This document shows positions 1 through 64,000 of a DNA stretch of 64,000 nt, piece by piece (the first letter of the stretch is position 1; each line of letters begins with the position of its first letter). Origin of the DNA: Kiloniella laminariae. Its GTDB lineage: Bacteria > Pseudomonadota > Alphaproteobacteria > Kiloniellales > Kiloniellaceae. The stretch spans positions 434,001 through 498,000 of the forward strand of contig NZ_JAPWGY010000002.1 in assembly GCF_027214005.1 (NCBI RefSeq). The letters are read 5' to 3'. Both the position numbers and the translations under genes were made by a program. Under the pieces are notes generated by a model, which searched no databases, was not told the origin of the DNA, and saw nothing but the letters and a program-made list of their open reading frames with translations.

Positions 1-643
<643 letters not shown>

Positions 644-1171
644 ATGTCATACGTCAAGCCACGACTTCTATCCGGATTTATTCTCTCCCTTGGCGTTGGG
701 GTTTTGTTATCCCTGTCACAGGCCAATGCCCAGGAGGCTGCTCAACGAACCGTGGAACAACACGGAGACTGGGCTGCGCTCTGTAAGGCGACAGATGCCA
801 AGTCCTGCTATATTGTTCAAAGAATTTTACTTGGTGACAACGACAAGCCTGTTCTGGAACTGGCTGTCGGACGCCCTGCGAACAATCCAACAGAAATTTC
901 CACGATGATCCTGACGCTCCCTCTTGGCATTCGCCTTCCCGAGGGCTTCGGCCTTGAAATCGGGACGACACTCAAACGGAAATACCCTTTTGAGCGGTGC
1001 ATCAAGTCAGGTTGCCAGACCGAAATCCAACTGGATACAGAGCTGGTCCAGAATCTACAGGGTCAGAATGAAGGCCGGGTTGTTTTTCTGGATTCAACCA
1101 AGAAAACCATTGCCATTCCCTTCTCCTTGAAAGGCTTCACCAAAGCCTATTCAAAAGTTCTGGGTCAATAG
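644..1171 (+). CDS. invasion-associated locus B (IalB) family periplasmic protein
   Basis: 175 residues with an N-terminal signal peptide (hydrophobic stretch about 8-28, cleavage likely after SQANA). The mature part has the IalB-family pattern: GDWAALCKATDAKSCYIVQ near the start, paired cysteines (about 47 and 55, and a C-x4-C pair in RCIKSGCQTE), a central ILTLPLGIRLPEGFGLEIG segment and a C-terminal IPFSLKGF. The family is exported, and its molecular role outside Bartonella is not known. It is monocistronic, followed by a strong terminator, and convergent with recA. Nothing links it to the flagellum. Confidence 0.85.
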   Translation: MSYVKPRLLSGFILSLGVGVLLSLSQANAQEAAQRTVEQHGDWAALCKATDAKSCYIVQRILLGDNDKPVLELAVGRPANNPTEISTMILTLPLGIRLPEGFGLEIGTTLKRKYPFERCIKSGCQTEIQLDTELVQNLQGQNEGRVVFLDSTKKTIAIPFSLKGFTKAYSKVLGQ

Positions 1172-1187
1172 GGCGAGTTACCTAAAG

Positions 1188-1213
1188 AAAAAAGGGGCCG
1201 CGGCCCCTTTTTT
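1188..1213. terminator. bidirectional rho-independent terminator between ialB-type gene and recA
   Basis: A perfect 26-base palindrome: A6-GGGGCCG followed directly by CGGCCCC-T6. The GC-rich stem is flanked by an A run on one side and a T run on the other, so it can stop transcription from both convergent genes. Confidence 0.93.
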
Positions 1214-1277
1214 ATTATCCCGACAAATCTGGATTGCCCGTTTAGATTATCCCTAGATTATCCGGGCAAAACACCAA

Positions 1278-2348
1278 TCAGTCATCATCGATTGTTTCAT
1301 CATCTTTGCCTTCAAGCATTGCATTGGCGACAATCCCGGCATTCTTGCGAACTGCTGTTTCGATCTTGTTGGCAACCTCGGGATTTTCCCTAAGGAAGGT
1401 TTTCGCGTTTTCGCGGCCCTGTCCAATCCGCTGGCCCTCACAAGAGAACCAGGCGCCTGCTTTTTCCACGATCCCGGCCTGTACACCAAGATCAAGCATT
1501 TCGCCAGTTTTGGAAATCCCTTCCCCGTACATAATGTCAAACTCGACAACACGGAAAGGCGGTGCCATTTTATTTTTCACCACCTTGACCCGGGTCTGGT
1601 TCCCCGTGACATTATCCCGATCCTTGATCGCACCAATCCGTCGAATATCAAGACGTACAGATGCATAGAATTTAAGTGCATTCCCGCCGGTCGTTGTTTC
1701 CGGATTACCGAACATGACACCAATCTTCATACGAATCTGGTTGATAAAGATCACAAGTGTTCGCGATTTTGAAATAGAGCTGGTCAGTTTACGCATCGCC
1801 TGGCTCATCAAACGCGCCTGTAACCCGGGAAGGGAATCTCCCATATCGCCTTCAAGTTCCGCGCGCGGCACCAGGGCAGCAACAGAATCGACAACAAGGA
1901 CATCCAACGCACCGGAACGAACAAGCGTATCCGTAATTTCCAACGCCTGCTCCCCGGCATCAGGTTGCGAAATCAGCAGTTCGCTGACATTCACACCCAG
2001 TTTGTTGGCATAGGCAGGGTCAAGGGCGTGCTCTGCATCGATAAAAGCACAGGTTCCTCCCGCCTTCTGGGCTTCGGCGATCACATGTAATGCCAATGTT
2101 GTCTTACCGGAACTCTCCGGGCCGTAAATTTCAACAATACGGCCGCGTGGCAAGCCACCGATACCGAGCCCGATATCCAAACCGAGGGATCCTGTGGAAA
2201 TCGATTCAGCTTCCACTATGGCGCCTTCACCAAGTTTCATGATCGAGCCCTTACCAAAGGCGCGTTCAATCTGCCCCAGTGCTGCTTCCAATGCCTTCTG
2301 TTTATCCACCGTGCTACTCTCCACTAACTGTAAGACGTTTTGTGCCAT
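1278..2348 (-). CDS. recA: recombinase RecA
   Basis: 356-residue DNA-dependent ATPase for homologous recombination and LexA co-cleavage. Visible landmarks are Walker [12 protein letters not shown], the Walker B region [12 protein letters not shown], loop L2 [24 protein letters not shown], and the acidic C-terminus ending in DETIDDD. I chose the ATG at 2348 ([12 protein letters not shown]), which is preceded by an AGGAAGG ribosome site. An in-frame extension to 2423 has no family similarity and overlaps the promoter region. A candidate LexA site lies just upstream. Confidence 0.98.
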
Positions 2349-2397
2349 TGCTGCCTTCCTTATCCCACAGGGACTCACCCTCTGCAATGGCAACAAT

Positions 2398-2412
2398 GTA
2401 CCCTTTTTGTTC
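2398..2412 (-). promoter_or_regulatory. candidate LexA (SOS) box of recA
   Basis: On the minus strand the sequence reads GAAC-N7-GTAC, with AAAAAGG as spacer. The alphaproteobacterial SOS box is GAAC-N7-GAAC (equivalently GTTC-N7-GTTC), so one base of the second half departs from the consensus. The position, about 50 bases upstream of the recA start, is typical. A promoter role is inferred. Confidence 0.5.
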
Positions 2413-2478
2413 TCAAGCAACAATCAAAAAGAACAAACCGTGCACAAATTCATTTTCTTCTGAGATATATACCTCAGA

Positions 2479-4833
2479 TCAGGCCCCCAGAACCTCTTTC
2501 ACCTTTGTGGCTAACTGTTTGAGACTGAAAGGTTTTGGTAAAAATTCGATCGCAGAGTTATCATCCAGACTCTTGCGGAAAGAATCTTCCGTATACCCGG
2601 AAATGAAGATAACCTTCATGTCGGGCCGCATCTCCAAGGCATGTTTGATCAATGTAGGACCATCCATCCGGGGCATCACCACATCGGTAATGATCAGGTC
2701 AACTCCAGCCCCCTCGCTTTTCAGCACCTCAAGCGCAGCTTCTCCCGAGTTGGCTTCATGGACCTTGTATCCCTTGTTCTCCAGTGCCCTTGCACTGAAA
2801 GACCGTACGGCATCCTCATCCTCGACCAAGAGGATTGTACCCCGACCAGTCAGATCAAGAGCCTGCGGGGCCTCTGTCGCCACTTCTTCCAGATGTTTCT
2901 TCCCTTCTCTAAAGTGCGGGAACAACAGGGAAAACACAGTTCCCTCATCAGCAGCGGAATCAACAAACACAAAACCACCGGACTGTTTGACAATGCCATA
3001 AACCGTTGAAAGCCCCAGACCTGTTCCCGCTCCCACTTCCTTGGTGGAAAAGAAAGGATCAAAGATCCTGTCAATAATTTCAGTGGGGATGCCGTGGCCT
3101 GTATCCTGAACCTTGACTAGGACATAATCGCCCGGCGGAATTTCTTCCCCTTTTACCTTGTAGGGGTTTTCAACAATCACGTTTGAAGTGATGATTTCCA
3201 AAACGCCACCATGATCCATGGCATCGCGCGCATTGACCGCCAGATTGATAATCACCTGTTCCAGCTGCCCCTGATCGGCCTTTACATCCCCAAGGTCCCG
3301 GCCATGGGTAATGCGCAGTTCAATATTCTCGCCGATAAGACGGCGCAACAGGTGGGCCAGCTCCGCAATGATATCGGTTACATTAAGGCGTCTGGGTTGC
3401 AGGGTCTGTTGACGGGAGAAAGCAAGAAGCTGCCGGACAAGATTGGCCGCCCGGTTCGCATTTTGCTTGATCTGCATGATATCCGCAAAAGACTGGTCGC
3501 CCGGGCGATGACGCAGAAGTAACAGATCAGAAAAACCGATCATGGCGGTCAGCAGATTGTTGAAGTCGTGTGCGATTCCCCCTGCCAGCTGCCCGACTGC
3601 CTGCATTTTCTGTGACTGGGCGAACTGTGCCTCGAGGTTTCTTTGATCTGTTGTATCGGTAAAGTTGAGAATATAACCACTCGGCAAGCCTGAATTTTCA
3701 TCGACATGCGTCACATTCATACTGCAAACCCGGTTCGGGTTACCTTCGAGACGGACCTCAAGTGCCTTCCGCTCAAAAGTCGAAGCTGAAACCAGAGCCG
3801 TGCGAACCTGATCCCGTTCTTCCTCGCCGACCAGAGAAAGTAACGGCTTGCCTTTGGCACTTTCCTCCGTCTCCAGGAACTCGAGAAAGGCCCGATTGCA
3901 TTCTGTGATAACTCCCCGCTCGTTCAGCAAGACAATACCAACAGGTGCTTCGTTAAAGAATTTCCGGAAGCGTTTTTCTGACTGCTCCAGCGCCGTGGCC
4001 ATTTCCCGCTCCAGGGTAAGGTTCCGAACAACGGACCGTGTGCGGAACCCCTTCTCAGCCCCTCCATCAGCAATATGCTGGCTGATGGCCGCAAGGACCC
4101 GCTTCTCCCCATCCCCGGTTTTAAGAAAGACCTCTCCAGCGCTGCTTTCGGCATCTTCAAAGGGATGATAGGGGGGAACATCCTCTAGCGAGGCATCGGC
4201 AATGATGTCATGCAGTTTAATTTTACCGCTTTCCAGCTCTGAAGAAGAATAACCGAGCCAGTCTGTCAGGGTCTGGTTGGCAAACAGAAAACAGCCTTTG
4301 TCATCAACCGAGAAAAAGCCGATTGGCGCGTTTTCAAGCAGATCGACAAAGCGTTGCTGCTGATCATTGATCACCTGCTCCATTTGACGACGCATGGTGA
4401 TGTCGTCTACGAACCAGAAAACATAACCGGGACGGTTGGGAATGGGATAGGCCGCGACATGGCGCCACTGGGTGTCCCGATCACTTGGACCACTGCGAGG
4501 GAGTTCAATTTCAACATGCCCCGATACACCATTGCGGGCATTCAGCTGCAGGGTTGCCAGTTTGCGCCCGATGTCTTCATCACCCTGGCTTTCGTCGAGA
4601 ATAAGGTCGGGAACAGCCCTTAAATCACCCCCGAAAAAATCCTCAAAGGCAGGGTTGGCAAAAAGGTTTTTTCCTTCAGGATCAACGATCTGGCGCGGCC
4701 GAGGGACTGCAGCAAAGGCGTAGCGACGGATCGCCAGCATTCCCCTTTGCCGCCAGACAATGACAGACAACACCGCAATAATGGCAACCAGAAAGCCACT
4801 TACACTCAGCCAGATGTAGTCTGACATTTCCAT
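2479..4833 (-). CDS. cckA: hybrid histidine kinase CckA (cell-cycle kinase of the CtrA phosphorelay)
   Basis: 784-residue inner-membrane hybrid kinase that, with ChpT, phosphorylates CtrA and CpdR. Order: one clear membrane segment (8-27), three PAS-like domains (about 40-150, 160-275, 288-398), a HisKA domain with phospho-acceptor His422 in [11 protein letters not shown], a HATPase domain with N box [10 protein letters not shown] and G boxes DTGHG and GAGTGLGLS, and a C-terminal receiver with phospho-acceptor Asp717 in [12 protein letters not shown]. The HisKA segment is highly characteristic of CckA, as is the recA neighbourhood. Caulobacter CckA has two membrane segments; only one is evident here. 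It stands upstream of flagellar genes that carry CtrA boxes. Confidence 0.95.
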
Positions 4834-5013
4834 GCTTCCCCCACGAAACGTCTTTTCCCCGTTACCGGGTAAGGATCTATAGTTAAAATCAGGGTACCCT
4901 TAAAATTTATCTAAAACAATTGAGTTGGGCATATCATCCCATCTGCCCTCTCAATCACACGCCACTTACACAAACAGATAACTGTTGTTCCTGATCAGGA
5001 AGTCCCCTCCCCA

Positions 5014-6087
5014 TTACTTCATTTTCCCTTTGAGTTTCAAGACGTATCCGATCACTTCGGCAACGGCCTTGTAGTGTTCCGGAGGTATTTCCTGATCTAT
5101 TTCCACCCCGGCATAGAGTGCCCGGGCAAGGGGCGGATTTTCAACAACGGTCACTTTATTTTCTTCAGCAACCTTGCGAATGCGAAAGGCAACCGCATCA
5201 ACACCCTTGGCAACCAGCCTTGGTGCTTCCATTGTCTCGCCCTTGTATTCCAGAGCAACGGCAAAGTGAGTCGGGTTGGTGATCACAACATCCGAGCTTG
5301 GCACTGCAGCCATCATCCGTTGTCGTGCCTTTTCCATACGCAACTGCCGCAGACGTCCCTTTACTGCGGGATCGCCTTCACTTTGTTTCATTTCATCCTT
5401 GATTTCCTGCTTCGACATTTTCAGCTTTTTTATGTACTGAAAATATTGAAACAGAAAATCCAGACCGGCAATTATAGCCATCACAGCAACCACGGCCACC
5501 AGAACCAGCTTGGTCCAGTCCAACAGGATCATCGCCATCTGGGAGACATCCAGTTCAGCCAACTGGGGAACCATGCTGCGTTTGGGCCAGATTACCAAAC
5601 CGATAATCGAACCGACAATAATCAGCTTTGCCAGTCCCTTGACCAGGTTCATTACCGACTGGATAGAGAACAGTCTTTTGAAGCCAGCAAGGAGGGAAAT
5701 CTTGTTGAATTTCGGTTTGAGTGATTCATAGGATATCAGCCAGCCATGCTGGATCAGCCCCGAAGCGATCGCAAAGAAGATAAAGATAACAGCCGGAATG
5801 GCAAAGAGAGCACCAATCTCAAGCAGCATATCTTTAACAGTTTCGCTGACATGACCGCTCTCAAGCCGGATCAGATCAGGACGCTCGAGAAACACTGTCA
5901 GGCTTTGCCCCATTCCCTGGGCAATCCAGACTGTGAAGAAGCTGACAACAATCATAAAGCCGAAAAAGGAAAACCAGGAATTCATTTCCTGAGATTTCGG
6001 CACGTCTCCTTTTTCCCGGGCATCGGCAAGCTTCTTGCCCGTCGGTTCTTCGGTTTTTTGGGACTCGTCAGTATCTTCAGATGACAA
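5014..6087 (-). CDS. flhB: flagellar export switch protein FlhB
   Basis: 357-residue inner-membrane part of the flagellar type III export gate. It sets the switch from rod/hook to filament substrates through autocleavage. Four membrane segments (about 40-57, 90-112, 152-167, 190-213) are followed by a cytoplasmic domain with the intact autocleavage site NPTH (271-274) in VVITNPTHFAVAL. The start is a TTG at 6087 behind a GAGGAGAG ribosome site; the MSSEDTDESQKTEEPTGKKL beginning is family-typical. Last gene of the flgB-flgC-fliE-fliQ-fliR-flhB run. Confidence 0.97.
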   Translation of the reverse strand: MSSEDTDESQKTEEPTGKKLADAREKGDVPKSQEMNSWFSFFGFMIVVSFFTVWIAQGMGQSLTVFLERPDLIRLESGHVSETVKDMLLEIGALFAIPAVIFIFFAIASGLIQHGWLISYESLKPKFNKISLLAGFKRLFSIQSVMNLVKGLAKLIIVGSIIGLVIWPKRSMVPQLAELDVSQMAMILLDWTKLVLVAVVAVMAIIAGLDFLFQYFQYIKKLKMSKQEIKDEMKQSEGDPAVKGRLRQLRMEKARQRMMAAVPSSDVVITNPTHFAVALEYKGETMEAPRLVAKGVDAVAFRIRKVAEENKVTVVENPPLARALYAGVEIDQEIPPEHYKAVAEVIGYVLKLKGKMK

Positions 6088-6134
6088 ATCTGACTCTCCT
6101 CAAATCCGGTATCAGAAAATTCCTCCCGGAATTC

Positions 6135-6893
6135 CTAGCGGACAAAAACAATCCAGTGTTCATTCAGGCTGGTCAAGAATACCCGTATCATAACCGGCAG
6201 CGACAAAAACAGTACAACAATTCCCATCAATACCTGCAGGGGCATGGCGATAAAAAATACCTGCATCTGCGGCATCAGTTTGGCGAGCAACCCAAGTCCG
6301 AGAAAAAAGATCACGCCCACCACGATGAAAGGGGCAGCCATTCGTGCCGCAAGTGTAAAGGTATCAGCGACAACCCGGGAAATCATATTAGAGAAATCAC
6401 CCGTCGGCAAAGACTGACCAGGAACGAAAAGCTCATAGCTGTCCACCAGCGCGTGAAGGAAAAGATGATGAATATCCAGCACAAAGATCAGGACCAGAGC
6501 TACACTGGACATAAAAGTCCCCATGATCGAAGCCTGCTGTTCAGCCGTTGGGTCCTGAATAAGGGCATTTGCCAAAGATGACAGGTTTGCAGCAATCATT
6601 CCCGCCGACGCGGTAGCGCTCAGAAACAAGCGGGCGATGGTCCCCATAAAGATCCCGATGACAATTTCACCAAAAATCAACAGCCCGAGATCCGCAACAC
6701 TCTCAGACATCGGTGGAATTTTAGAAACAAGCGCCGGGGCGATGACGATACAGATCAGAATAGAAAGACCCAGACGAACCCGGGGCGACACATAGGACTC
6801 ACCAAACCCGGGAAGAAGCATCATTGCCCCCCCTAACCGGGCGAAGATAATCAGAATGATATAGATGCTGGAAGGAAGAAGTTCGTAAAGCAT
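6135..6893 (-). CDS. fliR: flagellar biosynthesis protein FliR
   Basis: 252-residue polytopic membrane protein of the export gate, which assembles with FliP and FliQ. Recognised by the N-terminal FARLGGAMMLLPGFGE, the conserved RLGLSILICIVIAP and the late membrane segments. Hydrophobic segments are spread along the whole length, as in the family. It begins 3 bases after the fliQ stop and is followed by flhB, the usual order. Confidence 0.96.
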   Translation of the reverse strand: MLYELLPSSIYIILIIFARLGGAMMLLPGFGESYVSPRVRLGLSILICIVIAPALVSKIPPMSESVADLGLLIFGEIVIGIFMGTIARLFLSATASAGMIAANLSSLANALIQDPTAEQQASIMGTFMSSVALVLIFVLDIHHLFLHALVDSYELFVPGQSLPTGDFSNMISRVVADTFTLAARMAAPFIVVGVIFFLGLGLLAKLMPQMQVFFIAMPLQVLMGIVVLFLSLPVMIRVFLTSLNEHWIVFVR

Positions 6894-6896
6894 GCC

Positions 6897-7163
6897 CTAT
6901 CCCAAGGCAACAATCCGGTCCATTATCATTTCTGTAAAGGTACCCAGAGTTTGCGTCATGTAAGGGGCTGTGGCAACGATGGTCAGGCTGATAATGATCA
7001 GCTTTGGCACAAAGGTCAGGGTCATTTCCTGCAGTTGCGTCAAGGCCTGAAACAAAGAAATAATCAAGCCAACAAGCAGTGCAACAAGCAGCACGGGAAA
7101 GCCCATCTTGAGCATTACCCAAACGGCTTCACGTCCGACCTCAACAACTTCGACCTCGCTCAT
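6897..7163 (-). CDS. fliQ: flagellar biosynthesis protein FliQ
   Basis: 88-residue export gate subunit with two membrane segments (about 18-38 and 53-73). Family motifs are FPVLLVALLVGLIISLFQALTQLQEMTLTF followed by PKLIIISLTIV. Length matches the family exactly. Positioned between fliE and fliR. Confidence 0.96.
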   Translation of the reverse strand: MSEVEVVEVGREAVWVMLKMGFPVLLVALLVGLIISLFQALTQLQEMTLTFVPKLIIISLTIVATAPYMTQTLGTFTEMIMDRIVALG

Positions 7164-7244
7164 CCGTCGTGGTCTGCCTTTATAAGCTAACTGATCAAAA
7201 TAGATAGAAACCCCCGGCTAAAAAAACTCGGCCAGGGAGGCTGC

Positions 7245-7553
7245 CTAGATCGGCATCCGGAGAATTTCCTGATAGGCCTGAACAACTTTATCACGTACGG
7301 CGACAACTGTCTGCAGGGTAACTTCAGCCTCAGACATCGCAGTAACAACATCCGTCACATCAGCTTTCCCTGAGGCAGCCATAAGTGTCTTGGTTTCAGC
7401 ATTCTGCATCGTTGAAAGAGTATTTTCGGCAACACCGCGCAAAGTCGAGGCAAAATCGGCGCCAACCGGGTCCTTGTCCTGGCCAAGATCTGTTTTGGCC
7501 TGCCCGGCAATACGGTTATAAGCACTTACAGCATCTGAAAAATTTACCGCCAT
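7245..7553 (-). CDS. fliE: flagellar hook-basal body protein FliE
   Basis: 102-residue adaptor between the MS ring/export gate and the proximal rod. C-terminal family signature: DVVTAMSEAEVTLQTVVAVRDKVVQAYQEILRMPI. The preceding DFASTLRGVAENTLSTMQNAE matches the first helix. It follows flgC by 32 bases in the same operon. Confidence 0.95.
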   Translation of the reverse strand: MAVNFSDAVSAYNRIAGQAKTDLGQDKDPVGADFASTLRGVAENTLSTMQNAETKTLMAASGKADVTDVVTAMSEAEVTLQTVVAVRDKVVQAYQEILRMPI

Positions 7554-7585
7554 GACTCTCTAATCCTCTGTCTGCAGTGCCATAC

Positions 7586-7996
7586 TCACTGGAGTATTTC
7601 CAATGTTCTTTGTAACATCGATTTCGACGCCTGGATGGCTTGCAAATTGGCCTCATAACTTCTTTGCGCTTCACGCATGTCGTTCATCTCGATCAATGAA
7701 TTGACATTGGGGCGCAAGATATACCCATCTGCATCAGCTGCGGGATGCCCCGGCAGATATTCCCGCCGAAAATCGCTTTTGTCGGAAATGATGTTTTTTA
7801 CAACAACCTTCTCAACACCGAGTTCACGATTAAGTTCATTACCAAAAGTGACCATTTTCCGGCGATAGGGTGCACCACCAGGTTCCTGGGACACAGAATC
7901 AGCATTCGCGATGTTTTCAGAAATAATCCGCAGACGTGTCCCCTGCGCCTTCATCCCCGAAGCAGAAACCTGCATTGATTTATATAAATCAGACAT
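7586..7996 (-). CDS. flgC: proximal rod protein FlgC
   Basis: 136-residue rod subunit, exported through the flagellar type III system without a signal peptide. The N-terminal rod motif (MQVSASGMKAQGTRLRIISENIANADS) and the C-terminal helix (EMNDMREAQRSYEANLQAIQASKSMLQRTLEIL) are both present. Located between flgB and fliE. Confidence 0.96.
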   Translation of the reverse strand: MSDLYKSMQVSASGMKAQGTRLRIISENIANADSVSQEPGGAPYRRKMVTFGNELNRELGVEKVVVKNIISDKSDFRREYLPGHPAADADGYILRPNVNSLIEMNDMREAQRSYEANLQAIQASKSMLQRTLEILQ

Positions 7997-8037
7997 CGTA
8001 AATCTTTCCAGACAATAACCAGCTGCTCAATAACATT

Positions 8038-8439
8038 CTATGGTCCACGCAACACCATTTTTTGCATATCCTGGTGTTTTTTATAGAGCCGGACCATTCC
8101 CTGATAATCCAGCTGGGTTTCGGACATCTTGATCATCTGTTCTTCAAGAATAACCGAGTTCCCTGCAGGGGCAGTCTCGTACAGATCTTTCGACTTTGAA
8201 GATTTCGGGTTATCCCCGAGCAGCGGATTATTCGTGATGTGTCCTGCTTTGGTTGATGTCTGCGCCATCAACGGAGCAGAACGGTTAACCAAAGCCTTGA
8301 AGTGATTGTCCTTCAGATCAAGAGGCACATAATTCAACGTGTCCGCGTTTGCAATGTTGCGGGACAAGACTTCCTGCCGGCGGGTCAGCCATTCCATCTT
8401 TTTGGCGAGCACATCGGTGATTTTCAGCTTGTCAGCCAC
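8038..8439 (-). CDS. flgB: proximal rod protein FlgB
   Basis: 133-residue rod subunit. The N-terminal motif (MEWLTRRQEVLSRNIANADTLNYVPLDLK) and C-terminal helix (EEQMIKMSETQLDYQGMVRLYKKHQDM) are family-typical. The start is a GTG at 8439 with an AAGGAGAG ribosome site. First gene of the minus-strand operon running to flhB; a perfect CtrA box lies 60 bases upstream, which suggests early (class II) expression. Confidence 0.95.
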   Translation of the reverse strand: MADKLKITDVLAKKMEWLTRRQEVLSRNIANADTLNYVPLDLKDNHFKALVNRSAPLMAQTSTKAGHITNNPLLGDNPKSSKSKDLYETAPAGNSVILEEQMIKMSETQLDYQGMVRLYKKHQDMQKMVLRGP

Positions 8440-8498
8440 AACTGGCTCTCCTTGCGCAAGAAAGATCCATTAAACCTGAATAATTTACCTCTTCCCCC

Positions 8499-8513
8499 TT
8501 AATAACCTGTTAA
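8499..8513. promoter_or_regulatory. CtrA box upstream of the flgB operon
   Basis: TTAA-N7-TTAA with spacer TAACCTG is an exact match to the CtrA binding consensus. It lies in the divergent space between flgB (minus) and csrA (plus), 60 bases from the flgB start, so it could act on either gene. Binding is inferred. Confidence 0.75.
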
Positions 8514-8649
8514 TGAATGACAGATCTAGTAAAAAAATCCATCCTGTCCACAACTTGGGCTCGACCTCACTCTAAAATCCACGTATAAATACAGGCGAAG
8601 AAGAAGAACAAGTAGTTTATCTAATCCTTTAGTCAGTATTTGGCGTTAG

Positions 8650-8662
8650 GGACAGGGAGTCC
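8650..8662 (+). promoter_or_regulatory. candidate CsrA-binding hairpin in the csrA leader
   Basis: GGAC-AGGGA-GTCC can fold as a 4-bp stem with an AGGGA loop, which exposes a GGA triplet. It ends 11 bases before the csrA start and includes the likely ribosome-binding purines. CsrA commonly represses its own mRNA by binding such a site. The short stem makes this weaker than the flagellin leader hairpins. Confidence 0.45.
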
Positions 8663-8673
8663 GAAGCCTCGGC

Positions 8674-8910
8674 ATGTTATATCTTACCCGGAAAATTGGT
8701 GAGTCCGTCATCATTAACAACAACATTGAAGTTCAGGTTGTTGATATACGTGGCAAGTCCGTCAAAATCGGCTTTACCTTTCCAGAGGATGCAACCGTTC
8801 TCCGCCAGGAATTGCATGAACGTATCCAGGAAGAAAACCGGGCGGCTGCAGCTGCAACCCTGGACGCTCTTGGACTCAATTTTGATGATTCTGAATCAGA
8901 AAAAGAATAG
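8674..8910 (+). CDS. csrA: carbon storage/translation regulator CsrA
   Basis: 78-residue homodimeric RNA-binding protein. The core MLYLTRKIGESVIINNNIEVQVVDIRGKSVKIGFTFPED is classical CsrA/RsmA, including the L4-R6 strand that contacts GGA in RNA. In place of the Val-His-Arg run of gammaproteobacterial proteins the helix region reads VLRQELHERIQEEN. A C-terminal tail of about 20 residues (to FDDSESEKE) exceeds the 61-residue E. coli protein; such tails are seen where FliW is the antagonist. fliW is at 30283-30789, and both flagellin leaders contain GGA-loop hairpins. Confidence 0.95.
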   Translation: MLYLTRKIGESVIINNNIEVQVVDIRGKSVKIGFTFPEDATVLRQELHERIQEENRAAAAATLDALGLNFDDSESEKE

Positions 8911-9014
8911 TTATAAAATTCAAAAAGCCCCGGCTTTACCACTTCAGGTAATCTGTCGTTAAAGATAACAGCACAAGATTATCTGGAAAGACTGCCTCTA
9001 GCGGAGAAAGCGCG

Positions 9015-9428
9015 ATGAGCGCAACCGAAGATCCCCCCAGCGGGACAAGGGAGCAGAGTACAGAGCAAAATCGAACGGGATCGGCCGCAAAGCTGCTCCC
9101 GAATGGTCATCTTTCGATAAAAGATACCCAAAACGAAAATCCACCCCTTGATGACAGGACCAGAACATCTGTCGCCATTCAGCGGACGACCGGCGGGCGA
9201 CCCAAAATAGTTGCCAAAGGAAGTGGAGAGCTGGCCGAACAGATACTCCAGATCGCCTTCGCCCAGGGTATAAAAGTCAGAACAGATTCTGATCTCGTAG
9301 AAATTCTTTCTACTGTTGATATTGAAAGTGAGATACCTTTAGAAGCACTCACTGCAGTCGCGACAATTCTGAATTACGTCTATAACGAACAAAAACATCA
9401 GCACGAAAAGCCGGTACCCCCTGAATGA
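9015..9428 (+). CDS. free-standing FlhB C-terminal-domain-like protein (FlhX type)
   Basis: 137 residues. The first 50 are polar and look unstructured. From about 50 on, the sequence matches the cytoplasmic domain of FlhB/YscU downstream of the cleavage site: SVAIQRTTGGRPKIVAKGSGELAEQILQIAFAQGIKVRTDSDLVEILSTVDIESEIPLEALTAVATILNYVY. The NPTH motif and all membrane segments are missing. Free-standing proteins of this kind (FlhX) are known beside flagellar genes and can partly substitute for the FlhB fragment. It overlaps the next gene by 4 bases and sits upstream of fliO-fliP. Confidence 0.8.
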   Translation: MSATEDPPSGTREQSTEQNRTGSAAKLLPNGHLSIKDTQNENPPLDDRTRTSVAIQRTTGGRPKIVAKGSGELAEQILQIAFAQGIKVRTDSDLVEILSTVDIESEIPLEALTAVATILNYVYNEQKHQHEKPVPPE

Positions 9429-9754
9429 TAAGCTATAGTGAACTAGAAAAAGATATTGCGGATCTCTCACAACAGGTTGCTCATGCCAGCAACGCGGCTA
9501 AATCCGGTCAAGTCTTCAGCGTTACAGACATGCCCAAAGTCACTGATTATCTTTGCCAGGAAATCAGCAAACTCGACGCCAAAGAACGTGCCCGCCTCTC
9601 GCCAAAATTACTGGCCCTGATCGAAGAACTTGATAATCTGACCATTACAATTCAGTCCAGCCTTGATCTTGTAAAGATCGAGATGAAAGAGACCACGTCC
9701 CACAATAAAGCCGCCCGTGCCTACACCTCGGCTAACACCACCGGAAAAAAATAA
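9425..9754 (+). CDS. unknown small helical protein in the csrA-fliP operon
   Basis: 109 residues, no recognised family. It is largely alpha-helical by eye: MISYSELEKDIADLSQQVAHASNAAK, a central LSPKLLALIEELDNLTITIQSSLDLVKIEM, and a polar tail. There is no signal peptide or membrane segment. Size, charge and position (ATGA overlap with the FlhB-like gene, 3 bases before fliO) would fit a cytosolic export-apparatus accessory protein or chaperone, but this is a guess from context. Confidence 0.6.
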   Translation: MISYSELEKDIADLSQQVAHASNAAKSGQVFSVTDMPKVTDYLCQEISKLDAKERARLSPKLLALIEELDNLTITIQSSLDLVKIEMKETTSHNKAARAYTSANTTGKK

Positions 9755-9757
9755 TCG

Positions 9758-10111
9758 ATGGAATATGGAAACTACGTCCAGTTCCTCCTGTCACTGGTTT
9801 TTGTGCTTGGTTTGATTCTTGCCATTGCGCTTCTTGCGCGACGTTTTGGGTTGGGCAACAGTCCGATCCAGAAAGGCGGAAAGCACAAACGAATTCATCT
9901 TGTCGAAGTAAGACCGCTTGATGCTCGCCGACGGCTGGTTATCGTCCGCTGTGATGATCGGGAACATCTATTGCTAACTGGTGGCACGCATGATCTTGTG
10001 ATAGACAGCAACCTTCCCTCCCCCCCTGACAGTGACAATAGCCTCCAGGGTGGCGATAACCAGAAGACCGACCAGGAAAAAAGCGGGAGGCAACAGATCA
10101 ATGACCGCTGA
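9758..10111 (+). CDS. fliO: flagellar biosynthesis protein FliO
   Basis: 117-residue bitopic membrane protein that aids FliP stability and assembly. One membrane segment (about 8-28, LLSLVFVLGLILAIALLARRFG) is followed by a small cytoplasmic domain with the FliO pattern IHLVEVRPLDARRRLVIVRCDDREHLLLTGG. The 3' end overlaps the fliP start by 11 bases. Confidence 0.9.
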   Translation: MEYGNYVQFLLSLVFVLGLILAIALLARRFGLGNSPIQKGGKHKRIHLVEVRPLDARRRLVIVRCDDREHLLLTGGTHDLVIDSNLPSPPDSDNSLQGGDNQKTDQEKSGRQQINDR

Positions 10112-10868
10112 AATGAGAACAAAACTGTCAAAGTGCCTGTTCGCAGGCTTTGTTATTGGGACAGGCACTCTGCTGGCCTTGCCAGAAACAGCCTGGTCAC
10201 AGGCAGTTACTCTTGACCTAAACAACGAGATCCTGGGCTCTGGCAGCGGACGTATTCTCCAGATGCTGGCCCTGCTCACGATCCTGAGCCTTTCACCTGC
10301 GATCCTGATGATGGTGACCTCCTTCACCCGGATCATTGTCGTCTTGTCATTTATTCGTACTGCAATGGGAATTCAGCAGGCTCCACCCAACACCGTGTTG
10401 ATCAGCCTCGCGCTTTTTCTGACGCTCTTTATCATGACCCCCACGATGGAAAAGGTCTATAACGACGCGGTCAAACCGTTGCTGGAAGAGGAAATCGACG
10501 AGATCCAGGCCTGGGAGAGAGGTGTCATACCAGTCCGGGACTTCATGCTTCAGCATGTTCGGGAAAAAGATCTGGGACTTTTTATGGAGTTGGCAAATGT
10601 CGGAGAAGTCGCCACACCGGAAGCCACTCCGCTTCGCGCCCTGATCCCGGCCTTTATGATCAGCGAACTTCGTCGAGCCTTTGAAATCGGCTTCCTGATC
10701 TTTTTGCCATTCCTGATTATCGATATGGTCGTCGCATCTGTGCTCATGTCCATGGGGATGATGATGTTACCCCCAATTATGATCTCTCTTCCTTTCAAAC
10801 TGATCTTCTTCGTCATGGTTGATGGCTGGTATATGATCGCAGGAAGCCTGGTCCGAAGCTTCGGCTAA
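10101..10868 (+). CDS. fliP: flagellar biosynthesis protein FliP
   Basis: 255-residue core export gate subunit. It has an N-terminal signal peptide, then ILSLSPAILMMVTSFTRIIVVLSFIRTAMGIQQAPPN, LALFLTLFIMTPTMEKVY and the C-terminal LIPAFMISELRRAFEIGFLIFLPFLIIDMVVASVLMSMGMMMLPP, all diagnostic of FliP. I chose the ATG at 10101 because a GGGAGG ribosome site lies 10 bases upstream and the signal peptide begins there. A longer in-frame start at 10032 would add 23 residues lying inside fliO. Confidence 0.97.
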   Translation: MTAEMRTKLSKCLFAGFVIGTGTLLALPETAWSQAVTLDLNNEILGSGSGRILQMLALLTILSLSPAILMMVTSFTRIIVVLSFIRTAMGIQQAPPNTVLISLALFLTLFIMTPTMEKVYNDAVKPLLEEEIDEIQAWERGVIPVRDFMLQHVREKDLGLFMELANVGEVATPEATPLRALIPAFMISELRRAFEIGFLIFLPFLIIDMVVASVLMSMGMMMLPPIMISLPFKLIFFVMVDGWYMIAGSLVRSFG

Positions 10869-10883
10869 CAGATCCCAATGCGG

Positions 10884-10921
10884 GTTGGGTTCTGGGGAAT
10901 TCTTGTAATTGCCAGAACCCA
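10884..10921. terminator. stem-loop between fliP and the convergent TPR gene
   Basis: An 11-bp perfect stem, TTGGGTTCTGG / CCAGAACCCAA, with a 16-base loop, located in the 80-base gap between two convergent genes. There is no long T run next to it, so termination efficiency is uncertain, but position and stem strength suit a shared terminator. Confidence 0.7.
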
Positions 10922-10948
10922 AAGATATGGATTTTGAAGTCTGTTTTG

Positions 10949-13900
10949 TTAATTGATCGCACTGAGCGGAGTGCTTTCAAGCCGCTCTCGATAGAGATCC
11001 ATAAAGGCCTGAATTTGCGTGATCTGCTTTAACTCTTCGGCAATTGATTTCACAGCACCACTATCCAGGCTGCCGGTTAAAAGCCTGAAGGTCGCATCTC
11101 GGGGGCTCTCCCCCATGACTGCACCATAGTTGTCACGAAGCAATTGCAAACCTTCATTGTCTCCGGCCAGCGTCTGGGCAATTGCCAGATTGATCACCGC
11201 CTGACTTTCTTCCTCGTTCAAAGGACGATCTGTTGGCGGGGATGAAGGGATAAGCTTTCCAAGGCTCTTCCCTGCTTCATTCCACCTGCGCATTTTCCAC
11301 AAGATATCTGACTTCAGACGTAAAGCATCAAGACTATCGTCCTCGGCAAGCAAGTCCAGGGCCTGATCTTCCTGAGAAAGCTCGGCCATAGCCCGCGCCC
11401 TCAAATGCAACCGCTGTTGTTTGAGAGCCTCGGGCATGTCAGAAACCTCTGTCTCATCAAGAGCCGTCAAGCTTTGTTCTGCCGCTCCCTCAAGCAGGCG
11501 AATGAGCGAGAGCCGAGTTCCGACCCTGGCTTTTTCCTCCCCCTCCAGCCTGTAGGTAACCTGATCCGCCAGCAGGTCCCCAGCCTGTTCAAGGAGATCC
11601 ACATCAACCAGGCGATCAGCCAGCTTGGCGATCATCATCTCCCCCTTCTCGCCAAGGGGGGTGAGTTCTTTAAACTCTTCGTAAAGGGCTATGGACGAAA
11701 GCGGCGGAATGCGGCTTCCGCCATCCTCGATATACATACCCTCAAAAATCTCTTTCATCCGCTTTGCAACCTGATCCGCCCGGTCTGAATGCGGAAAATA
11801 GGAGGCTGCCTGCCGAAGAGAGTGAAGACTTTTTCGATAATCCAGTGCCTCGGCGTACCGATCTCCCAGTTCATTGAGGATTGCAAATTCGAACTTATCC
11901 CCGCGCCAGGCAAAACGAAGTTGTTCAAGCTGCTCAATCCCCTCTTCCTGGGCCAGTGTCCCTTCTTCGATCCCCAGTTTGGTCAAGGCATGTCGCGCGC
12001 GCGCACTGGTTGGGCGATGTCGATTGTATTTCAGCCCTTTCCATATTTCCCGGGCTTCCTCAACCATGCCATCCTGGAACAGACGCTGGCCTTCGAGAAA
12101 GTCAACCTGTGCTGTCTCAAATTCAGTCGGATTTCCCGCCAACACCTTCCCAAGGTAGAGGCTTGCCTTTCCGGTATCTCCCACATGCAAAGCCGTATCC
12201 GCGGCAAGAAAATACAGTCTGTTACGCACGTTTGGAGGCAAATCATCGATCAGAGAGTCAGCCTCGGCAAAACCTATGGCAGCAGGTCCCCAGTCCTGCC
12301 CGGAAGCAGCAAGAGCTGCTTGCCACAATGCTGTTTCCCATTCACCCGCCAAAGCAGAGTCCGCCAGGGTTTTCTCTGCTTCTTCAAAGTTATCACTCAA
12401 AAACTGGCTTGCACCAAGTAACAGCTTGAAGGAAGGATCTTCACTCAGACGCCGGTTTTCCTGGGCCACCAGTTCAAGCATTCCGATCGCTTCGGTAATA
12501 CGGCCATGCGCAAAGAAAAAACGGGCCAAATCCAGACGGGCCAACCCTTGTTGTAACCCTGTTGCCTCAGTTACTGCCCGCTGGAGCTTTTGTAAATTTC
12601 CGAGATAGGCGCTTTCGCCCCCGCGCCGATCAGCCTGTAAATCCAGCATTTTGATTGGAGGAACAGGGGCCACTTCCCCCCCCCTAGGCAAGGATCGCGC
12701 GGTTTCACCGGAAACCAAGAGTTCCTCTCTGGAACGGACCACAACAGCTCGCGGCGTAAGGGCCACAATCAGACCTTCAGCAGTGGGTTGCAGCACCACG
12801 CCCTGATAGGAAGGTAAAGCCCGGAATTGCAGAAATTCATCGATTTTCGGTGACCCCAGATTGGGTTCCGCGATCGGTGCCACAATCAGCCGATCCCCCA
12901 GTTCAGGGTGAGACAGAGAAAGCAGGCGTGTTACAGATTTAACCAAAAATCTGACTTCAGGCCCGTCTTCGCCTTGGCCAAGATCACTGACAATGGCCTG
13001 GACAGGCAAAGAAGACCGTCGCCGGATATCGACAGTCCAGCGATTGCCCTCTTTACTCATGCGAGGAACCTGTGTTTCCGGAGCCGACAAACGCAACACT
13101 GTCGCCCCTTCAATCGGCAGGGTATCAACGGGTGCAAATTGCGGCGCCATCTGTTCAATCGCCCGGTGCAGATTCTCCGGCCCTTGGCGATCAAAGACAA
13201 GCCAGAGATGCTCGCCCCGTCGAAATACGGCCGCGCCTGTTGGTTCAGGCCAGTTGAAATTGAGAATTGTCGGCGGCAATAAATCTGCAGACCGTCCTGG
13301 TGGTGGAACAAGGAAAGGAATATCCAGTGGCTCTGTTAACGTCACAAGATCCTGCGCCACCAAACCCGACGGGTCTTTTTGCTTATTACCCGCCTCCCCA
13401 CTATCGACGAATTTGAGCTCGGACAGCTTAACCGGCCCAGTGTTGTTTCTCGACTCACCAGACAAGCGTTTTCGAGCATTTTCAGGTTGCTCTGTCGCCG
13501 TCGTGCCAGGATCGGGTTTTGTAACGTCAGCAGATTTCCCAGAAGGAATGCCTGGTTTTGACGGGGCCTGCTCAGAAGGGGTTAGACCTGCTATTCCGGG
13601 AACAAGCGGCGCAGATTTGGATGTTGCTGCTGTTGTTTCTGGCTTGTTTTCCACCTCAGGCTTTGCCTCCTCTACGCCTGCAGGTTTTGGCAACAGAGAC
13701 AAGGGACCGGAGCCCGCCAGTTCATCAAGCTTTGGTAACGTCACCTGGGGTGACGAGGTTCCGGCTGGAGTTGGCTCATTTGTTGTCGATGCCTTGGTTG
13801 GCTCTGTGGGCCTTACGGCTGGAGCAGGTACTGCAGCTTTTGCAGGTTCAGCCGTTTTCTGGTTTTCTGCTATCTGACTATCCCGGGGCTTGATATCAAT

Positions 13901-14635
13901 GACAGACTTTGGTCCCACATTAAACAGACGGGCTTCAGAACCCGGCGCCAGATTGAACTCCAGCTTCAAACCGGGTGATTGTTCAAGAACTCTACCCGAT
14001 TGAACCAGTGGCATTCTCGTCCTGTTGAGTTGGGAAAAATCAACGTTCGCTGCTTTATCAAAATCGACAACCAGTCGATCTCCCTGCTGGGCCAGTTTTC
14101 CCTTTACAACAGACGGCCAGTCGACAACCAGACGGTTATAATCCGGGTGCTCGGCAAAACGGAAACCAACCGTCGACGCCGGACCGGAGGTCCCCACGGC
14201 TGGAGGAACCTGTTTTGGCAGTACAGGCTGAGGTACTGCAGCAGGTTTTGTCGGATTTTCGGCTGTTTCTGTATCTCCAATCCGTAGATCAACGATAACC
14301 TTGGTGCCACTTTTTGAGCTCTCCTGAACAAAATCATCCAGAAGAGGAAAGCTGATGCGTTTTTTACTACTATCCAGCACAGGCTTCCCGGTGTAGCCAC
14401 GCAACCCCTGCCCCAGAGATCCAAACTGATAGCCTGATGCCTCGTCAAATTCGACGACAAGCTGCCTGTTTTCAATCCGCACCTGATAAGGAACATCGCG
14501 CAGCCAGTCGAACACAATCCGCCCATAGCCAGGATGAACGGCAGCACGAACTGTCACATCCTGGGCAATAGAGGCGAGAGGAAACAAGAACAGCAATACC
14601 CCTGCCAGAAAAATTTGGCACAAGGCTTTATTCAA
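10949..14635 (-). CDS. large exported protein with AMIN-like repeats and a TPR region, motB operon
   Basis: 1228 residues with an N-terminal signal peptide (to about 25, ending SIAQ). Residues 27-117 and 155-250 are two copies of a beta-rich module (HPGYGRIVFDW...LVVEFD and HPDYNRLVVDW...LVVDFD), with a third, weaker copy near 455-490 (NFNWP...LWLVFD). This resembles AMIN/secretin N-terminal domains. A long Pro/Ala/Thr-rich linker separates copies two and three. The C-terminal half is a helical TPR-type array (ARFFFAHGRITEAIGML, LGASQFLSDNFEEAEKTL, DYRKSLHSLRQAASYF). The start is a TTG overlapping the motB stop, so it is probably made together with the stator protein. Related large TPR proteins sit beside motB in other Rhodospirillales-like genomes. 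No established function is known to me; a periplasmic motor or stator accessory role is inferred from context. Confidence 0.8.
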   Translation of the reverse strand: MNKALCQIFLAGVLLFLFPLASIAQDVTVRAAVHPGYGRIVFDWLRDVPYQVRIENRQLVVEFDEASGYQFGSLGQGLRGYTGKPVLDSSKKRISFPLLDDFVQESSKSGTKVIVDLRIGDTETAENPTKPAAVPQPVLPKQVPPAVGTSGPASTVGFRFAEHPDYNRLVVDWPSVVKGKLAQQGDRLVVDFDKAANVDFSQLNRTRMPLVQSGRVLEQSPGLKLEFNLAPGSEARLFNVGPKSVIDIKPRDSQIAENQKTAEPAKAAVPAPAVRPTEPTKASTTNEPTPAGTSSPQVTLPKLDELAGSGPLSLLPKPAGVEEAKPEVENKPETTAATSKSAPLVPGIAGLTPSEQAPSKPGIPSGKSADVTKPDPGTTATEQPENARKRLSGESRNNTGPVKLSELKFVDSGEAGNKQKDPSGLVAQDLVTLTEPLDIPFLVPPPGRSADLLPPTILNFNWPEPTGAAVFRRGEHLWLVFDRQGPENLHRAIEQMAPQFAPVDTLPIEGATVLRLSAPETQVPRMSKEGNRWTVDIRRRSSLPVQAIVSDLGQGEDGPEVRFLVKSVTRLLSLSHPELGDRLIVAPIAEPNLGSPKIDEFLQFRALPSYQGVVLQPTAEGLIVALTPRAVVVRSREELLVSGETARSLPRGGEVAPVPPIKMLDLQADRRGGESAYLGNLQKLQRAVTEATGLQQGLARLDLARFFFAHGRITEAIGMLELVAQENRRLSEDPSFKLLLGASQFLSDNFEEAEKTLADSALAGEWETALWQAALAASGQDWGPAAIGFAEADSLIDDLPPNVRNRLYFLAADTALHVGDTGKASLYLGKVLAGNPTEFETAQVDFLEGQRLFQDGMVEEAREIWKGLKYNRHRPTSARARHALTKLGIEEGTLAQEEGIEQLEQLRFAWRGDKFEFAILNELGDRYAEALDYRKSLHSLRQAASYFPHSDRADQVAKRMKEIFEGMYIEDGGSRIPPLSSIALYEEFKELTPLGEKGEMMIAKLADRLVDVDLLEQAGDLLADQVTYRLEGEEKARVGTRLSLIRLLEGAAEQSLTALDETEVSDMPEALKQQRLHLRARAMAELSQEDQALDLLAEDDSLDALRLKSDILWKMRRWNEAGKSLGKLIPSSPPTDRPLNEEESQAVINLAIAQTLAGDNEGLQLLRDNYGAVMGESPRDATFRLLTGSLDSGAVKSIAEELKQITQIQAFMDLYRERLESTPLSAIN

Positions 14636-15570
14636 CCATTCTCTCCGGCATAGAGATGTATAATAATATCAACACGGCGCGCGAGCTTGTCTTTTTGGGT
14701 GGCAGACAATTTGTCTGAAAGTTTACCATAACGTGAATCACCATATCCACGCGACAGAATAGTATTTTTATACCCTGATTTTTCCAATAAAACAGCTACA
14801 TAGTCAGATCGTGCAAGGGAAAGTTCCCAATTGGACGGATAGGCACTGCTATTCCCGGGAACAGAAGGGTCGGCATGCCCTGCAATTTCGATTCTGTTAT
14901 CGATGAATCCCATAACTCTTCCCAGGCGGATCAAGGCCGCTTCGGTTTTGGCAAGAGGGGTAATATCACCAGGCTCGAATAACAGATCACCCGGCAGAGA
15001 TACAACGAGCCGATCCTCCAGTCGCGTCAACAATGCGCTGGAAAGTTCGGGATCATCCTTGAGCTTTTGCCCCAGCAGCGAATAGAGATAATCCAGGTCT
15101 TCTCCGGGAATAAAGTCCACAGGTTCCATGGTCAGACTCTTCGCCGGCTTGGGCTCGACCACAAAGCGTTCGACTTTCAAGCTGGTCGACAGGGAGTCAA
15201 CCAGATTACGCCACTTCTTTTCCTCCATAACCGACATCGAATAGAGCAGGACAAAAAAAGTAAGCATCAAGGCAACCAGATCTGTAAAGGTTACCATCCA
15301 GCTTGAAGAAAACACTGGCCCCTGAGCATCATGCTGCTTTTCTGTCGTCCTTAGCAATCGGGTAAGATAGTACTCTTGAGCAACAGCAGGTACTGCTACC
15401 TTAACTGTTCGAACAGCGACGTCCTCATCGACTTCACTCTCGGCATACAGTTCATCAGCGGTTTTTCCAGTCGATTTTTTGGTCGATTTTCTGGCCGATG
15501 CTTTTTTAGCAGGGCCCTTGTCTTTTCCTGGTGCCCTATAGGTAAATTGAGGATCTTTTTTCTCTGACAT
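14632..15570 (-). CDS. motB: flagellar motor stator protein MotB
   Basis: 312 residues. A basic, Lys/Ser/Thr-rich N-terminal extension of about 65 residues precedes the single membrane segment SWMVTFTDLVALMLTFFVLLYS. This contains the ion-binding aspartate (Asp97 when counted from the ATG at 15570). The C-terminal half is an OmpA/MotB peptidoglycan-binding domain (IEIAGHADPSVPG...NWELSLARSDYVAVLLEKSGY...ILSRGYGDSRY...ARRVDIIIHL). Start choice: ATG at 15570 overlaps the stop of the upstream gene (TGATG); a GTG one codon upstream is also possible. The partner motA is 40 kb away in the fliF operon, so the two stator genes are separated. Confidence 0.94.
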   Translation of the reverse strand: MSEKKDPQFTYRAPGKDKGPAKKASARKSTKKSTGKTADELYAESEVDEDVAVRTVKVAVPAVAQEYYLTRLLRTTEKQHDAQGPVFSSSWMVTFTDLVALMLTFFVLLYSMSVMEEKKWRNLVDSLSTSLKVERFVVEPKPAKSLTMEPVDFIPGEDLDYLYSLLGQKLKDDPELSSALLTRLEDRLVVSLPGDLLFEPGDITPLAKTEAALIRLGRVMGFIDNRIEIAGHADPSVPGNSSAYPSNWELSLARSDYVAVLLEKSGYKNTILSRGYGDSRYGKLSDKLSATQKDKLARRVDIIIHLYAGENG

Positions 15571-16259
15571 CACTCAATCTCGGCATAGTTTTCGAAAGTG
15601 ATATCTTTAACTGCCGTGTCATACACACGAATGACAAAAAAAACCTTTTCCTCGGCATCCGGTTGAAGCCCGATAGCAGCTTTATCTGCCGGTATTCCTG
15701 CACTTTCTATTGCCTGGGCCAAAACACCACTTCGTCTTATGGCAGTATCAAGGCTTTGCGGATCACCAGCGGTAGCCATTCCGGGAATCCCATAGAGAAA
15801 CTCGAACTCATAATAGCCCCCCTCCTCGGCAAACCGTCCCAGAGCCGTTGCCAAACGCTTGAGCAACAGTTCCCTTCCGGAAGCCAGATCCATGCCTCCA
15901 TCAGGAAACATGCTTTCCCGTGGAAGTCTGAGCCTTAAGAAATTTTGGGTACTGCCCTTTTCTCTCTCCACGGCAGGAATTGTTGTTTCGAACAGACGCT
16001 CCACCTCGCTGACCAACTCTGCCTTGTCATCAAGGTTATCCAGGCTCTGGTCAAAGCGGGCATGACGCTCATATTTTCTGGCATCTCCGCTAAAGGTGCT
16101 GTTGACAGAATCAAGAACGGCCTTGGCTTTGTCTTCTTCAAAGGAGGAAAGGGCATTAAGCATAATAAAAAAAGCCAAAAGCAGAAGCTTAAGGCTCAAG
16201 AGCGCAACGATATTCCTATCGTGCCCCTGATGTTGCCTCCTGAACAGGGGGCCGAACAT
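15570..16259 (-). CDS. MotB-like membrane protein lacking the ion-binding aspartate
   Basis: 229 residues from the ATG at 16259 (a TTG at 16268 is an alternative). The N-terminal segment NIVALLSLKLLLLAFFIMLNALSSFEEDKAKAVLDSV aligns without gaps to the MotB membrane helix (FTDLVALMLTFFVLLYSMSVMEEKKWRNLVDSL), but the essential Asp is replaced by Ser and the next position by Lys-Leu. The C-terminal part keeps an OmpA-like outline (RLRLPRESMFPDGGMDLASGRELLLKRLATAL...YEFEFLYG...TAIRRSGVLAQAIESAGIPADKAAIGLQP) without a clear peptidoglycan-binding NxxLSxxR signature. It lies between cheZ and motB with overlapping ends. It cannot conduct ions as MotB does; a stator accessory or regulatory partner is inferred. 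Confidence 0.7.
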   Translation of the reverse strand: MFGPLFRRQHQGHDRNIVALLSLKLLLLAFFIMLNALSSFEEDKAKAVLDSVNSTFSGDARKYERHARFDQSLDNLDDKAELVSEVERLFETTIPAVEREKGSTQNFLRLRLPRESMFPDGGMDLASGRELLLKRLATALGRFAEEGGYYEFEFLYGIPGMATAGDPQSLDTAIRRSGVLAQAIESAGIPADKAAIGLQPDAEEKVFFVIRVYDTAVKDITFENYAEIE

Positions 16260-16264
16260 GTCAA

Positions 16265-16912
16265 TCAATCAAACCCGAGAAGGGCATCAATATCATCCTG
16301 ACTGACGCCTTGCCCCGGTAACTGTGGGCCGTTGAGAAGATCTTCATCAGGCCGGTTAACACCATCAGCCCGTTTGGGAGTGGGCTGTTTGTCTGTTGCA
16401 GGAAGATTACTGCTGTCGCCAAAGGCCTGCAGCAATTTGTCAACTTTCAGCTCGACATGCTGAAGAGCATTGACGACGCGGGACACCCTCTGTCCCATGA
16501 TATCCTGAAAGCTACAGGCTTCATAAACCTGGGTAACAACCTCGTTTATTTTCCCGGATACCTCGGCATCTGGAAGCTTCTCGGTCAGTTCTTCCAGTAA
16601 TTCCATTGCCTCGAGGATATTGTGGGTGGCCTGTTCTGTGGCCCCCACAATAGCATCGAGCTCATCGGCGGCTGTAGGAAGGTAGTCGCTCTTGATTTCA
16701 TCAGGCCGCAGGGAAGCGAGTTCCCTTTTGGTATCATGAATATAGCTTGCAACCGAACCAATTTCGCTTAAAAGCTTTTTGTTCGTTGCAGTTGCGTCTC
16801 CCTCGACGTCAGAGGTCAGACTGTCAACAAGACTGTCAATGTCGGCACTACTCAGGCCAACATCTGCAGCCTTCAGCTTTTCCAGCAACTCTTCCCTGAC
16901 CGATCTGGTCAT
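16265..16912 (-). CDS. cheZ: CheZ-family CheY-P phosphatase
   Basis: 215-residue helical protein. The catalytic-site region VVTQVYEACSFQDIMGQRVSRVVNAL carries the CheZ signature (Asp and Gln of FQDxxGQ), within a long hairpin-forming helical stretch (about 60-165). A proline-rich linker leads to a C-terminal peptide SQDDIDALLGFD, the expected CheY-binding tail. Immediately downstream of cheY and coupled to the MotB-like gene. Many alphaproteobacteria lack CheZ, so its presence fits a Rhodospirillales-like lineage. Ribosome site AAGGAAG. Confidence 0.88.
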   Translation of the reverse strand: MTRSVREELLEKLKAADVGLSSADIDSLVDSLTSDVEGDATATNKKLLSEIGSVASYIHDTKRELASLRPDEIKSDYLPTAADELDAIVGATEQATHNILEAMELLEELTEKLPDAEVSGKINEVVTQVYEACSFQDIMGQRVSRVVNALQHVELKVDKLLQAFGDSSNLPATDKQPTPKRADGVNRPDEDLLNGPQLPGQGVSQDDIDALLGFD

Positions 16913-16923
16913 AACAGCTTCCT

Positions 16924-17313
16924 TTAGAAGTTACCTAACACCGCAATCAACTTCTTCTTGAGAGTCGCAGCGTTAAAAGGCTTGACGATGTAGTTGTTCA
17001 CACCAGCCTGTTTGGCAGCGATAACGTTTTCAGTCTTGCTTTCCGCGGTCACCATAATGAAAGACAGATCTTTCAGGTGTGCATCTGCACGGCATTCCTT
17101 CAGCAACTGAAGGCCACTCATTGGCTCCATATTCCAATCAGAGATAACAAGACTGTACTGCTTGCCCCGCAATTTTTGCAGAGCACTGCTGCCGTCTGTC
17201 GCCTCATCCACATTATTGAAGCCAAGCTGCTTGAGCAAATTCCGCACAATTCGCAACATGGTTTTATAGTCATCCACGATGAGAATTGGCATATTCATGT
17301 CGACTTCCGACAT
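16924..17313 (-). CDS. cheY: chemotaxis response regulator CheY
   Basis: 129-residue single receiver domain that carries the signal to the motor switch (FliM). Acid pocket in [10 protein letters not shown], phospho-acceptor Asp in [17 protein letters not shown], Thr in FIMVTAES and Lys in YIVKPF. The ATG at 17313 is preceded by AAGGAG at a good distance; a TTG two codons upstream was not chosen. Heads the cheY-cheZ-motB-like-motB-TPR operon, downstream of a terminator. Confidence 0.95.
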
Positions 17314-17464
17314 AGGCAACTCCTTAACTAATCTCTATATGCAAACAATATTAGCGCAAATCGTGATTTTAAGCTAACAGCATAGAATTAACGCAGAGTA
17401 AACAAACCATAGCTTTTCAAGATCTTAGAGCTTTTCTTTTAGAACCTCCGTCACCAGAGGCAGA

Positions 17465-17496
17465 AAAGCCCCGGAAGTCCTAGGACCCGGGGCTTT
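17465..17496 (-). terminator. terminator of the fliL-fliM-DUF6468-motE operon
   Basis: Stem AAAGCCCCGG / CCGGGGCTTT enclosing the inner palindrome GTCCTAGGAC. It lies 60 bases beyond the stop of motE and before cheY, separating the two minus-strand operons. The T run on the minus strand is short (CTTTTCTG). Confidence 0.8.
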
Positions 17497-17555
17497 CACT
17501 AGCCTGAAATCTGGTCAAATAAATTTTAACCATAAATACCGAAGGGCGATTGTTT

Positions 17556-18233
17556 TTACTGTTTTGCCAGCGGCAGTGAGCGTCTTTGGGCCAGCTCGAG
17601 AGTCACCTCTTTAGCTTTTTTAGGGTTCATGCTGGCGAGAATCGGCGCTGTTTTGCGCTCCTTCATTCTTTCAACGACTTCAAGAAGAACGACCATATCC
17701 AGCTCTTCGAAAATTCTGGCCGCATCTTTGGGTTTCATGCTTTCATAGATTTTCACAAGGCTGGTCATCTGCTCATCACTTTGAGCATCGTGCTGAACGA
17801 TCAGACCTTCGATTGTCTTCTGAAGCTTGCCAAGTTCCACAATCTTTTCATCAATCCGCTGCTCGGCAGCCAACAGCAGGATCTCTCTCTGTTCTACACC
17901 GCGCTCGCGTTCATCCAGTTGTTCCCGGCGCGCAGAAAGCGATTGCAACAAAACAACCTCTTCATCCGTCATGGAAAAAGGATCGGCCTCAAGCCCCTGT
18001 ACCTTGGGAAGTTCCGCAGACTGCTCAGCGGCTTCCCCTGCTGGAGCCGTTTTCTCCGAGGTTGCGGGCGTAGCTGGTGTTTCTGGTGTTGCCGGCGCCT
18101 CTGCAGCTGGCGTCGGAGGGGTTGCGTTTTGTGCGAAAGCCTCTCCGGTCTGGTTAAAACCCTCCCAGACGCCCCCGACCTTTACAAGCAAGGTCATGGA
18201 GGAAACAGCTATCAGTACAGGTAATAAACGCAT
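17556..18233 (-). CDS. motE: MotE-family flagellar motility protein (MgtE_N-like domain)
   Basis: 225 residues: a membrane anchor or uncleaved signal (about 4-20), a Pro/Ala/Thr-rich linker (about 38-75), a coiled coil (about 88-150) and a C-terminal domain of MgtE N-terminal type (MTSLVKIYESMKPKDAARIFEELDMVVLLEVVERMKERKTAPILASMNPKKAKEVTLELAQR). In rhizobia, MotE is a periplasmic chaperone of the motor protein MotC; no motC is visible here, so its client may differ. Follows the DUF6468 gene by 9 bases. Confidence 0.82.
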   Translation of the reverse strand: MRLLPVLIAVSSMTLLVKVGGVWEGFNQTGEAFAQNATPPTPAAEAPATPETPATPATSEKTAPAGEAAEQSAELPKVQGLEADPFSMTDEEVVLLQSLSARREQLDERERGVEQREILLLAAEQRIDEKIVELGKLQKTIEGLIVQHDAQSDEQMTSLVKIYESMKPKDAARIFEELDMVVLLEVVERMKERKTAPILASMNPKKAKEVTLELAQRRSLPLAKQ

Positions 18234-18242
18234 CTTTACCTC

Positions 18243-18776
18243 CTATCTCATACCCTTAAGGGCCTTGAGAAGATCCTCAGCAGCTGGAGAAAGGTCCTTC
18301 TTTTTTGGCTCGGCACCGACTTTATGAGACGTTATGGTTTCCTCAAGTTCGGCAGCCAGCTTATCAGCTGCTTTGTGTCCCAGACTTTCGCCTGGATCAT
18401 TCTTTTTCACTCCTTTGGGGAGCAGGCTTTCAGGAGACTGCTTTCTTGCCGCGCCCAGATTGCCTTCGAGCCTGTCTGCCACAACTTCCGCCCGGTCAAC
18501 CAGGTAACTGAGATCTGACAGGATACCATCGGCTTTGCGGGACTGCTCTTGAAGCCCCGTTCCGGTCTGGGATGCGTGCACTTTCAGATCAGCAAGGCTC
18601 TTCTCTGCCTTGGCTGTTGTTTCTGCAAAGGAACGGATCAGAATTTCCATTTCAGCCTTGGCATCACGCAAAGCATCAAGCTTCTTGTTCAGGACCACGG
18701 CATATCCGATGGTCGCGATCAGCAAGATCGCCACGATTATATTAAACCCGAGTTCCAGATTTGTTAAGTCAGGCAT
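18243..18776 (-). CDS. DUF6468-type bitopic protein between fliM and motE
   Basis: 177 residues. One membrane segment close to the N-terminus (about 10-29, GFNIIVAILLIATIGYAVVL) is followed by a long charged coiled coil (KKLDALRDAKAEMEILIRSFAETTAKAEKSL...) and a Lys/Glu-rich tail ending AAEDLLKALKGMR. Proteins of this kind occur beside fliM/motE in alphaproteobacteria and are catalogued, to my recollection, as DUF6468. The function is unknown. It begins 5 bases after fliM ends, so it is probably made with the switch protein. Confidence 0.7.
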   Translation of the reverse strand: MPDLTNLELGFNIIVAILLIATIGYAVVLNKKLDALRDAKAEMEILIRSFAETTAKAEKSLADLKVHASQTGTGLQEQSRKADGILSDLSYLVDRAEVVADRLEGNLGAARKQSPESLLPKGVKKNDPGESLGHKAADKLAAELEETITSHKVGAEPKKKDLSPAAEDLLKALKGMR

Positions 18777-18781
18777 CTGTT

Positions 18782-19870
18782 TTATCCGCCATCATCGCGA
18801 ACAATCTTGTTCGCTATCTTAATCGCGATATTGCCACTCTTGCGTCCCATGTTGCCCTTGAACATGGACACATCACCGCAACGCAGCTCGACCAGGGATT
18901 CAGGTGACACTGACAGATCCAGCGTGCTCCCGACTTCCCAGTTCATGACATCCCCAAGAGAAAGGTTGACCTGTTCGAGCACCGCCTGGATAGCAACATC
19001 TGTTTGCCACAACTCGGCAGTCAAATGGCCTTCCCAGATCGAATCCCGACCAAATTTTTCCCCCATAAACATCTGCAGAAGGAGCTCCCTGACCGGCTCC
19101 AGAGTTGCATAGGGGATCAACAACTCGATCCGGCCGCCGCGATCTTCCATATCCACACGGAGTGTGATGACAATCGCCGCGTTTTCGTGTCGGGCAATTG
19201 TGGCAAACCGGGGGTTTGTTTCAAGCCGGTCAAACCGGAAAGTTACCGGAGACAGAGGGTCAAAAGCGCTGGATAGATCGGCCAGAACCACGTGGGCCAG
19301 TCGCTGGATCAGATTGCGCTCGATTGTCGTATAGGGTCGACCTTCGATCCGCATCGCTGCCGTACCACGGCGCCCCCCCAGCAACACATCGACAATCGAA
19401 TAGATCATCGCCGAATCAACGGTCATCAAACCGTAGTTATCCCACTCTTCTGCCTTGAATACCGTCAGCATTGCCGGCAGCGGAATTGAATTGAGATAAT
19501 CGCCAAATCGGGCCGAGGTAATATTATCGAGGCTGACTTCCACGTTATCCGAGGTGAAATTACGCAGTGACGTCGACATCATCCTGACCAGGCGGTCAAA
19601 GACGATATCCAGCATCGGCAGGCGTTCATAGGAAACCAGGGCAGAATTGAGAATCGCCTGGATCCCGGACTGGTCACCGCCCTCATCAACATTACTGTCG
19701 ACACCCAACAGACTGTCAATTTCACTCTGATCGAGAACACGCGTACCACCGGGACCCTCGTCGGCGTTGTCAAAGACATCGTCGTCGTCGTCTCCATCCT
19801 CGTCTGCCATGGCCTCCCATTCGGCCATCATGGCTTCCTGGTCGACTTCTTCTTCTGTCTCGTCTGCCAT
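18782..19870 (-). CDS. fliM: flagellar motor switch protein FliM
   Basis: 362 residues. C-ring protein that receives CheY-P. It has an acidic N-terminal extension of about 45 residues (rich in Asp/Glu), then the CheY-binding motif LDQSEIDSLLGVD, which in most FliM proteins sits at the very N-terminus. The middle domain (LPMLDIVFDRLVRMMSTSLRNFTSDNVEVSL, FGDYLNSIPLPAMLTVF, LGGRRG) and the C-terminal SpoA domain (VNLSLGDVMNWEVGSTLDL...VELRCGDVSMFKGNMGRKSGNIAIKI) are complete. Ribosome site AAGG upstream of the ATG. Confidence 0.96.
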   Translation of the reverse strand: MADETEEEVDQEAMMAEWEAMADEDGDDDDDVFDNADEGPGGTRVLDQSEIDSLLGVDSNVDEGGDQSGIQAILNSALVSYERLPMLDIVFDRLVRMMSTSLRNFTSDNVEVSLDNITSARFGDYLNSIPLPAMLTVFKAEEWDNYGLMTVDSAMIYSIVDVLLGGRRGTAAMRIEGRPYTTIERNLIQRLAHVVLADLSSAFDPLSPVTFRFDRLETNPRFATIARHENAAIVITLRVDMEDRGGRIELLIPYATLEPVRELLLQMFMGEKFGRDSIWEGHLTAELWQTDVAIQAVLEQVNLSLGDVMNWEVGSTLDLSVSPESLVELRCGDVSMFKGNMGRKSGNIAIKIANKIVRDDGG

Positions 19871-19886
19871 TTCTTACCTTACAGGG

Positions 19887-20414
19887 TTACTGAACCAGCA
19901 TTTCCTGAAACAATACATCCTTGATTTTCACAGGGGCAGCTGCAGCATTGACCCTCAACAACAATTCCTCACGTAATCTCTGGATACCTGCAGAACCGCT
20001 CAGGTCTTCTATCCGCAGCTCTCTCAGATAAACCTGAAAATTATCGACAATTCTTGGCATAACAGCTTCTACTGCCGGAACATCTGTCGCGACTGCAAGT
20101 TCAAGGCTGATCGTGATCTTCAGAAAATGATTTTTATTCCCGGAAGAGCTCAGATTCACAAGGAGTTCCGGCACGTCATAGAATACTGCCGGACCATTTG
20201 CCGGGATTTCTTCCTCGGCGACAACCTCTTCCTGCACTTCTTCTTTGCCAAGAAGGGAATCAAGCAAGCCTGTGAAATAGGCACCAGCCCCCCCACCGAT
20301 AATCAGCAACAGTGGCAGGATAAAAAACAGTACTATTTTTTTCCCAGAGGCTCCACCTTTCGGACGGGCTTCTACTTCAAGGTCTTCACCTTCACGGACA
20401 GATTCATCAGCCAT
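19887..20414 (-). CDS. fliL: flagellar basal body-associated protein FliL
   Basis: 175-residue bitopic protein that forms rings around stators. Lys-rich cytoplasmic start, membrane segment about 25-48 (IVLFFILPLLLIIGGGAGAYFTG), acidic linker, then a periplasmic stomatin-like domain (FYDVPELLVNLSSSGNKNHFLKITISLEL...MPRIVDNFQVYLRELRIEDL...LREELLLRVNAAAAPVKIKDVLFQEMLVQ). First gene of the operon, with a perfect CtrA box upstream. A GGAGG ribosome site sits rather far (13-14 bases) from the ATG. Confidence 0.93.
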   Translation of the reverse strand: MADESVREGEDLEVEARPKGGASGKKIVLFFILPLLLIIGGGAGAYFTGLLDSLLGKEEVQEEVVAEEEIPANGPAVFYDVPELLVNLSSSGNKNHFLKITISLELAVATDVPAVEAVMPRIVDNFQVYLRELRIEDLSGSAGIQRLREELLLRVNAAAAPVKIKDVLFQEMLVQ

Positions 20415-20465
20415 ATAGTGTTATTACGCCTCCAGTTGGACATCCCATATAAGGATACAAGATGG

Positions 20466-20480
20466 TTAAAAAGTCGTTAA
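20466..20480. promoter_or_regulatory. CtrA box upstream of the fliL operon
   Basis: TTAA-N7-TTAA (spacer AAAGTCG), flanked by GG and CC, exactly fits the CtrA consensus. It lies 52 bases upstream of the fliL start. The divergent flgF gene is 340 bases away and has its own sigma-54 promoter, so fliL-fliM is the likely target. Confidence 0.78.
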
Positions 20481-20765
20481 CCACTCTGCCCGCAAAATCA
20501 GTCACTTAAGAGACAAACTGCCCAGTTGCGGCATCTCTCTTCCTCATCATAGGTTTGTAACCTAAAGCAGATTATACGAAAAGTGTTAATATCTGCTCAA
20601 TCCCCAAAGGCTTTCTTGTCTGATGATTGATCTGCTCAAGAGAACAGATATATTTTTCCATAGGCAGTGGCAAAAGTTTCCACCCCGAGAAAATACTGCA
20701 GTCCTAAATCAGATATCTGCTTACTAAAATTATCTCATCCCTTTGTAAATCAAAAGAAACCAAGC
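20481..20765. other. divergent fliL/flgF spacer with a possible FlbD half-site
   Basis: No gene seen. At 20669-20681 the sequence GGCAAAAGTTTCC resembles the GGCAATTnTTGCC repeats found upstream of the flagellin and fliF. It lies about 98 bases upstream of the flgF sigma-54 promoter, the distance expected for an activator site. Single copy and imperfect, so only tentative. Confidence 0.35.
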
Positions 20766-20782
20766 CTGGCATATATCCTGCA
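20766..20782 (+). promoter_or_regulatory. sigma-54 promoter of flgF-flgG-flgA-flgH
   Basis: TGGCAT-N5-CTGCAT: the invariant GG and GC are present with exactly 10 bases between them; one base of the -12 element differs from consensus (C for T). The predicted start is near 20791, giving a leader of about 30 bases before flgF. Confidence 0.75.
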
Positions 20783-20820
20783 TAACTATTACCGAACCAC
20801 GAAGGCAAGGAATATCCAGG

Positions 20821-21549
20821 ATGGAAAATTCAGGTTATATCGCTCTATCAAGACAGATGGCACTGGGCCGTGAAATGTCCATTATTGCCAACAATGTCGC
20901 CAACATGAATACCAACGCTTACAAAGGCGAAGGGATGATGTTCGTCGAATATCTTGATAAGACCAAAACCGGAGAACGTCTCAGTTTTGCCCAGGATCTC
21001 CGACTGGTACGCAACCTTGCCGAAGGACAGTTACAGACCACTGATAACCCCCTGGATGTCGCGATAACCGGTGATGGATACTTCACAGCAGAAGTCAACG
21101 GAGACCAGCGTTACACACGGAACGGATCTTTCCATCTAAGCCCCGAGGGTACCTTGGTCACAACGGGTGGTTATAACGTTCTGGGTCAAGGCGATGCTCC
21201 GATCACCTTTCCTCCTGGGGCAACGGATATAACCATTACCCGGGATGGCAGCATCAGTGCCAGCAGCGGACCGATCGGAAAGCTGAAACTTGTCAGCTTT
21301 GAAGACGAACAGCTCCTGGTCAAGGAAGCCGGTGGCCTCTTCAGTACAGCGGATAACCAGGAAGCAATTGAAGATGCACCTGGAGAGATTGTCCAGGGGG
21401 CGGTCGAAGGATCGAACATCCAGGGGATCATCGAGATGTCGCGCATGATTGATACAACGCGCAGTTATGAGTCCATGGCCAAATTCATTAACGGTGAACA
21501 CGAACGTCAGCTCAAGGCTATCCAAAGCCTGGCGAACATGAGAGCATAG
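20821..21549 (+). CDS. flgF: flagellar basal-body rod protein FlgF
   Basis: 242-residue proximal rod protein. The N-terminal rod motif (GYIALSRQMALGREMSIIANNVANMNTNAYKGEG), the middle FlgE/F/G module (NPLDVAITGDGYFTAEVNGDQRYTRNGSFHLSPEGTLVTTGGYNVLG) and the C-terminal helix (IIEMSRMIDTTRSYESMAKFINGEHERQLKAIQSL) are all present. First gene of a sigma-54-type operon. Confidence 0.95.
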   Translation: MENSGYIALSRQMALGREMSIIANNVANMNTNAYKGEGMMFVEYLDKTKTGERLSFAQDLRLVRNLAEGQLQTTDNPLDVAITGDGYFTAEVNGDQRYTRNGSFHLSPEGTLVTTGGYNVLGQGDAPITFPPGATDITITRDGSISASSGPIGKLKLVSFEDEQLLVKEAGGLFSTADNQEAIEDAPGEIVQGAVEGSNIQGIIEMSRMIDTTRSYESMAKFINGEHERQLKAIQSLANMRA

Positions 21550-21562
21550 AGGGAACAGCAAA

Positions 21563-22348
21563 ATGAGATCGTTAAACATCGGCGCAACCGGAATGCTGGC
21601 CCAACAACTCAATGTCGAGGTCATCTCCAACAACATCGCCAACCTCAGCACCACCGGGTTCAAGCGCCAGCGCGCTGAGTTCAGTGACCTGCTTTATCAA
21701 AACCTTCGACGCGTCGGAACGAACTCTTCAGACACCGGAACCGTTGTCCCCACAGGGATTCAGCTGGGTCTCGGCGTCAAACCCACCGCAACCTATCGCA
21801 TCACTTCCCAGGGTGAGATGCAGATAACCGACAACTCTCTTGATGTCGCCATCAACGGAGAAGGTTATTTCAATATCGAACTCCCTTCGGGAGAAACAGG
21901 TTATACCCGCGCCGGGGCTTTTCAGCTTTCTCCCACAGGCGACATTGTGACCCCTGATGGCTATACCGTTCAACCGGGCATCAATGTACCTACCAACGCC
22001 GTATCCATCAGTATCAACGCCTCCGGGGAAGTCTACATCAAGCTCGACGGCCAGGTGAATGCAACACTTGCCGGCCAGTTTGACCTGTCAATCTTCCCCA
22101 ACGAAGCTGGACTGGAAGCTATCGGCGACAACAACTACCTGGAGACGGCAGCCTCCGGTGCCGCAACAACAGGGTCTCCGAACTCAGTGGGTTTTGGCTC
22201 CATGTTACAGGGTGCTCTCGAAACCTCGAACGTAAATGCGGTTTCTGAAATCACCAGCCTGATTACTGCCCAACGAGCCTATGAGATGAACTCGAAAATT
22301 ATTTCAGCATCAGACGAGATGATGCGTTCAATTACGAACATTAGATAA
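21563..22348 (+). CDS. flgG: distal rod protein FlgG
   Basis: 261 residues, the standard FlgG length. N-terminus MRSLNIGATGMLAQQLNVEVISNNIANLSTTGFKRQRAEFSDLLYQ includes the FlgG-specific rod segment. The C-terminus is SNVNAVSEITSLITAQRAYEMNSKIISASDEMMRSITNIR. It is 13 bases downstream of flgF. Confidence 0.97.
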   Translation: MRSLNIGATGMLAQQLNVEVISNNIANLSTTGFKRQRAEFSDLLYQNLRRVGTNSSDTGTVVPTGIQLGLGVKPTATYRITSQGEMQITDNSLDVAINGEGYFNIELPSGETGYTRAGAFQLSPTGDIVTPDGYTVQPGINVPTNAVSISINASGEVYIKLDGQVNATLAGQFDLSIFPNEAGLEAIGDNNYLETAASGAATTGSPNSVGFGSMLQGALETSNVNAVSEITSLITAQRAYEMNSKIISASDEMMRSITNIR

Positions 22349-22371
22349 TCCCAAGTAAGGGAGTATGAGAC

Positions 22372-23349
22372 ATGCGTTTACTCAAGGTATTCCTCTTCAC
22401 GACCAGCCTGGTTTTCCTGGGTCAGGCCGCACAGGCTGAAACGGCCCCAGATGCTTTCGACGGGGTTGTCAACCTGAACCGCGATATCGTGGTTGAAGGT
22501 GACATCGTTTATCTGAGCGATATTTTCTCTGGTCTGAAAGAGGAACAGAACGCCGCTATTGCGCACTCCCCCGAGTTGGGAAAAAATGTTGACCTCGACG
22601 CCAGATGGTTATGGGCACTTGCCCAAAAACACGATGTCAACTGGCAGCCGAACTCTCGCTTTGACACCACATCGGTCAGTCGTGCCGGTCAAAAAATTGA
22701 TGCTGATCAGATCAAAAACAGTGTCGAGGTTGCACTTTTAGAACAGGGGCTCGCCGATGGACACCAGATCGAATTCGACCTGAAGGACCGCGCCCTGGAA
22801 ATTCCGGCAGAAATTGAAGCAACCCTGCGTGTCGAGAGCATTAACTATCGTGAAGGCCAAAGTCGTTTTTCTGCTCAGATCGTTATCCCTGCAGAAGGCC
22901 GCCCTGTGATTACCAAGGTTGTATCAGGCTATCTCATCAAGGTGGTGAACGTTCCCGTGCTCAACCGTCGACTGAGCAAGGGAGATATTATCCGTGATCA
23001 CGATATCAACTGGATCACCCTTAAATCGACCAAGTTGAGCAAGAATGCCATAACCGATCTGGAAAGCTTGATCGGCATGACTCCCAAGCACTCTATCAAA
23101 CCAGAAAGCGTCATCCGGACCAACGACCTGGACACACCAAAGGCCGTCAATAAAAACAGCCTGGTGACAATTCAGCTCAACAGCGGCCCGTTAGCCCTCA
23201 GAACTCAGGGGCGTGCGCTTGACAGCGGGGCCATGGGCGACGTCATCAGAATATTGAACACTCAATCCAATACAATTGTTAACGGTACAGTCACCGGTGA
23301 AGGGCTGGCAACAGTTCAACTCATCAGTAGCACGATCGTCGGTAACTAG
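22372..23349 (+). CDS. flgA: P-ring assembly chaperone FlgA
   Basis: 325 residues with a signal peptide (cleavage about 22, QAAQA). The C-terminal part is the SAF/FlgA domain (VVNVPVLNRRLSKGDIIRDHDINWI...LIGMTPKHSIKPESVIRTNDLDTPKAVNKNSLVTIQLNSGPLALRTQGRALDSGAMGDVIRILNTQSNTIVNGTVTG). In the periplasm it assists FlgI polymerisation. Followed by flgH after 10 bases. Confidence 0.95.
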   Translation: MRLLKVFLFTTSLVFLGQAAQAETAPDAFDGVVNLNRDIVVEGDIVYLSDIFSGLKEEQNAAIAHSPELGKNVDLDARWLWALAQKHDVNWQPNSRFDTTSVSRAGQKIDADQIKNSVEVALLEQGLADGHQIEFDLKDRALEIPAEIEATLRVESINYREGQSRFSAQIVIPAEGRPVITKVVSGYLIKVVNVPVLNRRLSKGDIIRDHDINWITLKSTKLSKNAITDLESLIGMTPKHSIKPESVIRTNDLDTPKAVNKNSLVTIQLNSGPLALRTQGRALDSGAMGDVIRILNTQSNTIVNGTVTGEGLATVQLISSTIVGN

Positions 23350-23359
23350 GAGAACACTC

Positions 23360-24112
23360 ATGTCTCACTTATTCAAAGCCACATTAGGCAAAGGTGCTGT
23401 TGCCGTCCTTATCGGCCTGTCCCTGACAGCCTGTAATGCTCTGAGCCGGATTTCCCAGATCGGTGAAGAACCGAAACTCAGTAAAATCGAAAACCCGGCT
23501 CCTCCTCAACCAATTTCGCTGCCGATGCCGGCACCACAGGTTGCTGAACGCCAGCCCAACTCGCTATGGCGCCCCGGATCACGCGCGTTTCTGAAAGATC
23601 AACGCGCAGATCAGATTGGGGATCTCTTGACAGTCGTGATCCAGATTGCCGACGAAGCAAAAGTATCCAACACGACAGAGCGAACACGGGCGAGCGCTGA
23701 AGGGGCCGGTCTTTCCAGCTTCCTCGGGTATGAAACCGAATTGGGCCGTGTCTTTAACGACAATCTCAATCCCGCTTCTCTGGTTGATGCTGACAGCAGC
23801 AGCTCATCAAAAGGCGTTGGTTCTGTTGACCGGAATGAAAGCATTAAACTGCGTGTTGCGGCTCTGGTGACCCAGGTCATGCCCAACGGTAACCTGATCA
23901 TCTCGGGGCGTCAGGAAGTCCGTGTAAACTACGAAGTCAGGGAACTTCTGGTCTCTGGAATGATCCGTCCTGAAGACATCACATCAACCAACACAATCAG
24001 TTATGACCAGATTGCGGAAGCCCGCATTGCTTATGGCGGGCGGGGACAGCTGAGCGACGTTCAGCAGCCAAGATACGGTCAGCAACTCTACGATATCATC
24101 TTCCCCTTCTAG
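23360..24112 (+). CDS. flgH: flagellar L-ring lipoprotein FlgH
   Basis: 250 residues. Signal peptide with lipobox LTAC (lipidated Cys about 25), then SLWRPGSRAFLKDQRADQIGDLLTVVIQIADEAKVSN and the C-terminal family block VTQVMPNGNLIISGRQEVRVNYEVRELLVSGMIRPEDITSTNTISYDQIAEARIAYGGRGQLSDVQQPRYGQQ. I chose the ATG at 23360, since it begins the signal peptide just behind an AGGAGA ribosome site. A longer frame reaching into flgA is not likely. Confidence 0.97.
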   Translation: MSHLFKATLGKGAVAVLIGLSLTACNALSRISQIGEEPKLSKIENPAPPQPISLPMPAPQVAERQPNSLWRPGSRAFLKDQRADQIGDLLTVVIQIADEAKVSNTTERTRASAEGAGLSSFLGYETELGRVFNDNLNPASLVDADSSSSSKGVGSVDRNESIKLRVAALVTQVMPNGNLIISGRQEVRVNYEVRELLVSGMIRPEDITSTNTISYDQIAEARIAYGGRGQLSDVQQPRYGQQLYDIIFPF

Positions 24113-24131
24113 GATCGAAGATCTGCACAAC

Positions 24132-24167
24132 AAAAAAGGACCGGCTGGTTTTCCGCCGGTCCTTTTT
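24132..24167. terminator. terminator after flgH (shared with convergent dksA)
   Basis: Stem AAAAAGGACCGGC / GCCGGTCCTTTTT with a 9-base loop, flanked by an A run and a T run. It lies 20 bases after the flgH stop and 22 before the end of the convergent dksA, so it can serve both. Confidence 0.93.
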
Positions 24168-24188
24168 CATATTGTATTTCCTGGAATG

Positions 24189-24605
24189 TTAATCGTCCCG
24201 ATGAACTTTTTCCATTCGTTCGTGCTGTTCCTGGGCCTCAAGGGTCATCGTTGCGATAGGGCGTGCCTCAAGCCGCTTGATATTGATCGGCTCACCCGAA
24301 ATTTCACAATACCCATACTCGTTTTCGTCGATACGTCTCAGGGCCTCGTCAATCTTGCCGATCAGCTTGCGTTCCCGATCGCGGGTACGTAACTCCAGGG
24401 CCCGTTCGGTTTCGGAAGAGGCCCGGTCAGCAAGATCCGGTTCCTGAAGTGTCTCATTTTGAAGTGATTGCAGTGTTGCAGAGGATTCAGCGAGCAGCTC
24501 CTCCCTCCACGCCAAAAGTTTCTGCTTGAAGTACTCCAGCATTGTCGAGTTCATAAACTCTTCGTCTTCTGACGGACGATAATCATGCGGAAGAGGTATC
24601 GTCAT
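24189..24605 (-). CDS. dksA: DksA-type RNA polymerase-binding transcription factor
   Basis: 138 residues. Long coiled coil (about 20-100) and a C-terminal zinc-finger-like region NEYGYCEISGEPINIKRLEARPIATMTLEAQEQHE. Only one of the four finger cysteines is kept, a pattern usual for alphaproteobacterial DksA proteins, so this is not damage. The coiled-coil tip keeps acidic residues (DLADRASSETERALE). DksA with ppGpp adjusts promoter choice. Location next to fliX and the flg operons is also seen in other alphaproteobacteria. Confidence 0.93.
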   Translation of the reverse strand: MTIPLPHDYRPSEDEEFMNSTMLEYFKQKLLAWREELLAESSATLQSLQNETLQEPDLADRASSETERALELRTRDRERKLIGKIDEALRRIDENEYGYCEISGEPINIKRLEARPIATMTLEAQEQHERMEKVHRDD

Positions 24606-24724
24606 GGCAACGCCCCTAGTCTATTGGCAATTTTCGGCGTGCAGTATATGCGATTTGACTACAACGACAAGTTCGTCCTGAATAAATTATGCAATTTTGA
24701 ATTATATTAATTAAAAACAATATC

Positions 24725-25141
24725 TTACCGTCCAAGCTTAGCCAATTCAACAGCTGCTCTGACTTCTATTTCATTAAGAATTTCAAGGAGTCGAGGATCA
24801 TCGACCTCCTCTCTGCGCTTGGCAACAAGCGATTCGATGCGTTCCAGGCGACGAATTGGAATCGTCCCCAAAAGCAAGCCGATGCGCAACTCATCAAGTT
24901 CGTCAAGAATGTTCTCTGCGTGACGTTTCGCCTTTTGGCGTCCAGTCAACGCATCCGGTACTTCTTGTATGGAAAGCAAGCCACCGAGACTACTGGTTCC
25001 AGAAACTCCACGCGCGCTTACGGGAGCGTCATCCGAGCCCGTTTCCAGTGCTTCGCTAAAACTTCCACTTGCACTGCCGGTCTTTTTCTTGGAACGCGCC
25101 CCCGATGTCGAAGTGACGGAAGAACCCGTTTGTATCTTCAT
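24725..25141 (-). CDS. fliX: flagellar assembly regulator FliX
   Basis: 138 residues from the ATG at 25141 (MKIQTGSSV), the length of Caulobacter FliX. It has a polar Ser/Thr-rich N-terminal half and a conserved C-terminal half: FSEAL, then RQKAKRHAENILDELDELRIGLLLGTIPIRRLERIESLVAKRREEVDDPRLLEILNEIEVRAAVELAKLGR. FliX couples completion of the early basal body to FlbD activity; flbD is at 56276 in this window. An in-frame start 24 codons upstream lies within the intergenic palindromes and is unlikely. Confidence 0.9.
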   Translation of the reverse strand: MKIQTGSSVTSTSGARSKKKTGSASGSFSEALETGSDDAPVSARGVSGTSSLGGLLSIQEVPDALTGRQKAKRHAENILDELDELRIGLLLGTIPIRRLERIESLVAKRREEVDDPRLLEILNEIEVRAAVELAKLGR

Positions 25142-25179
25142 ATCAAGTCCATAAAAGTTTAATCCCGCTCTGTTTTGCC

Positions 25180-25259
25180 TCTGGTCAGAAAATTGTGACC
25201 AGAGCCCCGGCAAGATTTACCAAGTTGACAGAGCCATTGTTACCCATCTGGTAACCAGA
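25180..25259. repeat. clustered TCTGGT inverted repeats between fliX and flgI
   Basis: Two inverted repeats share the same half-site. TCTGGTCA/TGACCAGA occupies 25180-25187 and 25196-25203, and TCTGGTAACCAGA (13-base palindrome) occupies 25247-25259. The four TCTGGT half-sites within 80 bases of a divergent promoter region look like operator sites for a dimeric regulator. A GGCAAGATTTACC element at 25209-25221, similar to the FlbD-like repeats, lies between them. Confidence 0.55.
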
Positions 25260-25317
25260 AGTAAAACAATCCCCTGAATTTTGGCAAATACCAGCCATAT
25301 TCAGCAGTTCCCTATAT

Positions 25318-25334
25318 TGGCACGAAAATCGCAT
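25318..25334 (+). promoter_or_regulatory. sigma-54 promoter of flgI-flgJ-flgN-flgK-flgL-fliW
   Basis: TGGCAC-N5-TCGCAT: an exact -24 element, with GG and GC separated by 10 bases and one departure in the -12 element. The predicted start is near 25343, about 66 bases before the flgI start. Confidence 0.75.
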
Positions 25335-25408
25335 AACGTACACAGAACATTCTTGATAATTATGAAAATCATCTTGTTTTCATATGCTTTAACCAAGTGA
25401 GTAGCGAA

Positions 25409-26551
25409 ATGAGCCGACTGCATCACCTTAGCGTCCTCGCCAGAACAACAGCCCTCGTTTGCGGACTGTTTGCCTGTATGGCCGCGATTAGTGGAGAGGC
25501 TGCTGCTCAATCCAGAATCAAGGATATCACAAATTTCGAAGGCATCCGAGATAACCTTCTTGTCGGATATGGACTGGTTGTCGGCTTAAACGGCACGGGC
25601 GATGATATCGGGGATGCCGTCTTTACCCGGGAAAGCCTGATTGGGGTCCTCCAGCGCCTGGGTGTCAATGCCCGTGACGACGATTTGGACACTGACAACG
25701 TGGCTGCCGTTATGGTCACAGCCAATCTGCCCCCTTTCTCGCGTCAAGGTAGCCGGATTGACCTGACTGTCTCTGCGATCGGTACATCCAAGAGCCTTCA
25801 GGGGGGCACCTTGCTCGTCACCCCTTTGATGGGTGCCGACGGCGAAGTCTACGCCGTTGGCCAGGGACCGATAGCCATCAACGGCTTTAGCGCCGGCGGC
25901 AACGCGGAAACAATTACCCGGGGCGTTCCGACTGTAGGGCGTATCTCCAACGGCGCCATTGTTGAGCGAGAAATCGACTTTGATCTCAAAGAACTGCAGA
26001 GCGTCAAGATCGCCTTAAAGAACCCCGACCTCACAACGGCACAACGCATTGCTGATGCGATCAATCAGCAACTCGGTGGGAACAGCGCAAGCAGCACAGA
26101 TCCCTCAACAGTTCAGGTCAATGTTCCGGACCGTTATCGGGGCAACACAGTCGCGATGCTTACGGATATCGAGCTCTTGCCTGTTCGGGTTGATTCTCCG
26201 GCAAAGGTCGTTATCGACGAAAAATCAGGAGTCATCGTGATCGGAAACGAAGTACGCATCAGTACAGTCGCGATTGCCCAGGGCAATCTGACTGTCAAGA
26301 TCACCGAGACCCCGCAAGTCAGTCAGCCCAACGCCTTCTCCAATACCGGAAACACAGAAGTCGTAGACCGGACCCAGATCGAAGTGGACGAAGACAGTGA
26401 TCGTCGTCTCGCCGTCCTTCCTTCGGGGGTCACTCTGCAAGAAGTTGTGAACGGGCTCAATGCTCTGGGTGTCGGACCACGAGACATGATTGCAATCCTG
26501 CAAAGTATCAAGGCCGCTGGCGCCCTGCAAGCCGACATCGAGTTACTGTAA
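25409..26551 (+). CDS. flgI: flagellar P-ring protein FlgI
   Basis: 380 residues. Signal peptide (about 1-30, ending GEAAAQ), then the diagnostic RIKDITNFEGIRDNLLVGYGLVVGLNGTGD, FTRESLIGVLQRLGV and the C-terminal LQEVVNGLNALGVGPRDMIAILQSIKAAGALQADIELL. It is exported by Sec to the periplasm, where FlgA assists ring formation. A GTG start at 25397, four codons upstream, is possible; neither has a strong ribosome site. It overlaps flgJ by one base. Confidence 0.97.
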   Translation: MSRLHHLSVLARTTALVCGLFACMAAISGEAAAQSRIKDITNFEGIRDNLLVGYGLVVGLNGTGDDIGDAVFTRESLIGVLQRLGVNARDDDLDTDNVAAVMVTANLPPFSRQGSRIDLTVSAIGTSKSLQGGTLLVTPLMGADGEVYAVGQGPIAINGFSAGGNAETITRGVPTVGRISNGAIVEREIDFDLKELQSVKIALKNPDLTTAQRIADAINQQLGGNSASSTDPSTVQVNVPDRYRGNTVAMLTDIELLPVRVDSPAKVVIDEKSGVIVIGNEVRISTVAIAQGNLTVKITETPQVSQPNAFSNTGNTEVVDRTQIEVDEDSDRRLAVLPSGVTLQEVVNGLNALGVGPRDMIAILQSIKAAGALQADIELL

Positions 26552-26901
26552 TGAACATAGAAACCGGAAATTTCGCCACTCAATCCATGGCCCAGAATTA
26601 TATGGATGGTGCACTTGGGAACAACCTGTCTGAAAAAGCAGCCGCTATCTCTCGTATCAACCCCAAAAACGAGCAGGCTGCCAGGGCCGCGGCTGAAGAT
26701 TTTGAAGCGGTGTTTTTGACCCAGATGCTGACCCCGATGTTTGAAAGCCTTCCAACCGACGGCCCCATGGGTGGTGGTTCCGGCGAAAAGGTTTTCCGCT
26801 CTCTCCTGGTTCAGGAGTATGGCAAATCTCTTTCCAAAGCAGGCGGCGTAGGAATATCAGACGCCGTCTATCGCGAAATCATCAGAATGCAGGAGGTATA
26901 A
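26551..26901 (+). CDS. flgJ: rod-binding protein FlgJ (rod-capping domain only)
   Basis: 116 residues with the FlgJ N-terminal domain: AAEDFEAVFLTQMLTPMFESL, then GGGSGEKVFRSLLVQEYGKSLSKAGGVGISDAVYREIIR. The muramidase domain of enterobacterial FlgJ is missing, as in most alphaproteobacteria, so a separate lytic enzyme must open the wall. The start overlaps the flgI stop (TAATG). Confidence 0.93.
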   Translation: MNIETGNFATQSMAQNYMDGALGNNLSEKAAAISRINPKNEQAARAAAEDFEAVFLTQMLTPMFESLPTDGPMGGGSGEKVFRSLLVQEYGKSLSKAGGVGISDAVYREIIRMQEV

Positions 26902-27363
26902 ATGTCTGCAGCAACCCTGATTAAAGATTACCCCGAAACAACCGTTCACAGTGTGATTGAAACGGTCAAGGGCCTTATAGCTGTCATGAGCCGCGAGATC
27001 GAACTCCTCCGCGCCATGCAGATCCAGGAAATGAGCCAGTTGCAAAAGGAAAAGCTGGACCTGGTCAACAGCTATGAACAGAGCACTGCACAGCTTAGAA
27101 GCAACCCTTCTTTCATGCAGCATCTCGATCCCCTGCTCAAAGAAGAGCTGCGGGATGTTATCAAGCAGATGAACCATATGGTGAAAGAAAACGAGATTGC
27201 CCTGCTTGCTGCCAAAGCCAGTAACGAGCGTCTGATGCAGGCGATTGTAACTGCAGTCAAACAGCAGAAACAGCAGGACAGTTCCAGCTATTCAAACTCA
27301 GGTATTCTGGCTGCACAATCTGCCAAATCATCTTCACCGATGCACCTCAACCAGTGCCTGTAA
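26902..27363 (+). CDS. flgN: FlgN-like export chaperone for hook-filament junction proteins
   Basis: 153 residues, almost wholly helical. Core: VIETVKGLIAVMSREIELLRAMQIQEMSQLQKEKLDLVNSYEQSTAQLRSNP..., resembling FlgN. The tail is Ser/Gln-rich. It begins right after the flgJ stop and directly precedes flgK and flgL, which encode the substrates FlgN escorts to the export gate. The assignment rests on helical pattern and position, as FlgN sequences diverge widely. Confidence 0.75.
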   Translation: MSAATLIKDYPETTVHSVIETVKGLIAVMSREIELLRAMQIQEMSQLQKEKLDLVNSYEQSTAQLRSNPSFMQHLDPLLKEELRDVIKQMNHMVKENEIALLAAKASNERLMQAIVTAVKQQKQQDSSSYSNSGILAAQSAKSSSPMHLNQCL

Positions 27364-27407
27364 CTGCTGATCGCCTGTGAAACTGAACAGCTGAAGTCGA
27401 GGACATC

Positions 27408-29285
27408 ATGTCGTTATCTCTTGCTCTGAACAATGCTCTAAGTGGTCTAAGGGTCAATCAAAGCGCCCTGGCGATTACTTCGACCAACCTGGCCAACCTG
27501 AACAATCCGAACTACTCCCGCAAGGTACTGGTTCAGGAAACCCAGGTTATTGCAGGTATCGGCGCAGGCGTTACTGCTGATACAATCCAGCGTAGCGTTA
27601 ACACGCTGTTGCAAAGAGATTTCAGGGAAGAAAATACACGACTGAGCGGTATCAAGACCGAAAATGATTACCTTAGTCGCATTCAGCAAATGTTCGGCAC
27701 CGTCGCTAACAAAAATGCTTTGGGCGATCTGGTCAATAAATTCGCCACTTCTCTGGAGAATATTGGAAATAATCCTGAAATTTCCTCTAACCATTTTTCT
27801 GCTGTAAATGATGCCAATCAGCTGGCAAGCCGTATTCGGGATATGGCAAATACTGTCCAGCAGGAACGTATTCGCGCCGATGCTGAAATTTCACAGGCTC
27901 TGCAAGATATGAAAGTCCAGATGGGCATTATCGCAGAGATCAATGGCACGATACCTGGTCAGAAAGCACAGGGTCTTCCAACTGGCGATCTTGAAGACAA
28001 ACGCGACCAGGCGATAAGCAGCTTGGCGCAATACGTGGACATCCAATACTTCCAGACAGATCGCGGTCAAATAAACGTTCTGACGGGAAGTGGCAACACC
28101 CTTGTCAGCGGGGCCTATACTGCTGAACTCTCTTTCCGCCAGACAACATACATCACCGCAAACGAGACCTATCCAACAGCACTCGACGGCATTCATTTTA
28201 ATGCCGGAGGAAATCCCACTACCGCGAATGACATTACTGCCGGACTGACTGGTGGAAAGCTCGCCGCCCTTTTCGAAGCACGTGATGTCACATTACCATC
28301 GGTCACCAATCAACTAGATTTAATGAGCGCCAAACTGCGCGACGCAGTCAACCTTGCCCATAACCGTGGAGCGAATACCCCTTTGGGAAAGGGAACCGCC
28401 GCCTCTGATCCAGCAACGCTTCTGAGTTCCAGGAGCTTCGCCAACACCGCCCAAGCCATGACGCTCAGTGACGATGTCAACATGGTCCTCCTTGATGCCA
28501 ATGGGGTGATGGTCGGCGGTATGGGAACGATTGTAGCGGGCGCGACGACACCTGCCGCTGTTCAAGGGCAGATAAATGCGTTTCTCGGCGCAAATGGCAC
28601 CGCTCAATTTGATGCAAATGGCCGTCTCGAAATCAAGCTGAACAGCAATGTCCGTTTTGCAATGAAAGATGCGGGAACTGTCGCCAATCAGGGGGACAGT
28701 GTCGTGCAATATGATGCAAATCTTGATGGTACAACCGAGAACTACAGCGGTTTTTCCAATTTTTTTGGCCTAAACGATTTTTATGTAACACCAGAACTGA
28801 CAGCAGCCACTCCTGCAGTAGCCGGGCAGGGACTGCAAAATGGTATTTCCACCAGTTTCAGGGTACGTAGCGACATCGTTGCAGATCCATCAACGATATC
28901 CCGCGGCAAGATGACAGGCACACCACCAGTGCTGCAATTAGGCAGCGGGAATAACGAAGTTGCCCTAGAACTGGCGGCAGCTTTTGAAAAAAACGAAGTC
29001 TTTGACAGCATTACAAACGGCCCCAGCAGAAGCACCACAACACTGGCTGGATATGCAGGGGTTATGCTGTCCTACAGCGCAACAACTGCACAGGCGTCAA
29101 ATAACGCTCTGCAATTTCAATCCACTCTGACCGGAGACCTCCAGGTCAAGATGCAAAACGAGTCCGGCGTTAATATGGACGAAGAACTTGCCAATATGGT
29201 GGTCTTTCAAAACGCCTACAACGCCGCGGCAAGAGTAATACAGATTACAGGTGAAATGTTCGACACCGTTATCGAGCTGGCCTAG
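27408..29285 (+). CDS. flgK: hook-filament junction protein FlgK (HAP1)
   Basis: 625 residues. N-terminus SLSLALNNALSGLRVNQSALAITSTNLANLNNPNYSRKVLVQET is the FlgK rod-type motif. The C-terminus GVNMDEELANMVVFQNAYNAAARVIQITGEMFDTVIELA is diagnostic. The middle contains variable, Thr/Ala/Asn-rich domains. Exported by type III secretion, with no signal peptide. Confidence 0.97.
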   Translation: MSLSLALNNALSGLRVNQSALAITSTNLANLNNPNYSRKVLVQETQVIAGIGAGVTADTIQRSVNTLLQRDFREENTRLSGIKTENDYLSRIQQMFGTVANKNALGDLVNKFATSLENIGNNPEISSNHFSAVNDANQLASRIRDMANTVQQERIRADAEISQALQDMKVQMGIIAEINGTIPGQKAQGLPTGDLEDKRDQAISSLAQYVDIQYFQTDRGQINVLTGSGNTLVSGAYTAELSFRQTTYITANETYPTALDGIHFNAGGNPTTANDITAGLTGGKLAALFEARDVTLPSVTNQLDLMSAKLRDAVNLAHNRGANTPLGKGTAASDPATLLSSRSFANTAQAMTLSDDVNMVLLDANGVMVGGMGTIVAGATTPAAVQGQINAFLGANGTAQFDANGRLEIKLNSNVRFAMKDAGTVANQGDSVVQYDANLDGTTENYSGFSNFFGLNDFYVTPELTAATPAVAGQGLQNGISTSFRVRSDIVADPSTISRGKMTGTPPVLQLGSGNNEVALELAAAFEKNEVFDSITNGPSRSTTTLAGYAGVMLSYSATTAQASNNALQFQSTLTGDLQVKMQNESGVNMDEELANMVVFQNAYNAAARVIQITGEMFDTVIELA

Positions 29286-29296
29286 GAGATAAAGAC

Positions 29297-30217
29297 ATGA
29301 TTCGTGTATCCAGCTATGCCCAAAACCAGGTCCTGCAGGCAAACATGGCCTCCACACAGGCCAAGGTTTCTGATAGAACCGTGCAAATTTCCAGCGGCAA
29401 GGTTACCCAAGAATATACCAATATTGCCTTGCAGTCTCTGGAATTGGTCAGCCTGCAACGCGACAACATACGTACAACTCAGTTTGAGAAAAATGTCCAG
29501 TCCACAGAAACCAGACTGGAAATTATGGAAACGAATCTAACAACGGCGACTGAGCGTATTACAAAACTGCTCGGGGATATCCTGAACGGTCTGAATGGTT
29601 CCAACATCCAGGAAATTCCTTTTGAAGAATTTGCACGGGGGTTTCGTTCAGAGTTAACCGCTGTGTTCAATGCGCAACATGAAGGACGTTATCTTTTTTC
29701 AGGTAGCTTAACTGACACTCCCCCCATTGATGTCAACGATGTTGCCTATACCCCTCAGGCTGGTCTCCCGGGAGTGTTTACAGCTGATTTTGATTACTAT
29801 CAGGGTGACAATGTCAAATTGGGTAACCGGATTGATCAGGACACGACCCTTGCCTATGGCATCACAGGTGATGATCCTGCTATTGAAAAACTGCTTCGCG
29901 GCCTTTCCTATGTTGAATATGCTGGCCTTAATGATGACACCTCTGTCCTGCAAGAGGCCTATAACCTTCTGCAGCAGTCACTGGACGGGATATCTTCCAT
30001 GCGCAGCCAGATCGGGGCGCAACTCTCCGTTCTCGACAGTTCAAAAAAGAATCACGCCGATTACAAGACCTATGTACAAAACACGATATCCAGCATTGAA
30101 GATGTAGATATCGCCGAAGCAACCAGCAGGTTGGCTTTTGATCAGGTGCAACTCCAAGCTTCTTATATCAGCCTTACCAGGATCAATGAAACCACCTTGC
30201 TAAACTACATCCGATAA
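29297..30217 (+). CDS. flgL: hook-filament junction protein FlgL (HAP3)
   Basis: 306 residues with flagellin-like ends: N-terminal MIRVSSYAQNQVLQANMASTQAKVSDRTVQISSGKVTQEY and C-terminal SIEDVDIAEATSRLAFDQVQLQASYISLTRINETTLLNYIR. The central EGRYLFSG motif is typical of FlgL. It is 11 bases downstream of flgK. Confidence 0.95.
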   Translation: MIRVSSYAQNQVLQANMASTQAKVSDRTVQISSGKVTQEYTNIALQSLELVSLQRDNIRTTQFEKNVQSTETRLEIMETNLTTATERITKLLGDILNGLNGSNIQEIPFEEFARGFRSELTAVFNAQHEGRYLFSGSLTDTPPIDVNDVAYTPQAGLPGVFTADFDYYQGDNVKLGNRIDQDTTLAYGITGDDPAIEKLLRGLSYVEYAGLNDDTSVLQEAYNLLQQSLDGISSMRSQIGAQLSVLDSSKKNHADYKTYVQNTISSIEDVDIAEATSRLAFDQVQLQASYISLTRINETTLLNYIR

Positions 30218-30282
30218 GTCTTTGTGAAGTCACGCTTACCATTCGTTAATCATGGTTGCCTATTGTAACGGGAAGGCCCATT

Positions 30283-30789
30283 ATGCTGAATATCAGTCCT
30301 AATTACAAAGCGCAGGATTTCGTCGGAACAACAATGCCGAAAACCGTAGAAGCATCAAAGAATATTATTACCCTGAAAACCCGTTTCGGCGTGATGGAGC
30401 TGGATCGCGATCGCGCAATCAAAATGCCGCAGGGGGTCGTCGGGTTTTCTGAATACAAGGAATTTGGCCTTACTGTCCCGGTTCACCCCGTCCTGGAGGG
30501 CTTCACGCTCATGCAATCAATCCAGGAAGCTGAGTTAACCTTTATATTGAAGCCCTACGATCTACAAAGTGGCCTGATCAGTGATACAGATCTTGCTGGT
30601 GCAATTCAGCAATATGCAATTGCCCCTGAAAACGTCGCAATCATGCTGATCACCACGCTTAGACAGACTGCCGACGGCTTACGTAAAACAGTTAATATGC
30701 GGGCACCGGTCCTGATCGACACTCAGCGCCAGATGGCGTGGCAGCATATCCTTAGTTCAGAGGACTACAATGTCCGTCACAACATATAA
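30283..30789 (+). CDS. fliW: flagellar assembly factor FliW (CsrA antagonist)
   Basis: 168 residues from the ATG at 30283, which has a GGAAGG ribosome site 7 bases upstream; a TTG nine codons earlier is less likely. Family landmarks: TRFGVMELDRDRAIKMPQGVVGFSEYKEFGL, LMQSIQEAELTFILKPYDL, and NMRAPVLIDTQRQMAWQHIL (the NLRAPI.I...R.g.Q.vL block of FliW). FliW binds either flagellin or CsrA. When flagellin is exported, freed FliW removes CsrA from flagellin mRNA. Both csrA and two flagellin genes with GGA-loop leaders are in this window. Confidence 0.92.
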   Translation: MLNISPNYKAQDFVGTTMPKTVEASKNIITLKTRFGVMELDRDRAIKMPQGVVGFSEYKEFGLTVPVHPVLEGFTLMQSIQEAELTFILKPYDLQSGLISDTDLAGAIQQYAIAPENVAIMLITTLRQTADGLRKTVNMRAPVLIDTQRQMAWQHILSSEDYNVRHNI

Positions 30790-30879
30790 ACATTAATTTT
30801 ATTAATAGATTACAGAAAAATTTGACTGATTGATCCTGAAGAGATGATGCTAAAATATCAACTCACCTGGCAGCCCTTT

Positions 30880-31632
30880 TTAAGAGGCTGGTTCTCCTTT
30901 TTCACAGAGCAGAAAAATGCTGGAACATAGGTCCGGATACTGCTGCCCCAACTGATAGCATCCCTCCAGGTACGCCTCTGTAATAATTTCTGTTTGTAAC
31001 AGTTGATCCCATTGAAAATTTGCCAGGGCTTTAAAAAAAATCCCTGATCGGTAAACAACCCTTAATCCTGCTGCAACAGCATCCCTTTCCAGAGTATCAA
31101 GGCTATAGGTACAACGATGTCCATGCGCTTCTTCAGCAGGCGTTACAGCCGCGTTATGCGAAATCAATTTCATCTTGACAGCTATCTGTCTTGAAGGGGC
31201 ATTTGCATTTGGACAAACAAGGAAAAATTTTCCACTGTCATTTAACCACTCGTTATTGACTCTTTTCAACACAGCCACTGGATCATCAAGGTGTTCCAGC
31301 ACATGTGTCATCACAATATTGTCGTATTTTTTGGGAAGAGAAGCGTCTTCGAATAGAGATTCTATATGCTGGACCTTCCCAGGAAGCCGCTTTTTTGCTT
31401 CAGAAATTGCCGCTACTGAAGCTTCGACACAAGTAATATCCGTAAAATAATCAAGAAACCTACGGGTAAAATCACCTTTAAAACTTCCCAGTTCCAATAG
31501 GCTTCCGGGGGCAAAGAAAGGCGCAAAAGATTTGATCATAAAGGGATGCATAACATCGAAATCAAAGTTATAGGCGTATTGATGTCCTGCTGCGTCCTTC
31601 AATTCCGCATCATAATCGCGTTCATTTTTCAT
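30880..31632 (-). CDS. class I SAM-dependent methyltransferase
   Basis: 250 residues. SAM-binding motif I LLELGSFKGDFTRRFL (about 45-60), the acidic post-I residue in ITCVEAS, and motif IV region YDNIVMTHVLEHLDDPVAVLKRV, as in the Methyltransf_11/23 type. Last gene of the seven-gene glycosylation-like operon. It overlaps the GNAT gene by 11 bases. The substrate is unknown; an O- or N-methylation of a sugar on flagellin is a reasonable inference. Confidence 0.85.
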   Translation of the reverse strand: MKNERDYDAELKDAAGHQYAYNFDFDVMHPFMIKSFAPFFAPGSLLELGSFKGDFTRRFLDYFTDITCVEASVAAISEAKKRLPGKVQHIESLFEDASLPKKYDNIVMTHVLEHLDDPVAVLKRVNNEWLNDSGKFFLVCPNANAPSRQIAVKMKLISHNAAVTPAEEAHGHRCTYSLDTLERDAVAAGLRVVYRSGIFFKALANFQWDQLLQTEIITEAYLEGCYQLGQQYPDLCSSIFLLCEKGEPAS

Positions 31633-32092
31633 GATCAGCCTTCTTTAACAAATTCAAGTGCATGACAATAGAGTTTTTCCTGTTGTCCCTAAGCTCAAAA
31701 CCATGTCGCCGATAAAGATTTGTCGCCCGCAGATTATCCTCTGAAACTTCCAGTTCGATTGCAGCAAATCCCAACTCTCTCATTCGATCACAAATCTGGC
31801 CAAGCAGCTCTGAAGCAATCCCTTTTCCCTGGAATTCCGACAAGATACTGACACTGGTAATATACGCAGTATCTACTTCAACTGCATTACAATAAACCGC
31901 AATCATTCCCACAAGCCGCCCCTCGGCCCAAGCCTCGAACCTTACAGCGCGCTTCACAATTTTTTGCGTATAGTCAGTCAAGACAACCCGATCACTCAAA
32001 CGGGGAATAAAAGCATCATCGCAGAGCTGAAAATGAACGAGTACTTCTGAATATGACGCCCGGTTCTGATGATAAACGACAGCTTTATTCAT
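31622..32092 (-). CDS. GNAT-family N-acetyltransferase
   Basis: 156 residues. Acetyl-CoA-binding motif A SVLSEFQGKGIASELLGQICDRMRELG is here as SILSEFQGKGIASELLGQI, preceded by the beta strand AYITSVSI and followed by IELEVSEDNLRATNLYRRHGFELR (motif B). Overlaps its neighbours at both ends (ATGA with the upstream gene), so it is co-translated. Within this operon it may acetylate an amino sugar destined for flagellin, by analogy with other glycosylation loci. Confidence 0.87.
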   Translation of the reverse strand: MNKAVVYHQNRASYSEVLVHFQLCDDAFIPRLSDRVVLTDYTQKIVKRAVRFEAWAEGRLVGMIAVYCNAVEVDTAYITSVSILSEFQGKGIASELLGQICDRMRELGFAAIELEVSEDNLRATNLYRRHGFELRDNRKNSIVMHLNLLKKADHEK

Positions 32093-33072
32093 CGTTCCAG
32101 AACAGCCAGTCCAAAGCCACAGCGACCAAACTCATTACCATTATAAAGTAGAAATATATTCCCATCGCAGTCAAAAACATGGGGATAGCACTGCATCTCA
32201 GAATCCCACTCCCCATCACCACCAATCCCCGGAGTAAGCATATCGTCATCGCGTATCCAGTTCTTGAGATCATCGGAATAGGCATGACCCAAGCGATATC
32301 CTCTATTTTTGTTTTGTCTGAAATCAAAAGAATGACGATAACAAAAGAGCATATGAAACCGCCCTTCTATCTCCACAACAGAGGGAAGGGCCTGGCTTTC
32401 ATCCTGCCCCAATTGATCGACAATAATTTGGCGCCCTTCTTCTTTTTGCCAGTTAATACCATCTTTCGAAACAGCGTGCCCAATTTTGTACGTCCGGTCA
32501 GCAAAGGTATTGGGTGTGTATTCCTTCCAGCCAGTACCAAACATGTACCACATATGAAAGACCCCGTTGACCACCTTGACAAATCCATCTCCAACCAGGC
32601 TAGGCTCTCTTAATGAGGCGGACAAGATCGGTCCCTTGCCATAACGTTGAAATGTAAGACCAGAATCATCACTTACAGCCAACCCAATCCCCGTTTCTAC
32701 AGACACGGATCTTCGGCGGCTCCATCCACAGGTATAGCCATAAACAAGATCTCCCCAGCGCACGACATTCATCGGGAATATACCATGCTCATCAAAGCAC
32801 CCCAGTTCTCCCAAAGGAAGAACTGTCTGGTCTGAGACCTTGATAATTTCCTTAAAGTTTTTATCCATATCGACAAAAGCGACATGGCTCAGATATTTTG
32901 CTGTCTGTTTGTCAACGACCCGTGTCGAAAAGTAAATCCTGATATAATCATCAAAGACAAGAGCCTGTGGCGATTGGGCAAATTGCGTACAACCATTTGG
33001 TAACTTGTGGTCCGTGGGATCGAAAATTTTCCCTCTCTTTACCCACCTCATCTTCCTCTCTAGTTTCGTCAC
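32089..33072 (-). CDS. beta-propeller glycosidase-like protein, paralogue 2
   Basis: 327 residues with repeated W/Y-rich blades typical of five-bladed propellers of the GH43/GH130/GH32 superfamily: FDDYIRIYFSTR, GCFDEHGIFPMNVVRWGD, KVVNGVFHMWYMFGTGW, IGHAVSKDGINWQKEEG, DESQALPSVVEIEGRFHMLFCYR, GHAYSDDLKNWIRDDD, WDSEMQCYPHVFDCDGNIFLLYNGNEFGRCGFGLAVLE. It begins at a GTG that overlaps the stop of its paralogue. No signal peptide, so it acts in the cytosol. Both copies keep acidic residues in equivalent places (FDE, DES/DEA, DSEM), compatible with a catalytic site, but whether it hydrolyses, phosphorylyses or transfers sugars is not known. Confidence 0.72.
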   Translation of the reverse strand: MTKLERKMRWVKRGKIFDPTDHKLPNGCTQFAQSPQALVFDDYIRIYFSTRVVDKQTAKYLSHVAFVDMDKNFKEIIKVSDQTVLPLGELGCFDEHGIFPMNVVRWGDLVYGYTCGWSRRRSVSVETGIGLAVSDDSGLTFQRYGKGPILSASLREPSLVGDGFVKVVNGVFHMWYMFGTGWKEYTPNTFADRTYKIGHAVSKDGINWQKEEGRQIIVDQLGQDESQALPSVVEIEGRFHMLFCYRHSFDFRQNKNRGYRLGHAYSDDLKNWIRDDDMLTPGIGGDGEWDSEMQCYPHVFDCDGNIFLLYNGNEFGRCGFGLAVLER

Positions 33073-34031
33073 AAGGTACCTTCCAGTTCAGCCAATCCGA
33101 ACCCCTGTTTCCCAACATCGTTTCCGAGATAGAACATATAAACCCTGCCATCCAGCTCAAAGACGTGTGGATAGCTTACCATCTCGGAATCCCAGCCTTC
33201 GACCGAGATATCAAGACCGGCCTTGTCATCTTCCCGGATCCAATCTGTTAAATTAGAACTTGACGCATACCCAATTCGATAACCGAATTCCTTCCCCCGA
33301 TAATGGCTGCTGTATCGGTAGCAGAAAAACATATGGTATTTGCCGTTAGCAAAAAACACATCCGGACTGGCTTGCGCTTCATCCTCTTCCACACGGCTTT
33401 CAATCAGATCTTTATTCAGCTTGTTCCAGGAAAGGCCATCATCAGAAGTTGCCATTCGTATTTTGTAAACAGGCTCGGCACGACCATCGACCATCTTCCA
33501 TTTTCGGCCCGCAATGTACCAGAGACACCATTTCTCATTGAATTTTCGAATCTTGGGACCGCTGATTACAAAAGGTTCGTCAGCTGAATATCCTAGGACA
33601 GGTCCTGGCCCCAAGCGGGTAAAGGTTTTCCCGTCGTCGTCGCTTTGCGCACAGCCGATAGCCACATTAAAAGGGACGGATTCACAACGGGTCCAGCCAC
33701 CATAATAAAGCCGGATCGTCTCGTCGTCTCTACGAATGACGCTTGCGGGATAGACTCCGAACTCGTCAAATGTTCCCAAGCCCCCCAGTTCCAGGATCGG
33801 TTTTTCGCTGACATGCCTTATCCGAGAAAGGTTTTTCCGATCCAGATCAACGTATGCCGAATAACTGACATATTGCCTCTGCGCATCAGCTTCGGGACGG
33901 CAGGAAAAATACACACGCACATAATCATCAAAAATCAGCGTTGCTGGACCTTGCGCAAAAGATGACATCCAGGGGCGGCCTTCAACCTCCTGCGGGCGAA
34001 AGACAAGACCATGTTTTTTCCATCTGTACAT
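33069..34031 (-). CDS. beta-propeller glycosidase-like protein, paralogue 1
   Basis: 320 residues, clearly homologous over its full length to the next gene. Matching blades: FDDYVRVYFSCR, GTFDEFGVYPASVIRRDD, FNEKWCLWYIAGRKW, IRMATSDDGLSWNKLNK, DEAQASPDVFFANGKYHMFFCYR, IGYASSSNLTDWIREDD, WDSEMVSYPHVFELDGRVYMFYLGNDVGKQGFGLAELE. No signal peptide. The two copies differ at many positions, so the duplication is old, and both are probably functional. Lies between wbqC and its paralogue in the glycosylation-like operon. Confidence 0.72.
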   Translation of the reverse strand: MYRWKKHGLVFRPQEVEGRPWMSSFAQGPATLIFDDYVRVYFSCRPEADAQRQYVSYSAYVDLDRKNLSRIRHVSEKPILELGGLGTFDEFGVYPASVIRRDDETIRLYYGGWTRCESVPFNVAIGCAQSDDDGKTFTRLGPGPVLGYSADEPFVISGPKIRKFNEKWCLWYIAGRKWKMVDGRAEPVYKIRMATSDDGLSWNKLNKDLIESRVEEDEAQASPDVFFANGKYHMFFCYRYSSHYRGKEFGYRIGYASSSNLTDWIREDDKAGLDISVEGWDSEMVSYPHVFELDGRVYMFYLGNDVGKQGFGLAELEGTL

Positions 34032-34056
34032 GCGTCAAATACTCACTCTGAAAATA

Positions 34057-34755
34057 TTATAGCAACTCAAATCGGGATTTCAGATAACCTTGTACATCGT
34101 TGAGACAGTTAAACATCAATACGTCAATGATCGACAACCAAGGTACAAACGGATCATCAAATTGCCGATAACTGAAAAGCTCGGGTTTGAGAAAATACAG
34201 CTCGAGATCCTGCTCCTGGAAGGCCTTTCTGGAATAAAGTTCCTGTCCACCAACAGGATTAAAATAGGTCGCCGCCCCAAGTTCTTTGCATAAAGCCAGA
34301 ACTTTGTCCTGGCTTTGCAAATTGTGATCAATGTTCACAGTCGAGGAGATAACAACCTCCGTCGTGATCCCGAGGAAAGAACAGGTCTTGAGAAGTGAGT
34401 TATGCAAAAAATCGAATAGATTTATTTTCTCGCAACCAATTGTTTCTTCAATCAAACCAAAAGTCTCTTGAAAGAATGGCGCCTTTCGATAAGCCCCCTT
34501 AATCCTCTGCAAAAGCTTATCGCGCTCAAAGCTTTCAGCGATTTCCCTCTCACGAATATCAAGAAAATCGGAATTCCGCTTCAAGGGAAGCGAGAACAAC
34601 TGGTCCCTGCCATTCAGCAGATATCTGTTTCGGTTGATCCAGCCTTTTTTTGTATATTTGATATTGTCATAAATCACAATAACATCAACTGCTTGAATCA
34701 ATTGATAATAACCGATGTAAGGAAAAAAATATGGTTGCATGATTGCAACTTTCAT
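34057..34755 (-). CDS. WbqC-family protein
   Basis: 232 residues from the ATG at 34755 (MKVAIMQPYFFPYIGYYQLI), where the family begins; an upstream start adding 11 residues is less likely. Conserved blocks: VDVIVIYDNIKYTKKGWINRNRYLLNG, LFSLPLKRNSDFLDIRERE and YFNPVGGQELYSRKAFQEQDLELYFLKPE. WbqC-like proteins occur in O-antigen and flagellin glycosylation clusters beside dTDP-amino-sugar genes and are thought to be transferases (N-acyl or N-formyl type), though no reaction is firmly shown. Confidence 0.9.
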   Translation of the reverse strand: MKVAIMQPYFFPYIGYYQLIQAVDVIVIYDNIKYTKKGWINRNRYLLNGRDQLFSLPLKRNSDFLDIREREIAESFERDKLLQRIKGAYRKAPFFQETFGLIEETIGCEKINLFDFLHNSLLKTCSFLGITTEVVISSTVNIDHNLQSQDKVLALCKELGAATYFNPVGGQELYSRKAFQEQDLELYFLKPELFSYRQFDDPFVPWLSIIDVLMFNCLNDVQGYLKSRFELL

Positions 34756-34790
34756 CTTCTTGTTCCTCTCGGGCATTTCTCCAGCCACCG

Positions 34791-35876
34791 CTATGTAATG
34801 AGATGGATAAACAGGGATTTATCACAAACAAAACTACGTTCAATTCTATCCGCATTTGCGATCAAAAACTCATCGCCTGCCCGGCGCGGTCCGTCTCCAT
34901 GCAACCAGATATAATCATCAAAAACGATCCACCCTCCGGGCATGACCATATCCAGCCATGCTGCACAGTCCTGTAAGACCATGTGATAATCATGATTTCC
35001 ATCAATATGAATTAACGCAATTTGACCACTATACTTAGTCGTCCCCATAAGAGGAGACGTGACTTCTGCATTTGTTCGATAAAGTGCGGCTCCTTCAGTG
35101 GAAGGCATTCGTAAATAATTTATACCACCGATAAAGGGGGACAAAGCCGCAAGGAAACCTTCAAAAACGGGTTCCCATTTCACCAGTTCCCCTTGACGGT
35201 CCTGGATGATTTCTGGAGAGCTTTCCTGGCGGGCATGGTCCAGATCCCAGGGATCGACAACAAGTACATTTCCAACAGAATATTTTTGCGATGCCCAGGC
35301 TAGAAAATAACTCGATCGCCCCCGATAGGCTCCGATTTCCACAACATCTCCGGTTGGTAATTCCGGATAAATTGAAATAAAAGCAGCCAGTTTTTCATCT
35401 GATGTCATTCCAGGAATAATCCCTGAATACATCAACAATCCAGCAATTTCCTCAAGCAACGGTAAACCTGTACTCCCCCGGTCTCGAAGAGATGCTGCCA
35501 GCTCACTGACCTCCTTTGCCGAGCGGTAAAGTGACCGAATGTGGTTCACTTCCACTTCCCATGGTGGAGCATTTGAAAAAGCAACATCGAGCTTCCCAGA
35601 AGCACGTATCTCTGCAATTTTTTTATAAATAACAGCATGAGGGCAAAAAATTGACGAGACCTGGTAATCAGCAACGATCTTCTGCAGCTGTGCCAAGAAA
35701 TTATCATCATTTATTGAAGGCAGATATACCCAGGAATCATAATACTTTGCGGCAGGATCGTTAACGATGCAAGACGACCCAATAACTTCTCGCCCGAGGC
35801 CATCGACCTTGCTTTTATAAGAGAGTGCTTCATTCGATCCGCCAGGTAAAATGAGTTCTTTATATCTACTTTTCAT
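34791..35876 (-). CDS. two-domain protein: N-terminal Rossmann-like domain plus methyltransferase-24-type domain
   Basis: 361 residues. The C-terminal domain (about 140-361) is a class I methyltransferase with motif I VVEIGAYRGRS (178-188), VLVVDPWDLDH, IALIHIDGNHDYHMVLQDCAAWLDMVMPGGWIVFDDY; this DGxHxY...DD pattern is that of the Methyltransf_24/CmcI-TylF group, which often needs a metal. The N-terminal 110 residues (KELILPGGSNEALSYKSKVDGLGREVIGSS...VYLPSINDDNFLAQLQKIVADYQVSSIFCPHAVIYKKI) look like the pre-ATP-grasp fold, without any following ATP-grasp domain. The fusion is unusual. Second gene of the operon. Confidence 0.8.
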   Translation of the reverse strand: MKSRYKELILPGGSNEALSYKSKVDGLGREVIGSSCIVNDPAAKYYDSWVYLPSINDDNFLAQLQKIVADYQVSSIFCPHAVIYKKIAEIRASGKLDVAFSNAPPWEVEVNHIRSLYRSAKEVSELAASLRDRGSTGLPLLEEIAGLLMYSGIIPGMTSDEKLAAFISIYPELPTGDVVEIGAYRGRSSYFLAWASQKYSVGNVLVVDPWDLDHARQESSPEIIQDRQGELVKWEPVFEGFLAALSPFIGGINYLRMPSTEGAALYRTNAEVTSPLMGTTKYSGQIALIHIDGNHDYHMVLQDCAAWLDMVMPGGWIVFDDYIWLHGDGPRRAGDEFLIANADRIERSFVCDKSLFIHLIT

Positions 35877-35950
35877 ACATTTAGCATTCCGAATACCGAT
35901 ACAAAGGCGAAGAACATAGAAAAAATCTTATCGTAATAGACATGAGAATA

Positions 35951-38290
35951 TCATCCTTCGATTACAATATGCTCATTCTGTTGCCCCTTACAGTATCTAT
36001 CCCACATTATCGTGTAAGCCTGCTCCAGAGCTGAACAGGAGCGTTTGCCACTGCCTGCAATTTCCTCTTTGTACGTCTTTCTTAAGTCCAAACGAACGTT
36101 ATCAAGATGAGGAAGTCTCTCGGCAATCCCCACTGCCTTGTTAATGTATTCGGAAATATCATGAGAAATCAGTTCTTCATGCCCAAAGTATCTGAGTAGA
36201 GAGGCCCCGATATTCTCTTGTAGTGCACGCCCTCCCTTAAGGGCAATAAAAGCTCGTCCCATATAAAGCATATCAAGAGATGTCGTCGCACCATTAAACG
36301 GGAAAGTATCAAGGCCGATGTCAACTTCATTGATTTCTTCTAGATACTCGAGATAGTCCCCTCTTTCTCTGAATATCAAACGCTCCCGGTCTACCCCTAC
36401 AGCTTTCAGGCTCGCAAGCATTTGCTCCGTAAAGTGATCTCCCTCTGCGCCACTACGCTTAACCAGAAGACGTGAGTCCGGTACCCTTTCCAAGATACGT
36501 GCCCAGGTTTCGATACAGTTTTTTGAAATCTTATGTGAACGGTTGAAACTACCAAAGGTTACATACCCGTTTTCTTGGAATGGCAAAGGCTTGGTTGAAA
36601 TATTCTCGGCCCCTTTTCTGACATTATAGCTCGTGATCCCGGGAAGATGAACCAACTTCTCGGAAAACAGATCTGCGTCTGAAAGCGGCACAGTGATAGC
36701 CTGGGTAATAAAATAATCGATAGAATCAAGCCCGGTCGTTCCAGGATATCCAATATAGGTCGCCTGGACGGAGGCCGGTTTCCGGCTTAAAGCCTTCAAA
36801 CGATTGCCTGAAGTATGACCAGATAGATCAATCAAAATATGAATACCGTCATCAACAATTTTTTGAGAGAGATCGGCATCACTCAGATCCGCGACATAGG
36901 CGAGTTGATCACAGTTTTCTTTTATCTCCTTGGTAACGGTTTCAGAGATATTCCCTTTTCTTTCAATTTGGGAGTAAAGGTAAATTTCAAATTTCTCACG
37001 ATTATGGTGCTTAACAATAGGCAGCCAATAATAGCTCACGACGTGATCACCAAAATCCCCGGAGATATAGCCAATCCTGAGTTTTGTGTCTTTATTTTTG
37101 GGGAAATTGTATTCTTTTACTCTTTGGTCCCCAGTCGCAGCGTGCAGTCGTTGCCAATCCCGCGCTTCGTTATAGTGCTCGACAGGATCACTACCTGGTG
37201 TCTGCAGCAGGGTGAATAAAACATTACTGTGATATTCACTTTTCTCCGGGGCGAACTCTAAAGCTTTTCGATAATACTCAATCGCTTTTTTGCTCTCGCC
37301 AAGATGTTCATATACAAACCCGATATTATTATAGCATTCATGATATCCAGGTTTCTTGGCAATCGCTTTATTGTAATAAATCTCTGCTTCTACAAATTCA
37401 TTTAGCTGCTGACATGCAACCGCATAATTAAACAACAGTTCTGCATCCTCTTGATCCCGAATAATCGCCTTCTTCAAGATGCCTTTTGCTTCGTTGTTAA
37501 TCGCATTATCAGCAAGGAGAACCCCAAAAACCTTTAAGACATGAAGGTTATCAGAGTTCGCCTCGTAAGCCGCAGCAGCAAGCTTTAAGGCCTTATCCTT
37601 GTCACCTCTATCTTTATATATTTTACTCAGAACCAGTAAATCCTTCTCGCGATTAGTCGCTTTTCCCAGATCATTGGAGACGACGTATTCTGCTTCCTCC
37701 AAGCGTCCTAACTGAATAAGACATTTTGCCACATCACAACGACAGTTGCTATCAAGCGGCCTCTTCTCATAACAAATTCGATAATGTTCTAGAGCCTTAT
37801 CCTCGTGTCCTAAATTTTTAAAACATCCCGCAGCCAACTGGTTGCAAATAAAATTATCCTTGTCTTCAGCTAAGCCTGATAAATATGCGCCAAGGGCAGT
37901 TTCCGTCTCTTGAATTTCTTGGAAAGAATTACCGAGCTGAATCCATCCTTCAATAAAATCAGGCTTCAAGCGAAGACAAAAATCAAAACATTCCGCAGCA
38001 AGATCAAAAGCCCCTGCTGTTTGGAAAAATACGCCAAAATTGTAGTAATCAAGATGCTGAACAAACTTGAGACGAGAAACGCCATCAAAAATTTCGCGGA
38101 AAACTGACGTATTCCCATCAAGTAAAAACTTGATGGACTGAGAAAAGACAAATACCGGGTGTACTGGTTTACGTTTTAAAAATCTATCGGAGATTTCGAA
38201 AGCTTCTGGGAATCGTTGATTATTCAAAAATTGCATTACATTTTCAGCAGCAATTTCGATTTTATAGTTAAATTTCCCTCCTGGCCTCAC
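35951..38290 (-). CDS. TPR-containing O-GlcNAc transferase (SPINDLY/GT41 family)
   Basis: 779 residues. The N-terminal ~370 residues form a TPR superhelix (GWIQLGNSFQEIQETETALGAYLSGL, ECYNNIGFVYEHLGESKKAIEYYRKALEFAPEKSEYHSN). The C-terminal part is the GT41 catalytic region: LRIGYISGDFGDHVVSYYWLP, ILIDLSGHTSGNRLKALSRKPASVQATYIGYPGTTGLDSIDYFI, YVTFGSFNRSHKISKNCIETWARILERVPDSRLLVK and DIGLDTFPFNGATTSLDMLYMGRAFIALKGGRALQENIGASLL. Such enzymes modify Ser/Thr of flagellins in the cytosol in several bacteria. It is the first gene of the operon and lies just beyond fliS/fliD/flagellin, so flagellin is the likely acceptor. The DNA here is visibly AT-richer than the surrounding flagellar genes. Confidence 0.92.
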   Translation of the reverse strand: MRPGGKFNYKIEIAAENVMQFLNNQRFPEAFEISDRFLKRKPVHPVFVFSQSIKFLLDGNTSVFREIFDGVSRLKFVQHLDYYNFGVFFQTAGAFDLAAECFDFCLRLKPDFIEGWIQLGNSFQEIQETETALGAYLSGLAEDKDNFICNQLAAGCFKNLGHEDKALEHYRICYEKRPLDSNCRCDVAKCLIQLGRLEEAEYVVSNDLGKATNREKDLLVLSKIYKDRGDKDKALKLAAAAYEANSDNLHVLKVFGVLLADNAINNEAKGILKKAIIRDQEDAELLFNYAVACQQLNEFVEAEIYYNKAIAKKPGYHECYNNIGFVYEHLGESKKAIEYYRKALEFAPEKSEYHSNVLFTLLQTPGSDPVEHYNEARDWQRLHAATGDQRVKEYNFPKNKDTKLRIGYISGDFGDHVVSYYWLPIVKHHNREKFEIYLYSQIERKGNISETVTKEIKENCDQLAYVADLSDADLSQKIVDDGIHILIDLSGHTSGNRLKALSRKPASVQATYIGYPGTTGLDSIDYFITQAITVPLSDADLFSEKLVHLPGITSYNVRKGAENISTKPLPFQENGYVTFGSFNRSHKISKNCIETWARILERVPDSRLLVKRSGAEGDHFTEQMLASLKAVGVDRERLIFRERGDYLEYLEEINEVDIGLDTFPFNGATTSLDMLYMGRAFIALKGGRALQENIGASLLRYFGHEELISHDISEYINKAVGIAERLPHLDNVRLDLRKTYKEEIAGSGKRSCSALEQAYTIMWDRYCKGQQNEHIVIEG

Positions 38291-38624
38291 CCAACACCCC
38301 TCCTAAAAATCATGTACAGAGAAAATTACCACCCCATATTACCCGCTTGAAAGCAAACAAGGTTTCACTCTCAAGCGTTATCATATTCCGCCTTTAAAAG
38401 CCACAGCTACTCCCAAGGTAACGATCATCAATGATTGTAAAATAAGAACCGAAAAATTTTATTCGCAGGCTTTAGCTCGCTTCCCCAGACCACATGCTGT
38501 CGGGATTAATCTTGGAAACGAGAATAAAGGGGAAAGCTGCCTTGCAACTAGATAATGAGACACATTTTCCTAGATAATATATTTTACATAATACGTTAAG
38601 CTACAACCTTAAATATAGAGTGAA
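38291..38624. other. spacer between the glycosylation operon and fliS
   Basis: An AT-rich stretch of about 330 bases upstream of the glycosyltransferase gene. No gene, clear terminator for fliS or sigma-54 promoter with correct spacing was found. It must hold the operon promoter, which I could not identify. Confidence 0.4.
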
Positions 38625-39092
38625 TCAGATAACAATTTTAGCCCTGTTCTTTTCCGCATCCCCCACGTTGTCTATTCCATACGTTGTGGCTTTTTGCATT
38701 GATGCATGCCGCTCTTGTTCGCTTTGATCACGAACCTGTTCCCATGACTGTTTCATTTCGACAAGTCCAGCTATTACATCGTCAGCAACAGATTGCCCGT
38801 TCCGAGAGTTAATCTGCATCATCCTCATAAACAAACTATCGTAATACTCATGCAATATAGGAGAGATCTCTCCTCCATTTTCAAAATCTAATTGTCCCTG
38901 CAAGCCCAATAATACCCTTGAAGCTTTCTCAACAGCCTTAAAACGATCTTCAAAACGATGCTCCTGATCAGCAAGCTTCGCCTCACGTATCAAGCGGATC
39001 ATCCCCTCGTAAAGCATCACAACTGCTTTTAAAGGGCTAACGTTGTGAGAAGCTTGACCATAAACACTTGTACTGTATGGAGTTTTATACAT
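38625..39092 (-). CDS. fliS: flagellin export chaperone FliS
   Basis: 155 residues. N-terminal YKTPYSTSVYGQASHNVSPLKAVVMLYEGMIRLIREAKLADQEHRFEDRFKAVEKASRVLLGLQGQLDFENGGEISPILHEYYDSLFMRMMQINSRNG is the FliS four-helix bundle that holds the flagellin C-terminus. The last 30 residues are a polar tail. It is downstream of fliD and flagellin. A diverged second FliS-like gene is at 46077. Confidence 0.93.
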   Translation of the reverse strand: MYKTPYSTSVYGQASHNVSPLKAVVMLYEGMIRLIREAKLADQEHRFEDRFKAVEKASRVLLGLQGQLDFENGGEISPILHEYYDSLFMRMMQINSRNGQSVADDVIAGLVEMKQSWEQVRDQSEQERHASMQKATTYGIDNVGDAEKNRAKIVI

Positions 39093-39159
39093 GTACCTCC
39101 TCCAAATCGTAAAAACGACTTAGCTAATTCCATTAACCCAAAAAAACTCACAACATCTC

Positions 39160-40839
39160 TTATGATTTTTGAGCATTCGCAGCAGCTTCTAACTGTCTTT
39201 TCATAGCATCTGCCTGGGCCAAGGATTGCTCAAGCCTTGAGTATTTATCCAATAAAAACAGTCGATAAACACTTAGCCTGCTATCTATTGCCACAATTTT
39301 TTCATTCAACGACGTATTCGAAGCGGTTAAGTCAGACAACTTACTTGCAATCAGGCCGCTTGGTGCAACATATTCTTCGAGAGTCTGATATATACTTTCC
39401 GCAATACCTAAAGAGGTTTGCACCTGAATCGACGTAGAGGCCGTCCCTGTATAAACTAGCTTAAATCCTTCGTAAGCAGTGCCTACTTTACCTGTAAGCG
39501 TATTACCAGAGACATCAAACACATTTCCTTCACCTGTAACAGACGCACCAGTAATCGTACCGCTACCATCAACAGTAATATTCAACTCAAAATTATCAAC
39601 ATTCACTGCCCTAGTTCTGGCGAGAATACGCAACTCCTGAGAATCTGATGTGAACCCAAATTCAAAAACATTGCGGACCTCGTCAAGCTTTGTCAGCAAG
39701 GCATCATCAAGTTTTGCGTCATCTATTTTTAACTTATTACTTCCATCAACAGATATACCTACTGCGCCAAATGTACTGAGCACCGTATTAGAGAGGCCAA
39801 AGGCCCCAGCAGATATATTTCCAAAGAGCTTTTGCTCAACACCACGCAGAATGTCATCACCGAACAGGATAGGTTTAGAAGAAGTTGAACTGGCAGGATC
39901 ATAGTCTCTTTGGGTTGTCACTAAATCACGCAGGTCGTTATAAGCCTGAACAAATTCAGCAATCTTTTCTTTTACCGATCCAAGATTATTCTGAATCTCG
40001 ACCTTAATCTGATTCCCTACGTCTGCCTTATATAGCTGGAATGTAACCCCATCGAGAACATCTGTGACCTCATTACTCGTCCGCTCGATAACTGTCGCAA
40101 TACCATCCAGCTTTATCTGGGCAGTCTGAGCAGGCTCCAATTCCGATAGGCTAGCACCATTACCATAAGCAGTAAGGAACTCACCTGACACTCCAGAGAG
40201 TGTAATAGCCTTACCGGTTTCTTCTGCAGTAAGAACCAACCTGAAATCATTATCTGCAACTTTAATTACAGCTGCCCTAACTTTTGTATCCCCCTTAACC
40301 GCATTAATTGCAGCAGCGATATCATTTAAGCTCGAGCCAGGCGTAATTGTGACATCTTTTGTTGCCCCTCCAGCCACTCCAATCGTAATTGTATCTGTAA
40401 CGCCTTGAGCGGCCGCCGCATCAGTAACAGTACCCGAAGATATTTTATTGGCCTTTGCAATTCTTAATATTTCCAGATCATACACACCCGCTGCAGCCGT
40501 ATTTTGTGCACTCACACCGACAAGACTGGTTGCAACATTGGTATTACCAGAAGTAAGAAATGCAGCCTTCGTTTCAAAGATATTACTATTTGCCCCCAAG
40601 CTCCCTGTAGGGCCACGGAGGGAGGAGGATGCCGTCTGCAGCTTAGCTAGTAGCGAAGAAAGCTCAGAGTATGCCTTTGCTTTTAAATCATTCTTCTCAA
40701 TGGTAGACTCAAGACGTACCGCAGGTAGCCTTTTGGCAAGTAGCGAAGCCTCAATAATCGCATTTGTGTCAAAGCCAGAGTATTGCCCGGACAGGGTTGG
40801 GGACCCATTCACGAAACTTAAAGTACCTGTACTTACCAT
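39160..40839 (-). CDS. fliD: flagellar filament cap protein FliD (HAP2)
   Basis: 559 residues. The FliD_N signature is present near the start (SGQYSGFDTNAIIEASLLAKRLPAVRLESTIEKNDLKAKAYSELSSLLAKLQTA) and the FliD_C coiled region near the end (LVTTQRDYDPASSTSSKPILFGDDILRGVEQKLFG...LRILARTRAV...KLSDLTASNTSLNEKIVAIDSRLSVYRLFLLDKYSRLEQSLAQADAMKRQLEA). Ribosome site GGAAGGA. No signal peptide; exported by type III secretion. Confidence 0.95.
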   Translation of the reverse strand: MVSTGTLSFVNGSPTLSGQYSGFDTNAIIEASLLAKRLPAVRLESTIEKNDLKAKAYSELSSLLAKLQTASSSLRGPTGSLGANSNIFETKAAFLTSGNTNVATSLVGVSAQNTAAAGVYDLEILRIAKANKISSGTVTDAAAAQGVTDTITIGVAGGATKDVTITPGSSLNDIAAAINAVKGDTKVRAAVIKVADNDFRLVLTAEETGKAITLSGVSGEFLTAYGNGASLSELEPAQTAQIKLDGIATVIERTSNEVTDVLDGVTFQLYKADVGNQIKVEIQNNLGSVKEKIAEFVQAYNDLRDLVTTQRDYDPASSTSSKPILFGDDILRGVEQKLFGNISAGAFGLSNTVLSTFGAVGISVDGSNKLKIDDAKLDDALLTKLDEVRNVFEFGFTSDSQELRILARTRAVNVDNFELNITVDGSGTITGASVTGEGNVFDVSGNTLTGKVGTAYEGFKLVYTGTASTSIQVQTSLGIAESIYQTLEEYVAPSGLIASKLSDLTASNTSLNEKIVAIDSRLSVYRLFLLDKYSRLEQSLAQADAMKRQLEAAANAQKS

Positions 40840-40871
40840 AATGTTTATCCTTCCAGAACAAAAGAATGGTT

Positions 40872-41252
40872 CTAGATTTTCTCATCCACTGTACGTATTT
40901 GTACAGGATTAGTATTAATTTTTGGATAATTGCTGAGCATACTTTGACTCGGAAATTCAGTAATAATTGAATTATTATCTTTATCGACAAGCTTGATAAT
41001 AAGTCGTCCAGTGTCATTATCCCGAAAGGTAAGAATATTTGCTGTCGCCGCTGGGGCTGAAGAAGAGAGACTGGCCTTCTGGGGAACTACAGCCTCACCC
41101 TTCGACCTGAGCGGAATTTTGGCCTCGGCCTCTGCAACAGGAGATACACTCTTTCTGGTTGCGCCCACTCGAGCAACGGGAGCAGGTGATGCGGCAGCAG
41201 TAGCTGGTGTTGAAACACGCACGAAAGGGCTTGAAATTGTCAAGTCAGACAC
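40872..41252 (-). CDS. flaG: FlaG-family protein
   Basis: 126 residues: an Ala/Pro/Ser-rich low-complexity N-terminal 70 residues and a C-terminal FlaG-like domain (ILTFRDNDTGRLIIKLVDKDNNSIITEFPSQSMLSNYPKINTN). FlaG proteins affect filament length in other bacteria. GGGAGGTG ribosome site. It stands between flagellin and fliD, the usual FlaG position. The gene is separated from flagellin by a strong terminator, so it probably depends on read-through or an unseen promoter. Confidence 0.7.
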   Translation of the reverse strand: MSDLTISSPFVRVSTPATAAASPAPVARVGATRKSVSPVAEAEAKIPLRSKGEAVVPQKASLSSSAPAATANILTFRDNDTGRLIIKLVDKDNNSIITEFPSQSMLSNYPKINTNPVQIRTVDEKI

Positions 41253-41295
41253 ATCACACCTCCCTTTCTAAAAAAATACTCAAATCAAAAAAGTA

Positions 41296-41331
41296 ATATT
41301 CTGGGGTGGAGATACGCCCACCCCAGAATAT
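41296..41331 (-). terminator. flagellin gene terminator
   Basis: A 14-bp perfect stem, ATATTCTGGGGTGG / CCACCCCAGAATAT, with an 8-base loop, followed on the minus strand by TACTTTTTTG. It begins 8 bases beyond the flagellin stop. Strong intrinsic terminator, as expected for a highly expressed gene. Confidence 0.95.
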
Positions 41332-41339
41332 CGTTTAGC

Positions 41340-42143
41340 TTACTGCAGCACTCGCAGAAGCTGCTGAGGAATCTGGTTCGCCTGAGACAGAGCAGACACA
41401 GCCGCCTGTACAAGCACGTTGTTAGATACCAGTTTACTCTGTTCTGCAGCCAAATCCACATCTTTAATTGCAGAGTTCGCTGCATCAATGTTCTCGATAG
41501 AGGTCGCAATCGCCTGACCACGGGTCTCAAAGCGAGAAATATACGCACCAAGTGTTGCTCGTTGAGTCGAAAGGTTCTGAATAGCCCCATCAACAGCTCC
41601 GATAGCGGCCGTAGCACCAGCCGTCGTCGATACAGTACCACCAGGACCAGCAACAGCAGTCAAGGTATTCAGGTTAATGGCAATAGTATGAGATGTAGAA
41701 ACCCCAACCAAAAAACTCTGACTAAAAGTGTTGACAATTTGCTGATTGTTAAAGGTCGTAGAGGTAATAATATCTCCAACTTCAGTATTCAACGCCTGAT
41801 ATTCTGCGTTAATATAACCACGTTCTGTATCAGAGATCACACCGGACGAAGACTGGGCAGCCAGAGCTTTCAAACGTTGCAGAACATCAGCAATACGTGC
41901 CAAAGCACCATCTCCAACCTGCAAAACAGAAGCAGCCTGAGAGGCGTTGGTCGCAGCCTGTTTTAACACGGTGGAATCTGAGGTAAGTTTCGTACTAATT
42001 GCCAAGCCGGCAGCATCGTCAGAAGCACGCACAATTCTGGACCCGGAAGAAAGTTTACTTACGGAGTTTGCGGCAGCAGCTGAGTTGTTGTTAAGAAAGC
42101 GAATGGCCGAGTTCGCAGCAGTGTTTGTAGCAACTACAGGCAT
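41340..42143 (-). CDS. flagellin, short type (paralogue 1)
   Basis: 267 residues. N-terminal D0/D1 (NTAANSAIRFLNNNSAAAANSVSKLSSGSRIVRASDDAAGLAISTKLTSDSTVLKQAATNASQAASVLQVGDGALARIADVLQRLKALAAQSSSG) and C-terminal D1/D0 (LGAYISRFETRGQAIATSIENIDAANSAIKDVDLAAEQSKLVSNNVLVQAAVSALSQANQIPQQLLRVLQ). The surface D2/D3 domains are missing; only a short Thr/Ala/Gly-rich segment links the halves. Preceded by a sigma-54 promoter, a leader with three GGA-loop hairpins and upstream FlbD-like repeats. The TLR5-recognition motif typical of gammaproteobacterial flagellins is diverged, as in other alphaproteobacteria. Confidence 0.96.
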   Translation of the reverse strand: MPVVATNTAANSAIRFLNNNSAAAANSVSKLSSGSRIVRASDDAAGLAISTKLTSDSTVLKQAATNASQAASVLQVGDGALARIADVLQRLKALAAQSSSGVISDTERGYINAEYQALNTEVGDIITSTTFNNQQIVNTFSQSFLVGVSTSHTIAINLNTLTAVAGPGGTVSTTAGATAAIGAVDGAIQNLSTQRATLGAYISRFETRGQAIATSIENIDAANSAIKDVDLAAEQSKLVSNNVLVQAAVSALSQANQIPQQLLRVLQ

Positions 42144-42175
42144 AATTTTAATCCTTCTACTTGAAGTATGTTACA

Positions 42176-42245
42176 CCTTGATCCTCCTGATCAAGGCTCT
42201 AAAATCGTCTTCCTGACGATCCGGATATTTCATCTCTTCCTGAAA
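42176..42245 (-). promoter_or_regulatory. flagellin leader RNA with three GGA-loop hairpins (candidate CsrA sites)
   Basis: Read on the minus strand, the leader between the sigma-54 promoter and the flagellin start can form three stem-loops: 42228-42245 (TTTCA/TGAAA, 8-base loop starting GGA); 42204-42220 (ATCGTC/GACGAT, loop AGGAA); 42176-42196 (CCTTGATC/GATCAAGG, loop AGGAG). GGA in a hairpin loop is the known high-affinity CsrA target. The nearest hairpin ends 32 bases before the start codon, close to the ribosome site (AAGGA). CsrA binding itself is inferred. Confidence 0.72.
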
Positions 42246-42265
42246 ATCGTATCCTACCCCTCATA

Positions 42266-42283
42266 AAAGCAAAAACAATGCCA
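42266..42283 (-). promoter_or_regulatory. sigma-54 promoter of flagellin paralogue 1
   Basis: Minus strand TGGCAT-N5-TTGCTT: full consensus match in both elements, with GG and GC separated by 10 bases. The predicted transcription start is near 42257, giving a leader of about 114 bases. Confidence 0.88.
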
Positions 42284-42369
42284 ACTTCACCAAAAACCAT
42301 AACTAATTGATATTCCTTAAATTAACCCATTATTAACCATGGCAATGTGGAAATTTCGACCCAGCACAG

Positions 42370-42418
42370 TCGGCAATTATTGCCCAGCGCACCCACCGGT
42401 CGGCAATTGTTGCCTAGC
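42370..42418. promoter_or_regulatory. paired palindromic repeats, candidate FlbD enhancer of flagellin
   Basis: Two 19-base direct repeats, TCGGCAATTrTTGCCyAGC, at 42370-42388 and 42400-42418. Each contains the palindrome GGCAATTrTTGCC. Centres are 30 bases apart (about three helical turns) and lie roughly 90-130 bases upstream of the flagellin sigma-54 promoter, as expected for an enhancer-binding protein. They overlap the last codons and stop of the aminotransferase gene. A similar degenerate pair lies upstream of fliF. FlbD (56276-57712) is the obvious candidate. Confidence 0.72.
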
Positions 42419-43525
42419 TGGGGCGTCAAGAATTCGCTCAAGCTCACCGCATACTCTGCTGACATTGGCACGTGTCATTGTCGAGAAAAAGGGAACCCCA
42501 AAAACATGGTGATATAAATATTCACTCACAGGAAGTTTGCCGATACAACTCCGCCCAAACACTTGATTGCGATACAACTCATCTTCCCACCAGATCCTGG
42601 CTGCAACCTCAGCCCGTTCAAGTCCGTCAATAATTTTACGAGCAGGATAATCCCTGCTGACCAAATTCATTGTGCTTGTTGCTCCGGTTTCACCATTGTG
42701 AAACACTGAAAGCCCATCAATTTTGTATAAAAAATCATCATACCACGCCCGGACCTCAAACAATCTCTTTCTGATTTCGGGCCAGCGCTTCAGTTGCGCC
42801 AATCCTACTGCGGCATGAAATTCGCTCATCTTGGCGTTTACACCAAGTGACGACGCAACACGAGAGCCTGCAAATCCAAAAGACGTTGCATGTTTCAAAC
42901 GCACGAGTAAATCACTGTCACCGCTCAGCACCAGCCCCCCCTCACCAATCCCGAGCGACTTTGTTGCATGCAAACTGATAATTGTTGGCACTTTCCCTGG
43001 AGTGACCTTATCAAAAGAGGCCGCTGCATCAATTACAACGGGCAGCTTGTGTTTTGTCACGAACTCATCCCACTCCCGGGCATCAACCGGATAACCAAAA
43101 GGAGCCACAGGCAATACGACCCGAATTTGTCGGGAGGCCTTGCACAACAATGCTTCTTCTGCGATTTGAGGCGTGAGGACTCCGGTTATCGGGTCGACAT
43201 CGGCAAACAAAGGGATCAATCCTGCCGAAACCACGACTTGAGCTGTGGCAACAAAGGTCCAGGCAGGCAACAGGCAATAAGCCGGTTCGTCGAGCGGTTT
43301 TTCGCCCACCAGCAAGCGGAGCACCTCAGTTAAGGCCGCAGTCGCATTGCTCGCAGTAACAACTCCATTTTCGGACAGAGAAAATTTCTCGGCAATTAAC
43401 TTCTCAAACTCACACACCAAAGGGCCAAAATTACTATACTGGCCCGAGAGTTCTATTCTCTTCAAGAAAGGAACAAGCTCTTCTGTAGACGGGAAATCTG
43501 GCTGAAATAATGGCAGCATCGGCAC
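42377..43525 (-). CDS. DegT/DnrJ/EryC1/StrS-type PLP aminotransferase
   Basis: 382 residues. PLP-dependent sugar aminotransferase family: ASNATAALTEVLRLL near the N-terminus, PVVIDAAASFD (cofactor ring contact), PLP-lysine in TIISLHATKSLGIGEGGLVLS, and SSLGVNAKMSEFHAAVGLAQLKRW. Acts on nucleotide-linked keto sugars in the cytosol. Located between two flagellin genes, which suggests a role in making the sugar put on flagellin. Its C-terminus (after the ERILDAP segment) is encoded within the palindromic repeats of the flagellin control region, so its last residues may be poorly constrained. Confidence 0.9.
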   Translation of the reverse strand: MPMLPLFQPDFPSTEELVPFLKRIELSGQYSNFGPLVCEFEKLIAEKFSLSENGVVTASNATAALTEVLRLLVGEKPLDEPAYCLLPAWTFVATAQVVVSAGLIPLFADVDPITGVLTPQIAEEALLCKASRQIRVVLPVAPFGYPVDAREWDEFVTKHKLPVVIDAAASFDKVTPGKVPTIISLHATKSLGIGEGGLVLSGDSDLLVRLKHATSFGFAGSRVASSLGVNAKMSEFHAAVGLAQLKRWPEIRKRLFEVRAWYDDFLYKIDGLSVFHNGETGATSTMNLVSRDYPARKIIDGLERAEVAARIWWEDELYRNQVFGRSCIGKLPVSEYLYHHVFGVPFFSTMTRANVSRVCGELERILDAPARQQLPTGGCAGQ

Positions 43526-43611
43526 CTCACTGAGAGATTAATAAAATTCCCACAAGACATAAAGAATATACAGGCTAGCAACGATCCAAGGAAGGTGTTT
43601 ACCACAAAATG

Positions 43612-43643
43612 AAATGGAGGCCCCATACCTGGCACCTCCATTT
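43612..43643 (-). terminator. terminator of flagellin paralogue 2
   Basis: Stem AAATGGAGG / CCTCCATTT with a 14-base loop, about 28 bases beyond the flagellin stop and followed on the minus strand by CATTTTG. It separates the flagellin from the aminotransferase gene. Confidence 0.82.
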
Positions 43644-43670
43644 GAACCGAATGCAAAAGATCTGTTAGTG

Positions 43671-44537
43671 TTACTGCAATAGCGACAGTAACGTCTGAGG
43701 CAACTGGTTAGCTTGAGACAAGGCTGACACCGAAGCCTGAACCAATACTTGAGAAGAAACCAGCCTGCTTTGCTCCGCTGCCAGATCCACATCCATAACG
43801 GACGATTTGGCGGCATCGATATTTTCCTTCGATGTTGCAACCTGCTGCCCCCGGAACTCAAAGCGGGAAATGATTGACCCAAGGTTCGCCCGAGCTTCCG
43901 AGACCTCATTAATTGCCAAGTCGACAGATGCCATAGCTGTAGTAGCGGATGCCGCCGTTGACACAGAAGTGGCGCTGATTGCGGTCCCCCCTGTAGCAAG
44001 CGATCCAGCAGTAAAATCTGATGCTGTTGCAGAAAGTGATGCGATATTCACCGCAATAACGTCGGCTGTGGTAACGCCGACAAAGAAATTCACAGTACCG
44101 GCACCAAACTGCGTACCTGTTCCATCCAGCAGGGACTCTCCGTTAAAGCGGGTACTCGCAGCCATCCCAGATATTTCCGAAATCAACTGATTATACTCAG
44201 CATTAATAAATCCACGCTCAGTGTTTGTCGGCACACCAGAAAGGGACTGAGCGGCAAGAGACTTCATACGAATAAGAACATCGGCAATTCGCCCCAGGCC
44301 ACCATCAGCGACCTGCATGACAGCAGCACCTTGCGCCGCATTGACAGAAGCCTGCTGCAGCACCGAACTATCTGCGCGCAATCTTGTTCCAATTGCCAGA
44401 CCTGCTGCATCATCAGCAGCAGTAACAATACGTGAGCCACTCGCCAGTTTGGAGATAGCTTTTCCGGAAGCGGTCGAGTTTGCGTTCAAAAAACGCAGCG
44501 CCGAGTTCGCAGCAGTGTTTGTTGTAATCGTAGGCAT
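43671..44537 (-). CDS. flagellin, short type (paralogue 2)
   Basis: 288 residues from the ATG at 44537 (MPTITTNTAANSALRFLNANS), preceded by GAAAGGAAAG; a longer frame would run through the promoter and leader. Same D0/D1-only architecture as paralogue 1 and near-identical termini (NIDAAKSSVMDVDLAAEQSRLVSSQVLVQASVSALSQANQLPQTLLSLLQ). The central part is richer in Ala/Ser/Thr and about 20 residues longer. It has its own sigma-54 promoter, leader hairpin and terminator, so the two flagellins can be expressed independently. Confidence 0.96.
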   Translation of the reverse strand: MPTITTNTAANSALRFLNANSTASGKAISKLASGSRIVTAADDAAGLAIGTRLRADSSVLQQASVNAAQGAAVMQVADGGLGRIADVLIRMKSLAAQSLSGVPTNTERGFINAEYNQLISEISGMAASTRFNGESLLDGTGTQFGAGTVNFFVGVTTADVIAVNIASLSATASDFTAGSLATGGTAISATSVSTAASATTAMASVDLAINEVSEARANLGSIISRFEFRGQQVATSKENIDAAKSSVMDVDLAAEQSRLVSSQVLVQASVSALSQANQLPQTLLSLLQ

Positions 44538-44564
44538 TTTCTTTCCTTTCACATTCGGCTCAAC

Positions 44565-44585
44565 GGAATAGCCTCCTGCTATCCC
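44565..44585 (-). promoter_or_regulatory. AGGAG-loop hairpin in the leader of flagellin paralogue 2 (candidate CsrA site)
   Basis: On the minus strand, an 8-bp stem (one G-U pair) GGGATAGC / GCTATTCC closes the 5-base loop AGGAG, the same loop as the best hairpin of the other flagellin leader although stem sequences differ. It lies 27 bases before the start codon. A second hairpin without GGA (CCGCA/TGCGG) lies next to it at 44587-44601. Confidence 0.68.
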
Positions 44586-44624
44586 ACCGCAAGCAATGCG
44601 GCACTTTGTTGATTTCGACATTAC

Positions 44625-44642
44625 TAAGCAATAGGCGTGCCA
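44625..44642 (-). promoter_or_regulatory. sigma-54 promoter of flagellin paralogue 2
   Basis: Minus strand TGGCAC-N5-TTGCTT: a perfect -24/-12 match with correct spacing. The predicted start is near 44617, leaving an 80-base leader. No clear copy of the GGCAATTnTTGCC repeat is seen upstream, in contrast to the other flagellin. Confidence 0.9.
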
Positions 44643-44959
44643 GTTAATTTTATTAAATAAATTCAATATTTTATGGGATATTTCACTTACATTTCCTACA
44701 TAAAACAGGGAACTTATTCATAGGGAAGAAGACATTTTTTACCCCCTTAGAGGAAAACAATTCCTATCAACGTTAATAAACCAGCCCTAATTGACCAAAC
44801 GGGAAACCCAACTCAGAACAGGATCGAGATGAATCTTTTATCTACAGAAGCATTGGCAAAAAAGAAGTCACTGAAATCGTGAAGAAACTTGGAAATCGGG
44901 AAGAAACTTGCGACAATAGATACAAAGGCCCACAAGGATAAGGCAAAGGTACCGAACAC
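44643..44959. other. divergent spacer between flagellin 2 and rmlA
   Basis: An AT-rich region of about 320 bases. No gene seen. It presumably holds the activator site of the flagellin promoter and the rmlA promoter. The only weak palindrome noted is GGAAAACAATTCC near 44753. Confidence 0.4.
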
Positions 44960-45829
44960 ATGATCAGACGAGGCATAATTCTCGCAGGGGGCACCGGCAC
45001 CAGGCTCAAACCGCTTACAGATGTGGTCTGCAAGCAGCTCTTGCCGGTTTACGACAAACCCATGCTCCACTACCCCCTCGCCACACTCATGTTGCTGGGC
45101 ATCAAAGAGATCCTGATCATCAGCACTCCTAAAGACCTGCCTGCGATAAAAGCCAATCTCGGGGATGGCAGTGATTACGGTATCTCCCTTCAATATGCAG
45201 AACAGAAAGAGCCAAGAGGTTTGCCTGATGCTTTCATCATCGGTGCTGATTTTATCGGACAGGAACCGGTCTGCCTTATTCTCGGGGACAACATCCTCTA
45301 TTGGGGACAGCTCAAAATGGTTTGGGGTGACTGCCTGAATCTAACAGAGGGTGCCTACATTGTAGGCGCCAGAACAAGAAACCCCGAACAGTTTGGCGTT
45401 ATCGAATACGATACAGACAATAACGTTCTCTCGATTGAGGAGAAACCCGAGAACCCAAAATCCAGCATTGCGGCCATCGGTCTGTACTTTTACGATAACC
45501 AGGTCGTAAAACTCGCAAGAGAACTAGAACCCTCTCCACGTGGCGAGCTTGAAATTACCGATTTAAACAATGTCTATCTCAAAGCAGGAAAGCTGAAAGC
45601 GACATTCCTTTCTCGGGGGTCAACCTGGCTTGACGCAGGAACAGTTACTTCTCTGATGGATGCCTCGAATTTTTTTAAAATCATCGAAGACCGCCAAGGC
45701 ATCAAAATCTGCTGCCTCGAAGAAGTCGCCTTCAACATGAAATATATTACTAAAGAGCAATTAAGAAAGAAGGCAACACAGTACCAAAAAAGCCAATATG
45801 GCGAATACCTCATCAAGCTCCTGTATTAA
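44960..45829 (+). CDS. rmlA: glucose-1-phosphate thymidylyltransferase
   Basis: 289 residues. It makes dTDP-glucose from dTTP and glucose 1-phosphate. Nucleotide-binding start RGIILAGGTGTRLKPLTDVVCKQLLPVYDKPMLHYPLATLMLLGIKEILIIST, then YAEQKEPRGLPDAFIIGADFI, LILGDNILY, EEKPENPKSSIAAIGLYFYD and SRGSTWLDAGTVTSLMDAS, as in RmlA/RfbA. The partner genes rmlB, rmlC and rmlD are not in the window. With the DegT-type aminotransferase nearby, a dTDP-amino sugar for flagellin is likely, with the 4,6-dehydratase encoded elsewhere. Confidence 0.94.
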   Translation: MIRRGIILAGGTGTRLKPLTDVVCKQLLPVYDKPMLHYPLATLMLLGIKEILIISTPKDLPAIKANLGDGSDYGISLQYAEQKEPRGLPDAFIIGADFIGQEPVCLILGDNILYWGQLKMVWGDCLNLTEGAYIVGARTRNPEQFGVIEYDTDNNVLSIEEKPENPKSSIAAIGLYFYDNQVVKLARELEPSPRGELEITDLNNVYLKAGKLKATFLSRGSTWLDAGTVTSLMDASNFFKIIEDRQGIKICCLEEVAFNMKYITKEQLRKKATQYQKSQYGEYLIKLLY

Positions 45830-46015
45830 CGCTGCACTCAAGGAAGCAGGATTTTTCTGTACTCTGGCCGCTGTTACGCGACAGCCCTCCCCACTCACAT
45901 TTCTTACACGGCAATTTTGTCATCATCGGGCAAAACTTCCCGGCACACTTTACCTAAAGCCAAAGAACATTAAAAATTTATCTTTTAATACAACAGGTTA
46001 AATCAAGTGAAAAAA

Positions 46016-46032
46016 TGGCCCAAGCTTTGCAT
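46016..46032 (+). promoter_or_regulatory. sigma-54 promoter of the fliS2-fliK-flgD-flgE operon
   Basis: TGGCCC-N5-TTGCAT: GG and GC are 10 bases apart and the -12 element is perfect; the -24 element has C for A at its fifth base. The predicted start is near 46041. Two GGCAA-containing elements (45910-45921 and 45929-45941) lie about 75-105 bases upstream and may be degenerate activator sites. Confidence 0.75.
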
Positions 46033-46076
46033 AACTATTCGGGAGATTTTATCACTCGAGATAGATTGGATGTAAA

Positions 46077-46514
46077 ATGCAGTGGCAGCCAGGAAATACA
46101 GCAACAGGTTTGAGCAGCATGGACACCTCGCCCAGCGAAGTCCTGATGTTGATCAATCAGGTTATCAATGCCCTCGGCGAAGCCAAGGAAGCTGTCACCA
46201 CACTCCAGATCGAAAAACGCTTCAATGCAACAATGAAGGCAACAGCCCTCATGGACAGTATTGAACAGGAGATGAAAGCAGACATCTCTGAAGGAGTACG
46301 AAGCGCCTTTACCCAGACCTATCTCAGTCTGATCGCCAACATGACCAGAACCAATGTAAAGAACGATCTGGCTTCTGCCAGAGAAGCCCTCGCATTGATG
46401 ATCTCGTTCCGGCAGATCTGGACAACATTATACCCTTCTCTGGAGGAAGAATGTTTTGCCTGGCCACATTCGGCTTTGCAGAAACACCAACGCTCCGGAT
46501 TACATCTGGCATAG
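46077..46514 (+). CDS. second, diverged FliS-like protein
   Basis: 145 residues. The central part follows the FliS pattern: TSPSEVLMLINQVINALGEAKEAVTTLQIEKRFNATMKATALMDSIEQEM...YLSLIANMTRTNVKNDLASAREALALMISFRQIWTTLYP, matching the SP..lv.MLY.g......A......e.......A..ii..L arrangement and the late ...R.W... helix. The conserved N-terminal Tyr-containing segment of FliS is absent. It heads the fliK-flgD-flgE operon, 16 bases before fliK, so it may serve a hook-stage substrate rather than flagellin. Confidence 0.65.
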   Translation: MQWQPGNTATGLSSMDTSPSEVLMLINQVINALGEAKEAVTTLQIEKRFNATMKATALMDSIEQEMKADISEGVRSAFTQTYLSLIANMTRTNVKNDLASAREALALMISFRQIWTTLYPSLEEECFAWPHSALQKHQRSGLHLA

Positions 46515-46529
46515 GTCAAGGACAGGCAG

Positions 46530-48023
46530 ATGAACAACTATTCAATTGAGACCAATCGCACCACGTCACCCCAGGCCGCGGGCAAAGCTGCCCAGTCGAC
46601 GCAGGCTTCACAAGCCGCACAGGCCTTTAGTGACTTTCTCAGTGGCACGAAGACTACAGCAAAAACACCAGTGGCATCCCCCGTTCTGAAGCACGACACA
46701 GCAGCACTCAACCAGCTGTTCAACAAACCGACGTGGCATTTGGAACAGGATGCTTCATCAAACCGCGATGACAGAAGACTTCGTGAATCCTCCGAAACTC
46801 ATCGTGGCCGGAAAAACGTAACTCATGATGAGGAAGATAAATCTGCCTCTCTCAACGAGAAGACAGAAATCGCCCCAGAGGAACAGACCGAGAAATCTGT
46901 AGAAAGCCAGGCTGAAGAACGTCCTCGGGAAGAAAGATCTGCCCGGCAAAATGAGTCCGAGACAAAAACACCTGATGTTGTAGCCGTCGAAACGGCCAAA
47001 GCCCAGGTCTCAGATCCCGCAGTTGGTCAGGGCCGGATATCCGCTGTTCAAACGGCTGCGGTTCCAGGCGGCCCTACACAACAGACAGCACAGGCTCCTC
47101 AGCAGCTTCCTTCTGGAACAGCTGTTACCCAGGGTGACACAACAGCTGCTGGGAAAGCTGCTACCCCTTCGGTTCAGGTAACCCAGGCGGCGGTCACATC
47201 CCAACCAACAAGTAACCTGACTGCTGCAGCCAGCGTCTCGGCGATAAACACATCAGAGACGACGACAGCGGCGACCGCTGGCGCAGCCGCACAGAGTAAC
47301 AATGGGAAAAGCACCTCTGCCTTAGCTGGTCCAGAAACAGGCGCAGCCAAAACAGCTTCTCAGGGCCCCAACCCACAGGCTGTCATGGCCAATACATCTG
47401 GACAGGGGACCAACAACAACGCCCAATCGCAGAATGGTAACAACCTTGCGCGCACAGAGATTGGCGCAGCCGCTGGTGCCAAACCTGCTTCGACAACAAC
47501 AGCCGTCAATGGCTTTACCGAAACTTTGCACAATGCGACACGGACAGCTGGCGCCTCTGGATTGACAACAGAACTGAAGCCGCAAAAGACGCTGAACGTC
47601 ACCGCATCGGACCAGCTATCAATATCCATCAAGAAAGCAGTTGGAGAGAATAAAGACAGTATTTCAATCAAACTGCACCCCTCTGAACTCGGACGAGTTG
47701 ATGTGAAACTTGAAATTGCCGAGAACGGTGTCATGAAAGCCATGATCAGTGCTGAACGTCCTGATACGCTGGATTTGCTGCAAAGAGATTCACGCCTGCT
47801 TGAAAAAGCCCTTCAGGATGCTGGCTTGAAAACAGACGGCCAGAGCCTGAGCTTCAATCTCAAGCAAAATGGCGATCAGAACGGTGCATCGGGTGACCGC
47901 AGTGCCTTTGCCGCCAGCCAAGATGACAGCCAAAGCTCAGACACTGATATGGCAGAAAACGACCTGCCACAACAAAACCCCATTGTCTCAAGGCACGATG
48001 GCGACCTGGACATCAGTATTTAA
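46530..48023 (+). CDS. fliK: flagellar hook-length control protein FliK
   Basis: 497 residues. The first 340 are Gln/Ala/Thr/Ser-rich and look disordered, acting as the molecular ruler. The C-terminal switch domain is conserved: ISIKLHPSELGRVDVKLEIAENGVMKAMISAERPDTLDLLQRDSRLLEKALQDAGLKTDGQSLSFNL. Secreted during hook growth; its C-terminus contacts FlhB to change substrate class. Directly upstream of flgD and flgE, the usual place. Confidence 0.93.
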   Translation: MNNYSIETNRTTSPQAAGKAAQSTQASQAAQAFSDFLSGTKTTAKTPVASPVLKHDTAALNQLFNKPTWHLEQDASSNRDDRRLRESSETHRGRKNVTHDEEDKSASLNEKTEIAPEEQTEKSVESQAEERPREERSARQNESETKTPDVVAVETAKAQVSDPAVGQGRISAVQTAAVPGGPTQQTAQAPQQLPSGTAVTQGDTTAAGKAATPSVQVTQAAVTSQPTSNLTAAASVSAINTSETTTAATAGAAAQSNNGKSTSALAGPETGAAKTASQGPNPQAVMANTSGQGTNNNAQSQNGNNLARTEIGAAAGAKPASTTTAVNGFTETLHNATRTAGASGLTTELKPQKTLNVTASDQLSISIKKAVGENKDSISIKLHPSELGRVDVKLEIAENGVMKAMISAERPDTLDLLQRDSRLLEKALQDAGLKTDGQSLSFNLKQNGDQNGASGDRSAFAASQDDSQSSDTDMAENDLPQQNPIVSRHDGDLDISI

Positions 48024-48044
48024 CCGAAGGACGGGAGAAAAACC

Positions 48045-48746
48045 ATGGATACAGCAGTACAAGGCCCCGCCCCGGTAAATGGCGTCACCTACAAGAACAC
48101 GAGTGATTCAGGTTCTCTCACTGGTGGAACCTCGCTGAACAGTACATTCGACATGTTCCTCAAGCTCTTGACGACACAACTCAAGAACCAGGATCCTTTG
48201 AATCCGACAGACAACAATGAATTCGTCAATCAGCTTACCCAGTTCTCACAAACTGAGGCCGCGCTGAACACAAATACCAAACTGGACAGCCTGATTGCCC
48301 TTCAGGGCAACAGTCAGCTGAGTTCTGCACTGGGGTATGTCGGCAATGTTATCAAGGCAGACAGCATTGTCCTTAATCTGGACGACAGTGGCGCAGATAT
48401 TGCCTACGCCCTGACAGGAAATTCTGCAAAAACAGAGATCAAGATTATTGACGCTACTGGCAAAACGGTTCGGGTTCTCAACGGCTCCTTGACAGCCGGG
48501 CAGCACGAGATCCACTGGGATGGAAACGATGAAAGCGGCAATCCTCTGGAAAAAGGCCTCTATGGTTTTGCCGTTGTCGCAACTGACAGTGATGACAAGG
48601 TCATTCAGACAGCTCAGGGAATCAAGGGCACTGTCACTGGCGTTCAAATGAGCAATGGCACTGTTGTCCTGAATTTGGGCGAAGTCGAAATTCCGCTTGA
48701 AAATGTTCAGGCCGTTCTCCAGAAACCCGCGAGCGGGAGTAGCTGA
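48045..48746 (+). CDS. flgD: hook assembly scaffold FlgD
   Basis: 233 residues. N-terminal export/cap region with the motif FDMFLKLLTTQLKNQDPLNPTDNNEFVNQLTQFSQTEAALNTNTKLDSL, then a FlgD Ig-like/Tudor part (ALTGNSAKTEIKIIDATGKTVRVLNGSLTAGQHEIHWDGNDESGNPLEKGLYGFAVVATD). Its stop codon is followed after one base by a 29-codon open frame that leads into flgE. Confidence 0.95.
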   Translation: MDTAVQGPAPVNGVTYKNTSDSGSLTGGTSLNSTFDMFLKLLTTQLKNQDPLNPTDNNEFVNQLTQFSQTEAALNTNTKLDSLIALQGNSQLSSALGYVGNVIKADSIVLNLDDSGADIAYALTGNSAKTEIKIIDATGKTVRVLNGSLTAGQHEIHWDGNDESGNPLEKGLYGFAVVATDSDDKVIQTAQGIKGTVTGVQMSNGTVVLNLGEVEIPLENVQAVLQKPASGSS

Positions 48747-48747
48747 G

Positions 48748-48837
48748 ATGAACACACACACACACCCCGTTAATAACCCTGCAACAGGCTCAGAGGGCCT
48801 CGCGACGACTTTCACGCATAGGGAGATTGGATCATGA
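48748..48837 (+). CDS. 29-codon open frame coupling flgD to flgE
   Basis: It starts one base after the flgD stop (TGAGATG) and ends in an ATGA overlap with the flgE start. It encodes a polar peptide beginning MNTHTHPVNNP with no recognised family. The exact fit between the two genes suggests translational coupling across what would otherwise be an 87-base gap. Whether the peptide itself has a function is unknown. Confidence 0.4.
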   Translation: MNTHTHPVNNPATGSEGLATTFTHREIGS

Positions 48838-50501
48838 GTATTTACGGTGCCCTCTATTCAGGTGTATCAGGGCTTTCCGCCCAGAGTAACGCCATGGGGA
48901 TGATTTCAGATAACATCTCCAACGTGAATACCATTGGCTACAAAGGTGTTTCGGCCCGGTTCTCCACCCTGGTCGCCCAGTCTGCCAGTCAGACGAAGTA
49001 TTCGCCCGGTGGCGTCCGTTCGGCCCCCCTTCGTAACATAGACAAGCAAGGACAGCTTCAGGCAACAGCAGCTGCCACTGACCTGGCCGTGGCCGGGAAT
49101 GGTTTCTTTGTTGTTAGTGACCGTGCTGCAGCTGGCACCAACACCCAGTACCTCTTCACCCGTGCAGGATCGTTCCGACCTGATGCCAGCGGTGATCTGG
49201 TCAATGCTGGCGGATATTATCTCCAGGGATGGCCGATCACTACCGGCTCCACTCCGCCAACAAGTGCGGCCACAACCGCAGGCCTGTCAACGGTCAATAT
49301 ATCGAACCTGAATGGTGCAGCTCGCCCGACAACAAACCTCGAACTGGGGCTCAACCTGCCCTCGACTGGCGCAGTTCCTGTGGCCTCGACTGGCGTCTCC
49401 ATGCAAGCCAACCTTTCCAGTACAGCCCTTGTAGGGGCGACAGAAACGGTTTCAACTGTTGTCTATGACTCCTTGGGGAATGCCCAGACTACGTCATTTC
49501 TCTGGACAAAAACAGCTGCTGATCAATGGTCGGTAACGCCTCAAAACCCCACCATCAACGGGGTGGCAAGTGGTAGTGTCGTCGGTGGACCCTATGTTGT
49601 AAACTTTAACCCGGGCACAGGGTTGCCAGATGCTCCGGTGCCTGCAGTTACACCGACGTACACCTGGAACTCCGGTGCGGCGGTTTCTCCTTTGACCGTC
49701 GATATTGGTTCAGCAGGCAGTACCAACCGCATGACCCAGATCGGTACAGTCTTTAACGCAACCCAGATCCTCCAGGTTGGCGGAACAGCACCAGCAGAAC
49801 ACACCGCAACAGTCCAGGTGTTTGACGATCTGGGTAACGCCCACAACATGGATCTGCTCTTTAGAAAAACCGGTTCAAACACCTGGGAAATGTTCCCCCA
49901 GAACCCGACTCTTAATGGTGCAAGCAGTGGTACAGTAACACCTGCGATCCGAACCATTACCTTTGCCAGTGGACGCCCTGCGACAATCACCATGCCAGAT
50001 CTGCAGATTGCCTGGAATCCCACCATCGGTGCAGCAGCCAGTACCATTGCCCTTGACCCTGGTACTATTGGACAGGCCGATGGGATCACCCAGTTCAGTG
50101 GGAACTTTGTCGTCACCCAGATCGAGCAGGATGGTGTGACCTTCGGAAACTTCCGTGGTGTCTCGATCAGTGACGAAGGTATCGTTACTGCCCTGTTTGA
50201 TAACGGAGAACAGCTTGATATATCCCAGCTTCCCCTTGCCCTGTTTCCAAACCCCAACGGATTGGAAGGTAGAACCGGGAACGCATATAGCCCAACCTCT
50301 GAGTCCGGAAACTTCCTGTTGAACCGTCCCAAAATCGGGGGGGCAGGCTTGCTGGCTTCAGCCTCGCTTGAAGCTTCCAACATCGATCTTGCTGAAGAAT
50401 TCACCAACATGATCGTCACACAACGCGCCTATTCAGCCAGTGCAAAAATTATCACAACTGCTGACGAGATGCTGGATGAACTGATCAGAATCGCCAGATA
50501 A
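48834..50501 (+). CDS. flgE: flagellar hook protein FlgE
   Basis: 555 residues. N-terminal SIYGALYSGVSGLSAQSNAMGMISDNISNVNTIGYKGVSARFSTLV is hook-type. The middle DLAVAGNGFFVV and long Thr/Ala-rich domains follow, then the C-terminal LEASNIDLAEEFTNMIVTQRAYSASAKIITTADEMLDELIRIAR. Within the middle, two related segments (NAQTTSFLWTKT...PQNPTINGVASG and NAHNMDLLFRKT...PQNPTLNGASSG) are an internal duplication. Followed by a strong terminator. Confidence 0.96.
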   Translation: MSIYGALYSGVSGLSAQSNAMGMISDNISNVNTIGYKGVSARFSTLVAQSASQTKYSPGGVRSAPLRNIDKQGQLQATAAATDLAVAGNGFFVVSDRAAAGTNTQYLFTRAGSFRPDASGDLVNAGGYYLQGWPITTGSTPPTSAATTAGLSTVNISNLNGAARPTTNLELGLNLPSTGAVPVASTGVSMQANLSSTALVGATETVSTVVYDSLGNAQTTSFLWTKTAADQWSVTPQNPTINGVASGSVVGGPYVVNFNPGTGLPDAPVPAVTPTYTWNSGAAVSPLTVDIGSAGSTNRMTQIGTVFNATQILQVGGTAPAEHTATVQVFDDLGNAHNMDLLFRKTGSNTWEMFPQNPTLNGASSGTVTPAIRTITFASGRPATITMPDLQIAWNPTIGAAASTIALDPGTIGQADGITQFSGNFVVTQIEQDGVTFGNFRGVSISDEGIVTALFDNGEQLDISQLPLALFPNPNGLEGRTGNAYSPTSESGNFLLNRPKIGGAGLLASASLEASNIDLAEEFTNMIVTQRAYSASAKIITTADEMLDELIRIAR

Positions 50502-50533
50502 AAAGTAAGCTAAGATTTATAAAATATATTTTC

Positions 50534-50567
50534 AAGCGGTCACTCCTGGCGAGTGGCCGCTTTTTTG
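50534..50567 (+). terminator. terminator after flgE
   Basis: Stem AAGCGGTCACTC / GAGTGGCCGCTT (one T-G pair) with loop CTGGC, followed by a T run. It lies 33 bases after the flgE stop and closes the fliS2-fliK-flgD-flgE operon. Confidence 0.93.
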
Positions 50568-50708
50568 TACCTAGATCTTTGTGTTCAAAGATAAAAAATA
50601 AAATACATAAAATTTAAGATAAATTGTCTAAATTATTGATATTAATAGTTTTTCAATATCCATGCGTTAAAAAGGTCCTGCTATTCGATAGAACCGGAGA
50701 CCGACACG

Positions 50709-51014
50709 ATGCCGTCTAGCAGCTTAAAGCGACGGGCAGCTGTTTCAGATACAACAACTTTGCCACTCTCACTCGACGACCTTCCTCCCCCAGAAACCAA
50801 ACGCTGGGTGATCCGGCGCAAGGCTCAGGTAGTCGCAGGTGTACGGACAGGCCTGATCAGCCTTGAAGATGCCTGCAAGCGATACAAGCTGTCGCTGGAA
50901 GAGTTTCTCTCCTGGCAGAGACTTATTGAAAATCACGGTTTACGCGGCTTGAGGACAACGCGTCTTCAGCAATACAGAAACGACGCAGAAACAAAATCTT
51001 CGGCTAAAATCTGA
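50709..51014 (+). CDS. sciP: SciP-like CtrA inhibitor (DUF1153)
   Basis: 101 residues. The DUF1153 domain LPPPETKRWVIRRKAQVVAGVRTGLISLEDACKRYKLSLEEFLSWQRLIENHGLRGLRTTRLQQYR is nearly the family consensus and contains a helix-turn-helix. In Caulobacter, SciP binds CtrA and DNA and stops CtrA-driven transcription. Its place between the flagellar operons and its partner cckA in the same window fit this. In Caulobacter, too, sciP lies near flagellar genes. AT-rich DNA precedes it. Confidence 0.92.
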   Translation: MPSSSLKRRAAVSDTTTLPLSLDDLPPPETKRWVIRRKAQVVAGVRTGLISLEDACKRYKLSLEEFLSWQRLIENHGLRGLRTTRLQQYRNDAETKSSAKI

Positions 51015-51143
51015 ATTTCTGGGAAGCACTATAGCTGGAATTAAAAATTTATTTTCTCAAGGGATCAACATTTACAGATCCACAATAGATACCTTAAGTC
51101 TAAGCAATTGTAACTTATCAAGAATAGCTCAAAACACCCTCCC

Positions 51144-51177
51144 GGCAATTTTTTCCTACCACTAGGCAATTTTTTCC
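51144..51177. promoter_or_regulatory. paired GGCAATTTTTTCC repeats upstream of fliF
   Basis: Two identical 14-base repeats, GGCAATTTTTTCCT, at 51144-51157 and 51165-51178, spaced 21 bases (two helical turns). They match the left half and outline of the GGCAATTrTTGCC palindromes upstream of flagellin. A TTAA-N7-TTTA sequence (one mismatch to the CtrA box) follows at 51182-51196 and a 7-bp hairpin at 51220-51239. In Caulobacter the fliF promoter is activated by CtrA and repressed by FlbD; this layout is compatible with that. Confidence 0.6.
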
Positions 51178-51271
51178 TTTGTTAACGTCCTCTTTACCGA
51201 ATAACTATAGGTTTATGTAAGCAGGTTTTGTTACCTGCTGATGGCTTGTTAACAATTCGGACTTAGCGGCA

Positions 51272-53026
51272 GTGAACACATTCGTTGATACATTGAAAAA
51301 TCTCGGCCCCATCCGGCTGGGGATAATGGCTGCAGTTGCTGCGGCGATTATTGCGTTTTTCATATACCTCACAGGTCGTGTTGCCACACCCGAGATGGCC
51401 TTGCTCTATGGTGATCTGGATCCTCAGGAAAGCGGCCAGATTATCAGCGAGCTTGAACAGCTGGAAATTCCCTACAAACTTTCTCCTGCGGGCAATACCA
51501 TTTATGTTCCCGGTAATCAGGTTGCCAGAATGCGGGTTGCCATGGCTGAAAAGGGTCTCCCCAGCGGAGGATCAATCGGCTATGAGATTTTTGACCAGTC
51601 AGAAGCCCTTGGCACAACCAGCTTTGTCCAGAACATCAATCACCTCAGAGCGCTTGAAGGCGAACTGTCCCGAACCGTCAAATCAATAACCCGAATCAAA
51701 CAGGCCCGGGTCCATCTCGTCCTGCCGCAAAGAGAACTCTTCAGCCGGGACAAACAGTCCCCGACGGCCTCCGTGGTTGTGACGACACAGGGCAGTTTCC
51801 TGCTGGACAAACAACAGATCCTCTCGATACAGCACCTGATAGCCGCCGCGGTACCCGGCATGAAACCCAACAATGTTTCAATTATTGATGACAAGGGAAA
51901 TCTCCTTGCCCGTGGTGGGGACGAAGGTGATCTGAACCAGTTGACCAGTACGGCCGACGAGCGTCGCGTGGCTTACGAAACCCGATTGATGCGCACGGTT
52001 GAAGAATTGCTGGAACGCTATGTGGGTCGCGGCAATGCCCGGGTTCAGATTACCGCAGAAATGGATTTTGATCGCGTTACTGAAAACTCAGAAACTTTCG
52101 ATCCTGACGGGCAGGTCATCCTCTCGACCCAGACAGTCGAGGAAAGTGCCAACGAGGCAGATAACGCCGGCAATGATGGCATAACTGTCGGCAACAACCT
52201 TCCAGATGCCAACCTGGGCCAGCTTGGTGCCGCCGGTGGAGCCCAGAGCAACTCTTCGCGTACAGAAGAAACCGTCAACTACGAAAACTCCAAGATTATC
52301 AAGACCCGTGTTCACGAAACCGGATCTATCCGGCGTCTTTCCGTTGCCGTTCTGGTCAATGACATCAGTACAATTGCAGAGGATGGTACCCGCACATTCG
52401 AAACCAGAAGCCCGGAAGAAGTTGCTTCACTCGATGCTATTGTCCGCTCGGCAGTCGGGTTTGATGAAACCCGGGGAGACAAGGTCGAGATTGCCAACTT
52501 CCGCTTTGCCGATGTTGATCCCCTGCTCTTGCCAGAAGACGGCCTCCTCGGAATGGGCAAGGAAGACATGATGCGTTTTGCAGAACTCTTTGTCCTTGGC
52601 GTCGTCGCAATTCTCATCCTGCTACTGGTCGTTCGTCCTCTGGTCAGCCGGGTAATCGATGGTGATTTCGCCCCCTCTGGCGAAGGTGGCAGCGGAACAA
52701 TTACAGTAACCGGCCCGAATGGACAGCCAATGGTTGTTGCCGCCCCTCCAGGAATGGCTGGATCTCCCCTCATTCCGGGAATGCCTGCACAAATCGGGGC
52801 CGATGGTACACCACTTCTCATCTCGCAAGGATCAGAGGGGGCCATGACCCAGTCTGACAGTGAGAAAGTATCCTCTGAAATTGAACAGATGATCGACATG
52901 AACAAGGTCGAGGGTCGTGTCAGGGCTTCTTCTTTGAACAAGATTGGCGAGATTGTCGAAAAACACCCGGAAGAAGCCGTTCAGATTATTCGCGGTTGGC
53001 TGTATCAGGAAAGAAACAAGGGCTGA
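51272..53026 (+). CDS. fliF: flagellar MS-ring protein FliF
   Basis: 584 residues. Membrane segments about 15-35 (RLGIMAAVAAAIIAFFIYLTG) and 432-458 (FAELFVLGVVAILILLLVVRPLV) flank the periplasmic ring-building domains (YGDLDPQESGQIISELEQLEIPYKL..., AMAEKGLPSGGSIGYEIFDQSEALGTTSFVQNINHLRALEGELSRTVKSI). The C-terminal cytoplasmic FliG-binding helix ends HPEEAVQIIRGWLYQERNKG. The start is a GTG at 51272 without a strong ribosome site; it fits the family start. First gene of the large operon. Confidence 0.96.
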   Translation: MNTFVDTLKNLGPIRLGIMAAVAAAIIAFFIYLTGRVATPEMALLYGDLDPQESGQIISELEQLEIPYKLSPAGNTIYVPGNQVARMRVAMAEKGLPSGGSIGYEIFDQSEALGTTSFVQNINHLRALEGELSRTVKSITRIKQARVHLVLPQRELFSRDKQSPTASVVVTTQGSFLLDKQQILSIQHLIAAAVPGMKPNNVSIIDDKGNLLARGGDEGDLNQLTSTADERRVAYETRLMRTVEELLERYVGRGNARVQITAEMDFDRVTENSETFDPDGQVILSTQTVEESANEADNAGNDGITVGNNLPDANLGQLGAAGGAQSNSSRTEETVNYENSKIIKTRVHETGSIRRLSVAVLVNDISTIAEDGTRTFETRSPEEVASLDAIVRSAVGFDETRGDKVEIANFRFADVDPLLLPEDGLLGMGKEDMMRFAELFVLGVVAILILLLVVRPLVSRVIDGDFAPSGEGGSGTITVTGPNGQPMVVAAPPGMAGSPLIPGMPAQIGADGTPLLISQGSEGAMTQSDSEKVSSEIEQMIDMNKVEGRVRASSLNKIGEIVEKHPEEAVQIIRGWLYQERNKG

Positions 53027-53071
53027 TCCTGCTTCGCAACGACATTTGAAATACCAGTAAAGAGCAAGCAT

Positions 53072-54082
53072 ATGCGCGACGACTACAGAACAATGACCGG
53101 CCCCGAGAAAGCAGCGCTTTTGGTGATGGCCCTTGGTGAGTCCCAAACTGCTCAGATTTTTGCGCTGATGGAAGACGATGAAATCCGAGAACTGTCACAG
53201 ATCATGGCAACACTCGGAACCGTGAGTGCGCAGTTGATCGAACGTCTGCTTGTTGAATTTGCGGATCAGATCTCGACCACCGGGACGATTGTCGGTAGTT
53301 ACGACAGTACCGAGCGCCTGCTGATGAAAGTGCTTGATCGGGACCGCGTTGATACCATCATGGAAGAAATCCGTGGCCCTGCGGGTCGGACCATGTGGGA
53401 AAAACTGGCCAACGTTAACGAAAACGTCCTCGCGAACTATTTGAAAAACGAATACCCCCAGACTGTTGCCGTGATCCTTTCCAAAGTAAAACCTGAACAT
53501 GCTTCAAGGGTTTTGGGTCTGCTGCCCGAACCCTTTGCCATGGAGGTCGTGATGCGTATGTTGCGGATGGAAGCAGTGCAGAAGGATGTCCTTGACGATG
53601 TTGAACGCACGCTGAGAAACGAGTTCATGTCCAACCTTGCCCGAACAAACCGTCGGGATTCTCACGAGATGATGGCCGATATCTTCAACTTCCTTGACCG
53701 GAATGTGGAGAGCCGCTTTATGAATGCCCTCGAAGAACGCAACAAGGATTCCGCAGAACGAATCAAGGCTCTGATGTTTACCTTCGAGGATCTCAGCAAT
53801 CTTGATCCAGGCGGGGTCCAGACTCTTCTCAGCGCGGCTGAAAAAGACAAGTTGGCCATTGCTCTCAAAGGTTCCTCCGAAACTTTGCGCGAACTGTTCT
53901 TCTCCAACATGTCAGAACGTGCAGCAAAGATTATGAAAGAAGACATGCAGGCAATGGGCCCCATCCGGCTTAAGGATGTTGATGAAGCCCAGATGTACAT
54001 GGTCACAATCGCAAAAGATCTGGCTGAAAAAGGGGACATCGTACTCGCTGATTCCAAAGGCGAAGACGAGCTGGTCTATTAG
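53072..54082 (+). CDS. fliG: flagellar motor switch protein FliG
   Basis: 336 residues. It has the three FliG domains: N-terminal ([40 protein letters not shown]), middle with the EHPQT-like motif as [28 protein letters not shown], and C-terminal torque domain ([72 protein letters not shown]) with the charged torque helix. It couples stator force to the rotor. Confidence 0.97.
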
Positions 54083-54093
54083 GAGACGCATCA

Positions 54094-54894
54094 GTGTCAC
54101 AGCCAAATTCGAAATTTCTCTTTAATAACTCTTTCGAAAAAAAAGAAGGGTCAGGGAAAACTGCCAGCAACAAAAACGGTGGTTTTGTTAGTGATAAAAC
54201 CAGCCTGGCCGAAAAGGAGGCTCCGCCACCTGCCCCCGAGGAAGCCTTGTCTGTCCCTGAAGAGACAATGCCACTGCAGGAAGTAGAGTTACTTAGACAG
54301 GCAGCCTATGATGAGGGAATGGCTGCTGGCCGAAATGAAGCCATGGAACAGGCTGCGCAGATGAATGAAGCCCTGACACGGCAGGCGCTAGACACAGTCG
54401 CTCAACAGCTGGCCACGATAGAAAAGGAATACTCGGGCAAGGTCGAGGAACTGCAAACGGTAACTCTGGACATTGCCATGAAAGCAATAAAAAAACTGTT
54501 TCCGACCCTGGACAAAACCAGAGGACTTGAAGAAATCACTCTTGTCTTTAAGGAGTGCCTGGATCGTCTTCCCCAAGAGCCTCGTCTGGTAGTTCGTGTT
54601 GCGGACACCATTCTTGATGATGTCCAGACCCAGCTGCAAAAAATTGCAGGACAAAGCGGATTTACCGGCAGACTGGTGTTCCTTTCTGAACCAGCAATGC
54701 AGCCCGGTGATGTTCTGGTCGAATGGGCAGAGGGTGGCGCAGAACGCAACAGTGCCGAGATGCTGGCAGAAATCGAAACAATTCTTAATCGGATAATCAA
54801 GCCGATAGAAGGACCCGGCCAGACCGGGAACAACACAGTGCCCAAGGATACTTCTGATACGACAGGTGCACCAACCAATGAGGTTGCCGAATGA
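54094..54894 (+). CDS. fliH: flagellar assembly protein FliH
   Basis: 266 residues; regulator of the FliI ATPase. GTG start with an AGGAGA ribosome site. Pattern: variable N-terminus, GxxxG-like helix (AAYDEGMAAGRNEAMEQAAQMNEALTRQALDTVAQQLATIEKEY), then a conserved C-terminal domain (VTLDIAMKAIKKLFPTLD...LVVRVADTILDDVQTQLQKIAGQSGFTGRLVFLSEPAMQPGDVLVEWAEGGAERNSAEMLAEIETIL). It corresponds to Caulobacter FlbE/FliH in the same operon position. Overlaps fliN by 4 bases. Confidence 0.92.
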   Translation: MSQPNSKFLFNNSFEKKEGSGKTASNKNGGFVSDKTSLAEKEAPPPAPEEALSVPEETMPLQEVELLRQAAYDEGMAAGRNEAMEQAAQMNEALTRQALDTVAQQLATIEKEYSGKVEELQTVTLDIAMKAIKKLFPTLDKTRGLEEITLVFKECLDRLPQEPRLVVRVADTILDDVQTQLQKIAGQSGFTGRLVFLSEPAMQPGDVLVEWAEGGAERNSAEMLAEIETILNRIIKPIEGPGQTGNNTVPKDTSDTTGAPTNEVAE

Positions 54895-55265
54895 GTGACG
54901 AAGACACAGAAGATCAGACGATGGGTGCAGCAGACGATGCTTTCTCCTCCGCCCCTGACATGCCAGAGATGGAAGATGAATTCGACATGCCTGAGGCCGG
55001 TGGAAGACCGCCGACCAATGCCAAAGAGCTTGAGGCTGTTTACGACATTCCTGTTCAGGTTTCAGCTATACTGGGCAAGGCGAATATGCAGGTCAGCCAG
55101 TTGCTGAAGCTTGGACGCGGTGCCGTTATAGAACTCGACAGAAAAGTCGGGGAAGCCATCGACATCTATGTGAACAACCGTCTTGTTGCCCGTGGAGAGG
55201 TTGTTGTTGTGGAAAACCGCCTGGGTGTCACCATGACAGAAATTATCAAGATGGATCGCAACTAG
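54891..55265 (+). CDS. fliN: flagellar motor switch protein FliN
   Basis: 124 residues. Acidic N-terminal 40 residues followed by the SpoA domain: LEAVYDIPVQVSAILGKANMQVSQLLKLGRGAVIELDRKVGEAIDIYVNNRLVARGEVVVVENRLGVTMTEIIK. Forms the lower part of the C-ring with FliM. ATGA overlap with fliH. Confidence 0.97.
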   Translation: MSDEDTEDQTMGAADDAFSSAPDMPEMEDEFDMPEAGGRPPTNAKELEAVYDIPVQVSAILGKANMQVSQLLKLGRGAVIELDRKVGEAIDIYVNNRLVARGEVVVVENRLGVTMTEIIKMDRN

Positions 55266-55393
55266 GTTTTCTTCACAGGGATGAACCACAGAGGTTATCC
55301 ATGGAATCACCTTCCATGAAATGACACGGTGGAATGTCCTCTTGAAACAAACTCTGTGATTTTCATTAGAATTTTGATGGAGCAGCGCCTGAT

Positions 55394-56236
55394 ATGGCCA
55401 ATACCACTACAACGACACCAAGCACAGTTAGCCCGCAAGGCCCCAGCCGCCCACAATCAGAGGCCAAGGTTGACTATGCCACACTTGTCGGTATTGGAGG
55501 CGCTTTCCTGACAATCCTGATTGCCATGTTCCTCGGTGGATCCGCAGGTTCGTTTTTTAACCTGCCCTCGATCCTCATTGTTATTGGCGGGACGTTTCTG
55601 GTCACGACAACATCATTTACTTTTGATGAAATTGTCAGGGCCCAGAAAACCATGGTCAAGGCAGCGATCTATCATTCGGAAATGCCAAGTAATGCCGCCA
55701 TGCAGGTCTTGTTTCTTGCCGATCAGGCCCGGCGAAACAGTATTCTCTCCCTGCAAAAACACCTTGTTGATATCAAAAACAGCGCCTTCCTGCACAGAGC
55801 GACCGGAATGCTTGTTGACGGGATCACTCCCGAGCAGCTTGAAGCTGTACTGGAACAGCAGGTACAGGCGATCCAGACCCGCCACCAGCGCGCCGCCAGT
55901 ATTCTCAGGCGGGCCGGGGAAGTCGCCCCGGCCATGGGGCTGATTGGCACCCTTGTCGGGCTGGTTCAGATGCTGAGTAATCTGGAAGATCCCAGTACCA
56001 TCGGCCCAAGTATGGCAGTGGCTCTGTTGACAACTTTTTATGGTGCAATCCTGTCCAACATGGTTTTCAACCCTCTTGCCGCCAAACTCGAGCGTATCTC
56101 GCAGGTTGAAGCAACTGTTAACCAGATCTATGCGATCGGAATCTGCTCCATTGGACGCCAGGAAAACCCGAGGCGTCTGGAAATAATGATGAACACCATT
56201 CTCCCTCCAGACCAGAGAGTGAATTATTTTGATTGA
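55394..56236 (+). CDS. motA: flagellar motor stator protein MotA
   Basis: 280 residues. Four membrane segments, two near the N-terminus (about 33-55 and 60-75) and two in the second half. Conserved: FLGGSAGSFFNLPSILIVIGGTF, the cytoplasmic loop, and GEVAPAMGLIGTLVGLVQMLSNLEDPSTIGPSMAVALLTTFYGAILSNMVFNPLAAKLE, which contains the critical proline of segment three. It resembles the MotA/PomA type with an acidic/polar N-terminal extension. Set apart from fliN by 128 bases that contain a hairpin (55300-55318), and from its partner motB by 40 kb. Confidence 0.93.
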   Translation: MANTTTTTPSTVSPQGPSRPQSEAKVDYATLVGIGGAFLTILIAMFLGGSAGSFFNLPSILIVIGGTFLVTTTSFTFDEIVRAQKTMVKAAIYHSEMPSNAAMQVLFLADQARRNSILSLQKHLVDIKNSAFLHRATGMLVDGITPEQLEAVLEQQVQAIQTRHQRAASILRRAGEVAPAMGLIGTLVGLVQMLSNLEDPSTIGPSMAVALLTTFYGAILSNMVFNPLAAKLERISQVEATVNQIYAIGICSIGRQENPRRLEIMMNTILPPDQRVNYFD

Positions 56237-56275
56237 GCCGATCCACACAAAAATCGTCCACCAGGAGAGTAAATA

Positions 56276-57712
56276 ATGCGTCTATTGATTGTTGGCTCGC
56301 TTGAAGGTCACATGATTACCGCCGGAAAAATCGCCTTTGAGCGAGGAGCTAAAGTGGCAACTGTCGATGATATAAACCAAGCCATGTCTTCGCTTCGTAC
56401 CGGTCAGGGAGCAGATCTGCTGCTGGTCGATATTGACCTCGACATCGATACCCTCTGCAAGAACCTTTTGGCCGAACGTTTTTCTGTGCCCGTTATTGCC
56501 TGCGGTATCGGCACACAACCTTCGAAAGCCGGTGATGCAATCCGCTCTGGGGCAAAAGAGTACATTCCTCTGCCACCTGACGCCGAATTGATCGCCGCGG
56601 TTCTGGCCGCGGTTACCGAAGAAACCACTGCTCTTGTTTTCAAGGACCCTGCTACCGCAGCCGTTTTACGGCTGGCAGAACAGATTGCTCCTTCTGATGC
56701 CAGTGTCCTGGTCACAGGAGAAAGTGGAACCGGTAAAGAGGTCATGTCCCGTTATCTGCATTCAAAATCGAAACGGGCCAAAAATCACTTTATTTCTGTA
56801 AACTGCGCTGCAATCCCTGAAAATCTTTTGGAATCAGAGCTGTTTGGCCATGAAAAAGGTGCCTTTACCGGTGCTATTGCACGCCGTATCGGAAAATTTG
56901 AAGAAGCCAATGGCGGCACCTTGCTGCTGGATGAGATATCAGAGATGCATCCCCGCCTGCAGGCAAAGCTGTTGCGTGCGGTACAGGAGAGGGAAATTGA
57001 TCGCGTTGGCGGAACCCAGCCGATCAAGGTTGATATCCGCCTGCTGGCCACCTCGAACAGGAACCTGGAAGAGGAAGTCAAAAAAGGCAACTTCAGGGAA
57101 GATCTCTATTACCGCCTGAATGTGGTGAATATCGAGATGCCTGCGTTGCGGGAAAGGCCGCTGGATATCGAGATCCTGGCTGAACATTTCATTGGAAAAT
57201 ATGCGAAGTCCAACGGCATCGCCAAACCCGCCCTGACCCCCGAAGCCAAACATCAGCTTCTGCAACACCACTGGCGTGGAAACGTTCGCGAGCTGGAAAA
57301 TACCATGCACCGAGCCGTACTGCTGTCTCGTGACAACCTGATCAGCCCTGAAGCAATCATGCTGACAGGAAGCGCCACCTTTGGACCAACACCAATCGCG
57401 ACACCCTCGGTTCCGCCAGCAGTTCCCCCGGCAATTCCCGGATATCCTGCGCCTGGAAAAGCTGTTGCATCATCCCAACCGATGTCCGGTGCGGAAGCAT
57501 CCGGGGGTGCAATGGTTGGAAGAACCGTCGCCGATGTGGAAAGGGATCTTATTCTGAACACACTGGACCATTGTCTGGGCAACAGAACCCATGCGGCAAA
57601 TATTCTCGGAATTTCCATCCGGACCTTGAGAAACAAGCTGAAACTGTACAGCGAAGATGGGATTGAAATTACGGGACCGGGCGGTAATGACAGCCTGAGT
57701 CCCTCACTTTGA
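56276..57712 (+). CDS. flbD: sigma-54-dependent flagellar regulator FlbD
   Basis: 478 residues. N-terminal receiver-like domain (1-120) in which the paired acidic residues at the start are missing (LLIVGSLEGH), so ordinary phosphorylation is doubtful, as for Caulobacter FlbD. The AAA+ domain has Walker A GESGTGKE (148-155), the sigma-54 contact loop GAFTGA (195-200), Walker B GGTLLLDEISEM and the arginine finger region FREDLYYRLNV. A Pro/Ala-rich linker leads to a Fis-type HTH (HAANILGISIRTLRNKLKLY). Probably acts on the sigma-54 promoters and GGCAA repeats listed here, under control of FliX. Confidence 0.95.
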   Translation: MRLLIVGSLEGHMITAGKIAFERGAKVATVDDINQAMSSLRTGQGADLLLVDIDLDIDTLCKNLLAERFSVPVIACGIGTQPSKAGDAIRSGAKEYIPLPPDAELIAAVLAAVTEETTALVFKDPATAAVLRLAEQIAPSDASVLVTGESGTGKEVMSRYLHSKSKRAKNHFISVNCAAIPENLLESELFGHEKGAFTGAIARRIGKFEEANGGTLLLDEISEMHPRLQAKLLRAVQEREIDRVGGTQPIKVDIRLLATSNRNLEEEVKKGNFREDLYYRLNVVNIEMPALRERPLDIEILAEHFIGKYAKSNGIAKPALTPEAKHQLLQHHWRGNVRELENTMHRAVLLSRDNLISPEAIMLTGSATFGPTPIATPSVPPAVPPAIPGYPAPGKAVASSQPMSGAEASGGAMVGRTVADVERDLILNTLDHCLGNRTHAANILGISIRTLRNKLKLYSEDGIEITGPGGNDSLSPSL

Positions 57713-57755
57713 GACACGGCCAGATTAGTTTTCTTTTAAGGGTGATACGACTTCT

Positions 57756-59873
57756 ATGACCGACGCCAGTCCACAACCGGGCGGAAATAAACTGGGTTTA
57801 CCTAAGCCGATCCTCGATTTTATCGAAGTAATGAAACGCGGGGATATCGCTCTTGCTCTTGGCGTTGTCGCGATTCTGATCGTTCTGATCCTGCCTATGC
57901 CCAGCTGGCTGCTGGACATTGCCCTCGCATTGTCTATCACGCTATCGGTTCTGATCCTTATGACGTCCCTCTTCATTCAGGGACCGCTGGAATTCAGTTC
58001 CTTCCCGACGATCCTCTTGATCGCCACCATGTTGAGGTTATCACTCAACCTTGCGTCTACCAGATTGATTCTGGCAAACGGGCATGAGGGAACGGCGGCA
58101 GCCGGACAGGTTATTCAGGCCTTCGGCAACTTTGTCATGAGCGGCAATTTTGTCATCGGGATCATTGTCTTTGGCATTCTGGTCATTGTGAACTTCATTG
58201 TCATCACCAAGGGTTCCGGCCGTATTGCCGAAGTCTCGGCCCGTTTCAGCCTGGATGCCATGCCCGGAAAACAGATGGCAATTGACGCCGATCTATCCAG
58301 CGGATTGATTGACGAAGCCGATGCCCGGGAGCGCCGGAAAACTCTGGAAGATGAAAGTAACTTCTTCGGGGCGATGGACGGTGCTTCAAAGTTCGTTCGT
58401 GGCGATGCCATTGCCGGGCTTCTCATCACTTTTATCAACGTGATCGGCGGCATTATCATCGGAGTTGCCCAAAAGGATATGGCAATCGGAGATGCCGCTG
58501 AATCCTATACCATCCTGACAGTTGGTGACGGTCTGGTTTCACAGATCCCGGCAATCATTGTTTCGACCGCCGCAGGTCTTCTCGTTTCCAAAACCACTTC
58601 CGTTGGTTCTGCTGACAAGGCTGTCTTTGCCCAACTGGGAGGATACCCTCGCGCCTTGGGATTATCTGCTGCATTAATGGTCGGGTTGGCTGCCGTACCC
58701 GGCACACCCGTTTTGCCCTTTCTGCTGCTTGCTTTTATCTCTGGCGGGCTTGGTTGGGTTTCCAAACAGGGCACAAACAAAAAAGAACTGCTTGCTGAAC
58801 AGAAACAAAAGAAAGATACGGCGCCCCCTCCTGTGGCAGAAGAACCTATCTCTGCGTCTTTACAAATCGACAATCTGCGGCTGGAGCTTGGGTACGGACT
58901 GTTGCCCATGATCAATGGGCAAGGCGGCGAGCGTCTTACCGACCAGATCAAGGGCTTGCGCCGTCAACTCGCCCAGGAACTTGGATTTGTTCTTCCTTCC
59001 GTCCGGATCCAGGACAACCTTCAGCTGGGGGCCAACAGCTATGTTATTCGCATCAAGGAGATTACCGCAGGAAGCGGGGAACTGCGCCCTGCCATGCTGT
59101 TGGTGATGGATCCCCGTGGCGATAAAATCCAGCTTGTTGGTGAGGAAACAGTTGAACCCACATTCGGGCTGCCCGCCATGTGGGTCGATAGCAGCCAAAA
59201 AGAAGAAGCCCTGTTCAGAGGCTATACAGTTGTCGATGCCTCAACCGTGATCACCACCCATATAACCGAGGTGGTTAAAGACAATATCTCTGAACTGCTG
59301 TCTTACGCGGAAACGCAAAAGCTGCTTGATGAACTCGGAGAAGACCACCAGAAGCTCATCGCCGATTTGTTACCAAGCCAGATTTCTGTCGGTGCTTTGC
59401 AACGCGTCTTGCAAAATCTGCTGGCCGAACGCATCTCCATTCGGGATCTACCAACAATTCTGGAGGGGATTTCAGAAGCCTGTGCCTATACCAGAAATGC
59501 TACCTTCATCACCGAACATGTCAGATCACGACTGGCGCGGCAGATCTCCAGCGCCAATGAAAACGAACAGGGTTTCATCCCCATGATCACCCTATCCCCA
59601 CAGTGGGAACAGGCCTTTGCCCAGGCACTTGTTGGTGATGGCGAGGAAAAACAGCTCTCCATGCCTCCGACCCAGTTACAGGAATTCATCACAACAGTCC
59701 GCCAGACTTTTGAACGCCATGCCATGATGGGTGAAACGCCAGTTATGCTGAGCAGCCCGGTCATCCGTCCGTATGTCCGCTCGATTATCGAGCGTTTCAG
59801 GCCAACGACCGTGGTCATGTCACAAAATGAAGTACACCCTAAGGCAAAAATTAAGACTCTCGGGGTTATCTAG
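57756..59873 (+). CDS. flhA: flagellar biosynthesis protein FlhA
   Basis: 705 residues; largest export gate subunit and docking platform for substrate-chaperone complexes. Eight membrane segments in the first ~330 residues, with the FHIPEP-type loop as RFSLDAMPGKQMAIDADLSSGLIDEADARERRKTLEDESNFFGAMDGASKFVRGDAIAG. The C-terminal cytosolic domain begins about 365 and runs to VVMSQNEVHPKAKIKTLGVI. Length and motifs are those of complete FlhA proteins. Confidence 0.97.
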   Translation: MTDASPQPGGNKLGLPKPILDFIEVMKRGDIALALGVVAILIVLILPMPSWLLDIALALSITLSVLILMTSLFIQGPLEFSSFPTILLIATMLRLSLNLASTRLILANGHEGTAAAGQVIQAFGNFVMSGNFVIGIIVFGILVIVNFIVITKGSGRIAEVSARFSLDAMPGKQMAIDADLSSGLIDEADARERRKTLEDESNFFGAMDGASKFVRGDAIAGLLITFINVIGGIIIGVAQKDMAIGDAAESYTILTVGDGLVSQIPAIIVSTAAGLLVSKTTSVGSADKAVFAQLGGYPRALGLSAALMVGLAAVPGTPVLPFLLLAFISGGLGWVSKQGTNKKELLAEQKQKKDTAPPPVAEEPISASLQIDNLRLELGYGLLPMINGQGGERLTDQIKGLRRQLAQELGFVLPSVRIQDNLQLGANSYVIRIKEITAGSGELRPAMLLVMDPRGDKIQLVGEETVEPTFGLPAMWVDSSQKEEALFRGYTVVDASTVITTHITEVVKDNISELLSYAETQKLLDELGEDHQKLIADLLPSQISVGALQRVLQNLLAERISIRDLPTILEGISEACAYTRNATFITEHVRSRLARQISSANENEQGFIPMITLSPQWEQAFAQALVGDGEEKQLSMPPTQLQEFITTVRQTFERHAMMGETPVMLSSPVIRPYVRSIIERFRPTTVVMSQNEVHPKAKIKTLGVI

Positions 59874-59934
59874 AGACCATGAGATACCTATTTTATGTCT
59901 GTAGCACAGCTGAAGCAGTAAGGAGGCGCCAACA

Positions 59935-60912
59935 ATGCGGTTAAAGCATTACATTGCGGAAAGCCTTCCCGACGCTATTCACAAAGTCCGGCAAGATCTA
60001 GGTACAGATGCCATTATTCTGGCAACCGATGAGCTTGGCCCAGGTAAAGGTGTGCGGGTAACCGCCGGCCTCGACGAGGAAGCCGAACAGGAATTTTCCA
60101 TCCAGGACCCTGTTGATGATGTCGACATTGTTGATGAAATCACCGAAGTTCTCGACTTCCATCGGCTGCCGTCACAGCTGATAGAAACCCTTGTCGGACA
60201 TGCCATCGGCATCCCCGCCTCTGAATGGCATATCTCACTGGCAGGTGCCCTTGATAACCATTTCCGCTTTGCCACCATCCCCAACCGTCCTCAACCGCGC
60301 CCCTTGATGCTTGTTGGAATGCCCGGTGATGGCAAAACGTCAACCATCGCAAAGCTCTGCGCCAAAGCACGACTGTCAGATGTCCCGACAAGCGTCATCA
60401 CAATAGATTCAGAGAAAACCGGCGGGATCGAGCAGATTGCAACCTTTTGCCATCGTCTGCAGGTCAATCTCGAAATTGCAGAAACCCCCGAACGGCTATC
60501 AGAAATAGTTGACCGGACCAGTACAGACAGACTGATCCTCATTGATACGATGGGCATCAACCCCTTTGATGATGCCAGCCTTAATGAGCTGAGTCAGTAC
60601 GCCTTTGCTGCAAACGCGGAAATTGCACTCGTCACGCCAGCTGGAGGGGATGTATATGAAACCGCTGACAAGGCAGCAGCCTTTTCGATTATGAACAGTA
60701 AATACATTATTCCGACAAAACTGGATATGACACGACGGTTTGGTGGGCTTCTGACCGCAGCGCACAGCACCAAACTTGCTTTTATGGCTGCTGGTACATC
60801 ACCACATATCGTTGATGGTTTGTCCCCCATTAATCCGGTGTCACTGGCGCGATTATTGCTTCCTACCAGACTGGAACACCAACAGCATACTCTTGCAACA
60901 GGCACACGCTGA
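59935..60912 (+). CDS. flhF: signal-recognition-type GTPase FlhF
   Basis: 325 residues, near the short end for the family. B domain MRLKHYIAESLPDAIHKVRQDLGTDAIILATDEL; reduced linker; N domain; G domain with P-loop GMPGDGKTST (128-137), VITIDSEKTGGIEQIATF and the G3 region LILIDTMGINPFDD, where the usual DTAGR reads DTMGI. FlhF fixes the flagellum at the cell pole and starts assembly. ATGA-type overlap with the MinD-like fleN. Confidence 0.92.
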   Translation: MRLKHYIAESLPDAIHKVRQDLGTDAIILATDELGPGKGVRVTAGLDEEAEQEFSIQDPVDDVDIVDEITEVLDFHRLPSQLIETLVGHAIGIPASEWHISLAGALDNHFRFATIPNRPQPRPLMLVGMPGDGKTSTIAKLCAKARLSDVPTSVITIDSEKTGGIEQIATFCHRLQVNLEIAETPERLSEIVDRTSTDRLILIDTMGINPFDDASLNELSQYAFAANAEIALVTPAGGDVYETADKAAAFSIMNSKYIIPTKLDMTRRFGGLLTAAHSTKLAFMAAGTSPHIVDGLSPINPVSLARLLLPTRLEHQQHTLATGTR

Positions 60913-61706
60913 TGAACGAAGCCAAGAACTTTAATGTACAATCCCTGCATGACAAGGTGCCATGTCAGAACATGATTGCGATTGCCTCTGGAAAAGGAGG
61001 CGTTGGCAAAACATGGCTTTCCATTACTCTGTCCCATGCCTTGTCAAATCTCGGCTGCAGAACTTTGCTGTTTGACGGGGATCTGGGCCTCGCCAACGTC
61101 GATATCCAGCTTGGGCTTGCCCCAAACAAGGATATGGGCGGCGTCCTGACAGGACGCTACGCCCTTAAAGACGCAGCTGTGCGCTATCCTGAAGGGGGCT
61201 TTGATGTACTGGCCGGACGTTCAGGCTCGGGCAGTCTTGCCAACCTTCCTGCCCAACGCCTCAGCCACCTCACCAGCGATCTGGCCAATCTGTCTGGTTC
61301 CTACGACCGGGTCATTCTTGATCTCGGGGCTGGAATTGACCGGACTGTACGCCAGCTTGCTGCACAGGCCCAGGTCTGTCTGGTGATTACAACTGATGAG
61401 CCGACCTCCCTTACCGATGCCTATGCCTTCATCAAGCTGACCAAAATGCAGAGACCAGATGCTGATCTTCGTGTTATAGTTAACATGGCCGAGACCGAGC
61501 ACGACGGGCACAAGACCTATAATACAATTCGCAAGGCTTGTGAGTCGTTCCTCAAGATCACGCCTCCCCTGGCGGGAATTATTGTCAAGGACAGCAAGAT
61601 AAAGGAAGCAATTCGCAATCAGACACCTCTGCTCGTCAGGTATCCCACATCCCCTGCAGCCGAGCGTGTCGAGCAGATTGCAAGGAATTTGCTCTCGGAT
61701 AGATGA
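60912..61706 (+). CDS. fleN: MinD/ParA-like flagellar number regulator FleN (FlhG)
   Basis: 264 residues. Deviant Walker A SGKGGVGKTWLSI (about 26-38), Walker A' region LLFDGDLGLANVDIQLGL, Walker B VILDLGAGID and LVITTDEPTSLTDAYAFIKL, as in FleN/FlhG. It restrains FlhF and flagellar number. The N-terminus includes a NFNVQSLHDKVP segment instead of the DQA..LR motif. No FleQ-type partner other than FlbD is visible. Follows flhF with overlapping ends. Confidence 0.94.
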   Translation: MNEAKNFNVQSLHDKVPCQNMIAIASGKGGVGKTWLSITLSHALSNLGCRTLLFDGDLGLANVDIQLGLAPNKDMGGVLTGRYALKDAAVRYPEGGFDVLAGRSGSGSLANLPAQRLSHLTSDLANLSGSYDRVILDLGAGIDRTVRQLAAQAQVCLVITTDEPTSLTDAYAFIKLTKMQRPDADLRVIVNMAETEHDGHKTYNTIRKACESFLKITPPLAGIIVKDSKIKEAIRNQTPLLVRYPTSPAAERVEQIARNLLSDR

Positions 61707-63214
61707 ACAAGGTCAGCCTGCCACTTGCATCGACGCCATCTCCACAAGCCGGTGTTACGACACAAGCTGCTCAGGTAAGTACAATCGCCAACTACCCTCC
61801 TGCACTCGTCACCCGGCCCGTGCAGGAACAGTTGCCCGGGACAGTCACTGGCCAAAATGCCAACGGCCAGCTTCTGGTTCAGACCCTCCTTGGCGAGTTA
61901 ACCATCAACAGCCAGCAAAAACTGCCCGCTGGAACGGAAGTGTTGCTTCAGTTCAGGACCCAGCGCCCTCCCTTTGAAATACTTCTGCTGCCCCAAACAG
62001 CAAAGGCTGCCGCCCAAACGCCGCCGCCTCACCATGCTCTGCCGAATGACAAACTCACTCTTGGCCACACCTTACAGGCGCTGATGCTGACGTCTTCCCC
62101 TGTTCCTTCGGGCACGAGCTCTCTTCCTCCTGCCCTGGCACAACTTCAGCCAGGTAACGGTTTTCTGGTAAGGGTAGAGATCCCACCCCAGGCCCCAAAA
62201 CCCTTTACATCGTCTCCCAGTCCAAACCCGGGTACGGCAGCCCCAACGGCGCCATCGACAGGGACGACGCCCCACACTCAAGCCACGGCTCCCCAAAGCA
62301 CAGGAACGGGAACAACAACGGTAACCACGCCATCCATTGTTACCACGACCTCAGGGACAACAATCATCCAGGGAACAGTTACAGGCACCAATCAGGGCTT
62401 CCCCGTTGTGCAGACCCCTTTGGGATCAATTCAACTGTCCATAAAGGCACCCATAACCTCTGGTACGTCCCTTACACTGACCCTCTCTCCGCAAATGGAA
62501 AACGAAACTTCCCTATCAGGCTTTTCACTTTCAGCCAGAGAAGGCGCCCCCGGACAAGATCTGCGCAGCCTCTTACAAACGGCGCTAACCAGCCTTATCC
62601 ATCAAGGGCAAGGCAATGCCCTGGCAAGCCACCTCCCCCATCAAGGACCTGCTCTGACCGCTGGCATACTTTTGTTCCTGAACGCCCTAAAATCCGGCTC
62701 TACCAAAAGCTGGCTCGGGGAAGATACTCTTTCCCTCCTCAGAAACAGTGGGCAGGTCGAACTTGCCCAGAAACTATCTGCCGATGCTCCCTTGATCGGA
62801 CAGCAGGTCGAAACCGCCCAGGGGGAATGGCGCATGACCCCCCTTCCCGTTCTCTATGAAGGGATGCTGCAAAAAGCCAATCTTTTTGTCAGGGACAGGG
62901 AACAGGGAGGCAAACACCAGGATGATCCCGACCGTGAAGAGGCAACCCGCTTCAAACTGGAAGTCGAGATGAGCCGAGACGGGGATATGCAATTCGATGG
63001 GCTGGTCAAAAAACACCATTTCGACCTTGTGGTTCGCAGCAGAAACAATCTGCCCCGATATATGCACCAGAAGATATCGGATATTTTCTATGCCGCAAAC
63101 GATGCAACAGGTTATGCGGGCCGAATCTCGTTCGAGGTTTCAAATCAATGGGAAAAATTAAGTGAAATCAGCGATCGCAATATCGCCAGTATTCACCAGA
63201 GTACTCTTGCCTAG
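61703..63214 (+). CDS. FliK-like protein, end of the fliF operon
   Basis: 503 residues. Low-complexity Pro/Thr/Ala-rich tracts occupy about 95-220, between two copies of a small beta module (PGTVTGQNANGQLLVQTLLGELTINSQQKLPAGTEVLLQF and QGTVTGTNQGFPVVQTPLGSIQLSIKAPITSGTSLTLTL). The C-terminal ~120 residues (LPVLYEGMLQKANLFVRD...EATRFKLEVEMSRDGDMQFDGLVKKHHFDLVVRSRNNLPRYMHQKISDIFYAANDATGYAGRISFEV) match the FliK C-terminal-type fold in outline (VEMSRDGDMQFDGLV compared with LHPSELGRVDVKL). A canonical fliK exists at 46530, so this is a second, diverged member. It overlaps fleN by 4 bases. No signal peptide. Confidence 0.65.
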   Translation: MNKVSLPLASTPSPQAGVTTQAAQVSTIANYPPALVTRPVQEQLPGTVTGQNANGQLLVQTLLGELTINSQQKLPAGTEVLLQFRTQRPPFEILLLPQTAKAAAQTPPPHHALPNDKLTLGHTLQALMLTSSPVPSGTSSLPPALAQLQPGNGFLVRVEIPPQAPKPFTSSPSPNPGTAAPTAPSTGTTPHTQATAPQSTGTGTTTVTTPSIVTTTSGTTIIQGTVTGTNQGFPVVQTPLGSIQLSIKAPITSGTSLTLTLSPQMENETSLSGFSLSAREGAPGQDLRSLLQTALTSLIHQGQGNALASHLPHQGPALTAGILLFLNALKSGSTKSWLGEDTLSLLRNSGQVELAQKLSADAPLIGQQVETAQGEWRMTPLPVLYEGMLQKANLFVRDREQGGKHQDDPDREEATRFKLEVEMSRDGDMQFDGLVKKHHFDLVVRSRNNLPRYMHQKISDIFYAANDATGYAGRISFEVSNQWEKLSEISDRNIASIHQSTLA

Positions 63215-63272
63215 ATGGGGCAGGAGATAAAACCGGCATACTTCTGCCTTCTCAGAATTTTATAATCCGGGA

Positions 63273-63701
63273 TCAATTTTCCGAAGACTTACGTCGCCGG
63301 TAAAGCTGTATCCCCATTTCATCAAATGCCGCCTGTTCTTTCTTGCGTAAAACTTCTTTTTGCCGACGAATGTCGTTGGCTTGGGCTTCTTCGTATTTTT
63401 TCAATTCCTGATAAATACTCTGAAGCTCCTGCTGGGCCTGATCTTTCCAGCCTATAATTTCCTCAATAGAATACACAATGCGCTGTCGGCGTTCCCGTGC
63501 CGCTTCGGCATAAACCGGATAGGTATGTGCCATTTCCGGGTTTTTGGTTGCAAAATCCTGTTCATGCTGCACATCCCGATCCAGTTTTTCCAGATCCTGG
63601 ATCAGTTTTTTTTCCAGTGTCTGCAGATCCGATAATTTTTGTTGCGCTTCATCCAGCTTCCAACTGCTGACACGAACAAGGCTATCCACAGGCGTCTTCA
63701 T
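63273..63701 (-). CDS. fliJ: flagellar export protein FliJ
   Basis: 142 residues forming a long two-stranded coiled coil: SLVRVSSWKLDEAQQKLSDLQTLEKKLIQDLEKLDRDVQHEQDF...YAEAARERRQRIVYSIEEIIGWKDQAQQELQSIYQELKKYEEAQANDIRRQKEVLRKKEQAAFDEMGIQLYRRR. FliJ sits in the FliI hexamer and links the ATPase to FlhA. ATGA overlap with fliI confirms the pairing. Confidence 0.92.
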   Translation of the reverse strand: MKTPVDSLVRVSSWKLDEAQQKLSDLQTLEKKLIQDLEKLDRDVQHEQDFATKNPEMAHTYPVYAEAARERRQRIVYSIEEIIGWKDQAQQELQSIYQELKKYEEAQANDIRRQKEVLRKKEQAAFDEMGIQLYRRRKSSEN

Positions 63702-64000
63702 GCGTCAGTTCCCATCAACCCGGCATCCTGAAACTCTCCGGCCCCGGAACCATCACCACCTTCAGGCCAGGCCAGCCCTATTGCCGCAGCAAGCTGTTCA
63801 TATCCCAGATCAAGATTACTTTGCTCGAATTTATCCTGTTTGAGAAAAGCCTCCAGGGCATCGTGATAAAGAATGGCTTCATCAATTGCCGGATCAGCCC
63901 CTGCAGAATAGGCCCCGATACGAATCAACTCCGCCATGTTCTCGTAAGTCGAGAGAAGCTGTCGCGCCCGGGTTACCAGATCATTCTGGCTTTCATTATT
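63698..64000 (-). CDS. fliI: flagellum-specific ATPase FliI, C-terminal fragment (runs off window)
   Basis: The last ~100 residues of FliI: ARQLLSTYENMAELIRIGAYSAGADPAIDEAI matches the C-terminal consensus of the flagellar/type III ATPases. The catalytic domain lies outside the window. The extreme C-terminus is Gly/Asp-rich and longer than in enterobacteria (WPEGGDGSGAGEFQDAG...). Confidence 0.93.
   Translation of the reverse strand, partial: NNESQNDLVTRARQLLSTYENMAELIRIGAYSAGADPAIDEAILYHDALEAFLKQDKFEQSNLDLGYEQLAAAIGLAWPEGGDGSGAGEFQDAGLMGTDA

Follow-up and report, generated by a model that had tools for sequence, protein, structure and literature searches.

Tandem pentaloop hairpins in the flagellin 1 leader of Kiloniella laminariae and two candidate loop codes in alphaproteobacterial flagellin leaders

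The leader of flagellin 1 in Kiloniella laminariae carries a row of real hairpins and is probably, on comparative grounds, a multi-site translational control element. Our best reading of the sequence evidence, to which we assign a probability of about 0.6, is that CsrA represses flagellin 1 translation by way of the leader loops and is released by FliW.

Hairpins of the flagellin 1 leader and the surrounding locus

The window, a 64,000-nt stretch of the K. laminariae genome, contains the following genes, promoter matches and flagellin 2 leader hairpin:

8674..8910, plus strand: csrA (78 aa), the sole match in the genome (4.38 Mb)
30256..30789, plus strand: fliW (177-aa frame; FliW domain at residues 55-177), the sole match in the genome
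40872..41252, minus strand: flaG, immediately 3′ of flagellin 1
41340..42143, minus strand: flagellin 1 (267 aa; Pfam Flagellin_N 3.5e-29, Flagellin_C 5.7e-22)
42269..42283, minus strand: sigma-54-type promoter match TGGCATTGTTTTTGC of flagellin 1 (pattern match)
43671..44537, minus strand: flagellin 2, start MPTITTN (flagellin profile and searches)
44561..44589, minus strand: 12-bp hairpin C-AGGAG-G in the flagellin 2 leader, closing C 44578 (scan)
44628..44642, minus strand: sigma-54-type promoter match TGGCACGCCTATTGC of flagellin 2 (pattern match)
56276..57712, plus strand: FlbD-like sigma-54 activator (NCBIfam NF050807, 744.1 bits against a cut-off of 750)

The original prediction had placed csrA and fliW in this locus and a sigma-54 promoter upstream of flagellin 1, with flbT and flaF missing, and had suggested transcriptional control by CtrA/FlbD; both genes, a sigma-54-type match and an FlbD-like activator are in the window. 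The sigma-54-type match is weak taken alone, as the pattern occurs six times in the window against 2.9 expected by chance. Neither flbT (PF07378) nor flaF found a match in the K. laminariae genome, and FlbT/FlaF was rejected on this ground as flagellin regulator in this organism. The closest named relatives that flagellin searches gave are from Kiloniella species.

Between the two flagellins lies a DegT/DnrJ/EryC1-type aminotransferase gene (42377-43525, minus strand), which perhaps plays a role in flagellin glycosylation, and a family 41 glycosyltransferase gene is found at 35951-38290. A third, distant flagellin in the same genome (L068, G000:C44:209296) has a different leader, with CGCAGGUAUGCG and CUCUAAGUAUGGAG near its start; these two sequences do not fold into C-N5-G pentaloops of the type sought by our scan.

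If transcription starts at the sigma-54-type match (42283-42269), the flagellin 1 leader is about 115 nt long. Minimum free energy was compared with that of 200 shuffled sequences for the minus-strand leader at 42255-42144, which folded at −30.4 kcal/mol against −17.9 ± 2.7 for the shuffles (z −4.58; 0 of 200 as good). A wider stretch (42270-42110) gave the same hairpins at z −2.56, with two of 200 shuffles equally stable. The hairpins are:

42223..42254, minus strand: hairpin 1, an outer 5-bp stem GGAUA/UAUCC and an inner 5-bp stem with loop GGAAGAGA, or a pentaloop C-AGGAA-G on 4 bp, closing C 42242 (fold and scan)
42202..42222, minus strand: hairpin 2, 8 bp including G-U pairs, loop AGGAA (fold and covariation)
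42175..42197, minus strand: hairpin 3, 9 bp including G-U pairs, loop AGGAG (fold and covariation)
42166-42154, minus strand: Shine-Dalgarno hairpin CUUC-AAGUA-GAAG, the fourth of the leader (fold)

Three tandem stem-loops with GGA in every loop had been predicted and were recovered, as hairpins 1 to 3; the stem lengths given for them (5, 6 and 8 bp) were too short, hairpin 1 having the additional outer 5 bp and hairpins 2 and 3 the lengths listed above. The Shine-Dalgarno hairpin and the flagellin 2 leader hairpin had not been part of that prediction. The loop of the Shine-Dalgarno hairpin lacks GGA, which appears instead in the adjacent GAAGGA (42157-42152), in and just past the 3′ arm (whole element 42152..42166). 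The loop set of the leader is AGGAA, AGGAA, AGGAG and AAGUA, with none of the C-ANAAN-G type.

Hairpins of the form C-ANGWN-G with a stem of at least 4 bp occur 19 times on the two strands of the window, about as many as expected by chance (a Markov control gave 7.2 per strand), whereas only four have stems of at least 7 bp and three of those four lie in the two flagellin leaders. Counting as a cluster at least two such hairpins within 100 nt, the 64 kb contain a single one, the flagellin 1 leader, with closing bases at 42242, 42215, 42189 and 42163 and spacings of 27, 26 and 26 nt. Rfam gave no match in the window at its curated score.

Covariation and loop variation within the family

In the 23 family genomes searched, csrA and fliW were each found in 22, and flbT and flaF in none. 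From flagellin searches and retrieved stretches we collected 78 distinct leaders, representing 20 of the 23 genomes: 45 of type 1 (17 genomes; motif CUUCA[AU]GUAGAAGG), 31 of type 2 (the flagellin 2 type) and two others. Forty-four distinct type 1 leaders were aligned, one duplicate being omitted. The Shine-Dalgarno hairpin is constant in this alignment by construction, since type 1 leaders were grouped by its motif, but hairpins 2 and 3 played no part in the selection.

Across the 44 leaders, the share of paired cells was 95.1% for hairpin 2 and 93.5% for hairpin 3, and double changes were seen in 13 of the 14 pairs of these two hairpins. There were 161 double-change cells against 44.8 in shuffles, and none of 500 shuffles reached the observed count; the compensatory stem changes expected from the original prediction are present in abundance. 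Overall pairing was 95.4%, a figure that includes the Shine-Dalgarno hairpin, while control structures slid along the same leaders paired at 36-58%. RNAalifold returned nearly the same structure from the family leaders without prompting. Stem changes in the Shine-Dalgarno hairpin were observed only between families, where the loop AAGUA is kept and the stem altered, for example to UCC/GGA.

The loops also vary. Hairpin 3 carries C-AGGAN-G in 33 of the 44 leaders, C-AAGAA-G in four, C-AUGAA-G in two and other loops in five; hairpin 2 carries C-AAGUA-G in 21, C-AAGAA-G in ten, C-AGGAA-G in one (that of the window itself) and others in 12. In ten aligned leaders of the genus, the hairpin 1 loop is AGGAA in nine and AAGAA in one. 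The original prediction had called for invariant GGA loops; GGA is mostly kept in hairpins 1 and 3, but its presence in hairpin 2 of a single leader rules out invariant GGA as the recognition element. As the loops of hairpins 2 and 3 vary in this way, GGA is a special case of a broader loop class, and what recurs by these tallies is a pentaloop of the form C-ANGWN-G. Several positions in the loops hardly change even though the stems do. Type 2 leaders fit less well: only six of 31 contain a C-ANGWN-G hairpin with a stem of at least 4 bp, and some have AAGCA or AGGCA loops, which fall outside the pattern. No hairpin of the C-ANAAN-G type was found in the 78 family leaders.

A strict sigma-54 match lies within 220 nt of only 16 of the 45 type 1 leaders; others occur in tandem arrays, such as one of six flagellin genes in G013 with gaps of about 90 to 102 nt. 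The element is tied to the cistron start more than to the promoter and, since in relatives it precedes array cistrons that have no strict sigma-54 match, it probably acts post-transcriptionally.

A model of hairpin 3 plus the Shine-Dalgarno hairpin (from which L061, which was misaligned, was excluded) matched 20 of 58 relatives at E 0.01, comprising 17 in the family plus G025, G048 and G031. It matched nine of 289 genomes in a class sample, six of these outside the order (E 6e-4 to 0.009). For the matches in G031, in G013:C44 and at C54:93737 of the K. laminariae genome itself (E 0.04), no flagellin-like frame was found within 200 nt.

Some leader copies stand without an intact flagellin. In three species, copies that are 93-97% identical over 60 nt (L158, L159 and L160; G016:C5:228215, G011:C14:66879 and G014:C5:124536) precede a 60-aa flagellin remnant consisting of the N- and C-terminal ends only, with dN/dS of 0.11/0.11, 0.27/0.29 and 0.31/0.29 (about equal) and no stops or indels. 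Here the leader outlives the flagellin, perhaps as a CsrA sponge or in control of the genes that follow; the frame after the remnant may be flaG, judged by its place only. A further copy (L162, G008:C2:163392) lies 3′ of a flagellin fragment with an internal stop, and just past it no ATG or GTG frame exceeds 22 codons.

Loop types and the regulators FliW and FlbT

Among the 58 relatives, FliW was found in 37 and FlbT in 13, and the two co-occurred only in G038 and G041. The class sample of 289 genomes, 159 of which have a flagellin match at E 1e-10, contains FliW in 48 and FlbT in 98 (97 over the cut-off). No class genome has both, against 16.3 expected if they were independent, a count that ignores ancestry; all loop and regulator counts were made without a tree.

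We define G-type hairpins as C-ANGWN-G and A-type as C-ANAAN-G, each closed by C-G on a stem of at least 4 bp. In the order, which served as discovery set, seven leaders from six FliW genomes outside the family include five with G-type loops (five genomes; e.g. AGGAN, AGGUA, ACGUA) and none with A-type, and CCAAGUAGG precedes the start in six of the seven. Thirteen leaders from 12 FlbT genomes of the same set show AGAAN loops in eight (eight genomes) in the same layout, one of these genomes (G023) having an AAGAA loop as well. Neither loop type was seen in the two genomes with both regulators, nor in G026 and G028.

At class level, leaders were taken from the best-scoring flagellin matches listed, which cover 35 of the 48 FliW genomes and 21 of the 98 FlbT genomes; one further FliW genome (L187, G260) was dropped because no flagellin start was found. 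The loop counts are not blind, since the patterns were settled after the class leaders had been viewed: the 48 FliW leaders listed contain 40 G-type and no A-type hairpins (0.6 and 0.5 in shuffles), and the 29 FlbT leaders listed one G-type and 12 A-type (0.7 and 0.4). Seven leaders from seven genomes without either regulator contain neither type. Counted by family among the leaders listed, G-type hairpins occur in 20 of 27 FliW families against one of 16 FlbT families, and A-type in none of 27 against eight of 16 (Fisher p 2e-6 for loop type against regulator, over families showing a type). Loops differ with the regulator inside families also, as f5 and f7 hold both kinds.

The association has gaps. 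Twelve of the 35 FliW genomes have no G-type hairpin at a stem of at least 4 bp; neither type is seen at stem 4 in seven of 27 FliW families and seven of 16 FlbT families; and if stems of 3 bp are allowed, two A-type hairpins appear in FliW leaders and two G-type in FlbT leaders. The G-type loops of FliW leaders comprise 18 AGGAN and 16 ANGUA among the 40. The contrast set beforehand, AGGAN against AGAAN alone at stem 4 or more, stands at 18 to 0 in FliW leaders and 0 to 2 in FlbT leaders. With the patterns fixed, a hold-out was drawn of 20 additional paralogue leaders, whose genomes had already contributed to the counts: four G-type and no A-type hairpins occur in 12 FliW leaders and no G-type and two A-type in eight FlbT leaders, which is sparse but in the predicted direction. 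Shine-Dalgarno hairpins of the AAGUA-like type occur in 25 of the 48 FliW leaders and in none of the 29 FlbT leaders of the class sample.

CsrA itself was found in all 13 FlbT genomes among the relatives, so that loop type follows FliW and not CsrA as such. Its sequence has features of its own in this group: the first-copy CsrA of all 40 genomes examined in the relatives set, that of the window included, has GFTFP or GFNFP in place of the GVNAP of the solved CsrA 1y00, in a segment that we take to border the RNA site. The only usual-type sequence found is a second copy in G039. Past the CsrA core, EENRAAA aligns with EENNRAAA of chain 1t3o, presumably the CsrA of Bacillus subtilis. FliW binds a C-terminal extension of CsrA, according to a review (PMC7652899). 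All 23 FliW-only genomes examined have the tail motif EN[RK]AA, as do 3 of 11 with FlbT only, neither of two with both and all four with neither; replacement of FliW by FlbT seems to have gone with erosion of the tail (23/23 against 3/11), the exceptions being the three FlbT genomes that keep it and the four without either regulator.

By eye, the N-terminal part of FlbT (e.g. L252:484-897, minus) resembles alphaproteobacterial CsrA (ASILRERDI against ASVLRREI). A relationship was rejected on profile comparison: hhalign scores were 7.3 and 10.9, depending on direction, with probabilities below 1%, and among 40 column-shuffled controls three exceeded 7.3 and one exceeded 10.9. A sequence search of solved structures gave no FlbT relative, its one match (E 0.06) being chain C3HR3_9r_shift4.

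FlbT-genome leaders with C-AGAAN-G or C-A[AC]AAN-G hairpins (L136-L138, L140-L143, L145, L205, L207, L208, L210, L212-L216 and L220) supply a candidate FlbT recognition element, as judged from loop recurrence. Rfam searches of 19 FlbT-genome loci gave two matches only, both under curated scores. The comparison suggests that two regulators that are mutually exclusive in the sampled genomes work on one kind of RNA scaffold. Tentatively, and with odds somewhat against it, we propose one ancestral alphaproteobacterial flagellin leader, a row of C-N5-G pentaloops ending in a Shine-Dalgarno hairpin, with two interchangeable codes that are told apart by loop position 3. Loops with G there would be recognised by a CsrA subfamily under FliW, those with A by FlbT, and regulator and loops would have switched together, at least in f5 and f7.

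Proposed mechanism, alternatives and known systems

From the computed structure, covariation, loop recurrence and link to FliW, we infer a sequence of binding, bridging, block and relief, on the pattern of Campylobacter jejuni flaA (PMC4894983) and B. subtilis hag (PMC7652899). CsrA dimers would bind the leader loops, the GGA hairpins (1 to 3 in the window) first, and bridge to the weak Shine-Dalgarno hairpin; stabilised in this way, that hairpin would exclude ribosomes and block initiation. Export of flagellin would free FliW to bind the C-terminal tail of CsrA and lift the block, so that flagellin synthesis would not outrun export. This CsrA, in its alphaproteobacterial form with GFTFP replacing GVNAP, would also recognise the loops that lack GGA, most of which are ANGUA.

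The CsrA-FliW-flagellin switch of the original prediction survives here as the best reading, with a recognition element that is not simply GGA but the wider C-ANGWN-G. The CsrB-type repeat CAGGA(U/A/C)G is matched exactly by CAGGAAG in hairpins 1 and 2 and, with a single mismatch, by CAGGAGG in hairpin 3 (PMC7652899). Against CsrA, GGA occupies hairpin 2 in only one of 44 leaders, and in the C. jejuni flaA leader CsrA binds four to ten times less well once GGA is changed to AAA, UGA or GGG (PMC4894983). Most loops known to bind CsrA with high affinity are hexaloops with short stems (PMC7652899), while those of the leader are pentaloops, some on long stems.

The loop classes have preferred places, AGGAN in hairpin 3 (33/44) and AAGUA or AAGAA in hairpin 2 (31/44), and the Shine-Dalgarno hairpin of these leaders has AAGUA, though they were chosen by that motif. 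CsrA might then read the AGGAN loops and a second protein the AAGUA or ANGUA loops of the Shine-Dalgarno hairpin and hairpin 2. Such a division seems unlikely to us: the classes swap at homologous places, with AAGAA in hairpin 3 of four leaders and AGGAA in hairpin 2 of the window, AGGAC and AGGAA appear in start-proximal hairpins of G250 and G151, and we have no candidate for the second protein. We are equally doubtful of a single reader other than CsrA that is inherited along with FliW and has dropped out of the FlbT genomes. It would account for many loops without GGA and for a loop type that tracks FliW and not the presence of CsrA, but the established partner of FliW is CsrA (PMC7652899), whose tail motif tracks FliW as well, and the CsrB repeat has two exact matches among the window loops.

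Hairpins set in the short gaps of tandem arrays (about 90 to 102 nt between the six genes of G013) could merely stabilise or process an abundant flagellin mRNA, their loops read by no protein; near-invariant loop positions on changing stems, and a loop class that varies with the regulator even inside f5 and f7, make this improbable. Chance inverted repeats, which the lower z of −2.56 with longer flanks and the near-chance number of 4-bp-stem hairpins window-wide might favour, are refuted by the covariation and by class-level recurrence far above shuffles.

If the two-code reading is true, it gives FlbT an element by which to recognise RNA, and CsrA one that does without GGA. The comparison yields a testable FlbT motif and a candidate second, non-GGA class of CsrA loops, and brings the matching of flagellin synthesis to export in alphaproteobacteria within reach of tests on two small proteins and short RNAs. 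A search of titles and abstracts, covering few subscription journals and with the original FlbT papers outside its scope, found no published account of the leader element or the two loop codes. A 2015 review leaves the FlbT RNA motif blank and terms its mechanism unresolved (PMC4347634), and the C. jejuni authors proposed FlaF/FlbT as a possible analogous system.

Among known systems, C. jejuni flaA is a close parallel: a flagellin mRNA with two covarying ANGGA-loop hairpins in tandem, of which the second covers the ribosome site; CsrA binds this leader, and FliW is present (PMC4894983). The Kiloniella leader differs in having at least three C-ANGWN-G pentaloops instead of two hexaloops. Several of them lack GGA, and the Shine-Dalgarno hairpin, whose loop is AAGUA, stands apart. 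The Hag-FliW-CsrA system of B. subtilis shares csrA, fliW, flagellin and a CsrA with a FliW-binding tail (PMC7652899); the comparison covers the proteins, and Kiloniella differs in having a sigma-54-type promoter match. CsrB/RsmZ-type CsrA-binding hairpins likewise present CAGGANG loops on stems, but those are sponge RNAs, whereas the Kiloniella element is a flagellin leader with a Shine-Dalgarno hairpin. In the Pseudomonas aeruginosa psl leader, the Shine-Dalgarno and anti-Shine-Dalgarno sequences form a weak hairpin whose loop is bound by the repressor RsmA (PMC7652899), although there is a single hairpin there and the gene is another. FlbT-controlled leaders (Caulobacter, Brucella) also place flagellin under post-transcriptional control in Alphaproteobacteria (PMC4347634), and many FlbT genomes have similar rows of pentaloop hairpins, with C-ANAAN-G where K. 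laminariae, which has no flbT match, has C-ANGWN-G. Relative to known CsrA-FliW flagellin leaders, we propose that what is new here is a non-GGA loop class and a sister code for FlbT.
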